Source: Maricaulis sp. (lineage in GTDB: Bacteria; Pseudomonadota; Alphaproteobacteria; Caulobacterales; Maricaulaceae). From it: a DNA stretch of 41,145 bases. Positions within the stretch are counted from its first letter, which is position 1. The number at the start of each line of letters is the position of its first letter. The stretch is from the NCBI GenBank assembly GCA_029251785.1, contig JAQXCQ010000163.1:1-41145 (forward strand). The letters run 5' to 3'. The position numbers and the translations under genes are program-made. Positions 1 through 41,145 of the stretch are shown one piece after another. The notes under the pieces were generated by a model. It did no database searches and had not been told where the DNA came from. It saw only the letters and a program-made list of their open reading frames with translations.

Positions 1-598
1 AATCGGCACCAATTTCACCCCACGGCAGACAAATAATCCGGCTCGCCCTGTTGGCTCCGGATGTGCAGCGCGCAATCCTTGAGGGACGCCAGCCCGTCGG
101 AATGAAAATATCCGATCTCACATCTCGCGATCTTCCCTTGTGCTGGAAGCAGCAGGCCAAAGTATTGGGTTTTTCGAGCCCAATTTGATCCCCTCATGCG
201 ACCACTAATATCCCTGTTATGCAGGGTAAATACCCCCATCATCAGGTCTACGCCCCCTGTTATGGTCACTAATGACCCTGTTTTGGCAAAGAACAGGAAA
301 GTGATTATGTTTCGCGTAGGGTAATGAAATTGCTTGGTTAAAATTCCTTCTGCCGGCGAGGGTGCAGCGTTCTGGCCTGTTATGGCCTGTTATGGCCTCC
401 GATTTTAACAAAATTCCCTGTTAATGCCCAAACCCATCTACCCACCGGACGCGCGGAGACCGCCCGCCAGCTTGCCTGCAAAAAGCTCCACAGGTGAGGG
501 AATTGGTTCGCCATAGATAGGGATTTGTCGCAAATAGCGCCCCTGTTACGGGACGTTGCGGTACGGTTCCTGATCTGAAGACGAGTTGTGTGGGTGTG
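1..598. other. gene-poor region beside tRNA-Ser
   Basis: I find no convincing gene in this stretch. Open frames of 60-90 codons exist on both strands, but none has a recognisable domain, a good ribosome binding site or a neighbour that supports it. What stands out is the repeated CCCTGTTA-type motif, annotated separately. The region lies directly downstream of the 3' end of the minus-strand tRNA-Ser, a position where integrative elements often insert, but no integrase gene or second copy of the tRNA end is visible inside the window. Confidence 0.6.
212..552. repeat. dispersed CCCTGTTA(T)-type motif, seven copies
   Basis: Near-identical copies occur at 212-220, 255-263, 276-284 (ending TTTT), 376-385 and 386-395 (a perfect tandem of CCTGTTATGG), 416-424 and 541-549. 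A weaker eighth copy (CCCTGTTGG) lies near 47. All have the same orientation; read from the minus strand they are TAACAGGG. Spacing is irregular apart from the tandem pair. Similar AACAGGG-rich tracts are, from memory, found beside tRNA-Ser genes in other alphaproteobacteria. The function is unknown; protein binding sites or remains of an integration site are possible. Confidence 0.6.
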
Positions 599-686
599 TG
601 GCGGAGAGGGAGGGATTCGAACCCCCGGAACCTCGCGGTTCAACGGTTTTCAAGACCGCCGCAATCGACCACTCTGCCACCTCTCC
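599..686 (-). tRNA. tRNA-Ser (anticodon UGA), CCA encoded
   Basis: Read on the minus strand, the 5' acceptor strand GGAGAGG (from 686) pairs with CCUCUCC at 609-603. It is followed by discriminator G at 602 and a genomically encoded CCA (601-599). The anticodon stem CGGUC/GACCG-type arm carries the loop CUUGAAA, giving anticodon UGA, which reads UCN serine codons. The T arm contains GGUUCGAAUCC. The length of 88 nt with a long variable arm is as expected for a class II serine tRNA. Confidence 0.95.
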
Positions 687-800
687 GTCAGGCACCTCAT
701 AGCGGGGATTGACCGCATTGGGCAATGGCGGCTTACCCTCGGTTTACACTTGGCGGCTAGTTTTTGCAGTTCATAGGAATAATTCGAGCTGGATTTCACT

Positions 801-1904
801 GTGCATACACCGCGTATCCTACTGATTGTCGGCCTTATCAGCGCGTTGGCAGCCTGCTCCTCGGCTCCACGCCCCAGCGCTCGCAACCCGCGGCCGGCAC
901 TACCGGTCGAGGCCCTTAATCGCATTGCAGAATCGTCGCACCATCAAAAGGTTGGCAACCCATACACTGTCGCGGGCCAGCGATTCGTACCGCAGCGAGA
1001 TGATGATTATGACGAGGTCGGGACGGGGTCCTGGTATGGACCCAATTTCCACGGTCGACCGACAGCAAATGGTGAAGTTTTTGATCAAAACTTGCTGACC
1101 GCAGCCCATACCACATTGCCCATCCCATCCGTTGTGGAAGTTACCAATCTTGAAAACGGGCGCTCAATCATCGTCCGACTTAACGATCGCGGCCCCTTTG
1201 TGGATGACCGGATTATCGATCTCAGCCGCGCTGCCGCAACACAATTAGGCTATCAAAGTAGAGGCTTGGCCCGCGTACGTGTGCGTTATCTCGGGCCGGC
1301 GATTGCGGCCAATGCTGATCCCTATAGCGGATCTCGACCGCCCCAGACTGGTCCCACTCCGGCCCGATCGCCTGCCATCATCCCGCAAGTCACACCTGTC
1401 GAGGCGACCGACGCTGCACTCGCACTGCCGCCATACACAGCGCCAGCTCCAGCAAACGCTCTTGCGGCCAATCTTCCGGCATTGGCACCAGCTGAAGGGA
1501 CGGCTCATCCCGCACCGGGAACCTTTGATCCAGCGCCTCTTGAAGCCAATTTGCCCGCCATGCCGTCCCGCCAAATGTCTCAAATTCCGAATACGTCCAC
1601 AATGCAGACAGAAAATTCGGCTCGGTCTGTCTCACAGCAGGCGCCCCAATATCAAGCCCCAACAGACCCGGGTCGATTTTTGACGATTCAAGTTGGCGCT
1701 TTCAGCAGTGAAGCAAACGCGCGCGCCCTGGTCGATCGCCTATCGGCCGCCGGGGAGACCTGGCTCGATATTCGGTCCGGAAGCGATGGCTCAATTTATC
1801 GCGTTATGTTTGGGCGTTGGACCGACAATGCCAGTGCATCAAGCGCACGGACCTTGCTGGAAAACTGGGATGTTTTCGATGGCATCGTCGTCGCTGTGCC
1901 GTAG
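801..1904 (+). CDS. rlpA: RlpA-like septal lytic transglycosylase lipoprotein with SPOR domain
   Basis: A 367-residue outer-envelope lipoprotein. It has a signal peptide with the lipobox LAAC (Cys at residue 19), then a double-psi beta-barrel at about 74-165 with the conserved GSWYGPNFHGRPTANGE block and the LNDRGPF segment (127-133) that carries the catalytic Asp of the family. A proline/alanine-rich linker (about 170-285) leads to a C-terminal SPOR domain (about 290-367) that binds denuded glycan strands. RlpA proteins cleave naked peptidoglycan at the division site. The start is a GTG with a weak GAGCTGGA upstream. It opens a plus-strand cluster of envelope and replication genes; dacA follows after about 170 bases. 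Confidence 0.93.
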   Translation: MHTPRILLIVGLISALAACSSAPRPSARNPRPALPVEALNRIAESSHHQKVGNPYTVAGQRFVPQRDDDYDEVGTGSWYGPNFHGRPTANGEVFDQNLLTAAHTTLPIPSVVEVTNLENGRSIIVRLNDRGPFVDDRIIDLSRAAATQLGYQSRGLARVRVRYLGPAIAANADPYSGSRPPQTGPTPARSPAIIPQVTPVEATDAALALPPYTAPAPANALAANLPALAPAEGTAHPAPGTFDPAPLEANLPAMPSRQMSQIPNTSTMQTENSARSVSQQAPQYQAPTDPGRFLTIQVGAFSSEANARALVDRLSAAGETWLDIRSGSDGSIYRVMFGRWTDNASASSARTLLENWDVFDGIVVAVP

Positions 1905-2073
1905 CGATTGCTGCCGCTTTAAAGTCCACTGTCACAGATGACACTGGACGTCATGCTTTAGCCGCGCTTCTATGATACTTCGCATCTCTGAAATCGGCCG
2001 ATTCCTGTTCCGGCCGCATGTTTGGGCGGCTTTGGTATCAAATCTCGGCCGAAACTCTACAAGGAGCGTTATT

Positions 2074-3225
2074 TTGCGCGCGGTTTTCATCCTTCTAACG
2101 ACCATGTTACTAGCCATTTCGGGGCCAATTGCAGCCCAGGACAGCTATCAGACCGAAGCCACCCATGCCGTGATCATGGACTTTGAAACCGGTCAAATAC
2201 TCTTCGAGAAGAATGGTGATGAACCGATGCCACCGGCATCGATGAGCAAATTGATGACGGTTTTGATGGTTTTCGAAGCCATCGAAAATGGGACCATCTC
2301 CCTAAATGATGAATTGCCCGTCTCCGAAAATGCCTGGCGGCGTGGTGGCGCGGCCTCTGGCTCTTCCACCATGTTTCTCGAAGTTAACAGTCGTGCCCGT
2401 GTTGAAGACCTGCTTCGCGGCATCATGATCCAGTCGGGTAACGATGCCTGCATCGTCATCGCCGAAGCACTGGGCGGCACCGAGGCAGCATTCGCCGAAA
2501 TGATGAATGATCGCGCCCTGGAATTAGGTTTGGAGAATTCCAGCTTCGCGAATTCGACCGGCTGGCCCCACCCGGACCATCGCGTCAGCGCGAGGGATTT
2601 GGCGACAATTGCCCGCATTATGATGAATAATCACCCGGATCTCTACCCAATCTGGGCAGAACGCGAATTTACCTATAACGGCATCCGCCAATACAATCGT
2701 AATCCACTACTGGGCGTTTTTGATGGTGCAGATGGCCTGAAGACCGGTCATACGGAAGAATCTGGCTATGGTCTTGTTGGAACCGCAATACGCGATGATG
2801 AGCGACGCATCATCGTTTTTAATGGCATGACCTCAAATAACGCCCGCGCCAATGAAGCCGAGCGTATGATGCGTGCCGCACTGTCCGATTTTTCAGTCTA
2901 TCACCTGTTTGCAGCCGATGATCCGGTGGAGCAAAGCGCTCCGGTCTTTATGGGCGAGGCCGAAATGGTGGCACTTCGCGTCGGTGAAGATATCTCCATC
3001 GGACTGCATCGCCGCGCCCGGCGTGGGCTGACAGTCACCGCAATTTATGACGGCCCGATCGTGGCGCCGATCAATGAAGGTGATCAGATCGGGACTTTAT
3101 TGGTAGAGGCTCCGGGCATCGAAGCTCAGGAATATCCTCTGCTGGCTGACGAGACCGTTGAGCGCAAGGGTTTGATGGGCCGTATCGGCGCAGCTCTGGT
3201 TCATATGCTGCGCGGTGGAAATTGA
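2074..3225 (+). CDS. dacA: D-alanyl-D-alanine carboxypeptidase (penicillin-binding protein 5/6 type)
   Basis: A periplasmic serine peptidase that trims the terminal D-Ala from peptidoglycan stem peptides. I place the start at the TTG at 2074 because AAGGAG lies seven bases before it (2061-2066) and it leaves a clean signal peptide ending IAAQ. The longer frame from 1972 would bury the signal peptide behind 34 residues. The three active-site motifs of the S11/PBP5 family are present: SMSK at 56-59, SGN at 121-123 and KTG near 223. The PBP5-type C-terminal beta domain follows. The length of 383 residues is normal. The stop overlaps or abuts the tmk start. Confidence 0.93.
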   Translation: MRAVFILLTTMLLAISGPIAAQDSYQTEATHAVIMDFETGQILFEKNGDEPMPPASMSKLMTVLMVFEAIENGTISLNDELPVSENAWRRGGAASGSSTMFLEVNSRARVEDLLRGIMIQSGNDACIVIAEALGGTEAAFAEMMNDRALELGLENSSFANSTGWPHPDHRVSARDLATIARIMMNNHPDLYPIWAEREFTYNGIRQYNRNPLLGVFDGADGLKTGHTEESGYGLVGTAIRDDERRIIVFNGMTSNNARANEAERMMRAALSDFSVYHLFAADDPVEQSAPVFMGEAEMVALRVGEDISIGLHRRARRGLTVTAIYDGPIVAPINEGDQIGTLLVEAPGIEAQEYPLLADETVERKGLMGRIGAALVHMLRGGN

Positions 3226-3226
3226 C

Positions 3227-3859
3227 GTGAAAGGACGATTTATCAGCCTTGAGGGCGGTGAGGGCGCGGGTAAAACCACGCTGGTCAAAAGTCTTCGCGA
3301 CACCCTGCAGGCCCGCGATCTTGAAGTCGTAATATCACGAGAACCCGGCGGCACACCCGGCGCTGAAATTCTGCGCGATATACTCGTCAACGGAGCGACA
3401 GATCGTTGGTCGCCGATGACCGAGGCATTGCTGATGTATGCCAGCCGCGTAGATCACGTTGAAAAGCTGATAAAACCGGCTCTGGAACGCGGCGCTTGGG
3501 TGCTGTGCGACCGCTTCTCTGATTCCACCACTGCGTATCAGGGGGCAGCCGGTGGCGTGGATCTTCATCAGATCGCGCTCCTGCATCAAGCGTGTCTGGG
3601 AAACTTCAAGCCGGATTTGACGCTCATCGTCGATCTCGATCCAGACATTGGCATCAAGCGCACCGTCAATCGAGGCGAGGATGCCAGCCGATTTGAACGT
3701 TTCGATCACGGATTTCATAGCCGGTTGAGAGACGCCTATCTCAACATCGCATCAGCCGAGCCTGAGCGGTGCGTTTTGCTGGATGGCTCGAGAGCACAGC
3801 GCGAAGTCTATGACGCCGCGATTGAAGCGATTGACGCCCGGCTCGGCGTCCAGGCGTGA
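3227..3859 (+). CDS. tmk: thymidylate kinase
   Basis: Phosphorylates dTMP to dTDP with ATP in the cytoplasm for DNA synthesis. The N-terminus GRFISLEGGEGAGKTTL contains the P-loop. The DR(F/Y) motif (CDRFSDST) and the EPGGTPGAE segment of the thymidylate kinase family are both present, and the length of about 210 residues is normal. The start is uncertain: GTG at 3227 sits behind GGTGGA (3214-3219) and directly follows the dacA stop, whereas an in-frame GTG at 3215 would add four residues and overlap dacA by eleven bases. The 3' end overlaps holB by four bases (GTGA), showing tight translational coupling. Confidence 0.94.
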   Translation: MKGRFISLEGGEGAGKTTLVKSLRDTLQARDLEVVISREPGGTPGAEILRDILVNGATDRWSPMTEALLMYASRVDHVEKLIKPALERGAWVLCDRFSDSTTAYQGAAGGVDLHQIALLHQACLGNFKPDLTLIVDLDPDIGIKRTVNRGEDASRFERFDHGFHSRLRDAYLNIASAEPERCVLLDGSRAQREVYDAAIEAIDARLGVQA

Positions 3860-4899
3860 GCACAGATCCGGATATCGAGTCAGATCAACAAGCTGGCTGC
3901 CTTCACCCACGCGATCGATATGATTTGATTGGGCATGATCGGGCAGAGACCGACTTTGCCAATGCCTGGGCCTCCGGCAATTTTCACCATGCCTGGTTAA
4001 TCACCGGGCCCAAGGGGGTCGGCAAGGCCAGCCTCGCATGGCGAGCGGCACGACGCGCACTGGGCGCAAATCCGGCATCTCAATACGGCATATTGGGCAG
4101 CGCCCCAGACGATCCGGTCTGCCGGCTGTTTGAAAGCCAGGCTTGCGCAGATCTACTTGTGTTGCGCCGTCCGTGGGATGAAAAGCGCAAACGCTGGCGT
4201 GCGGAAATAACCGTTGATGAAGCCCGCAAGGCTCCCAAATTCTTCGAAAAAACTGCCGGTGCCGGTGGTTGGCGCGCCTGCATTGTCGATGGCATTGATG
4301 ACATGAACAACAATGCTGCCAATGCCTTGCTCAAAACGCTCGAGGAGCCACCTGCGCGGGGTGTCCTGTTTTTGATCTCCCATTCGCCGGGCCAATTGAA
4401 GGCTACGATCCGATCAAGATGTCGGCGTTTAGACTTGCGCGCCCCGAACCAGGAGAAGACCGTCAACTGGTTGACCAATAGCGCTAATGGTATCGACCCG
4501 GAACAAGCCGCCTCCGCCTGCAAAATGGCCAATAATGCGCCGGGCCGGGCGCTGGAACTGGCTATGTCCGGTGGGGTATCCATGGCGAGGACGGTGGATA
4601 GCCTGGTGGGTTTGGGCACTCGGGCTAGCCCATCTGAAGTCCGCGCATTGGCAGAGCGGGTTTCCGCACGAAACGCGGACGGCCTCCGTGAGGTTTTTTA
4701 TGAATGCCTAGCGCGCTCAATGCACCACCGCGCCCGAACACGCGCCACAGCCGGAGATGATCCAACAAGCTGGCTGGATGCCGCAGCCCAATTACAGGCT
4801 CTCGTCCGCGACGCAGACAATATCTATCTGGATGCCCGCCAGTCGGCGCTATCGGCGCTCAATCTGGCACGTGAAGCCGCCCGCAAGGAAAATGCCTGA
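3856..4899 (+). CDS. holB: DNA polymerase III delta prime subunit
   Basis: A clamp-loader AAA+ subunit of the replicative polymerase. The 347-residue protein has a P-loop (GPKGVGKAS, near residue 50). The region after it matches delta prime proteins, with the segment IDDMNNNAANALLKTLEEPP and SRCRRLDLRAP corresponding to the sensor/SRC motif of clamp loaders. The GTG start overlaps the tmk stop in GTGA. tmk-holB pairing is conserved across many bacteria. In related alphaproteobacteria metG usually lies between holB and tatD; here tatD starts three bases after the holB stop and metG is not present. Confidence 0.92.
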   Translation: MSTDPDIESDQQAGCLHPRDRYDLIGHDRAETDFANAWASGNFHHAWLITGPKGVGKASLAWRAARRALGANPASQYGILGSAPDDPVCRLFESQACADLLVLRRPWDEKRKRWRAEITVDEARKAPKFFEKTAGAGGWRACIVDGIDDMNNNAANALLKTLEEPPARGVLFLISHSPGQLKATIRSRCRRLDLRAPNQEKTVNWLTNSANGIDPEQAASACKMANNAPGRALELAMSGGVSMARTVDSLVGLGTRASPSEVRALAERVSARNADGLREVFYECLARSMHHRARTRATAGDDPTSWLDAAAQLQALVRDADNIYLDARQSALSALNLAREAARKENA

Positions 4900-4902
4900 A
4901 CC

Positions 4903-5685
4903 ATGCTCATCGACAGTCACGTAAATTTACATGGAGGACAATTTGAGGGCGATCTCAATGAGGTCATCGCACGCGCACGCGCGGTCGGCATCGTCAGAAT
5001 GATCACAATTTGCTGCCAATTATCTGACTTTGAAGCAGTTTCTCGCATCGCTGAAAATTATGATGACATCTGGTGCACGATCGGAGCTCACCCGCATCAT
5101 GCAAAAGATAAACCTAACATCACGGCCGATGAACTCATTGAAATAGCGCAACATCCCCGCGTAGTCGGAATTGGCGAAACCGGATTGGATTTCCATTACG
5201 GGTATTCGCCTGAAGCCGACCAGCTTTCCAGTTTTAAGGCCCACATCGAGGCCGCCCGCCGGACCGACTTGCCGCTCATCATTCACACCCGGGAGGCCGA
5301 CACAAAAATGGCCGAACTGCTGGAGGATGAAATGGGGAAGGGGGCTTTCCGTCCGCTGATGCATTGTTATACGAGCGGAAATGAGCTCGCTCAACGCGCC
5401 GCAAAACTTGGTGCCTGGTTTGCGGCCTCGGGAATTATCACGTTTAAGAAAGCAGAAAACGTCCGGGAAGTTTTTCGCGATCACATACCGGACACCAAAA
5501 TTATTGTCGAAACCGATTGCCCGTATCTCGCCCCAATTCCGCATCGAGGGAGACGCTGCGAGCCTTCCTTTCTTCCCGCCGTCGCAGCTGGCCTTGCCGC
5601 GGTAAAGGGTTGGTCGGACGAAGAATGCGCCAAGCGAACGACCGATGCGTTCTTTGATCTGTTCGATAAGGTCCCACGCCCATGA
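4903..5685 (+). CDS. tatD: TatD family metal-dependent hydrolase (deoxyribonuclease)
   Basis: A TIM-barrel amidohydrolase-fold phosphodiesterase of 260 residues. Conserved family elements are GIGETGLDFHY (metal-bridging Glu), IIHTREAD, HCYTSG and ETDCPYLAP (C-terminal Asp). The N-terminal metal motif, normally H-x-H in DSHCHLD, reads DSHVNLH here, so the second His is Asn; another His lies two residues later. TatD proteins have 3'-5' exonuclease activity on DNA. ATG start; the end overlaps the next gene in ATGA, so the two are translationally coupled. Confidence 0.9.
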   Translation: MLIDSHVNLHGGQFEGDLNEVIARARAVGIVRMITICCQLSDFEAVSRIAENYDDIWCTIGAHPHHAKDKPNITADELIEIAQHPRVVGIGETGLDFHYGYSPEADQLSSFKAHIEAARRTDLPLIIHTREADTKMAELLEDEMGKGAFRPLMHCYTSGNELAQRAAKLGAWFAASGIITFKKAENVREVFRDHIPDTKIIVETDCPYLAPIPHRGRRCEPSFLPAVAAGLAAVKGWSDEECAKRTTDAFFDLFDKVPRP

Positions 5686-6536
5686 CGCACCATATCCGGG
5701 CCACAATACTGGGATGCGGATCCTCCGGTGGCGTTCCTCGCGCGAATGGCGATTGGGGTGATTGTGACCCAAATAACCCAAAGAACCGCCGTCGGCGTTG
5801 CTCCTTATTGGTTGAGCAGGCCGTCAGTCAGCACGCGCTTGATACGGGTGACGAGGTCACACGCGTCGTCATTGATGCATCGCCAGATTTTCGCGAGCAA
5901 ATGCTCAGTGCCAAGGTTCGCCGGCTCGATGGTGTCCTGATTACTCATGACCACGCTGATCAAACCCACGGCATGGATGACTTGCGGGCGTTTGCTCTGT
6001 CTCAGAAAACTCGAATTCCAGTGTGGATGGACGACGTCACCGCAGAAACATTATTAGTGCGTTTTGGCTACGCGTTTAACGCTCGCCCGAATTCTCCCTA
6101 TCCAGCGATTCTGGATCGCCGGGATATCAATGAACAGCGCTCTTGTATTCAAATAAGTGGTCCGGGCGGTATTATAGACTTTACGCCATATATTCAGCAG
6201 CATGGCTGGATTACTTCGCTAGGATTCCGGTTCGCAGATCTGGCATATTCCGCCGACATTAGCGGCATCGGTCAAACGAGTTTGGATAAACTTGACGGGC
6301 TGCAATGTTGGATTATCGACGCGTTGCGCCATGAACCCCATCCGACGCATTTCAGCGTCGATGATGCACTGAGAGTCCTGGAAAGCGTAAAGTGTCGAAC
6401 CGGTATTCTCACCAACCTACATATCCCACTGGATTATGAAAAATTGTCGGCAACGCTCCCAGACAATGTGCGCTGCGCCTTTGATGGGATCCAGGTGACA
6501 CAGGGGCCCCAATCACTGGTTTTCAATGATTGTTGA
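5682..6536 (+). CDS. MBL-fold metallo-hydrolase (PhnP-like)
   Basis: A 284-residue metallo-beta-lactamase-fold phosphodiesterase. The N-terminus CGSSGGVPRANGDWGDCDP and the cluster NRRRRCSLLV are typical of the PhnP/YcbX-like branch, which may bind a structural zinc. The catalytic metal motif HDHADQTHG (HxHxDxxH) is intact, and downstream His residues (RHEPHPTHFS, LHIPLDY) complete the sites. In many alphaproteobacteria this gene follows tatD directly. PhnP cleaves cyclic ribose phosphates in phosphonate use, but no phosphonate genes are nearby, so the substrate is not known. Confidence 0.88.
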   Translation: MTHHIRATILGCGSSGGVPRANGDWGDCDPNNPKNRRRRCSLLVEQAVSQHALDTGDEVTRVVIDASPDFREQMLSAKVRRLDGVLITHDHADQTHGMDDLRAFALSQKTRIPVWMDDVTAETLLVRFGYAFNARPNSPYPAILDRRDINEQRSCIQISGPGGIIDFTPYIQQHGWITSLGFRFADLAYSADISGIGQTSLDKLDGLQCWIIDALRHEPHPTHFSVDDALRVLESVKCRTGILTNLHIPLDYEKLSATLPDNVRCAFDGIQVTQGPQSLVFNDC

Positions 6537-6558
6537 CCACGACACCGTATCTATTTCT

Positions 6559-6574
6559 CATAATATATATTATG
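6559..6574. repeat. 16-bp perfect palindrome CATAATATATATTATG
   Basis: A perfect inverted repeat in the 162-base gap between the MBL hydrolase and the channel gene, flanked by a second 6-bp inverted repeat (CGACAC at 6540-6545, GTGTCG at 6583-6588). It could be an operator for the downstream channel gene, or the structure could be transcribed at the end of the tatD operon. There is no U-tract, so an intrinsic terminator is unlikely. Confidence 0.5.
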
Positions 6575-6698
6575 CGCCATTTGTGTCGAGATAAACGATT
6601 GTCCCCATCTCATTGCGCGTGAGCCAAACCAAGACTAAAACGCGTGGACTGCATGTCCAGATAACATCGGTAAATCCGCCCGCGCCCATGAGGATTGC

Positions 6699-7151
6699 AT
6701 GATCTATCCGCTTCTACTTTCTGCCGGACTCGCAGTCAGCACCATCATCATCCACATGGTCGGATTATCGCTTCTGATGGCGATGATGCATCGCACCTCT
6801 CCCACATTGCGACCTCACCAATCCCGATGGCGACAGGCCGTTTTTATAGTGGTGATCGTGCTCGGGCTTTTTGTGATTCACGCGGCAGAAATATGGCTGT
6901 ACGCCCTGGCTTACATATGGGTTGGTGCATTGGATGCGCTTGAACCCGCTCTCTATTTCTCGACGTCGACCTTTACGACATTGGGCTATGGTGACGTCAT
7001 CCTTGGAGCCGATTGGCGCCTTGTGGCCGCGATCGAGGGTTTTAACGGGTTTCTTTTGATCGGTTGGTCTACCGCTTACCTGGTAACGGTTATCGGCCGC
7101 CTTCGATCTCTGGAACATGGATGGCTCGATCAACCCGGCAAACGCCCCTAA
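6699..7151 (+). CDS. small two-pore-helix potassium channel family protein
   Basis: A 150-residue membrane protein with hydrophobic segments at about 4-27, 45-75 and 105-130. Between the second and third lies the pore signature FTTLGYGDV with the GYG selectivity filter of K+ channels (Ion_trans_2 family). No cytoplasmic RCK/TrkA domain is fused to it. It probably assembles as a tetramer in the inner membrane. The gene stands alone between the replication operon and a convergent protease gene. The channel family is clear; ion specificity and gating are inferred from the filter only. Confidence 0.85.
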   Translation: MIYPLLLSAGLAVSTIIIHMVGLSLLMAMMHRTSPTLRPHQSRWRQAVFIVVIVLGLFVIHAAEIWLYALAYIWVGALDALEPALYFSTSTFTTLGYGDVILGADWRLVAAIEGFNGFLLIGWSTAYLVTVIGRLRSLEHGWLDQPGKRP

Positions 7152-7176
7152 ATCGGGCATTCGACTGGACGGTTAT

Positions 7177-8115
7177 TTAGTCGTGTTTCTGACCTAATGA
7201 TCGACCAGTCATCAGCACGATGGTAATCGCGACCAGCGCAAATGGTACAGCCTTGGTAAGCTGATAACCAATGGTGAGTGCCGTTTCAATATCAGCACTT
7301 CCCGCTAAACCCATCGCATCATTAACAAATCCATGCGCGAGCACTGCGGGCCACAGGCTTCCATTGGTCAGCTTCATGCCCAAGACAGCGATAACAGATG
7401 TCGCAACTATCGACAGCGTGAAGCTTGGAAAATACTGACCCCAGTACATACCTAGCCCCATCTCATTCATCACGCCCCCCGTTATATCTCGAGGGAGGTG
7501 CCAACTCGCCCAGATCAGGCCGACTAGGACTGCAGCAGCGAGCGGCGACATTGAATTTTCGGCAATTGGATTGGCAAACCCGCGCCATCCGCCCTCTTCC
7601 AGTAACGCACCCTGATCTGTAAGTGCAGCAAACAAGGCCAAAGGAAGAAGCGGGACAATTTGGTCAACTCCCGGAAGCGTAAACCCCGCACCATATATGC
7701 CAAAACGGACAACCGCCGTTCCTGCCAGACCCACAGCACAGGCCAGAACCACGAGACCATACCCTCTCAAAACGTCTGGAAACGTAAGTTCGCCACGACC
7801 GAATGGATTTATTTTATCTAGAATATTCCGTAGCTTGCTGCCTTCTCTTGAGAAAAGAATTACGAGACTGGCGGCCAAGAGCGGCACACTGGAGCCAAAA
7901 ATAAGCAACCATAAGCCCGGCTCAATCAGAGCCAGTCTGCCAATATCAAAGAGGTTGGACGTCCAAACTACACCCGATCGCTCACTCGCACGGGCGGCTT
8001 GCCCGCTAAAATCCATCAAGCCACCACCAAATATTAAATCTACAATTGGAATTAACCCCAGAAGCAGAAAGCTTAGAAGAACGAACACCAGAAATTTAGT
8101 TCGAGATTGGGTCAT
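7177..8115 (-). CDS. CPBP family intramembrane glutamic endopeptidase
   Basis: A polytopic membrane protein (about 312 residues, some eight hydrophobic segments) with the three motifs of the CPBP/Abi (CAAX protease, Rce1-like) family: EEGGWRGF (EExxxR), WASWHLPR (the first His) and AHGFVND (the second His). Bacterial members are membrane proteases, sometimes linked to bacteriocin immunity. I chose the ATG at 8115; the frame also offers a TTG at 8127. It is convergent with the channel gene and divergent from mazG. The natural substrate cannot be read from context. Confidence 0.87.
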   Translation of the reverse strand: MTQSRTKFLVFVLLSFLLLGLIPIVDLIFGGGLMDFSGQAARASERSGVVWTSNLFDIGRLALIEPGLWLLIFGSSVPLLAASLVILFSREGSKLRNILDKINPFGRGELTFPDVLRGYGLVVLACAVGLAGTAVVRFGIYGAGFTLPGVDQIVPLLPLALFAALTDQGALLEEGGWRGFANPIAENSMSPLAAAVLVGLIWASWHLPRDITGGVMNEMGLGMYWGQYFPSFTLSIVATSVIAVLGMKLTNGSLWPAVLAHGFVNDAMGLAGSADIETALTIGYQLTKAVPFALVAITIVLMTGRSLGQKHD

Positions 8116-8246
8116 TTCACGATCCAACCAGTTTCAGGATTTATTGACAAGCTTCCGGGCAAAAGGGTTCTTGTTCCGGCTCTCTGTTGAGTGTGGCTGT
8201 GCCTGTTCGCAAAACCGCGTAAAATCACACCCGAAGAGGAAGATAA

Positions 8247-9089
8247 ATGGCCACACCCAATCTCAAATCTCATCCGATATCCGGACTCCTCGAAATCATG
8301 GCGAAACTCCGAGACCCCGAGACGGGCTGCCCATGGGATGTCGAACAGGATTTTTCCACAATCGCGCCCTATACCATTGAAGAGGCTTATGAAGTCGCAG
8401 ATGCAGTAGAGCGCGACCACATGCCCGACTTGCAGGATGAGCTCGGCGATTTACTGCTACAGGTCGTCTTCCACGCGCGAATGGCCGAGGAGAAAGGTCT
8501 TTTTAATTTCAATGATGTGGTCGCCTCAATCAGCGACAAAATGATACGCCGCCATCCCCATGTTTTTGGGAGCGCGGTTCAACGAAGCAGTGAAACGCAG
8601 ACCGCTGAGTGGGAAACATTGAAGGCCGCCGAGCGTATTAATGCCGACAAGGGCAGCAGCGTTTTGGACGACATCCCCCTCTCCTTTCCCGCGCTGAAGC
8701 GTGCGCAGAAATTACAAAAACGCGCAGCAAGTGTTGGTTTTGACTGGCCCGATCACGAGCGTGTACTGGATAAAGTTCATGAAGAGATCGAGGAGGTTGT
8801 CGAAGCCGTTCAAGAAGCTGACACCGCTCATATCGCTGAAGAAATTGGCGATTTGCTTTTTGTTTGTACCAATTTAGGGCGAAAGTTGAAGGTCGATGTA
8901 GAGACCGCAACACGCGCCGCCAATGCTAAATTCGAGCGCCGTTTTCGTCACGTAGAAACGCGCCTGGAGCAACAATCAAAAGCGCCGCAGGACACCTCTC
9001 TCGACGAGATGGAGGCGTTGTGGGTCGAGGCAAAACGACTTGAACGAAAGAAGAAACCAGAACCAGTTTCAGCAGATAACCCAAGCTGA
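8247..9089 (+). CDS. mazG: nucleoside triphosphate pyrophosphohydrolase MazG
   Basis: A 280-residue tandem MazG protein. The N-terminal half has the signature LRDPETGCPWDVEQ and the helices EEAYEVADAVE and LQDELGDLLLQVVFHA, with the EExxE/ExxD metal ligands. The second half repeats this with EEIEEVVEAVQ and AEEIGDLLFVCTNLGR. It hydrolyses (d)NTPs to monophosphates, a housekeeping and stringent-response-related role. Good AGGAAG (8238-8243) precedes the ATG. It ends three bases from the convergent hflX stop, leaving no room for a terminator between them. Confidence 0.93.
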   Translation: MATPNLKSHPISGLLEIMAKLRDPETGCPWDVEQDFSTIAPYTIEEAYEVADAVERDHMPDLQDELGDLLLQVVFHARMAEEKGLFNFNDVVASISDKMIRRHPHVFGSAVQRSSETQTAEWETLKAAERINADKGSSVLDDIPLSFPALKRAQKLQKRAASVGFDWPDHERVLDKVHEEIEEVVEAVQEADTAHIAEEIGDLLFVCTNLGRKLKVDVETATRAANAKFERRFRHVETRLEQQSKAPQDTSLDEMEALWVEAKRLERKKKPEPVSADNPS

Positions 9090-9092
9090 GCT

Positions 9093-10439
9093 TCAGTATT
9101 CATCCGGATCAGGAAGCTCCGGCAACTGGTTGGCCAAACTAGGAAACTCGGATCTAAAGCGACCCATATCGATTTCGGTCAGCTTGAATTTACCACGCAA
9201 AATTCCGGTCTCGGGATCTGTTTCTTCTTGCAGGGCTTCACCATGACGATGAAGCCAGGCAACGGCCCGACCATCTTGAGGGGGAATTGCAAGGCTTAAC
9301 AGCTCATGATCGGCGGTCAGGGCCGTCTCAACGGCGCTTGTTAAAACCTCAAGGCCGGACGCTTTCAGCGCGGAAATCAGCAGGCGGTTCCGTGCTTGTA
9401 GACTATCCCCTCTTGCCGCAATCACCGCATCGACTTTTACGCGCTCATCCGCGGTTAGCGCATCCAACTTGTTCCAAGCCTCAATCGTCGCCTGGTCATG
9501 TGAGGGGCCCGCCTCCAGCGCATCAAGAACCTCCTCCACGTCCCGAATGCGTCCGTCTCGATCTGGATCGGACGCATCGACCACATGAACCAGAACGTCA
9601 GCTTCGCGAACCTCCTCGAGCGTGGCGCGAAAGGCCGCAATCAATTCGGTTGGTAGCTCAGTAATGAACCCCACAGTGTCAGACAGCAAAATTTGGGTGC
9701 CCTTGGGAAGTTTGATCCCTCGGACAGTCGGGTCCAGGGTCGCAAAGGGCATATCCTTGGCCAACACTTTCGCGCCCGTCAGTCGATTAAACAGGGTCGA
9801 CTTCCCGGTATTGGTATACCCCACCAGCGCTACCGTTGGATAAGGTACATCCTGTCGTTTGTTTCTGTGCAAAGACCGTGTGCGCCTGACCTCGTCGAGC
9901 TGGCGGCGCAGCTTAGCCATCTTGTCAGCCAACAAACGTCGATCCGTCTCAATCTGGGTTTCACCAGGCCCGGACATGACCCCGCCGCCGCCACGTTGAC
10001 GTTCGAGGTGCGTCCACGTGCGAACCAGTCGCGACCGTTCATAAGCGAGGCGCGCCAGCTCAACCTGCAACACACCCTCCTTGGTCTGGGCGCGTCGACC
10101 AAAAATTTCCAGGATCAGGCCAGTCCGGTCGATCACCTTCACTTTCCAATCGGTTTCCAGGTTTCGCTGCTGAACCGGAGACAGATTGGCATCAATCACC
10201 GCCACATTGGCGTCGCACTCGTGGATCAGGACACCCAGGTCCTCGACCTTGCCCCGGCCGAAATAACGCCCGGCCTCAATTTTACGCAATGGGGTCACCA
10301 TGGCCTCGATCACTTCGAGATCAAGTGCCTCTGCCAAACCGGCGGCCTCCTCGAGGCGTGCTGATGAGCGGTCTTGCACATCCCGTGATACGGGATGGAT
10401 AACAATGGCGCGTGTTACGGGCGCCTCTTGATCAATCAA
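9093..10439 (-). CDS. hflX: ribosome-associated GTPase HflX
   Basis: A 448-residue GTPase that splits or rescues ribosomes. The N-terminal HflX domain (about 1-190) contains the GRGKVEDL and [12 protein letters not shown] blocks. The G domain has G1 [10 protein letters not shown]3 DTVGF and G4 NKLD. The start is a TTG overlapping the hfq stop (TTGA), a strong sign of translational coupling within hfq-hflX, an order conserved in proteobacteria. It is the last gene of the minus-strand ntr/trk/hfq block. Confidence 0.95.
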
Positions 10440-10711
10440 TCGGCGACGCCTTCAAATTCTTCGGCTTCAGTGTCGATCTTTTCCGCCTCAAACAATTGGA
10501 CGGGCTGCGCCGGCATGATCGTCGAGATCGCGTGCTTATACACCAGTTGAGACTGCCCATCACGGCGCAGCAAAACACAAAAATTGTCAAACCAGGTTAC
10601 GACACCCTGCAATTTGACCCCATTGACCAGGAAGATCGTCAGAGGTGTTTTGGTCTTCCGTACTGCATTCAGAAATACGTCCTGCAAGTTCTGCTTTTTA
10701 TCCTGAGACAT
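10436..10711 (-). CDS. hfq: RNA chaperone Hfq
   Basis: A 91-residue Sm-like protein that forms a hexamer and pairs small RNAs with mRNAs. Sm1 (residues about 8-50) contains LQDVFLN, the [10 protein letters not shown] strand and the D-N-F segment. Sm2 has the YKHAIST motif that binds uridine at the proximal face. The acidic C-tail (DTEAEEFEG) is typical in composition. The 106-base gap upstream probably holds an own promoter, since the dat gene ends at 10818. hflX follows with a four-base overlap. Confidence 0.97.
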
Positions 10712-10817
10712 GTCTGCTCCGCGTACATCGCTCGTGAGTGGCGATTCGCCCTAATGGTATACAGGCCTTGGGCTCTCCTGCAACCACCGCATCTTGTTTG
10801 CAGACTGAACAATCCGC

Positions 10818-11666
10818 TTAGTTTTGCTTGAAATAAGTTGATCTCAAAGCCAGTGCCATCAATCCCGGCGCGCCATTGCCAATAATTTGGTCGTCAATCT
10901 TGACCACAGGCGTGACAAATGTGCTCGCTGAAGTGATGAAACTTTCTCGTGCAAGCCTCGCTTCCTCCAACGAAAAAGCTCGTTCTTCAACCAAAAAACC
11001 CAAAGACTTTGCGCATTGGAATACACGCATCCGGGTGATCCCGCATAAAATCGAATTATCCGCAGGACGGGTTACCAGGACCCCATTCGCCGTGACGATC
11101 CAGGCATTCGATGAACTGCCTTCTGTCACATTGCCATCTCGATCAATTAACCACGCCTCACCAGCACCGGCTTCAACAGCACTTTGCTTTGCCAACACGT
11201 TTGGAAGCAGATTGACGGTTTTGATATCGCACCGCCCCCATCGAATGTCTTCTAGGGTGATAATGGCGATGCCGAGAGCGGCCTGCGCTTCCGCCTTATC
11301 AACGTCCACTGATTTGGCCGTCAGGACCAGAGTCGGTGGAACGGGATGATGAGGGAAAGCATGATTGCGACGCGCAACACCCCGAGAAACCTGCAGGTAG
11401 ATCAATCCATCACGGATTCTGTTACGGCGAAGCAAATCTCGAATTACCAGCCGATAGCTCGCGCGACTTCGGGGGTTTTCAATCTGCAATTCAGCCAGCG
11501 AGCGCTCCAACCTGCTGAAATGCCCGTCCTCATCCAGCAACTTTCCCTGACGAACACTCCAGACCTCATAGATCGAATCACCAAACTGAAAACCGCGATC
11601 CTCGACATGGACCGAGGCCTGGCGATGGGGCACAAACTGTCCGTCAACATAGGCGATACGAGACAA
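10818..11666 (-). CDS. dat: D-amino acid aminotransferase (class IV PLP enzyme)
   Basis: A 282-residue fold-type IV PLP aminotransferase. The N-terminus YVDGQFVPHRQASVHVEDRGFQFGDSIYEV is typical of D-amino acid transaminase. The DIKTVNLLPNVLAK segment supplies the PLP lysine, and EGSSSNAWIV binds the phosphate. It makes D-Glu or D-Ala for the cell wall, though a branched-chain aminotransferase activity cannot be excluded from sequence alone. The start is TTG at 11666, preceded by a strong GAGGAGG that lies within the 3' end of trkH. The four-base gap to trkH shows the genes share a transcript. Confidence 0.88.
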   Translation of the reverse strand: MSRIAYVDGQFVPHRQASVHVEDRGFQFGDSIYEVWSVRQGKLLDEDGHFSRLERSLAELQIENPRSRASYRLVIRDLLRRNRIRDGLIYLQVSRGVARRNHAFPHHPVPPTLVLTAKSVDVDKAEAQAALGIAIITLEDIRWGRCDIKTVNLLPNVLAKQSAVEAGAGEAWLIDRDGNVTEGSSSNAWIVTANGVLVTRPADNSILCGITRMRVFQCAKSLGFLVEERAFSLEEARLARESFITSASTFVTPVVKIDDQIIGNGAPGLMALALRSTYFKQN

Positions 11667-11670
11667 TCCC

Positions 11671-13074
11671 TTATATCCTCCTCAACAAAGCCCAAACCGC
11701 TGCCAGGGCAGCGAGAACTTCCAAACGCCCCAGCACCATAACCGGGATTAGCACCAATTTGGCGTTGCTTGAAACATCTCGCCAATTGTTTCCTTCGCTG
11801 GTGTTTTCAAAGAGAGGGCCGGCATTCGCAAGTGCCGCTGCAACCGCGGCAAAAGCCTCCGAAAATTCTAGGCCGGTCAAACTCAATGCCACGCCCCCCA
11901 GCCCCAAAACAGCTGAGAAACCCAACACATACGTCCAGATGGCCAGCAAAGCTCTATCCGGAGCTGAGCGATCACGAAACCGAACGGGTGCAATACTCGA
12001 CGGGTCCGCCAGCCGGGACAATTCCGCATCGAGCCGACGCCAAAGCAACATAATTCGAGAGATCTTCACCCCACCACTCGTCGAGGCCGCAGCTCCGCCG
12101 ACCAGCGCGGCAAAGAGTGCAGCGACGGCAATCGGAGACACATCATCACTGACTGCGTAACCACTCGTGGTCACGGCAAACAAGGCATTGAAGCCATGAT
12201 CCAGTGAGAACGCCGGCACCGCCAAATAGGAAAGACCACTGAGTCCCACGACCAAAAAGGCGACGCCCACGAGATCGGGGTCCAGTAACGATTTTCGGTC
12301 TCGAAGCGCATCCCAAAACATTGAAATATTGAGCGCACCGAAAAGGCATCCAATCCCCAGAACGAGAATGCCAGGTCCTGACAAAAACGCATTGAGTGGC
12401 TCAGAAACCGGCAAGAAACCACCGGTTGAAAGTGCACTCATCGCCAGCGTTGTTGCCGCAAACAGCGATTGCCCGGAAAACATCAACCCCACCCAAATAC
12501 AGGCTGACAAAGTCGCATAAATCAGAGCAATGCGACCCGCCGCTAATCCAAGATGAGAAAAAACATTATCTCGATCAATGGTCAGCAAGACGGACCGTCG
12601 AATCGCGGGGGCATCCTTGTCCAGTGCCGCGAAAACGGCCGCGGCCAGCAGCAATGTGGCATAGCCGCCCAACCAGGACAGTAAAGCACGCCAAAATACT
12701 AGGGCCCGTGGCAAATCCTCAGGGCTTTGCAATATCGCACCGGTCGTCGTGACCGCCGAGAAGGCTTCGAACGTTCCGTCCAACATGTTGAAGCTGGCGG
12801 AGAGATAAAATGGGATCGCCGCGATAAGCGGTGTAGTTAGCCAGACAAATAACGCCAGGCCGAGTGCATCAACCGCACGGGCACGCACCGGTACACCCTG
12901 CGTTGCCAACACAAGCAGACCTCCGGGAAATGCACCGATTGCTGCGGTCATACCGAAGACTGGCACGATAGAGGCTTCGCCAAGCGCCATGGCGATAATC
13001 GCCGTGATACCGGCAGCAAGACCGATCGCAACCCAGATCGCACCGAGGGGGCGAAGCATGGCAGATAAGGTCAT
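11671..13074 (-). CDS. trkH: Trk potassium uptake protein TrkH
   Basis: A 467-residue membrane-spanning subunit of the Trk K+ transporter, with about ten hydrophobic segments. Family pore-loop sequences are visible: AVTTTGAILQSPEDLP, SALSTGGF, FAVTTSGYAVSD and AFAAVAAALANAGP, each carrying one of the four filter glycines. Also diagnostic are FWRALLSWLGGYATLLLA and ASTSGGVKISR. It works with the cytoplasmic TrkA encoded just upstream. This trk pair between ntrX and hfq is a conserved alphaproteobacterial arrangement. Confidence 0.94.
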   Translation of the reverse strand: MTLSAMLRPLGAIWVAIGLAAGITAIIAMALGEASIVPVFGMTAAIGAFPGGLLVLATQGVPVRARAVDALGLALFVWLTTPLIAAIPFYLSASFNMLDGTFEAFSAVTTTGAILQSPEDLPRALVFWRALLSWLGGYATLLLAAAVFAALDKDAPAIRRSVLLTIDRDNVFSHLGLAAGRIALIYATLSACIWVGLMFSGQSLFAATTLAMSALSTGGFLPVSEPLNAFLSGPGILVLGIGCLFGALNISMFWDALRDRKSLLDPDLVGVAFLVVGLSGLSYLAVPAFSLDHGFNALFAVTTSGYAVSDDVSPIAVAALFAALVGGAAASTSGGVKISRIMLLWRRLDAELSRLADPSSIAPVRFRDRSAPDRALLAIWTYVLGFSAVLGLGGVALSLTGLEFSEAFAAVAAALANAGPLFENTSEGNNWRDVSSNAKLVLIPVMVLGRLEVLAALAAVWALLRRI

Positions 13075-13163
13075 GCCACCCCTCCCCGATGAATACGGAT
13101 CAATTCATAACCAGACATCAGTGACAATTTCGCTTCGTTATAAATGGCTCCACCCAGGCAAAT

Positions 13164-14537
13164 TTAGAAGTAATCAAGGCTCACACGGAACAAATGCTCA
13201 ACCTTCGGTATGAGGGCCGTGTTGCAGAAGAGAAGAACCCGGTCATTCTCCCGGATATGTCCGTCATCACAGGGTAGAATAACCTCATCACCACGAACCA
13301 CCGCACCCAGGGCAACACCATCGGGAAGTTCCAGTTCATCCAGGGCTTTTCCGACCAAGGGTGAGGTCGCGAGAGCAATTCCCTCAAGCGCTTCAGCTTG
13401 CCCGCCCCCCAAACTGGCCAGTCCGGTAATTCGCCCGCGCCGAATATGCTGCAAAATAGTCGAAACGGTCGTTGCCCGAGGATCGATCAAAACGTCGATG
13501 CCGAGTGGCTTCCGCAAGCCTTCAAATTCTTGCTGATTGACCAAACACAATGTCCGATGGGCGCCTTCTCGCTTGGCCATGACAGCCGCCAGCATATTGA
13601 CCTTGTCATCATTGGTGACACACACCACCAGCTCGGCATTTGGAGCGCCTGCTTCGCGCATAATCCTCGCGTCCAGGCCGTCTCCGTGCAAAACCACAGT
13701 CTTCTTGAGCGAGTCAGCCGCGGTTTCGGCGCGCGCCTTATTAGCTTCTACGAGCCGGACCTTCACACCCCCGGCCCGCTCGAGGGATCTGGCAACGTAG
13801 ACACCAATATTCCCGGCCCCGATAACGACCACACGACGTGCCGTTTCTGAAGTGCGCCCAAAGATATCCAAAACCCGCCTCACCTGGCGACTTTCTGTCA
13901 CCACATAGACGTCATCCCCAGCCAGTAACGGATCTGTTTTTTGTGGAATAAACAGGGTTTGTTCGCGCTGCACACCGACCACACCGATCCGCAAATCGGG
14001 AAATAGCTCCATCAATTGTTCAGTCGTTGAGCCTGCCACCGGTGAATTTTCATCGAGGCGAATACCCAGTAATTGTACGCGCCCGCCAGAAAATACAGCG
14101 GTATTGAATGCGCCAGGCGTCTGCACACGCTGCAATATCGCCCGACCGACCTCCAGTTCCGGCGAAATAACAACATCGATGGGCAAATTCTTAGTATTAA
14201 ACAGATCTCCCCAGGCTGGCTGAAGGTAGTTTTGTGCGCGAATACGCGCGATCCGCATCGGCATTTCAAACAGGGAATACGCAACCTGACAGGCGATCAT
14301 ATTGGTTTCATCAGAGTGTGTGACAGCCACCAGAAGGTCGGCATCGCGCGCGCCGGCGCGCTCCAACACTTCGGGGTGAGCCCCATGACCCACGAGCCCA
14401 CGAACATCCAAATCGGTTGAAACTTTTTCAATGAGCTCAGGTGACCAGTCTACGACCGTGACAGCATTACCCTCACGGGCCAGCGCTCTCGCAATACCGT
14501 ATCCAACCTGCCCAGCTCCACAAACGATGGCTTTCAT
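13164..14537 (-). CDS. trkA: Trk system potassium regulatory protein TrkA
   Basis: A 457-residue cytoplasmic ring-forming gating subunit with two RCK repeats. The first RCK_N begins CGAGQVGYGIARALAREGNAVTVVD and the second VVIGAGNIGVYVARSLERAGG; both are NAD(H)-binding Rossmann folds, each followed by an RCK_C (TrkA_C) domain (about 140-220 and 370-450). The domain order and length match TrkA. It starts 18 bases after ntrX and is followed by trkH after 89 bases. Confidence 0.95.
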   Translation of the reverse strand: MKAIVCGAGQVGYGIARALAREGNAVTVVDWSPELIEKVSTDLDVRGLVGHGAHPEVLERAGARDADLLVAVTHSDETNMIACQVAYSLFEMPMRIARIRAQNYLQPAWGDLFNTKNLPIDVVISPELEVGRAILQRVQTPGAFNTAVFSGGRVQLLGIRLDENSPVAGSTTEQLMELFPDLRIGVVGVQREQTLFIPQKTDPLLAGDDVYVVTESRQVRRVLDIFGRTSETARRVVVIGAGNIGVYVARSLERAGGVKVRLVEANKARAETAADSLKKTVVLHGDGLDARIMREAGAPNAELVVCVTNDDKVNMLAAVMAKREGAHRTLCLVNQQEFEGLRKPLGIDVLIDPRATTVSTILQHIRRGRITGLASLGGGQAEALEGIALATSPLVGKALDELELPDGVALGAVVRGDEVILPCDDGHIRENDRVLLFCNTALIPKVEHLFRVSLDYF

Positions 14538-14555
14538 CTTGTTCGCCTTGCTCGT

Positions 14556-15950
14556 CTAGTCCGTCGGTGCGCTGTCGCGACTGGCATTGCCAACACCGAG
14601 TGATTTCAGTTTTCTGTGCAGAGCGGAACGCTCCATGCCAATAAATGCCGCTGTTCGCGATATATTGCCACCAAATCGGTCGATTTGGGCAGTGAGATAT
14701 TCACGCTCAAAATTTTCCCGAGCATCCCGAAGTGACAATGCGATCATTTTTTCGGAGTCAAAACCGCCGTCCTGCGTGTCCCGCGCCACCACTTCCGAGG
14801 GCAAGCTGGCGAGGCTAATTACAGAGTCTGCGTCACCGGATGCCAAGATCAACAACCGTTCTACATTATTGCGCAATTGACGGACATTGCCCGGCCACGT
14901 GTGTGCCTGAAGCGCGGCCATTACATCGGAACCAATTTTTCGTTCCGCAAACCCCGCAGCTCCTGTGAGGCGAGCGACAAAATGCTCCACCAAACCGGGG
15001 ATGTCCTCTCGTCGCTCGGCAAGCGCGGGAACAGTGACCGGCACGACCGCCAGACGATGATAGAGATCTTCGCGGAAACGCCCTTCAGCAATCCGGCCGC
15101 GCAAATCCTTGGCAGAACTTGAAATAACGCGGACATCAACTTTCACATCCGATGCCCCGTCTATTCGGCGGAAGCGTTGCTCAACCAACATCCGCAGAAG
15201 TTTGCTCTGCGTTTCCTTGTGCATATCGGCGATCTCATCAAGAAATAACGTTCCGCCATGTGCCCGCTCTAGCAGTCCCACATGCTTGATTGATCCATCC
15301 GTATTCTCTTGGCCAAACAATTCTTCTTCTACCCGGTCCGGCGACATTCCTGGCGCGCTAACCGCAACAAAACCCGCTTTTGCCCGAGGGGATTTTTCAT
15401 GGATCAGTCGAGCAACCATCTCTTTGCCGGCCCCGGACGGGCCCTCAATTAAGATTCGACTATTGGTCGGCGCCACACGATCAATCAGCTGCCGCACCTG
15501 GGCTATACCTGAGGACGAACCGATTAACGAATTTTCAACTTCAGTCCGCGCGCGCAATTGGGCATTTTCCTGGCGCAGGCGACTCGTCTCCAATCCACGC
15601 TCAACGGTCAGCAGCAACTTGTCACTTTTAAATGGTTTTTCGAGAAAGTCGTAAGCGCCCTTTTGAATAGCGGCAACCGCGGTTTCGATTTTTCCATGCC
15701 CAGAGATAACGATGACCGGCATCGTTGGATCAATCTTCTGGAACTCATCGAGCAATTCTATGCCATCGAGCCGGCTGCCTTGCAGCCAGACATCAAGCAC
15801 GACCAGTGAAGGTTTACGGGCCCGAATTTGATCCAGCGCACCGTCGGCATCGGCGGCGCTCCTGGTTTCATACCCGTCATCTTCCAGCAAACCCGCAATG
15901 AGCTCGCGGATATCAGCTTCGTCATCCACGATCAGGATGTCTCTTGCCAT
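14556..15950 (-). CDS. ntrX: NtrX response regulator (AAA+ type, lacks GAFTGA)
   Basis: A 464-residue response regulator of the NtrY/NtrX system, which in alphaproteobacteria responds to nitrogen, redox and envelope state. The receiver domain is at 1-120 (phospho-acceptor Asp53). The central AAA+ domain has an intact Walker A (GPSGAGK, 170-176) and Walker B (GGTLFLDEIADM), and the C-terminus is a Fis-type HTH (NISRTAAFIGMERSALHRKL). Where sigma-54 activators have the GAFTGA loop, this protein reads ELFGQENTDGSIKHVG (210-225), so contact with sigma-54 is unlikely. It follows ntrY after three bases. Confidence 0.94.
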   Translation of the reverse strand: MARDILIVDDEADIRELIAGLLEDDGYETRSAADADGALDQIRARKPSLVVLDVWLQGSRLDGIELLDEFQKIDPTMPVIVISGHGKIETAVAAIQKGAYDFLEKPFKSDKLLLTVERGLETSRLRQENAQLRARTEVENSLIGSSSGIAQVRQLIDRVAPTNSRILIEGPSGAGKEMVARLIHEKSPRAKAGFVAVSAPGMSPDRVEEELFGQENTDGSIKHVGLLERAHGGTLFLDEIADMHKETQSKLLRMLVEQRFRRIDGASDVKVDVRVISSSAKDLRGRIAEGRFREDLYHRLAVVPVTVPALAERREDIPGLVEHFVARLTGAAGFAERKIGSDVMAALQAHTWPGNVRQLRNNVERLLILASGDADSVISLASLPSEVVARDTQDGGFDSEKMIALSLRDARENFEREYLTAQIDRFGGNISRTAAFIGMERSALHRKLKSLGVGNASRDSAPTD

Positions 15951-15953
15951 GGC

Positions 15954-18191
15954 TTAAGCCTCTTCTTCAGAATGTTCTGTTGCTTGAACGCCGGTCTCCG
16001 ATAGGGGGAAGACAAGTCGAACAACGGCGCCCTCGCCGTCGTCATTGACCCCTAACTCCAAGCGTCCCTTGTGATCTTCCATAACGCGTTTGACGATGGC
16101 CAAGCCGAGCCCAGTCCCCTTCTCCCGCGTCGTCATATAGGGTTCCGTCAAGCGCTCTCGATTGGCCATCGGCCACCCCAACCCGTTGTCGCGAACCTCG
16201 ATTATCGCGAACCCGCTCTCCTCACGCACCGACACGTCAATTTGGCCAAGCGGCGCATCATCACCATCGCGCTTCACCCGCGAAGAGACGCTTTCTGCTG
16301 CGTTTTTCAGTATGTTAGCCAAGGCCTGACTGGTTAAGCGGTCGTCACAAGCTGCGATAACTGACTCGGTTGGCCGGTCATAATTGAGTATGATTTTCGG
16401 CGATGCCACGCGTTGCGCAAACACGGCAGCCTGGACCAATTCACCGGCCTCAGTGTCGCTAACTTTTGGCTCGGGCATTCGAGCAAAGGATGCGAATTCA
16501 TCGACCATGCGCCCGATATCGCTGACCTGCCGGACGATCGTTTCCGTGCAACGATCAAAAACTTCGAGATCTGACGTGATTTCTTTGCGATACTTCCGCT
16601 TAATCCGTTCCGCGGACAATTGGATGGGGGTCAACGGGTTTTTAATCTCGTGGGCAATCCGTCGCGCGACATCGCGCCACGCCGTATTGCGTTGTGCGGT
16701 CACAAGCCGGGTCACGTCATCAAAAGTAATGACGAGCCCCGCCTCTTCATCCATGAACGCACGCGCAGACAGGTTGCGAATTTGATCGTCCGCACCATGA
16801 ATATCGATCTGAGCGTCTGCCACCACACCGAGGTGCCGACGGGCCTGTTGCACGATCTCTACTAGCTCTCCAACAAGATCATCGAGCTGTGCGCCGTAGA
16901 CTTCATCGGCATCCTGACCCAGCAGAGACGCTGCGGAGCGGTTGATCAATGTCACCTGATTGGCGCCGTCGAGTCCGATGACGCCGGCGCTGACACCCGC
17001 TAATACCGCTTCGGTGAATGCACGGCGTTGTTCGGATTCCGCATGGGATTCAATCAATTCCCGACGCTGGCTCCGCAATTGCCGGGTCATGCGATTAAAG
17101 GCACGTCCCAACGCGGTTATTTCGTCATCTTCTCGCATCATCGCGACGCGGGCGTCCAGATCACCCCGCCTCACCAATTCCGCGGCCGCGACCAGACGCG
17201 AAATGGGTGTCACCACACGTGTTGCAGCGGATATGGCCAACCACGTCGCTCCAACCAGCAAAAGGGCTCCCATTTGCCCATACAATACGTAGAACAGTGT
17301 CCGGATTGAACTTTCCTGGGCTTCAGAAGCACTCAAGGATTCATTCGCATCCCCGATATCGCGCCACATCGTCATGTCCATGGCTCGCGTCACATAAATA
17401 TACAGCCCCTCAAACGCTTCCAGCTTGTAAAGAACCCGCATCGCGTCTGCGCCATCGACACCCGCGCGCGCCGCAAATTCCGGGGTGGTTGTCGCAGCAC
17501 CGCCATCATCAGCCAGCTCATACAAACTTGCGGTTGGCGGGATGTAGACTTCATCCACACGAAACTCGGCCTGCGCCAGGGGGGTACCTTGACGGTCAAC
17601 GATGTAAGCCGCGCTGAGTTCGGCACGAACGGTCAGATCGCCCAAAACATTATTGAATTGGATGCGACTATTCGTGAACGTGTCGACCGCCGCCTCATGA
17701 TCCAGGCGCCTGACCATAAAATACATCTGCTCCGATGTAATATCGGCTTCTCGATCATAGACATTTCGAGCCGTTTCCCGTGCCGTTTGCACCAGGGTCG
17801 TTACGCGCTCGCCAAACCAATAATCGACACCTCGATTCAAAATTGCGCCGAGAAAAATGGCCGAAAGAATGGCAGGCGCTGCTGCGGCGACCGAAAACAT
17901 GGCGACAAATCGAAGATGTAATCGGGGAGCTGGCTCACCAAAGCGACGCCCGCGTATCCGACGGCGGAGGCGCACTCCCACAACAATCGCCAGCCCAACA
18001 ATTAAGATGCTGTTGGCAATCAACATCACCGTTACGATGCGGTCGCCCGGATTGAACCAAGCCAGATCGCTCAATGTGCCAAGTGCGATGACCGCAATAA
18101 TCGCCAGCGCGATAACAAATCCGGTGCCGTAAGCAGCCGCAGACCGCGGTGAAATATTCTTGATCAGGGTATGAGGTGACGCTTCGGGCAA
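15954..18191 (-). CDS. ntrY: NtrY sensor histidine kinase
   Basis: A 745-residue transmembrane kinase. Several N-terminal membrane helices (about 18-40, 45-70, 90-115) precede an extracytoplasmic sensing region. Another helix (about 305-325) is followed by HAMP (LVAAAELVRRGDLDARV), PAS (AVLAGVSAGVIGLDG), HisKA with H-box HEIKNPLTPIQLSAERIKRKY and a HATPase with N-box LANILKNAAES and G-boxes DNGLGWP and GTGLGLAIV. The architecture and length match NtrY. It is separated from ntrC by 82 bases, so a separate promoter for ntrYX is possible. Confidence 0.95.
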   Translation of the reverse strand: MPEASPHTLIKNISPRSAAAYGTGFVIALAIIAVIALGTLSDLAWFNPGDRIVTVMLIANSILIVGLAIVVGVRLRRRIRGRRFGEPAPRLHLRFVAMFSVAAAAPAILSAIFLGAILNRGVDYWFGERVTTLVQTARETARNVYDREADITSEQMYFMVRRLDHEAAVDTFTNSRIQFNNVLGDLTVRAELSAAYIVDRQGTPLAQAEFRVDEVYIPPTASLYELADDGGAATTTPEFAARAGVDGADAMRVLYKLEAFEGLYIYVTRAMDMTMWRDIGDANESLSASEAQESSIRTLFYVLYGQMGALLLVGATWLAISAATRVVTPISRLVAAAELVRRGDLDARVAMMREDDEITALGRAFNRMTRQLRSQRRELIESHAESEQRRAFTEAVLAGVSAGVIGLDGANQVTLINRSAASLLGQDADEVYGAQLDDLVGELVEIVQQARRHLGVVADAQIDIHGADDQIRNLSARAFMDEEAGLVITFDDVTRLVTAQRNTAWRDVARRIAHEIKNPLTPIQLSAERIKRKYRKEITSDLEVFDRCTETIVRQVSDIGRMVDEFASFARMPEPKVSDTEAGELVQAAVFAQRVASPKIILNYDRPTESVIAACDDRLTSQALANILKNAAESVSSRVKRDGDDAPLGQIDVSVREESGFAIIEVRDNGLGWPMANRERLTEPYMTTREKGTGLGLAIVKRVMEDHKGRLELGVNDDGEGAVVRLVFPLSETGVQATEHSEEEA

Positions 18192-18273
18192 GTGTGTTCC
18201 ATCTGCAACAAGCGTGTCACCTTACGCCCACGTTGCACAAAATCAACACCCGTGCTGTCACCGCAACAAAATA

Positions 18274-19527
18274 CTAGACGTCAATTCCGAGCTCACTAAG
18301 ACGACGCGCCAGCGTATTTCTATTGAAACCCAACAATTGTGCAGCGCGAGATCGATTACCACCCGCCCGGCACAAAGCTTCCGTCAACAAGGCGCGGTCC
18401 AATTCATCCACCGCACTCTGGCGACCTGCCTGTTGATTGAGTATTTGCCGGGCCAATCCCACCGCGAATTCTGTCTCAGGAGCCGCAACGCCGGGATTCA
18501 TGCCTGCAATCACCGCGGATGCTTCGGTATCACCGGCCACTCGCCCACGCACCTGAAGTGTTAATTGGGACAAGGCGGATTTTAACGCGGCCACATTTCC
18601 GGGCCAGTCTGCAGCTGAGAAAATTGCACGCGCCTTGGGATCAAGATCCAGGACAACACCGTTATCTCTCTTGGCAAGTTCGAGCAGTAATGCGTCACAA
18701 AGCGCCGGGATATCCTCGGGACGCTCTCGCAATTTTGGGACCGAGATCACACACTCGCTCAATCGAGCATATAACCCACGATCTATCTCGAGCGATGCGT
18801 CTCCAACCGTTCCAATTACCGAGGCCCCTGAACAATCCAGCGCGTCACGGGCGGCGTTTTGTTGAGCCATTCCCCATCGATCCAACCTCAACCACAGCAC
18901 GCTTCCTTGCGCAGTACTGTCTGCAAATATCTGTTGTGCAGAATGAGAGGCTGTCAAAATGCGGATGCGGTCCTTTGATGTGCCGCGGGCCTGGAGCAGC
19001 GCTTCAGCGACTTGTCGTTTGCCGCTTCCCGCTTCGCCGATAACCAGAACATGCGCATTGGTACGGGCCGCACGCGCGATGGCCTTATATGTCGCCTGAA
19101 TCGCCGATGATTGACCAACCAAACCTGTTCGCTCGATAGGTGTTGCCGGAGAGCGATGACTTTCTTGTTGCTTTAGTGCGTCAGCAATACAACGGGTCAG
19201 ATCATCTAGGTCGAAGGGCTTGGGAAGATATTCAAAAACCCGGCTGTTTTCAGCATCAATGGCCATGCTGGCAGTTGTCTGGGCGCTCATGACAATGACT
19301 GGCATGTCTGGTTTCAATCGATGGACCGAAGGCAGATCCTCCAGAAAATTATGCCCATCGAGCAAGACATCCGCCAGCAATAACGCGCCCTTCCCCTCAC
19401 GTATCCATTTTAGCGCCGTTTCTGGAACCGAAGTTGCGCGAACTTGGTACCCCGCGGTGGCCAGAGCACGGGACAGGATACGACGCAGCCCCTCATCATC
19501 TTCCAACAAGAGGATAGTTTCGCTCAT
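18274..19527 (-). CDS. ntrC: NtrC-family nitrogen regulator with degenerate ATPase domain
   Basis: By position and domain order this is NtrC: receiver 1-120 with Asp53, a central AAA+-like region about 135-345, and a Fis-type HTH at the C-terminus (GNRSRAAQLLGFNRNTLARRL). At 417 residues it is some 50 shorter than usual. Walker A survives (GEAGSGK, 164-170), but the ELFGHEKGAFTGA block is gone. The Walker B region reads GSVLWLRLDRW (208-218) without the Asp-Glu pair. ATP hydrolysis and sigma-54 activation are therefore doubtful. Rhodobacter capsulatus NtrC, which also lacks GAFTGA and works with sigma-70, is a known precedent. ATG start in a four-base overlap with ntrB. Confidence 0.9.
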   Translation of the reverse strand: MSETILLLEDDEGLRRILSRALATAGYQVRATSVPETALKWIREGKGALLLADVLLDGHNFLEDLPSVHRLKPDMPVIVMSAQTTASMAIDAENSRVFEYLPKPFDLDDLTRCIADALKQQESHRSPATPIERTGLVGQSSAIQATYKAIARAARTNAHVLVIGEAGSGKRQVAEALLQARGTSKDRIRILTASHSAQQIFADSTAQGSVLWLRLDRWGMAQQNAARDALDCSGASVIGTVGDASLEIDRGLYARLSECVISVPKLRERPEDIPALCDALLLELAKRDNGVVLDLDPKARAIFSAADWPGNVAALKSALSQLTLQVRGRVAGDTEASAVIAGMNPGVAAPETEFAVGLARQILNQQAGRQSAVDELDRALLTEALCRAGGNRSRAAQLLGFNRNTLARRLSELGIDV

Positions 19528-20600
19528 GAGCGGACCTCATCTGCAAAGACTGGCAAGCGGATGTTGAAGCGGGTCATATTATCCAAGCGGTCGTGATCGA
19601 TGCAACCGGCATGCAAGCTCGCAACGCGCGCAGAAAAAGCCAAACCCAGCCCTTCACCCGCCGGCTTGGTCGTAACAAAAGGTGTAAACACACCTGACAC
19701 TATCGCGTCCTCGACACCGCGACCATTGTCCATAACGCTGATCACTAACGGCGATAATTTTTCGTCGACCCGGCTTTCCGGGCCACTATCGTAACGGGTT
19801 ACCAAAATAATCGACCCGTTTTCAATGCAGATCGCATCACGGGCATTTTGCAAAAGATTGACCACCGCCTGGTGCATTAAATCGATATCGACGGCCGCTT
19901 CGGGCAGAGACGGATCGAATCGAAACTCAATTTGAGGCCCGCCCGGGTCTGCTCGGTGAAAACTGCGTGAAGCCATCATGGCAATCTGGTTCAGGGATGT
20001 TTTGGAAACGGCGCCCAACTTAATATCACCGACCGAACTCCAATGCTCCGCCAGCCGTGTCATCCGGTCGACATCTTCGATGATATGACCCGCTAATTCC
20101 TGGGTGACACCGATATCCTTTTCACGCTCTATCAATTGCGCCGCGCCGCGAAGGCTCGCAAGCGGGTTTTTTAATTCATGCGCCAGCATACGACCAAAAC
20201 CGAGGGCGGCGATGTGACCGGTATCGACGGTGTTTTGTTGCGGACCGGCGCTTAAGACGGCGGTCCGCGCTCCAGGCATGAGTCGGATATGGATATCGCG
20301 AATTTGCGGCATTGTGTGCCCGGCGTCACGGCTTGCAGCCAACTGCGCACCCACCACGCTTAAATCTCGGCTTTCATCAAACACGGTCTGGATTAAATGC
20401 CAAACGTCTGCAGTCATCGGCGATAAATCCGCAAATTGGCTCTTCTGCAAAGTGTGCAATGAGACGCCCAACCAGGCCTCCGCCTCCGCATTGGCCCAAC
20501 TGACGCGACAATCCATTTCGACAACAAGAACCGGATATGCCGCAAGTTCGGCCGCAAGGCTCTGCACAGATCGTTCCGATTGAGACGGTATATCGGTCAC
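19524..20600 (-). CDS. ntrB: nitrogen regulation histidine kinase NtrB
   Basis: A 358-residue soluble two-component kinase/phosphatase that controls NtrC phosphorylation in response to PII. A PAS domain (about 15-75) precedes HisKA with H-box MLAHELKNPLASLRGAAQLIERE. The HATPase domain has N-box VVNLLQNARDA, G1 DNGRGVED and G2 GEGLGLAFSAR. GTG start overlapping the dusB stop (GTGA), then an ATGA overlap with ntrC: dusB, ntrB and ntrC are translationally coupled, as in other alphaproteobacteria, where dusB was called nifR3. Confidence 0.95.
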   Translation of the reverse strand: MTDIPSQSERSVQSLAAELAAYPVLVVEMDCRVSWANAEAEAWLGVSLHTLQKSQFADLSPMTADVWHLIQTVFDESRDLSVVGAQLAASRDAGHTMPQIRDIHIRLMPGARTAVLSAGPQQNTVDTGHIAALGFGRMLAHELKNPLASLRGAAQLIEREKDIGVTQELAGHIIEDVDRMTRLAEHWSSVGDIKLGAVSKTSLNQIAMMASRSFHRADPGGPQIEFRFDPSLPEAAVDIDLMHQAVVNLLQNARDAICIENGSIILVTRYDSGPESRVDEKLSPLVISVMDNGRGVEDAIVSGVFTPFVTTKPAGEGLGLAFSARVASLHAGCIDHDRLDNMTRFNIRLPVFADEVRS

Positions 20601-21604
20601 GCCACAACCCGGTCCACCGGCGGTACGTTCACCATCAAATCGGACAACCCTTCACGCACTTCATCGGGCTGAAAGGATCGGCACAAAATATTGCGATACA
20701 ATTGCATCCTCGCCGCGTCGCAATGCTGAGCCTCAATCTGCAGAAACGATGAAAAATGCTTACGCATCATCCGGATCCCGAGTCCCTCACCGTAAAAATC
20801 CAGTGCATCATCAAACTGTGTGCGCAGCGCCTCCAGCTTGACTGACCAGCGTGTCGTGACGTCGGCACGCCCCAACAAACCACGTCCAATTTCACCGACC
20901 AACCAGGGACGCCCCTGCGCTGCACGCCCGATCATAACGGCATCAGCGCCCGATTGCTGGAGCGCAAGCCTGGCTTCTGCTAAATTTTCAATATCCCCAT
21001 TGACGATAACGGGAATTTCGACGGCATCGCAGACGCCCTGGACAGCACTCCAGTCCGCGTGACCCTTATAAAACTGCTGTCGCGTGCGACCATGCACCGT
21101 CACCATCTTGATGCCCGCATCTTGCGCACGACGCGCCAATTCAGGCGCATTGAGGCTCCCATGATCCCAGCCGAGGCGCATCTTCAGTGTCACCGGAATG
21201 TCCACCGCAGCGATTGTGGCGATAATCAATGTCATCGCGTGATCAAGGTCGCGCATCAAAGCCGAGCCGGACAAACCCTTAGTCACCTGGCGGGCTGGGC
21301 ACCCCATATTGATGTCGACAATCTCCGCACCCGCATCCTGTGCAATGCGCGCGCCCTCCGTCATCCATTGCGCCTCTCGGCCCGCGAGCTGGATGACACG
21401 CGGCTTCAGGCTGGCATCAGCTGCCGCCTTGCGCACCATATCCGTGCGTCCACGCGCTAGCTGGTCGCTGGCAACCATTTCGGAGACAACCATTCCGGCA
21501 CCAAACAATTGGGCCTGGCGTCGAAAAGGCAGATCCGTCACGCCTGACATCGGTGCCAGAATTGCCGGTATCTCGATAGTGTGTGGGCCGATTGAAAAGC
21601 TCAT
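20597..21604 (-). CDS. dusB: tRNA-dihydrouridine synthase (DusB/NifR3)
   Basis: An FMN-dependent enzyme that reduces uridine to dihydrouridine in tRNA. The family segments APMSGVTDLPFRR, INMGCPARQVTKGLSGSALM (catalytic Cys), TLKMRLGWD, VHGRTRQQFYKG and VNGDI are all present. I start at the ATG at 21604 (MSFSIGPHTIEIP), which matches the usual N-terminus. The frame stays open upstream to a GTG at 21706, but the extra 34 residues look non-coding. It is the first gene of the dusB-ntrBC operon, divergent from ispDF. Confidence 0.93.
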   Translation of the reverse strand: MSFSIGPHTIEIPAILAPMSGVTDLPFRRQAQLFGAGMVVSEMVASDQLARGRTDMVRKAAADASLKPRVIQLAGREAQWMTEGARIAQDAGAEIVDINMGCPARQVTKGLSGSALMRDLDHAMTLIIATIAAVDIPVTLKMRLGWDHGSLNAPELARRAQDAGIKMVTVHGRTRQQFYKGHADWSAVQGVCDAVEIPVIVNGDIENLAEARLALQQSGADAVMIGRAAQGRPWLVGEIGRGLLGRADVTTRWSVKLEALRTQFDDALDFYGEGLGIRMMRKHFSSFLQIEAQHCDAARMQLYRNILCRSFQPDEVREGLSDLMVNVPPVDRVVA

Positions 21605-21757
21605 GTATCTGGACAAGGTCTTTGCTGCCGTCGTATGGCCGGGAAAGCTAGAGGATTTCGGGGAAATGTGTATGCGTTTTTTCGCCCGCCTGCACGCAAA
21701 TGACACTATTGAAATGCGAGCGCCTCTATTCGGCGCTCACTGAGAGGGGTTTGACAC

Positions 21758-22924
21758 TTGAATATAGGTGTTGTCATCGTTGCCGCTGGTCGCGGTACGC
21801 GCGCCGGTGACGGCGTCCCCAAGCAGTACCGCTTAATTGGGGGGCGGCCTGTTCTCGAACACACGATTCAGGCGTTTATCCAGCATCCGGCAATTGGTCC
21901 CGTAATGGTGGTCATTGGTCCGGACGATTCAAACCTTTTTGCCGATATCAAAAGTGGCGCCGATAGATCGGTATACACCTGCACCGGGGGCAAGACGCGC
22001 ACAGAATCTGTACGATCAGGATTGGCGGCCCTCGCTGATAAACAGCTCGATACCGTGCTCATTCACGACGCCGCGCGTCCGTTCATCGAACACGACTTGA
22101 TCTCCAAGCTCATAACGGCTCTTGAAAGTAGCGACGCGGTCATCCCCGCTCTTGAGTCAACGGACGCATTGATGCAACTCGACGCCAACACGAATGTCCA
22201 AACCTTGGTCGATAAGGCCACTATTCACGCGGCCCAAACCCCCCAGGCCTTCACCTATCTAAAATTGGTTGCCGCCTACTCCGAACTGGGCGAGGAAGCT
22301 TTGGCGGATGATACTGCAGTGGCCAAACGCTTCGGCATGACTGTGAGTACGGTCAAGGGCGACCCGGCGAATTTCAAGATTACCACACCGTCCGATTTTC
22401 GAAGGGCCCATGCCATGCTTTCGCCACCTACTTCTCTGACGGTCACAGGGATGGGCTTTGATGTTCACCGTCTTGAACCGGCCGAAAGCATGACATTATG
22501 TGGTGTGAAGATACACGAGGGTCTCGGCCTTGTGGGGCATTCCGATGCCGATGTCGCCCTGCACGCGCTGACCGATGCTATACTCGGCGCCGCCGGCGCA
22601 GGCGACATTGGCCAGCATTTCCCACCATCGGATCCTCAATGGTCTGGCGTAGCGTCAGACCGCTTCGTCGCCCACGCCCTCAATCTGTTGAACCATTCTG
22701 GCTGCCTGATCGCGCATGCGGACATCACAATTGTCGCCGAACGGCCCAAGGTCGGTCCACATCGCGAGGCGATGCGAAATTTTGTCGCCACGCTTCTGCG
22801 GCTGCCCCCAAACCATGTAAACATCAAGGCCACCACCACTGAAGGGCTCGGCTATACCGGACGGGGCGAAGGGATCGCCGCCCAGGCTGTCATCTCGGCA
22901 GTTCGCACAGAGGCAACATCATGA
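21758..22924 (+). CDS. ispDF: bifunctional MEP pathway enzyme IspD-IspF
   Basis: A fusion of 2-C-methyl-D-erythritol 4-phosphate cytidylyltransferase (IspD, about 1-225) and 2-C-methyl-D-erythritol 2,4-cyclodiphosphate synthase (IspF, about 230-388). IspD shows VAAGRGTRAGDGVPKQY and VLIHDAARPF. IspF shows GMGFDVHRLEP, the metal motif DVALHALTDAILGAAGAGDIG and KATTTEGLGYTGRGEGI. Such fusions are common in alphaproteobacteria and catalyse two non-consecutive steps of isoprenoid synthesis. The start is a TTG with GAGAGGGG (21742-21749) upstream. It overlaps cinA in ATGA. Confidence 0.96.
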   Translation: MNIGVVIVAAGRGTRAGDGVPKQYRLIGGRPVLEHTIQAFIQHPAIGPVMVVIGPDDSNLFADIKSGADRSVYTCTGGKTRTESVRSGLAALADKQLDTVLIHDAARPFIEHDLISKLITALESSDAVIPALESTDALMQLDANTNVQTLVDKATIHAAQTPQAFTYLKLVAAYSELGEEALADDTAVAKRFGMTVSTVKGDPANFKITTPSDFRRAHAMLSPPTSLTVTGMGFDVHRLEPAESMTLCGVKIHEGLGLVGHSDADVALHALTDAILGAAGAGDIGQHFPPSDPQWSGVASDRFVAHALNLLNHSGCLIAHADITIVAERPKVGPHREAMRNFVATLLRLPPNHVNIKATTTEGLGYTGRGEGIAAQAVISAVRTEATS

Positions 22925-23421
22925 TCTTTCCCCCAAGATTGACCACACCCGCTAAACACCTCAGCGAGAAAGCGCGAATCGCCGGTGTAATGATTGCCAC
23001 CGCCGAAAGCTGCACAGGCGGAATGATCGCATCATTGCTAACCGAAATCGCCGGCTCATCTGAAATCTTTGATCGCGGCTTTGTCACTTATTCCTATGAG
23101 GCCAAAACCGAGATACTTGGAATTCCAGCGAATATACTTCAGGCCCATGGCGCTGTATCCGCCGAGGTAGCGCGACGCATGGCGGAAGAAACGCTCCTGC
23201 GTTCAAATGCTGACATTGCTGTGTCCGTAACCGGCGTCGCAGGCCCCGGTGGTATTCCCCATAAGCCGGCGGGCCTCGTCCATTTTGGCCTCGCCGCGCG
23301 ACTTCATCCAACGCGATGCCTGGTCAAGCGATTCGGAGACCAGGGCCGATCCAATGTCCGTCAATTGACCACAGCAACCGCCCTGGAATTACTGTCGGAT
23401 GGCGTCGATCTCTTCAGTTAG
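22921..23421 (+). CDS. CinA C-terminal domain family protein (nicotinamide-nucleotide amidase, PncC-like)
   Basis: A 166-residue stand-alone CinA C-terminal domain. The core ATAESCTGGMIASLLTEIAGSS and VSVTGVAGPGG are the conserved substrate-binding and catalytic blocks of NMN deamidases (PncC), which recycle nicotinamide mononucleotide to nicotinate mononucleotide. The N-terminal MoaB-like domain of full CinA is absent. ATG overlaps the ispDF stop. Its last 33 bases run antisense through the end of the convergent coq10 gene. Confidence 0.9.
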   Translation: MIFPPRLTTPAKHLSEKARIAGVMIATAESCTGGMIASLLTEIAGSSEIFDRGFVTYSYEAKTEILGIPANILQAHGAVSAEVARRMAEETLLRSNADIAVSVTGVAGPGGIPHKPAGLVHFGLAARLHPTRCLVKRFGDQGRSNVRQLTTATALELLSDGVDLFS

Positions 23422-23886
23422 GGGGTGCGTCGGATCTCCGGTTTTTTGATACCGTCGCTCCGCCTCCGCTCTGAACCGTTCTACCAGCGACACCGCCGCT
23501 CGATCGCGGTTTTTGTCGAGCAAAACTTGCAAAACCGGGTTTTTGAACACAGCTTCAATGCTCATTTCTACGAGCGTTGATCCGTCCGACAAGTCGTGAA
23601 ACTGCCAGCGGTTTTCCAATTTACGAAACGGACCGGAGACAAATTCGACTTCGATCACGCGTTTAACAGCGTCAGACGAAACTCGCGTTGTAAAACTTTC
23701 CGAGACGAATTTGTATCGCACCCGGGCCTGGGCTTGCAGAATATCACAGCCATTATTCTCACGGCGATCCGTCACCCGCATGCCCGTTATCGGACCAATA
23801 AAATTTGGATATCGCTCAACATCGCTGACAAGCTCATGCAAATCCGCGGCAGCGAAATGCATGCGCTGATAGGTCAACATGCGCAT
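23389..23886 (-). CDS. COQ10/RatA family ubiquinone-binding START-domain protein
   Basis: A 165-residue polyketide-cyclase/START-like protein. The N-terminus (HFAAADLHELVSDVERYPNFIGPITGMRV) and the YKFVSESFTTRV and FVSGPFRKLENRWQF strands are typical of the COQ10 group, which binds ubiquinone and helps respiratory electron transfer. The RatA toxin name is often attached to this family, but the alphaproteobacterial members are better read as COQ10 orthologues. It lies three bases after lipA in the same direction, a pairing conserved in the class. Confidence 0.88.
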   Translation of the reverse strand: MRMLTYQRMHFAAADLHELVSDVERYPNFIGPITGMRVTDRRENNGCDILQAQARVRYKFVSESFTTRVSSDAVKRVIEVEFVSGPFRKLENRWQFHDLSDGSTLVEMSIEAVFKNPVLQVLLDKNRDRAAVSLVERFRAEAERRYQKTGDPTHPLTEEIDAIRQ

Positions 23887-23889
23887 GAA

Positions 23890-24879
23890 TCAGCGGTTTG
23901 CCTGCAAGGCATCCCGCTTCGCCTTGAGGCGGGCAAAATCCTCGCCGGCGTGATAGCTCGAACGTGTCAGTGGCGTCGCTGAAACCTGTAAGAAGCCCTT
24001 CGCTCGCGCGATGGTTTCATAGCTCTTGAATGCGTCCGGAGTAATAAATTCTTTCACTGGCGCATGCTTGCGCGTGGGCTGCAAGTATTGACCGATAGTG
24101 AGAAAATCGATGCCTGCGGATCTCATATCATCCATGACCTGCATCACCTCCTCCTTGGTCTCGCCGAGACCGACCATAATTCCGGATTTGGTGAATTGGG
24201 ACGGGTCCCGATCCTTTACCCGTTCAAGTAATCGCAGGGAATGAAAATATCGCGCGCCGGGTCGGATCGAGAGGTATAAGCGCGGTACCGTCTCCAGATT
24301 ATGATTGAAGACATCTGGCCGGGCGTCGATGACCGTTTCGGCCGCACCAGATTTCCGTAAGAAATCCGGGGTTAAAATCTCAATCGTCGTTCCTGGAGAA
24401 GACGAACGGATCGCCTCGATCACGTCAACAAAATGTTGGGCCCCTCCATCGGCGAGATCATCCCGGTCCACCGAGGTGATCACCACGTGATTCAACCCCA
24501 TTTCCGCAACGGCCTCGCCAACACGGCGCGCTTCATCGGCATCTACAGGCCCGGGCAATCCCGTTTTAACGTTACAGAACGCGCAAGCCCGCGTGCACGT
24601 GTCGCCCAGGATCATAAATGTTGCGTGCTTTTGCTCCCAACATTCTCCAATATTGGGACAGCCCGCTTCCTGGCACACCGTGACCAGTCCGCCGTCCTTG
24701 ACGATCTTGTTTGTCTCTTCAAACAATTTGCCCAGAGGGGCCTTAACCCGAATCCAATCCGGCTTCCGCAAAATCGGCGAATCCGCCCGTTTTTGCTTTT
24801 CCGGATGTCGCGAAGCGCGTGCATCCGCTGCTTGCTTATTCGCGTCCTTGACGGCGCGATTATCGATCAAATTGGCCAT
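23890..24879 (-). CDS. lipA: lipoyl synthase
   Basis: A 329-residue radical SAM enzyme that inserts two sulfurs into octanoyl-lysine of lipoyl domains, such as that of PdhC encoded later in this window. The auxiliary cluster cysteines are in [13 protein letters not shown] and the radical SAM cluster is in [16 protein letters not shown] near the C-terminus carries the conserved serine ligand. The upstream bases before the ATG read CCTCCCC, the reverse of a Shine-Dalgarno sequence, and a long imperfect hairpin lies just before that. Confidence 0.95.
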
Positions 24880-24891
24880 GGGGAGGATTTA

Positions 24892-24943
24892 AGCCCAGAC
24901 CTCTGTTGTAGCAACCACCAAGCTGTAGACAGAGATCCGGGCT
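24892..24943 (-). promoter_or_regulatory. imperfect inverted repeat in the lipA leader
   Basis: AGCCCAGACCTCTGT at 24892-24906 pairs with ACAGAGATCCGGGCT at 24929-24943 (15 bp with two mismatches, 22-base loop). It lies between the XRE regulator gene and lipA, ending 12 bases before the lipA ATG. It may be a terminator-like structure after the XRE gene or a regulatory leader for lipA. There is no T-run on either side. Confidence 0.4.
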
Positions 24944-24983
24944 AGAAGCCGTTTTTGAACAGATTATCGCATCTGCATCGAGC

Positions 24984-25475
24984 CTAGGTCTTGCCTCGCG
25001 CCTTATCACTCGTGTCTTCGTCGACACCCTTAATTGGCTCATTCCCCATACCATTCAGCGCGGATATCGCATGATAGGCCAAGAGGGGGCCCCAAATGAC
25101 AGCGACAATACCGACAATATCACCACCCAGCCCAACGAACCGGTCGAGAACAACCAGCCAAGTCATGAAAAAGGCGAAAACAGCAAAATGTATAATGACC
25201 CGCTTCCAGGCCCTGTCGATACTGGCCAGAAAGCCAAGATCGTGAACGATTTTCGAGTTTTGATTTTGCATATGCGTATGCTCCTGAACAGCGTTTGAAC
25301 CATTCTGGAATTCAGAGCTGGAAATACCGAAACTCGCCGACAAGGCTTTGATTGTCTCAAGGCCTGGCGTTTCACCATTCTCGATCCGCTGAACGGTACG
25401 AACGCTCAGCCCGCTGATTTCAGCAAGTTGTTGCTGGGACCACCCATTATCAAGACGACGTTGCTTCAATTCCAT
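24984..25475 (-). CDS. XRE-type transcriptional regulator with C-terminal 2TM domain
   Basis: A 163-residue protein. Residues 1-60 are a Cro/CI-type HTH (KQRRLDNGWSQQQLAEISGLSVRTVQRIENGE). The C-terminal half has two hydrophobic helices (about 95-145) matching the 2TM domain family, so the regulator is probably held at the inner membrane. I chose the ATG at 25475, which has GGAG ten bases upstream; an upstream GTG/ATG extension to 25526 lacks one. Membrane-tethered XRE-2TM regulators usually control nearby genes or themselves; the target here is not known. Confidence 0.8.
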   Translation of the reverse strand: MELKQRRLDNGWSQQQLAEISGLSVRTVQRIENGETPGLETIKALSASFGISSSEFQNGSNAVQEHTHMQNQNSKIVHDLGFLASIDRAWKRVIIHFAVFAFFMTWLVVLDRFVGLGGDIVGIVAVIWGPLLAYHAISALNGMGNEPIKGVDEDTSDKARGKT

Positions 25476-25628
25476 AGTTCTCGGCTCCAAATCCAGAAGC
25501 CAAACCCTATCGGTCCAGCTTCGCAAGCAACACGACGGCGACCTGACAGGGATCAGACATCACCCCGCCAAACACACTACACGAAGCCGACATTTCTTAT
25601 TTTGGAGCGAAAGACAATGTTTAAATGA

Positions 25629-26288
25629 TCACAAACAGAGATCGTTAGTCCCCGTCGACGCAATATCATCGGGATGGGAAGGTGGATCAAAACTGACGTC
25701 GAATCCGTCATCAAAAGCGTGGTGAACCAAGCCGGATAATTCCCCAATCCGCACCCGAGTTCCAATCGCGGGAATTTCCAGGCTTTCGAACGTTACCCCC
25801 ATCAGAGATACATCGAAAATTCGTGCCACAATCGTGCGACCATCCTCCAGCGCGACCTTCACCGCGCCTTCGATATGCCCCACTTCCGGGTCGCTAGCGC
25901 CATCCCTGCTCAACCGGCTTACGTTAAACCGCCAGGCTAGACTTGTTGCCAGCCGACCCCGGCGTTTGGAGCACAACACAAACCGTACAGAGAACTCACC
26001 AACGCCACTGTCCGCAATCGCCCGTATCCTTACGACCTCGCCCTCAATCGTGCCCAATCCGGAAACACTGAGTCTAATCATCGCTCCGGGAGCCGGAACA
26101 AATCGAGACGTAATCCGGGCACCACCTGGCGAGATGTCCAGGAGCGTGCAGGCCTCGGGCATAGAATCGTCAATCCATAATCGGCCGTGCAGCGTCATCG
26201 GGAGACGCTCATGCTCGCGTCGACATGGAATGATATCCTCGTCTAGGGCGTCATTGGATGATGGTTGGATTGCACGATTCATTGTCAT
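25629..26288 (-). CDS. tandem PilZ domain protein
   Basis: About 219 residues with two PilZ-like domains. The first has the c-di-GMP binding signature RREHER (RxxxR) and DISPGG (D/NxSxxG). The second, starting near residue 120, keeps DVSLMG but its arginine motif is unclear, so it may be structural only. It is likely a soluble cyclic-di-GMP effector linked to surface attachment or motility. GGAG lies nine bases before the ATG at 26288; an adjacent GTG at 26291 is also possible. It is divergent from the Rieske oxygenase gene. Confidence 0.82.
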   Translation of the reverse strand: MTMNRAIQPSSNDALDEDIIPCRREHERLPMTLHGRLWIDDSMPEACTLLDISPGGARITSRFVPAPGAMIRLSVSGLGTIEGEVVRIRAIADSGVGEFSVRFVLCSKRRGRLATSLAWRFNVSRLSRDGASDPEVGHIEGAVKVALEDGRTIVARIFDVSLMGVTFESLEIPAIGTRVRIGELSGLVHHAFDDGFDVSFDPPSHPDDIASTGTNDLCL

Positions 26289-26427
26289 CACAGATTTCTC
26301 CTACATTCAGTTTTATAGAAAAATGGTTACATTCACCCTAATTTATGGATGCAAACTAAAACCAACCAGCGCGAGGCATTGCTTTTTTTTACCGGCTGCA
26401 AAAAATATTCTTCATCAGTAGACAACT

Positions 26428-26443
26428 TTCGATGCAAATCGAA
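26428..26443. promoter_or_regulatory. inverted repeat TTCGAT-GCAA-ATCGAA
   Basis: A perfect 6-bp inverted repeat with a four-base spacer, 62 bases upstream of the Rieske oxygenase ATG in a 217-base AT-rich divergent gap. Position and shape suit an operator of a dimeric regulator, for either the oxygenase or the PilZ gene. No regulator gene of an obvious matching family is adjacent. Confidence 0.4.
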
Positions 26444-26505
26444 GTAAAATCGGAAAACTGGTTTAATCATTCGATATTCGTAGATGGCCTATCAAGAGAA
26501 CGCAT

Positions 26506-27711
26506 ATGCAGGCTGCCCTTTCTGATCTTCTGGATCGCACCAAACCCGGGCACGGTCTGGCGCAAGAATTTTATACCTCCCCAGATCTTTACGATGTGGA
26601 ACGGGAGGCGATATTCGCCCGCAACTGGATATATGCGGGACATGTAAGCCAGATCCCGAACGCGGGTGATTATTTCCTGTTCGAGATGGATCGTGAATCG
26701 ATCATTCTCGTGCGTGATCGCGATGGGCAAATCAAAGCCCATGCGAATGTGTGCCGACATCGCGGATCACGCCTTTGCCGCGAACACGAGGGAAGCGCTA
26801 AAATCTTCCGCTGTCCTTACCACGCCTGGGCGTATTCACTCGATGGACAATTGATTTCGGCCAATAATATGGGATCAGACTTTGATCTGTCGCAGCATGC
26901 GCTGAAGCCTGTTCAAGTTTCCATCATTAGCGGTCTCATCTTTATTTCTTTGCAAGCCTCTTCGCCCACGATTCAACCCGCGTCGAAAGCTCTCACACCG
27001 ATACTCGAGGCCTTTGGCACGTCAGCGCTAAAAATAGCTGCGAGCGAAAGCTATAATATCGCCGCAAACTGGAAGCTTGCGATCGAAAACTACCACGAAT
27101 GTTATCATTGCGGCCCCGCCCACCCAGAATATTCCCAACATCACACGCTCAAACTCCCCTCGACGGAATTTGACGCGCAACAAACACGAATGCGCGATCG
27201 ATGGGCAGAATGTGGCGTGCCGGATCAAGCCTACGATTTTCAGGACGATAAAGCGCCTATCGGGGCGCAGGGCTTCGCTTATTCCAGATCTGCCCTGTTT
27301 GAAGGCTCGGTTACCGGCAGCCAAAGCGGCAACGCCCTTGCCCCATTACTCGGTCGTCTGACCCAATATGACAGGGGCGCATCAGACATAAATCTCGGGC
27401 CGGTTTCATTCTTCCTGATTTACAGTGATCACATGATGACATTCAGATTTTTGCCAACGGGGCTGCAATCTTGTCGTTGTGATATCAGCTGGCTCGTCCA
27501 CGCAGACGCGCAGGAGGGAAAAGACTATTCATTATCCGCGCTCACCTGGCTCTGGGATATTACGACCAAAGCGGACAAAACCATCATTCTGGATAATCAA
27601 GCCGGAATAAATTCTCGGTTTTATGACCCCGGTCCGTTCTCTGAAATGGAACAATGGACAAAACGCTTTATCGATTGGTATCTCACTCAGATGCGCGCCA
27701 CAATTGGCTAA
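26506..27711 (+). CDS. Rieske [2Fe-2S] oxygenase alpha subunit, glycine betaine monooxygenase (GbcA)-like
   Basis: A 401-residue non-haem iron oxygenase. The Rieske cluster ligands are in CRHRGSRLC and CPYHAWAY. The catalytic iron site has AANWKLAIENYHECYHCGPAHPEY, and the remaining acidic ligand is expected in the C-terminal half. The segments NVCRHRGSRLC, MGSDFDLSQHALKPV and ANWKLAIEN closely recall GbcA and choline monooxygenase-like proteins that demethylate quaternary amines. No ferredoxin/flavin reductase partner (GbcB-like) is encoded nearby, so the electron donor must lie elsewhere. The substrate call is by resemblance only. Confidence 0.83.
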   Translation: MQAALSDLLDRTKPGHGLAQEFYTSPDLYDVEREAIFARNWIYAGHVSQIPNAGDYFLFEMDRESIILVRDRDGQIKAHANVCRHRGSRLCREHEGSAKIFRCPYHAWAYSLDGQLISANNMGSDFDLSQHALKPVQVSIISGLIFISLQASSPTIQPASKALTPILEAFGTSALKIAASESYNIAANWKLAIENYHECYHCGPAHPEYSQHHTLKLPSTEFDAQQTRMRDRWAECGVPDQAYDFQDDKAPIGAQGFAYSRSALFEGSVTGSQSGNALAPLLGRLTQYDRGASDINLGPVSFFLIYSDHMMTFRFLPTGLQSCRCDISWLVHADAQEGKDYSLSALTWLWDITTKADKTIILDNQAGINSRFYDPGPFSEMEQWTKRFIDWYLTQMRATIG

Positions 27712-27735
27712 GCCATACCGACGATCATGGGGTTT

Positions 27736-28239
27736 TCAGTCGAAGGACAAGCGGATCGGATCGCGCCGGCCAGGCCCTTGAAATGCTGTTCGGACCGCGC
27801 TGTCGAAATGCAGATTCGTCATCATTGACTGGTCATCAAACTGCTCGGCGAGCAAATCATTGTCGACGATAAAGCCATTTCCGATCTCCGGCACGTCGGC
27901 CGTAAAATAGATCCAGGCAAATTCGCCGTCCATTTCCGCTCCGATATATGTCAGATCAAACAGCAAGCCGGTATTGTCGGCAAAGCGAAACAGGGGGGTC
28001 ACATAGGCACCCACCTCTTCAACACCTTCGGCGGTCGCAAAGAATTCCGCCTCATGCACATTGTCCCGCCCGATGGCCACCAAAAGATCATCAGCGAATA
28101 AGCGATGGACAATTTCCATTTCATTCGTCGACGAATTGATCGTGACTTCAGTCACACCCGCGTGGAGCCGGTGCGCAAAAACCGGGGCCGTGAAAATCAC
28201 GGCCCCGGCCAAAACGGAGATAAACAGGTTCGGGCGCAC
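27736..28239 (-). CDS. DUF6702-like exported protein
   Basis: A 167-residue protein with a signal peptide (MRPNLFISVLAGAVIFTAPVFAH). The mature start HRLHAGVTEVTINSSTNEMEIVHRLFADDL and the later MDGEFAWIYFTADVP match the pattern I associate with DUF6702, a family of unknown function often encoded beside M1 metallopeptidases. Its GTG start overlaps the peptidase stop by one base, so it is co-translated with that gene. It is convergent with the Rieske oxygenase gene. No catalytic residues are evident. Confidence 0.72.
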   Translation of the reverse strand: MRPNLFISVLAGAVIFTAPVFAHRLHAGVTEVTINSSTNEMEIVHRLFADDLLVAIGRDNVHEAEFFATAEGVEEVGAYVTPLFRFADNTGLLFDLTYIGAEMDGEFAWIYFTADVPEIGNGFIVDNDLLAEQFDDQSMMTNLHFDSAVRTAFQGPGRRDPIRLSFD

Positions 28240-30674
28240 TATTGTGAGCGAGTCCGAATACTGTCACGAGTTACCGCGCGATCCAGATTATCCATCATGT
28301 TCGAACTCCGTGAGGAGCTCCGATAGATTTCCAGCCGTGTCGGTTCGATACGAGGCGGGTAGTAATTGTCGGTGCGGTCCGCATCAGCAGTTTCCCAAAG
28401 CGGATCGAGCTCCACAGACACAACTTCCTGATCTGTGAGATACGACCACGTGATATTTTGTGGATTATAGCGCCACACTTCGGCTGGAATACGAACGATC
28501 TCCGTATTGCCATTGGCAAAGGTGAATTCCAGGATGATCGGCATCACGACACCACCTTCATTGGTGAAGTCGAGATAATAAACCCGCTCATCGCTATCGA
28601 TAATCTCCGCTTCCCAGTCCTCAAGACCCGCACGCATGCCTTCATAGGCTTCGGTTTCCCGATTGGTCACGGTGAATTGGTCATTCTCGGAATAGAAATC
28701 GATCACTTCACGGTTCGAGTCTGAATAGAACTCGATACCTTCGGCGCGATTATTGGCCTGGGTCAGGCTCTCGGGACGATCATTGAACTCGTCCCGGCGA
28801 CGGGCATTTTCAATGCGGGGATTTTCCGTACCGATCGTGCCTTCAATCACGCGATCGAGCGAGATATCAACATGGGCCGTGGAATAGAACCAACCGCGCC
28901 AGAACCAGTCGAGGTCCACACCGGACACTTCTTCCATCGTCCGGAAGAAATCATACGGAGTCGGGCGCTTGAAGCGCCAGCGCCGTGAGTAGGTGCGGAA
29001 GGCTTCATCGAACAACTCACGGCCCAGAATGGTCTCGCGAAGGACAACAAGAGCAGTTGCCGGCTTGCCATAGGCATTGCCGCCAAAACCAAGAATGGAA
29101 TCAGATTGCGTCATGATTGGCATCTGGCTGGTCGATGTCATGTAAGGGATAATCAGGGCCGGATCACCGCGGCGAACCCGGTGATTTTCCTCCCACTGAC
29201 GCTCGGCCTGGAATTGCAGGAAGGTGTTCAAACCCTCATCCATCCAGGTCCACTGTCGCTCGTCGGTATTGACGATCATTGGGAAATAATTGTGCCCAAC
29301 TTCGTGAATGATCACACCAATCAGGCCAAGCTTGGCCCGGGCAGAATACGTGATATTGCCTTCATCATCGACAACCGGACGACCGTAAGTTCCGCCGTTG
29401 AAGGAGATCATTGGATATTCCATACCGCCCTGACGACCGGCAATGGATTGCGCGGTTGGGTAGGGATAGGGGAAGGAAAAATGAGAATAGACGTCCAGCG
29501 TGTGCTCTACGGCCCGGGTTGACCATGTCGACCACAGAGGCTCGGACTCATTGGGATAAAACGACATCGCCATAACGGTGTCGGGCCCAATGCCCTCCCC
29601 GTCCTGCTCAACACCAATAGAATCCCAGATAAATTTACGTGAGCCCGCCCAGGCAAAATCGCGGACATTTTCGGCATGAAATTCCCAAGTCGCTCGCTCG
29701 CGTGTGCCACGGGCCTCATTGGCGCGCGCTTCAGCCGGCGTGACGATGAAGACGGGCTCATCAGCGGTGCGCGATGTTTCGAAACGCTCCATCTGTGTGT
29801 CGGTCAAAACCGCTTCGGCGTTTGTCAGCTCACCAGTCGAGGCGACAATGAAATCTGCCGGCACGGTGATCGAGACGTCGTAATCGCCAAATTCCAGGCC
29901 AAATTCACCGCGGCCGAGGAAGGCTTTATTGTGCCATCCCTCATAGTCGGAGAAGACAGCCGCCCGTGGGAACCACTGGGCGATTTGGTAGATACAATCA
30001 CCACCAGTGTCGTCGGTTTCCTCAAAACATTCCCAACCGGCACGACCACCAATCGCACCCGTTTCAACGAGCAAATAATTGAACTCTATTGTGAAGGTAA
30101 TTGACTGGCCCTGGGTCAACTCATCATCCATATCGATCCGCATTAGCGTGTCGACAATGGTGAAATCCATCTCATTGCCGTCAGCATCTGTGACGGCCGT
30201 TATGTTGAAGCCATAACCGTTCTCGGCCAGCATGTGCTGACGACGGACCGCTGCCGCGGAGATCCCTTCCGGCATGGAGCTACCGACGCGACCAGAGGAG
30301 CGGCCACCGCCGCCAACCGTTGCCGTCAAATTCCCAATAGAATCGGCGCGGAAGCGGTTCTGGTCCAGCAGGAACCAGAGGAAACCCAAATCATCTGGAG
30401 CATTATTGGTGTAGGTGACGGTCTCGGTAGCTGATAGAATATTGGTGCGCTCATTCAGCGTCACATCAATATCGTAATCGACTTGCTGCTGCCAGTAATC
30501 CGGGCCCGGAGCACCCGTCGCACGACGTTCACGGTTTGGCGACGGCCAATCCTCGTCCTCAAGCTGACGGAAGGCATCCACCCAGTCATTGGTGGTTTGC
30601 TGGACCGGCTGCGCGGCCGCGACACCAAAAGTCGCAGCCGCACTGGCCATTACAAAAGTTCTAAACAAACGCAT
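28239..30674 (-). CDS. exported M1 family metallopeptidase
   Basis: An 811-residue secreted zinc aminopeptidase-like enzyme with signal peptide MRLFRTFVMASAAATFGVAAAQ. The zinc site HEVGHN (near residue 453) is followed at the right distance by the Glu ligand in WMDEGLNTFL. RQGGMEYPM corresponds to the GAMEN-type substrate loop of the family. The N-terminal beta-domain and a long C-terminal region, with a helical part and beta strands, are typical of bacterial M1 peptidases. It leads a two-gene operon with the DUF6702-like gene. Confidence 0.9.
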   Translation of the reverse strand: MRLFRTFVMASAAATFGVAAAQPVQQTTNDWVDAFRQLEDEDWPSPNRERRATGAPGPDYWQQQVDYDIDVTLNERTNILSATETVTYTNNAPDDLGFLWFLLDQNRFRADSIGNLTATVGGGGRSSGRVGSSMPEGISAAAVRRQHMLAENGYGFNITAVTDADGNEMDFTIVDTLMRIDMDDELTQGQSITFTIEFNYLLVETGAIGGRAGWECFEETDDTGGDCIYQIAQWFPRAAVFSDYEGWHNKAFLGRGEFGLEFGDYDVSITVPADFIVASTGELTNAEAVLTDTQMERFETSRTADEPVFIVTPAEARANEARGTRERATWEFHAENVRDFAWAGSRKFIWDSIGVEQDGEGIGPDTVMAMSFYPNESEPLWSTWSTRAVEHTLDVYSHFSFPYPYPTAQSIAGRQGGMEYPMISFNGGTYGRPVVDDEGNITYSARAKLGLIGVIIHEVGHNYFPMIVNTDERQWTWMDEGLNTFLQFQAERQWEENHRVRRGDPALIIPYMTSTSQMPIMTQSDSILGFGGNAYGKPATALVVLRETILGRELFDEAFRTYSRRWRFKRPTPYDFFRTMEEVSGVDLDWFWRGWFYSTAHVDISLDRVIEGTIGTENPRIENARRRDEFNDRPESLTQANNRAEGIEFYSDSNREVIDFYSENDQFTVTNRETEAYEGMRAGLEDWEAEIIDSDERVYYLDFTNEGGVVMPIILEFTFANGNTEIVRIPAEVWRYNPQNITWSYLTDQEVVSVELDPLWETADADRTDNYYPPRIEPTRLEIYRSSSRSSNMMDNLDRAVTRDSIRTRSQ

Positions 30675-30744
30675 GATTTCCCCACTTGCCCCAAAGGCTA
30701 TGAATACTGGGAAAGCTTAGCGTGTGCTCATACTTGCGTCACCC

Positions 30745-32070
30745 CTACCTGTCCGATTTGTCATCTTCAGGAGGGGTGTCATCGTCATTGACTGACGCAT
30801 CTTCCTCCGAAGCCGGCTCGCCCACCGGATCAGCTTCAACAACTGGACTGGCCGCTGCGGCGGGAGCGGCCGCAGCAAGTGGCGCTGTCTCGGTTGATTC
30901 CTTGTCGAAGATCGACAACGTCCAAGCACCCAATCCGATCCACAAGGTCAGGAAGCCAATTAACACGCCGAGCAATGGCACGAAGGCCAGCGCTGACAAG
31001 ACAACTGCGGCCACCAGCAGCGAAATAATCCGCATACCCATGCCGAGCCGGCCTTCGCTGCCACCGCGATTTAGAAGCAGGTCACCGAAGGCGATGACGC
31101 CCAGTGTAAATGCGACGTAATGCATCGGCAGATACAAGATCCACATCAGAGCAACCAGCGGGATACCAACAATCGTTGCCGCCAAAATACCACTCAGCAC
31201 ACCCATGATGACCGGCAACATGGCCAGCATAATCAGACCCACAAGACCCGAAACGGCTGGACGCCGACGGAATGATTGAGAAACACTCGTGATCCAATTG
31301 GGTAGGATCGCAATCAAGAGCATACCAAACAGAACCGACCCGGCGAAAATGGCCATACCGATGACACCAAGCACGATAATCAGCGCGCCTACCGGATTGT
31401 TGATATCGAGATCGATATCCATCTCATGCATCAGGTGCTTGAAGCTAAAGTCGAAATCTTCGTAGGTGTAATCAACCGGGCTCGTCAGTGTCGCCCCCGG
31501 CTCGATGATCGCCTCGCGGGGCCCCTCAAGCGAGATTGTCCCTTCAATGACAGCGCTGCTCTCAATTCGCAGGTGAGCGGCAAGCACTTCAACATCGCCC
31601 CGAACGGTTCCCGCGATTACAACCTCATCGCCGGCCAGGTTAACGTCTTCCTCGACAATCGACGACGCGGTAAGTTCCACATGGCCGCCCGCCATTTCGA
31701 GTCCGCTCAGTCCATGTCCGGAAAAGCGAACATCGCCCCCGAAGGCTGAAATTTGGCCACCAACCCGGGCTTCGATATCAATATCGCCACCCGCCGTTTC
31801 GATATAGCCTTCAACATCGCCGGCAATATTCACGTCACCGCCGACAACTTCGATATCGCCCTCTACCGTGGCATCGATATCGATATCGCCTGCGATACCT
31901 TCAATATCACCTTCGATCAGGCCCGTGGCACGAAACTCACCGGCAATAACCTCGATGGACTGGCTGCTGCCCTGGGTGTGATAATCACCCCCCAGGACCT
32001 GCGCGCCGGAGACACCGGCAAATCCTAAAGCAGCCAGCCCCGCGGCCACAATCATGTTTTTGATGGACAT
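30745..32070 (-). CDS. exported/membrane protein with bactofilin-like 17-residue repeats and transmembrane C-terminus
   Basis: A 441-residue protein. After a signal peptide (to about residue 23), residues about 45-200 consist of a 17-residue repeat, for example VEGDIEVVGGDVNIAGD and VEGYIETAGGDIDIEAR, predicted to wind as a beta-helix as in bactofilins and polymer-forming proteins. Residues about 225-405 form some five to six membrane helices, followed by an alanine/acid-rich tail. The repeat part should face the periplasm if the signal is used. It sits 56 bases downstream of the related lipoprotein gene and may be cotranscribed with it. Its function is unknown. Confidence 0.75.
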   Translation of the reverse strand: MSIKNMIVAAGLAALGFAGVSGAQVLGGDYHTQGSSQSIEVIAGEFRATGLIEGDIEGIAGDIDIDATVEGDIEVVGGDVNIAGDVEGYIETAGGDIDIEARVGGQISAFGGDVRFSGHGLSGLEMAGGHVELTASSIVEEDVNLAGDEVVIAGTVRGDVEVLAAHLRIESSAVIEGTISLEGPREAIIEPGATLTSPVDYTYEDFDFSFKHLMHEMDIDLDINNPVGALIIVLGVIGMAIFAGSVLFGMLLIAILPNWITSVSQSFRRRPAVSGLVGLIMLAMLPVIMGVLSGILAATIVGIPLVALMWILYLPMHYVAFTLGVIAFGDLLLNRGGSEGRLGMGMRIISLLVAAVVLSALAFVPLLGVLIGFLTLWIGLGAWTLSIFDKESTETAPLAAAAPAAAASPVVEADPVGEPASEEDASVNDDDTPPEDDKSDR

Positions 32071-32126
32071 AATAATCCTCCCTGCGCCCCCCGGCGATCA
32101 GGTTAGTTGTCAAATTGAAATGACCG

Positions 32127-32894
32127 CTAGCGGTCGAGAATATCGTCGCAATCGCGGCCGTCTCGGGCCTCAAAAACGAGATTGCCAGAATCGGCACCGG
32201 CGTCGATTGACGGAGTTTCCTCAGCCCATACTCGAAGCGTGCCCGACACATTTGCCGTCGACGTTAATCGTAATGTGCGCGTACAAACCTCCCCGCCATC
32301 CACGATTTCGCCAGATAATTCGATCCGGCCATGGGACACTTCATCTCGACGACGATTGCGAATTTTGTTCGCCGCCACCAGCGTCAGCTCTCCGCGAACC
32401 CGACCCGCCATATAAATTTCATCGGCAGCAGCGGACAGCCCGTCATCAAAGGTCGCTGCGAGCGTCATTTCACCGGCGGCCAGCGAGGCCTCACCGACGA
32501 TATGCCCTGCAACATTCAGCTCACCGGCGGCGATGCTTAATTCGTCACCGACATCAGCGGACCAATCTACATCACCAGCCGCCACAGAGGCTTCACCACC
32601 AACAGATCCCGTGAAATCAACATCGCCAGCGGCCAGCGAAACATCACCGCCCACTTCGAGAGCGTCTGCCGTCACATCACCGCTGATCAGACTGAGATCA
32701 CCGCCGACTCGGCCCCGCAAATCAATATCACCACCGATTCGGCTATAACTTCCGTCACGGTCGAGCACCCGGAAGCCGTCAGAATTTTTGAATTCGTTAA
32801 AATCCTTGTCACCATCTCCGGATACAACAAGAACGCAGCCCGAAGTCGTCAGGGCGGCCAGCATTGCAGCGGTCGCCATCCATGCCTTGCGCAT
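32127..32894 (-). CDS. lipoprotein with bactofilin-like 17-residue repeats
   Basis: A 255-residue lipoprotein: signal peptide with lipobox LTTSGC (Cys at 20). Residues about 55-175 hold consecutive 17-residue repeats such as VGGDVSLAAGDVDFTGS, VGGEASVAAGDVDWSAD and VGDELSIAAGELNVAGH, predicted to form a right-handed beta-helix. The C-terminal part has a cysteine in GGEVCT and the ending ARDGRDCDD, both shared with the lipoprotein at 34897-35562. The gene is divergent from the acyl-activating enzyme across an AT-rich gap and read in the same direction as the gene at 30745. The role is unknown; an outer-membrane-anchored scaffold is plausible. Confidence 0.75.
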   Translation of the reverse strand: MRKAWMATAAMLAALTTSGCVLVVSGDGDKDFNEFKNSDGFRVLDRDGSYSRIGGDIDLRGRVGGDLSLISGDVTADALEVGGDVSLAAGDVDFTGSVGGEASVAAGDVDWSADVGDELSIAAGELNVAGHIVGEASLAAGEMTLAATFDDGLSAAADEIYMAGRVRGELTLVAANKIRNRRRDEVSHGRIELSGEIVDGGEVCTRTLRLTSTANVSGTLRVWAEETPSIDAGADSGNLVFEARDGRDCDDILDR

Positions 32895-32978
32895 GTAATT
32901 CTCCTATCAATATTGCTCATCAACCGATCTCGACCGACTCGCAATAAACACTCCCCAGCGTTTGACGTCAGCATACAT

Positions 32979-33018
32979 TATCGAAAAACGATATCAAGCG
33001 ATTTTTTGTTTATCGATA
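32979..33018. promoter_or_regulatory. TATCG/CGATA motifs in divergent intergenic region
   Basis: TATCG-AAAAA-CGATA at 32979-32993 is a perfect inverted repeat with a five-base spacer, and TATCGATA at 33011-33018 is a second palindrome with the same half-site. They lie near the middle of the 262-base AT-rich gap between the repeat lipoprotein gene (minus) and the acyl-activating enzyme gene (plus), where both promoters must be. They are candidate operator sites; no cognate regulator can be named. Confidence 0.4.
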
Positions 33019-33156
33019 ATTATTTCTTGATTTACGAGATATCCAACGTGAATATTCGTATTTCAAGCGGCATCCGCCCTTCCCTCTTCGGTTTAGACGA
33101 GTAATATCCAACGCAATGGAAAGCATGCGCAAAAGACGCGTGCACGGGAGGACTAC

Positions 33157-34782
33157 ATGGCTGAAACCACGGCCGCTGAACCTCAGGAGGCCCCGGCCGA
33201 ACCTGTTGCAGCTGAACACCTGTACAAAGGCGCTGATTTCGATTTGCGTCGAACTCGCAAGACAGTTTTCGCTGGATTATTGCAATCGCGGAATCGCTAT
33301 GGCGGCAAAAAAGTTGCCATCATCGACGCTGACGGTCGGGAAATGACCTATGACGAGCTCATTCAGGGCGTCTTTGCCCTGGGGCATGCGCTCAAGGCCG
33401 GGACGGAACCGGGTGAAGCGGTGGCGATATTGATGCCGACCGGGATCGGCGCAGTCATCTCTTTCTATGCGGTATCCGCCTACGGGCGGGTACCCGCTAT
33501 GCTGAACTTCACCGCCGGTGACAGTGCCCTTAAGGCTGCCTGCAAGGCTTGCCAATGCACCAAAATTATAACCGCGCACAGATTCATCGAGCTCGGCGAG
33601 TTAGAAAAACTAGAAGCGGAACTCGCGGCAGATCACACCATGATCTACCTTGAAGACGTGCGTGCCAATATGACGAAAATGGACAAGGCAGCGGCAGTCC
33701 TTGGGACCATCGCGCCTTGGGCGGTGCGGGCTTGGCAATCCCCTGATTCTCCAGCGGTCTACCTGTTCACGTCCGGCACTGAAGGTGAGCCAAAGGGGGT
33801 TGTGTTGAGCCACGCCAACCTGCTGGCCAACGTGGAGCAAGTCCGCGACCACATCACCTTGCTTCCGACGGATATTTTGTTCAATCCAATGCCAACATTC
33901 CACTGCTTTGGACTGACGGGCGGCGTCTTATTGCCCTTGGGATTCGGAATTCCCGCAGTTTGTCACCCGACACCGCTGCAAGCCAAAACCATTGTTAAAC
34001 GCGTGGCAGAGACGAAATCCACGATCCTGTTCGCGACAGACACATTCATGAGTCAATATTCCAGGGCGGCCAATGACGAAGATCTCAAATCGCTTCGATT
34101 CGCCGTATGTGGGGCAGAACGCGTAAAAGATGAAACACGGTCAACCGTTCGACGTCGATTCAATCTTGATATAATCGAGGGTTATGGACTGACCGAAGCG
34201 GCCCCGGTGCTCTCGGTCAACCAACCTGGCAATAACAAGCCTGGTACCGTCGGGCAGCTCATGGCCGGATGTGAAGCCAAGCTCATCCCGGTTCCCGGTA
34301 TTGAAGATGGGGGGCAATTACACTTTCGGGGCCCCAATCTAATGCAGGGTTACATCCGAGCCTCCAACCCCGGTGTGCTTGAACCGCCGGCAGAGGGTTG
34401 GCACGATACGGGCGATATCGTCTCAATCGACGATCAGGGCTTTCTTAGAATCCGTGGGCGCATCAAACGGTTCGCCAAAATCGGCGGAGAAATGGTGTCG
34501 CTGGCAGTCGTCGAAAATTGCGCCAATTCTCTCTGGCCTGAAAACAGCCACGCCGCCGCCACCCTACCCGACAAACGCAAGGGCGAGCAGGTGATTTTGA
34601 TCACTGATTATGCCAAGGCAGACCGGGCGGATCTTGTCGCATTCGCGAAAAATCACGGTGTCACAGATTTGGCCATTCCAAAAAAGATCATCCAGGTCGC
34701 CGAGGTGCCTGTTCTGGGAACCGGAAAGACCGATTACGGGCGTGTCACTGCGATCGTCAAGGAAGCCATGGAAAAACCATAG
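33157..34782 (+). CDS. AMP-forming acyl-activating enzyme (acyl-ACP/acyl-CoA synthetase, Aas-like)
   Basis: A 541-residue ANL superfamily ligase. The phosphate loop is YLFTSGTEGEPKGV, the adenine motif EGYGLTEAAPV, the hinge DTGDIVSIDDQGFLRIRGRIKR, and the C-terminal catalytic Lys is in GTGKTDYGRV. The body resembles the ligase half of bifunctional Aas (2-acyl-glycerophosphoethanolamine acyltransferase / acyl-ACP synthetase), but the N-terminal acyltransferase domain is missing. Residues 1-25 are an acidic, Ala/Pro/Glu-rich extension. GGGAGG lies seven bases before the ATG. It may recycle free fatty acids into membrane lipid. Confidence 0.85.
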   Translation: MAETTAAEPQEAPAEPVAAEHLYKGADFDLRRTRKTVFAGLLQSRNRYGGKKVAIIDADGREMTYDELIQGVFALGHALKAGTEPGEAVAILMPTGIGAVISFYAVSAYGRVPAMLNFTAGDSALKAACKACQCTKIITAHRFIELGELEKLEAELAADHTMIYLEDVRANMTKMDKAAAVLGTIAPWAVRAWQSPDSPAVYLFTSGTEGEPKGVVLSHANLLANVEQVRDHITLLPTDILFNPMPTFHCFGLTGGVLLPLGFGIPAVCHPTPLQAKTIVKRVAETKSTILFATDTFMSQYSRAANDEDLKSLRFAVCGAERVKDETRSTVRRRFNLDIIEGYGLTEAAPVLSVNQPGNNKPGTVGQLMAGCEAKLIPVPGIEDGGQLHFRGPNLMQGYIRASNPGVLEPPAEGWHDTGDIVSIDDQGFLRIRGRIKRFAKIGGEMVSLAVVENCANSLWPENSHAAATLPDKRKGEQVILITDYAKADRADLVAFAKNHGVTDLAIPKKIIQVAEVPVLGTGKTDYGRVTAIVKEAMEKP

Positions 34783-34839
34783 ACAACCAAACCGGCCGCC
34801 GAGCCGGTCTCATAATTATTCAAATTGTGAACAAAAAAG

Positions 34840-34870
34840 AGCCCGGCGACCATGAGGTCGTCGGGCTTTC
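34840..34870. terminator. bidirectional intrinsic terminator
   Basis: A 12-bp stem (34840-34851 with 34856-34867, one G-T pair) closes a four-base ATGA loop. It has an A-run on the left (34833-34838) and a T-rich run on the right, so it can end both the plus-strand acyl-activating gene and the minus-strand lipoprotein gene. A smaller hairpin (ACCGGC / GCCGGT, 34791-34808) lies just before it. Confidence 0.85.
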
Positions 34871-34896
34871 TTCTGAGTGATGTTGAACTATTCGTT

Positions 34897-35562
34897 TTAT
34901 AGATTCAAATCGTCACAATCACGCCCGTCCAGCGAACGAAACTCGTACGAACCGCCATAATTTTCCGGCCGGTCATCCGAAATCAGGATCAACTCGCCGT
35001 CAACACGTGCCTCATCTCGAAACTCAATCTCGGTGGCACAGATCGTACCCCCCTGGGCAAGATGTCCGGAAATAATGGCATGCCCACTTTGATCATTACC
35101 CTCGCCGATCAGTAAAACGGGGCCATCAAACTCACCGCGCAGATGAATGCGTGCCGTATTGGCTTCAAGCCGGCCACCAACCCGACCGTCGATGGTAATA
35201 CGCGCCGCCGCGACATTGAGGTCGCCCTGAAAATCAGCATCTAGATTGCCTGATGCGGTCGCAACGTCAGAATTTCCGGCGACGCTGCCACGGAAATTCA
35301 CGCGGGCCCCCGCCACTGAAAGGTCACCGCCAACTTCCATATTTGAACGCACCGTCGCGCCCGCTAATTCAAGATCTCGCCCAACTTTGCCATCGGCGCG
35401 TACGATCATTCCTGCAAATTCCGCATCGCCTGTCACATCGATATTGCGAGACGCAATCATGCCGGCACTTTCCACCGAACGGTCATCTTCAGGACCATGG
35501 GATGAATATGTGCAGGCTGTCATTGCCAGTGCAGACGTAGCGACCAGGGCCAATTTGAACAT
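34897..35562 (-). CDS. lipoprotein with bactofilin-like 17-residue repeats (paralogue)
   Basis: A 221-residue lipoprotein starting at the ATG at 35562, which has GGAGAG five bases upstream. Lipobox MTAC with Cys near 17. Residues about 38-160 are 17-residue repeats, including VGRDLELAGATVRSNME, VGGDLSVAGARVNFRGS and FQGDLNVAAARITIDGR. The C-terminus, with GGTICA and SLDGRDCDDL, aligns with that of the lipoprotein at 32127-32894, so the two are paralogues flanking the acyl-activating gene. The two conserved cysteines could form a disulfide in the periplasm. The function is unknown. Confidence 0.75.
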   Translation of the reverse strand: MFKLALVATSALAMTACTYSSHGPEDDRSVESAGMIASRNIDVTGDAEFAGMIVRADGKVGRDLELAGATVRSNMEVGGDLSVAGARVNFRGSVAGNSDVATASGNLDADFQGDLNVAAARITIDGRVGGRLEANTARIHLRGEFDGPVLLIGEGNDQSGHAIISGHLAQGGTICATEIEFRDEARVDGELILISDDRPENYGGSYEFRSLDGRDCDDLNL

Positions 35563-35678
35563 CGAATCTCTCCATACCGGTTGACGCAGGTGTGCGCCGG
35601 CTTTGGGAGTATGATGCATCTATCCTGACGAATGGATGCAGGGATTGTGCGTAAAGGAGTCCCCTCTTACGCGAACCC

Positions 35679-37079
35679 CTACATGTGCAGGGTTTTCCCA
35701 TAGGCATCGAGAACGCTCTCATGCATCATTTCCGACAAAGTCGGGTGCGGGAAGACTGTGTGCATCAGTTCTTCCTCGGTCGTCTCTAGCTGACGGGCGA
35801 CAACATAGCCCTGAATGAGCTCCGTGACCTCGGCACCAATCATGTGCGCACCCAGTAATTCACCGGTCTTTTCGTCGAAAACGGTTTTGACCAACCCCTG
35901 ATCATCCCCGAGGGCAATGGCCTTGCCATTCCCCACAAACGGGAATTTTCCGACCTTAACTTTGTGCCCGGCAGCCTTCGCAGCCGCTTCGGTCATCCCG
36001 ACCGATGCGACCTGCGGATGGCAATAGGTACAACCCGGTATATTACCGGTTTCAAAGGCATGAACTTTTTGGCCAGCGATTTTCTCAACGCAGATGACAC
36101 CCTCATGGCTGGCCTTGTGAGCGAGCCACGGGGGCCCGGCCACATCACCGATAGCGTACAGCCCTTTGATGTTCGTGCGACCAAAGCCATCATTGACCAC
36201 ATGGCCGCGATCGACCTTCACGCCCAATGCCTCAAGACCCAGCTTTTCGACATTGCCAACAATACCGATCGCGAGAATGACTTTCTCCACTTCGACGATC
36301 TCGGCCTTGCCCTTCGCGTCCTTCAAATGGACCTTCACCGTCTTGGCCAGCTTTTCCAGCTTCTCGACCTGTGTTGAGACCTTCAGCTTCATGCCCTGCT
36401 GCTTGAAGGACTTCGCCGCGAGTTTGGAAATCTCTTCATCTTCGACCGGCAATACGCGGTCCATCATTTCGACGACCGTGGTATCGGCACCCATCGTATT
36501 ATAGAAGCTGGCAAACTCGATGCCGATCGCCCCGGACCCGATGACCAGAAGAGACTTTGGCATTTCCTTGGGAACCATCGCCTCGCGATAGGTCCAAATT
36601 TTGTCCCCATCCGGCTCAAGCCCGGCCGCGGGCACAGTGCGCGCGCGGGCACCGGTCGCGAGAATAACGTGTTTGGCGGAGTACTTGTCCTTGCCAACCA
36701 TCACCACGGGCGCCGCCACGCCCTTGAGCAGGCTGGCCTCCCCCTTGATCACCGTGACCTTGTTCTTCTTCAGCAGCATGCCGACGCCGCCCGACAGACG
36801 CGACGCAACCCCGCGGGAGCGCTTGACGATCGCATCAATATCAAAGTTTATCCCGTCCGCCTTCAAACCAAAGTCCGAGGCGTTGTGCATTAAATGATAG
36901 ACTTCAGATGTGCGCAGTAGCGCCTTGGTCGGAATACAGCCCCAATTGAGACAGATGCCGCCAAGACTATCGCGCTCAACAACCGCTGTTTTCAGTCCCA
37001 GCTGAGACGCGCGAATAGCCGCAACATAGCCTCCAGGGCCGCCACCAATAACAATCACATCGAATGTAGTCTCAGCCAT
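35679..37079 (-). CDS. lpd: dihydrolipoyl dehydrogenase (E3)
   Basis: A 466-residue flavoprotein disulfide reductase that reoxidises dihydrolipoamide in the pyruvate and 2-oxoglutarate dehydrogenase complexes. The FAD motif GGGPGGYVAAIRASQLG and the redox-active pair GGICLNWGCIPTKALL (Cys43, Cys48) are present, as are the NAD motif GSGAIGIEFASFYNTMG and the C-terminal catalytic pair in HPHPTLSE. In relatives lpd usually follows pdhC; here about 2.7 kb of other genes lies between them, one of which is on the opposite strand. Confidence 0.95.
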   Translation of the reverse strand: MAETTFDVIVIGGGPGGYVAAIRASQLGLKTAVVERDSLGGICLNWGCIPTKALLRTSEVYHLMHNASDFGLKADGINFDIDAIVKRSRGVASRLSGGVGMLLKKNKVTVIKGEASLLKGVAAPVVMVGKDKYSAKHVILATGARARTVPAAGLEPDGDKIWTYREAMVPKEMPKSLLVIGSGAIGIEFASFYNTMGADTTVVEMMDRVLPVEDEEISKLAAKSFKQQGMKLKVSTQVEKLEKLAKTVKVHLKDAKGKAEIVEVEKVILAIGIVGNVEKLGLEALGVKVDRGHVVNDGFGRTNIKGLYAIGDVAGPPWLAHKASHEGVICVEKIAGQKVHAFETGNIPGCTYCHPQVASVGMTEAAAKAAGHKVKVGKFPFVGNGKAIALGDDQGLVKTVFDEKTGELLGAHMIGAEVTELIQGYVVARQLETTEEELMHTVFPHPTLSEMMHESVLDAYGKTLHM

Positions 37080-37228
37080 GGACGCGCCCTGTATTTCGCA
37101 AACGAATTAATTCTCGCTTCTACTCCAGCCAGATAGCAGTGCTTGCAGGCAAATTCAATGCTGGCCAAGCGGGTTGAAGGTTGTTTAGCTTACTCAAACC
37201 ACACAAATACTTCCGACAGGAGAAACTC

Positions 37229-38131
37229 ATGGCCATTGAATCTATGCGCACGCCGGAAGACCGCTTCCAGGGTCTCGATGGCTGGGACTACGCCCCAAAC
37301 TATATCGATGACTTGCCCGGCTATGAGGGCCTGCGCGTGCATTATGTCGATGAGGGTCCAAAGACCGACGCTCCCGTTTTCCTGTGCCTGCATGGCGAAC
37401 CCAGCTGGGCCTATCTTTACCGCAAGATGATCCCCGTCTTCCTGGCCTCAGGAGCCCGTGTGATCGCACCAGATTTTCTCGGCTTCGGGCGTTCTGACAA
37501 GCCGGTCAGTGATAGCGACTACACCTTCGATTTCCACCGCAATATGCTCAAGGCCTTCATCACGCGCATGGAGCTTTCCGATACCTGCCTCGTCTGTCAG
37601 GACTGGGGCGGAATGCTCGGATTGACCATACCGATGGATTTTCCTGCGATCTTCACGCGCCTTTTGGTGATGAACACCAGCATTGGCATAGGAAAGCCTG
37701 CAGGAGACGGCTTCAATGCCTGGCGCGACTATGTCGCCAACACGCCCGATTTTCCGGTCGGCGGTCTGATGAAACGCGCCACGCCAATCCTGACCGACAC
37801 GGAAGTGGAGGCGTATGACGCCCCCTTCCCTGATGACCGCTACAAGGCCGGCGTCCGCCGTTTTCCGGCCCTGGTACAGACATCCCCTGACATGCAGGGC
37901 GTCGACACCGGACTCGCTGCATTGAAATTCTGGCAGGAAGACTGGACCGGCGATAGCTTCATGGCGATCGGGATGCAAGATCCCGTTTTGGGACCTCCTG
38001 CCATGCAATGGCTGAAGAAACAGATCAAAAACTGCCCTGAACCCATGGAAGTCGCCGACGGCGGTCATTTCGTGCAGGAATGGGGCGAGGAAATTGCTCG
38101 GGAAGCCTTGAACCGCTTCGAAGGGAATTAA
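37229..38131 (+). CDS. dhmA: haloalkane dehalogenase (alpha/beta hydrolase, HLD-I-like)
   Basis: A 300-residue alpha/beta hydrolase. The nucleophile is Asp125 in CQDWGG with the halide-stabilising Trp126 next to it. HGEPSW (55-60) matches the oxyanion-hole/halide motif of DhlA-type dehalogenases, PDFLGFGRSDKP is the cap-proximal block and DGGHFVQEWG holds the catalytic His. The start at 37229 has AGGAG (37218-37222) seven bases before it, and the longer frame from 37181 lacks one. It would convert haloalkanes to alcohols. It sits divergent from lpd inside the usual pdh region. The real substrate may differ from the DhmA type. Confidence 0.85.
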   Translation: MAIESMRTPEDRFQGLDGWDYAPNYIDDLPGYEGLRVHYVDEGPKTDAPVFLCLHGEPSWAYLYRKMIPVFLASGARVIAPDFLGFGRSDKPVSDSDYTFDFHRNMLKAFITRMELSDTCLVCQDWGGMLGLTIPMDFPAIFTRLLVMNTSIGIGKPAGDGFNAWRDYVANTPDFPVGGLMKRATPILTDTEVEAYDAPFPDDRYKAGVRRFPALVQTSPDMQGVDTGLAALKFWQEDWTGDSFMAIGMQDPVLGPPAMQWLKKQIKNCPEPMEVADGGHFVQEWGEEIAREALNRFEGN

Positions 38132-38214
38132 AATTTTCTTGCATCACGCGACTGTTTACTAAATCTTCCCCTCTCGGGCGATTTTTCCTGATGCCTTTAA
38201 TTGGGGATAAAGAC

Positions 38215-38574
38215 ATGAAATTAAAATTGATATTGGCCGCTTCCGCGATGGTGACCAGCCTGGCTGTGGCACCTGTCGCGCAGGCACAGGAACCAACTTT
38301 GGGGGAAATTCGGTTGTTTGGAACCAATTTTTGCCCACGAGGCTGGAGCGAGGCCGCAGGTCAAATGCTGCCAATCAATCAGAACCAGTCACTCTACTCC
38401 CTATACGGCACGATGTATGGCGGTGATGGACGAACGTCATTCGCGCTGCCGGACTTGCGGGGACGGACGCCAGTAGACGCGTTGGGGCAGGCTGCTCCAC
38501 GGACGTCGAGTTCACGTTATTCAACCATGCGTTATTGCGTCGCCGTACAGGGACTCTACCCGTCCCGAAATTAG
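38215..38574 (+). CDS. small secreted phage tail collar-domain protein (MdpB-like, shortened)
   Basis: A 119-residue protein with a signal peptide (MKLKLILAASAMVTSLAVAPVAQAQ). The mature part begins LGEIRLFGTNFCPRGW and goes on with INQNQSLYSLYGTMYGGDGRTSFALPDLRGRTPV, the hallmark of collar/microcystin-dependent proteins. It ends with MRYCVAVQGLYPSRN, the family terminus. The usual middle part of some 50-60 residues is missing and replaced by a short GQAAPRTSSSR stretch, so it is a miniature form. GGGGA lies eight bases before the ATG. There are no other phage genes around it, so a phage tail role is unlikely. Confidence 0.78.
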   Translation: MKLKLILAASAMVTSLAVAPVAQAQEPTLGEIRLFGTNFCPRGWSEAAGQMLPINQNQSLYSLYGTMYGGDGRTSFALPDLRGRTPVDALGQAAPRTSSSRYSTMRYCVAVQGLYPSRN

Positions 38575-38576
38575 GC

Positions 38577-38948
38577 CTAAAGGTCTTCAACAGTTTGGGT
38601 TAGATCGCTGTCAGTATTATCGCCGGTATTGACCACGCCGGACTTTTCAAACAGCAGGATGTGGACGTCACTGGTTCTGGCCACGGGCCGGTGACGGACA
38701 CCCTTTGGAATCACACACAGCTCACCTGGCCCCAGCTTCACCGTGTCCTGCCCCTCAATTTCGATATGCAGCAAGCCCTGGGAGACGAAGAATAACTCGT
38801 CCTCCTCATCATGCTTGTGCCAGTCAAAACTGCCGATTGCCTTGGCAAGCTTCACATCATAGCCATCAACAACGGCAATGCGTTTGGGCGACCAGGGTTC
38901 TTCGAATTTGGAATGCTTTTCAGCGAGTGAGATGGATTTGACTGTCAT
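38577..38948 (-). CDS. cupin-domain protein
   Basis: A 123-residue single-domain cupin. Motif 1 is FDWHKHDEEDELFFVSQG and motif 2 is LGPGELCVIPKGVRHRPV; together they supply His and Glu metal ligands. The ATG at 38948 has GGAG seven bases upstream; the frame extends further without support. Such small cupins may be sugar or amino acid isomerases or dioxygenase relatives; nothing points to a substrate. It ends two bases from the convergent collar-protein gene and follows the thioesterase gene after about 65 bases. Confidence 0.82.
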   Translation of the reverse strand: MTVKSISLAEKHSKFEEPWSPKRIAVVDGYDVKLAKAIGSFDWHKHDEEDELFFVSQGLLHIEIEGQDTVKLGPGELCVIPKGVRHRPVARTSDVHILLFEKSGVVNTGDNTDSDLTQTVEDL

Positions 38949-39012
38949 GGCACGCTCCAGACCGGGATGTCTCACCATAAACCGGTGATCCGCGACCAAA
39001 GACAAGCCGGGA

Positions 39013-39795
39013 TCACGTCAGCGCCTTTGCCCGCGTTGGTTTGCCAGCCTCATCTATGGCCACCATCACATAATCAGCTTCGCCCACGAGACGACGATCA
39101 CCGGACATCAAGTCTTCGGCCTCGGCGCGTACTTTCACCTGTAGCGATGTTTTACCGACAGAGACGACCTGCGCAGAAACGTCCATCAACTCACCCACAT
39201 TCGTCGGCGCGATGAAATCAATCTTTTCCGACGCCGCCATGCCCACATCCGTGCGGGTATGACGGGCCGCGGCGATATAGGCCGCCTTGCCCATTAGGGA
39301 CATCGCATTGCCACCAAACAATTGGCCCAGATGATTGGTGTCACCGGGAAAGACCAGCTGCAAAGTCCGCGCAGACCCTGCCGGAGACGGCGCGAAATCA
39401 GGCTTGCTGTCTGGCGACGGAGGCAGGCGCTCTGGATTATCCTTGCGATCTGCCGCCACCATGGTGAAAGCCCCGCGCGTACAGATCAGCCGTTCGCCCG
39501 TGCGCATATCCTCAACGGCCAGCTCGACGTCAACGACCATCGAATGACGGCCAACCATACGAACCTGCCCGGTCAACTCGATCATATTGCCGACATAGGC
39601 CGGATTGCGAAAATCCACGCGGTCACAGGACGCTGTAACAAACGGCCGCCGCGCATGCCGCGCTGCAATCAGGAACGCGACCTTGTCCATCTCCGCCAGC
39701 GCCGCCCCACCAAAATAGGAACCCTGGTGATTGGTCTGCTCGGGAAAGACGAGATCAGTATGGCGGATTTCAGCCAGTTGTGCGGAATTTGGCAT
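39013..39795 (-). CDS. acyl-CoA thioesterase with two hotdog domains
   Basis: A 260-residue protein with two hotdog folds of the YciA/BACH acyl-CoA hydrolase family. The first (about 8-120) contains FPEQTNHQGSYFGGAALAEMDKVAF, and the second (about 145-255) FPGDTNHLGQLFGGNAMSLMGKAAY. Both keep the N-H-x-G active-site pattern (TNHQG, TNHLG). Its start overlaps the pdhC stop by one base, so it is translationally coupled to the E2 gene. It hydrolyses acyl-CoA esters, perhaps relieving acetyl- or other acyl-CoA pools. Confidence 0.88.
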   Translation of the reverse strand: MPNSAQLAEIRHTDLVFPEQTNHQGSYFGGAALAEMDKVAFLIAARHARRPFVTASCDRVDFRNPAYVGNMIELTGQVRMVGRHSMVVDVELAVEDMRTGERLICTRGAFTMVAADRKDNPERLPPSPDSKPDFAPSPAGSARTLQLVFPGDTNHLGQLFGGNAMSLMGKAAYIAAARHTRTDVGMAASEKIDFIAPTNVGELMDVSAQVVSVGKTSLQVKVRAEAEDLMSGDRRLVGEADYVMVAIDEAGKPTRAKALT

Positions 39796-41126
39796 TACAT
39801 CAACATCGTCGCTGGATCTTCAACAAAGCCCTTGAAGGCGGCCAGCCATTGAGCGCCATTGGCACCGTCTACAACACGGTGATCACAGGTCAGCGTCACA
39901 GTCATCACGGTTGCGACCGACAGCTCGCCATTGGTGACGACAGGACGCTGCTCGCCAGCACCGACAGACATGATCATGCCCTGAGGCGGATTGATGATCG
40001 AGGCGAAGGATTTGATGCCCATCATGCCCAGATTGGACAGCGAGAATGTGCCGCCCTGAAACTCGGCCGGAGCCAACTTGCGATCCCGGGCGCGCGCCGC
40101 CAGATCCTTGGTCTCGACGGAAATATCCGCCAGCCCCTTAATGTCCGCATCCTTGATGATCGGCGTAATCAGCCCACCTTCAATCGCCACAGCCATCGAC
40201 ACATCAGCGTGCTTGTGCAGGGCGATACGGCCATCTTCGATCCACGACGCATTGGCACGCGGCACGCGCTTCAGCGCCACGCCGCAGGCCTTGATCAGGA
40301 TATCATTGACCGAAACTTTCACCCCGTCCGGTGCCGCCGCGTTCAGGCGACCGCGGAATTCCAGCAAGCGATCCAGACGGCAATCCACATTGAGCGGGAA
40401 GTGCGGGATATCGCGGAAACTGTCGGTCAGACGCTTGGCGGAAATCTTGGTGATTCCATCGGCCTTGATGACGTCATAGCGCTCACCGGAAATACCGTGC
40501 GCGGCCAGCGGATTGTCATGCTCGACGGGACCGGTCGCGATGGCTGGTGCACCAGCTGGCGCGGCCACGGCATTTTCCACGTCACGCTTGACGATGCGGC
40601 CGTGTGGACCGGTGCCCATAATGGTTGAGAGGTCGAGATTCTTGTCGCCAGCAATGCGTTTGGCCAGCGGGGATGCCTTGATACGCGAAGAGCCCCCTTC
40701 GACCCCGCCTTCGCCTCCGGCTACGGCGTGGCCACTTCCCCCGTGAACGGGTGAAGAAACAGCGGACGACACTTCTCCTCCCCCGCCTGCGGGGGAGGTG
40801 CCCCGGGAATCCGGGGCGGAGGGGGCCGGCGAAGCCGGTGCAGGAGCTGCCGAACTCATCGCATCCATCGCACTCGCATCCTCACCATCTTCCAGCAGCA
40901 CAGCGATCAAGGCATTGACCTTCACGCCCTCACTGCCCTCATCGACCAGGATTTTCCCGACAACACCCTCATCGACGGATTCAACTTCCATCGTGGCCTT
41001 ATCGGTCTCGATCTCGGCAATCACATCGCCGCTCTCAACCGTATCACCTTCCTTGACGTTCCACTTGGCAAGCGTGCCCTCTTCCATCGTCGGAGACAGG
41101 GCGGGCATGAGGATTTCGATAGGCAT
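39795..41126 (-). CDS. pdhC: pyruvate dehydrogenase complex dihydrolipoamide acetyltransferase (E2)
   Basis: A 443-residue core enzyme that passes the acetyl group from lipoyl-lysine to CoA. One N-terminal lipoyl domain (1-80) carries Lys43 in [10 protein letters not shown]. The peripheral subunit-binding domain is at about 149-187 ([34 protein letters not shown]), and the catalytic domain ends with the [13 protein letters not shown] active site. The linker (about 104-147) is Gly/Ser-rich and is encoded by a GC-rich palindromic repeat, annotated separately. GAAGAAGGG precedes the ATG. pdhA and pdhB are expected just beyond the window edge. Confidence 0.95.
40687..40826. repeat. GC-rich palindromic repeat element within the E2 linker
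   Basis: Two hairpins stand next to each other: a perfect 10-bp stem with a two-base loop at 40777-40798 (CCTCCCCCGC / GCGGGGGAGG) and a 6-bp stem at 40801-40816 (CCCCGG GAAT CCGGGG), followed by CGGAGGGGGC. The flanking stretch 40687-40770 has related CCCCCT/CTTCCCCC tracts. The design recalls short palindromic repeats scattered between genes in alphaproteobacteria. Here it is read in frame as a Gly/Ser-rich linker. Confidence 0.65.
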
Positions 41127-41145
41127 GGTCTTACCCTTCTTCCGC

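Follow-up and report, generated by a model that had tools for sequence, protein, structure and literature searches.

Predicted export and membrane anchoring of three bactofilin-like proteins at the lpdA locus of Maricaulis: a possible cell-envelope scaffold

Introduction

Bactofilins (PF04519) have been studied as cytoplasmic scaffolds. Described members such as BacA of Caulobacter and Hyphomonas, the Thermus protein 6rib and CcmA of Helicobacter are right-handed beta-helices with coils of about 17 residues, and bactofilin filaments use two end contacts. By definition these proteins are cytoplasmic and leaderless, with a short N-terminal membrane-targeting peptide, and they polymerise without nucleotides to form non-polar filaments. 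Transmembrane bactofilins also exist; in Proteus CcmA, according to a 2025 bactofilin survey, the anchor consists of N-terminal helices that are discussed as inserted in the cytoplasmic membrane, and homologues with N-terminal helices were dropped from that survey before analysis (PMC12448750). Among the best 5 to 25 rows of each literature search for exported bactofilins, two of them dominated by unrelated papers, there was no study in bacteria, which does not prove absence.

Here we analysed a window of 41,145 nucleotides from the marine bacterium Maricaulis sp. (contig JAQXCQ010000163.1). The initial annotation had described three exported proteins built from a common 17-residue repeat, and had proposed a bactofilin-type beta-helix for them. 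We refer to them as A, B and C.

Results

A shared 17-residue repeat in three proteins with export signals

The three genes lie on the minus strand in the order lpdA-C-B-A, an order that is conserved.

30745–32070, minus strand: gene A, 441 aa, with a signal peptide, a bactofilin-like beta-helix predicted to be periplasmic, five predicted membrane helices and a tail
32002–32070, minus strand: signal peptide of A, residues 1–23, with a nearly invariant A23-Q24 site as the probable cleavage position
31459–31998, minus strand: beta-helix of A, residues 25–204, from the predicted model
30907–31395, minus strand: membrane domain of A, about residues 226–388, N-out and C-in by the positive-inside rule
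32127–32894, minus strand: gene B, a predicted lipoprotein of 255 aa with a beta-helix at residues 42–243 and a C-terminal cap
32835–32837, minus strand: predicted lipid-anchor cysteine of B, residue 20 (TSGC-VLVV)
32283–32285, minus strand: cap Cys204 of B, invariant in 22/22
32148–32150, minus strand: cap Cys249 of B, invariant in 22/22
34897–35562, minus strand: gene C, a predicted lipoprotein of 221 aa with 17-residue repeats, a fold expected from homology and a C-terminal cysteine-paired cap like that of B
35512–35514, minus strand: predicted lipid-anchor cysteine of C, residue 17 (MTAC-TYSS)
35038–35040, minus strand: cap Cys175 of C, invariant in 23/23
34915–34917, minus strand: cap Cys216 of C, invariant in 23/23
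35679–37079, minus strand: lpdA (dihydrolipoyl dehydrogenase), the upstream border of the locus
23890–24879, minus strand: lipA-like lipoyl synthase (Radical_SAM and LIAS_N), the other border in relatives; here further genes separate it from A

The repeat was borne out in all three proteins. At a lag of 17 residues, identity gave z values of 7.1 (A), 7.9 (B) and 9.7 (C) relative to 1000 shuffles per protein, lag 34 ranking second, and hydrophobicity gave 6.3, 3.4 and 6.4, respectively. The repeat stretches had been picked by eye (residues 31–200 of A, 39–190 of B, and 46–200 of C in the numbering of its longer ORF). In the neighbouring ligase, M1 peptidase and LpdA, used as controls, z stayed at or below 2.7 across lags 1–40.

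Export of A, B and C, as predicted from their signals, is well supported. In an alignment of 25 members of A, the residues expected at the cleavage site, A23 and Q24, are near-invariant. A lipobox closes the leader in 22/22 aligned members of B and in 19/23 of C, the window's own proteins included; the other four C members have leaders that lack the cysteine. B and C are thus predicted to be lipidated. The B alignment leaves out two sequences, a 277-residue protein (L085) that has a lipobox and one of 109 residues (L083) in which the pattern used found none. For C, we kept the start at 35562 rather than that of the longer ORF at 35619, since the lipoprotein leader begins at 35562 and orthologues align from there, as first annotated.

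The membrane C-terminus ascribed to one of the proteins corresponds to five helices predicted in A (residues 226–255, 271–297, 302–333, 344–361 and 365–399). Lysine and arginine of A are enriched in loops 1 and 3 and in the tail.

A scan for promoter-like (8 versus 6.3 expected, sd 2.6) and terminator-like elements (14 versus 10.6 expected, sd 3.0) gave counts near expectation, so we gave them no weight.

A predicted bactofilin-type fold outside the bactofilin definition

AlphaFold2 models of A and B show beta-helices (strands 29–203 and 42–243, respectively), with pLDDT above 90 in most blocks. Residues 96–202 of A superposed on the Thermus bactofilin 6rib with a Z score of 11.7 (1.6 Å, 98/101 residues), in line with the fold originally proposed. 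GlmU is a left-handed helix and HxuA a right-handed one; in superpositions used as a proxy for handedness, GlmU fitted at about 11 Å and HxuA at about 3 Å. These predicted models support a right-handed, bactofilin-type beta-helix of about 17 residues per coil for A and B. For B, bactofilin was not among the structural superposition rows, and a Foldseek search with both models gave no match at E ≤ 0.001.

Sequence homology to bactofilins is borderline. Against the PF04519 cut-off of 27.9 bits, whole C scored above (29.1–29.8 bits) and whole B below (19 bits), whereas A gave no bactofilin match by hmmscan of the whole protein and 28.7 bits in a six-frame search. At E 0.01, the model matched 9/25 A, 14/22 B and 18/23 C members. 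Searches of PDB sequences with the A, B and C profiles matched bactofilin weakly (E 0.004–0.41), the A profile hitting 2n3d (E 0.004) and 6ria (E 0.006). Within the trio, B aligns with C over the full length, cap included (hhalign E 3.6e-38), and with A by profile (E 1e-36), values that are inflated in repeat proteins. C would accordingly share the bactofilin-type fold by homology, and the cap cysteine pairs of B and C may each form a disulphide.

Other database matches were set aside. A tail-fibre match of B (E 8e-5) is not evidence of phage origin, because repetitive beta-helices match one another. Pfam matches to Coa1, FapA, TamB, Big_7 and similar families were below cut-off or present in only one or two members.

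With their leaders and lipoboxes, A, B and C would be bactofilin-fold variants that fall outside the bactofilin definition by location. Unlike described bactofilins, they are predicted to be exported and membrane- or lipid-anchored, A through a five-helix membrane domain, and B and C carry cysteine-paired caps. Proteus CcmA likewise combines a bactofilin domain with membrane anchoring, but in the trio a cleavable or lipidated leader would place the domain outside, and the anchor of A is C-terminal (PMC12448750 for Proteus CcmA). Export had been flagged as unusual for bactofilins, and this agrees with our survey of Pfam-bactofilin proteins sampled from Pseudomonadota. It returned 65 matches, one of them A itself; by a simple hydropathy test, 1/64 of the others has a hydrophobic N-terminus and 0/64 a lipobox, and survey rows L160 and L167 are both bactofilins without a leader.

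Distribution of A and its partners

Conservation was judged from tblastn maps, as gene maps based on the longest ORFs contain antisense artefacts. The trio is kept as a set: A occurs with at least one B- or C-type partner at the same locus in 17/17 other Maricaulis loci and in six other genera (one genome each). In trio-type loci, lpdA precedes the genes in 24/24 cases, and the loci usually extend to the lipoyl-synthase gene. Among 299 genomes of the order, B and C were seen only in the window's own family, Maricaulaceae. C is absent from one complete Maricaulis genome (G010), and in four of the 34 family genomes with matches to the C profile the sole match is A itself (G158, G190, G240 and G249).

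A lone A gene is also found at the lpdA position in other families. Outside the clade with B and C, A stands alone in 15/15 loci (14 from other families, and G104 from Maricaulaceae), which indicates that A, at least, can function independently of B and C.

The family of A is widespread and unnamed and has archaeal relatives. Its members include proteins from Clostridiaceae, Methanolinea and Rhodobacterales, and in those scanned no Pfam or NCBIfam model covered the membrane part above its cut-off. A Haloplanus protein annotated as 'polymer-forming cytoskeletal protein' (WP_340696375.1) aligns with A over 312 columns (hhalign E 1.4e-26, probability 99.7 percent), from the end of the leader through the helix and membrane domain, so that it shares the leader and both domains with A only. 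Unlike at the Maricaulis locus, no trio-like genes were found among the seven annotated features around it. The haloarchaeal envelope has an S-layer and lacks an outer membrane, and the halofilin HalB of Haloferax volcanii is a bactofilin of the outer cell surface. A review ascribes to HalB a role at negative curvature.

Alternative functions and the neighbouring genes

We weighed four readings other than a scaffold. The trio could act as a regulator or sensor of outer-membrane state: beta-helices bearing reactive cysteine pairs, at the cell surface or in the periplasm, would modulate permeability and envelope-stress signalling, as YjbI does in Caulobacter. B and C fit this description, being of beta-helix type, predicted to be exported and marked by an invariant cysteine pair, and universal stress proteins are encoded close to two distant A-type genes. 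YjbI, also from a stalked alphaproteobacterium, is described as a secreted beta-helix that contains conserved cysteine pairs and silences envelope-stress pathways; it is, however, a quadrilateral pentapeptide-repeat protein, and the likeness is one of functional analogy only (PMC12864828). Pfam scans of A, B and C detected no pentapeptide-repeat family. The scanned neighbours included no two-component or sigma/anti-sigma gene, although an HTH_3 regulator (24984–25526) lies several kb beyond A. We regard a regulatory role as unlikely.

Two further neighbours had been taken as part of an envelope-related system.

33157–34782, plus strand: LIG, a stand-alone acyl-activating (AMP-binding) protein of 541 aa, matching the ligase portion at the C-terminus of fused Aas (PRK06814); its membership in the system is uncertain
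28239–30674, minus strand: M1-family peptidase, located downstream of A; its leader resembles a signal peptide, as judged from the sequence, and it is probably outside the core

The description of LIG as an Aas-like lipid enzyme holds for the ligase part only: it scored 658 bits against NF005291 (curated cut-off 1349) and matched model positions 624–1136 of 1140; it is a stand-alone protein that lacks the remainder of the fused Aas and is not a full-length Aas. The proposal that it and the peptidase belong to the system found little support. Both genes are present in 17/17 other Maricaulis loci, but among the six other genera of the family each occurs at the locus in only one, and in two genomes the peptidase gene adjoins lpdA where no trio protein was found.

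The ligase is central to a second reading, in which it re-activates fatty acids from lysophospholipid or lipoprotein turnover at a membrane site organised by A together with B and C. In the 17/17 other Maricaulis loci and in one further genus (G025), the ligase gene separates C from B, or adjoins B if C is lacking, and in two genera from another family it neighbours an A-type gene; LIG is also the only close copy in its genome (next best, 30 percent). Against such a lipid-handling unit, the gene is on the opposite strand and off the locus in 5/6 other genera, being kept elsewhere in two (G030 and G032) and giving no match at E 1e-60 in three (G022, G027 and G031), despite the presence of A and partners. 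A ligase tree of 18 rows, with 5/15 inner branches well supported, did not separate locus from non-locus copies and is thus silent on whether the ligase was present from the start. We consider this reading improbable.

Somewhat more doubtful still, B and C might be surface adhesins or components of a matrix for which the beta-helix serves as a sticky rod, with A an unrelated membrane protein sharing the repeat. Superposition of the A and B models did return secreted HxuA, an ice-binding protein domain and tapirin as structural neighbours, but such matches are expected for any beta-helix, and A, B and C align mutually by profile and are kept side by side.

That the trio are ordinary cytoplasmic bactofilins whose signals are artefacts of start choice can be dismissed as almost certainly wrong, even with C above the Pfam cut-off: the leaders and lipid cysteines recur across many species, the topology predicted for A, with five membrane helices, puts its beta-helix on the outer side, and the genome encodes a separate canonical, leaderless cytoplasmic bactofilin, the gene of which overlaps an M23 peptidase gene.

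Discussion

We tentatively favour, at slightly less than even confidence, that the trio are exported, membrane-anchored bactofilin-fold proteins acting as a static cell-envelope scaffold. The five helices would set A in the inner membrane, from which a rod of some ten coils would project into the periplasm. B and C would be lipoproteins most likely located in the outer membrane, since the lipid cysteine is followed by a residue other than aspartate, with rods closed at the far end by the cysteine-paired cap. Stacking would probably involve exposed ends or edges of the rods, between copies of A or between A and B and C, and such stacks would space, link or stiffen the two membranes. Partnership of the three proteins, their polymerisation and the mechanical role are what we infer from this arrangement. 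One of the two end contacts of bactofilin filaments would be obstructed by the cap in B and C and, in A, by the aromatic linker that leads from the helix towards the membrane, so that classic filaments may not form.

A broader and rather unlikely proposal is that the trio constitutes a second, periplasmic bactofilin-fold cytoskeleton, anchored in both membranes of a diderm cell (the inner for A, the outer for B and C) and working alongside the cytoplasmic BacA-LmdC system. Its origin would lie in the duplication of an ancient bactofilin that was already exported and membrane-anchored.

The trio locus indicates that the bactofilin fold is also exported in Alphaproteobacteria. The predicted inner-membrane form, A, occupies one chromosomal place in several families, and the lipoprotein forms appear to have been added in the Maricaulis family. 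If the trio assembles, the inner membrane would have bactofilin-type scaffolds on either side, and the existence of a separate periplasmic filament system would become a testable question.

Three exported proteins with a 17-residue repeat

The window is a contig within a 3.16 Mb draft genome of Maricaulis, which is placed in the family Maricaulaceae. It contains three genes, here called A, B and C:

30745-32070, minus strand, A, 17-residue-repeat gene
32127-32894, minus strand, B, 17-residue-repeat gene
34897-35562, minus strand, C, 17-residue-repeat gene

For repeat stretches picked by eye, identity z-scores at lag 17 were 7.1 (A), 7.9 (B) and 9.7 (C), with lag 34 second best, against at most 2.7 at every lag from 1 to 40 in three neighbouring control proteins. 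The 17-residue repeat described in the initial annotation is far above chance. That annotation had also claimed secretion signals, two lipoproteins and one membrane C-terminus, all of which were borne out: leaders were found in all three, a lipobox in 22/22 B and 19/23 C members (the remaining four C proteins have the leader and lack the lipid cysteine), and five predicted helices after the beta-helix of A. In the 41 B and C lipoboxes, the residue following the lipid cysteine was V, I, S or T, and D in none. By a rule known from enterobacteria, a residue other than D directs a lipoprotein to the outer membrane, which points to an outer-membrane placement of B and C. Across 25 A members, K plus R averaged 3.84 in loop 1, 2.92 in loop 3 and 2.20 in the tail; the segment ahead of the first helix averaged 1.16, and loops 2 and 4 had a mean of 0.00. 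By this distribution the beta-helix lies outside and the tail inside.

At their C-terminus, B and C have a common cap containing two invariant cysteines (22/22 B, 23/23 C), between which a disulphide may form. Profile alignments, whose E-values are inflated by the repeats, joined B to C over the whole length (E 3.6e-38) and B to A across A's leader and helix (E 1e-36).

Predicted fold and comparison with canonical bactofilins

AlphaFold2 models from alignments of 25 (A) and 22 (B) sequences had mean pLDDT of 83.2 and 85.8, respectively. Both gave the beta-helix that the initial annotation had expected, with strands at 29-203 in A and 42-243 in B, followed in A by helices at 226-255, 271-297, 302-333, 344-361 and 365-399. 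The proposed likeness to bactofilin structures stood for A, whose residues 96-202 fit the Thermus bactofilin 6rib (Z 11.7, 1.6 A over 98/101 residues, 21 percent identity), but bactofilin was absent from the structural-comparison rows aligned to the B model. Both models fit right-handed beta-helices such as HxuA at ~3 A, and left-handed ones such as GlmU or LpxD at ~11 A. Foldseek returned no match to either at E <=0.001. C lies above the Pfam bactofilin cut-off and B below it; A reaches it only in a six-frame search.

A single bactofilin in this genome scores strongly (92 bits); it has 173 residues, starts MFNK and lacks a leader. Its gene overlaps that of a 411-residue M23 peptidase (L001:1360-3100, G000:C172), resembling the BacA-LmdC module that PMC10945521 describes in Hyphomonas and Rhodospirillum. 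At E 1e-5, 53/120 Pseudomonadota genomes (this one counted) had a bactofilin match; by a simple hydropathy test, only 1/64 of these proteins had a hydrophobic N-terminus, and none of the 64 a lipobox or C-terminal membrane stretch, in line with the earlier claim that export is unusual for bactofilins.

HalB is an archaeal bactofilin of the outer surface. Among the matches listed in the open-access literature, we found no study that describes bactofilin-like proteins exported as lipoproteins in bacteria. Membrane-inserted homologues are already known; according to PMC12448750, N-terminal helices are predicted in ~3.2 percent of the bacterial bactofilin-domain entries of UniProt. By location, A, B and C fall outside the bactofilin definition and therefore should not be named bactofilins without qualification.

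Conservation of the locus

A search with B matched 25 of 61 genomes, including this one: 17/18 other Maricaulis genomes (the missed one has a completeness of 65 percent), six further genera of the family, and a single genome beyond the family, in which an A-type protein gives the match. The order lpdA, C, ligase (an acyl-activating protein, opposite strand), B, A, M1 peptidase, DUF6702 is kept in 17 other Maricaulis loci, with C absent from one. In the six other genera (one genome read in each), the interval from lpdA to lipA, the lipoyl-synthase gene, holds A together with one to three partners of B/C type. One of these genomes, G022, has a B-like lipoprotein frame (L083:10839-11168) just 109 residues long, possibly a shortened partner.

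Within the order, 299 genomes were searched with the C profile and 36 matched, 34 of them inside the family; in four of these 34 (G158, G190, G240, G249) the sole match was A itself. Since both matches from beyond the family (G113, G169) fall in A-type frames, the B/C lipoproteins appear restricted to this family within the range covered, namely the order for the C profile and the 24 genomes whose loci were read.

The ligase and M1 had been proposed as part of an envelope-related system. Their order is kept in the 17 Maricaulis loci, but each is at the locus in only 1/6 other genera (ligase, G025; M1, G027); both are neighbours of long standing and not proven components. The ligase (33157-34782) is a stand-alone version of the ligase part of fused Aas and has no other close copy in this genome. 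The M1 and DUF6702 genes (27736-30674) have a one-base overlap and stay together; two relatives (L067, L070) carry another M1 copy, on the far side of DUF6702. Between lipA and the M1 end of the locus lies an HTH_3 regulator with a sub-threshold 2TM match (24984-25526). A phage tail-collar domain protein (PF07484; 38080-38574) adjoins metabolic genes, with several neighbouring relatives in L076, L078 and L088.

The wider A family and the lpdA-lipA gap

In the order, 54 of 299 genomes have a match to the A profile (35 in the family), as do 7/299 of a phylum sample, this genome included. We read 15 A-type loci outside the B/C clade, namely 14 (one of them, G104, in the family) plus L089. Each has one A-type gene, and neither B nor C was found at any. 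Five of the fifteen are located at lipA, as lpdA-A-ligase-lipA (L233, L234), lpdA-A-lipA (L235, L239) or A-x-lipA (L238). This suggests that the chromosomal place of A, and perhaps its ligase neighbour, predate the family.

We also compared twelve family genomes that lack A, B and C at the locus and in which lpdA was found; G104 has a distant A elsewhere. Nine carry an opposite-strand acyltransferase (Acyl_transf_3) downstream of lpdA:

L141, L142, L144-L148, L150, L151: opposite strand, Acyl_transf_3 after lpdA

In 6/9, lipA was seen beyond it within the stretch fetched, and the lpdA-lipA gap thus looks like a variable slot. M1 adjoins lpdA in 2/12, and in L149 no Acyl_transf_3, M1 or lipA was found in the stretch at lpdA.

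Clostridiaceae, Methanolinea and Rhodobacterales also have A-type proteins. In Haloplanus, a plasmid-encoded protein with the annotation 'polymer-forming cytoskeletal protein' can be aligned with A across both the helix and the membrane domain. Among members scanned, no Pfam or NCBIfam model covered the membrane part above cut-off. Distant A-type genes at L242:3313-4206 and L244:2024-2839 have genes for universal stress proteins (Usp, PF00582) nearby and may form a second subgroup of A, linked to stress.

A putative envelope scaffold

The main rival to a structural role is a regulatory one like that of Caulobacter YjbI, a secreted beta-helix that has cysteine pairs and, according to PMC12864828, controls the composition of the outer membrane; B and C resemble it in both features. 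Against a scaffold, B and C carry caps, loci can lack C and perhaps both partners, and elsewhere A occurs on its own. The best reading is that A, B and C are exported, doubly anchored beta-helix rods. The analysis shows the sequence features, the fold predicted for A and B, the leaders, the pattern of topology and the synteny, while interaction, assembly and function are inferred: anchored in this way, the rods would act as an envelope scaffold.
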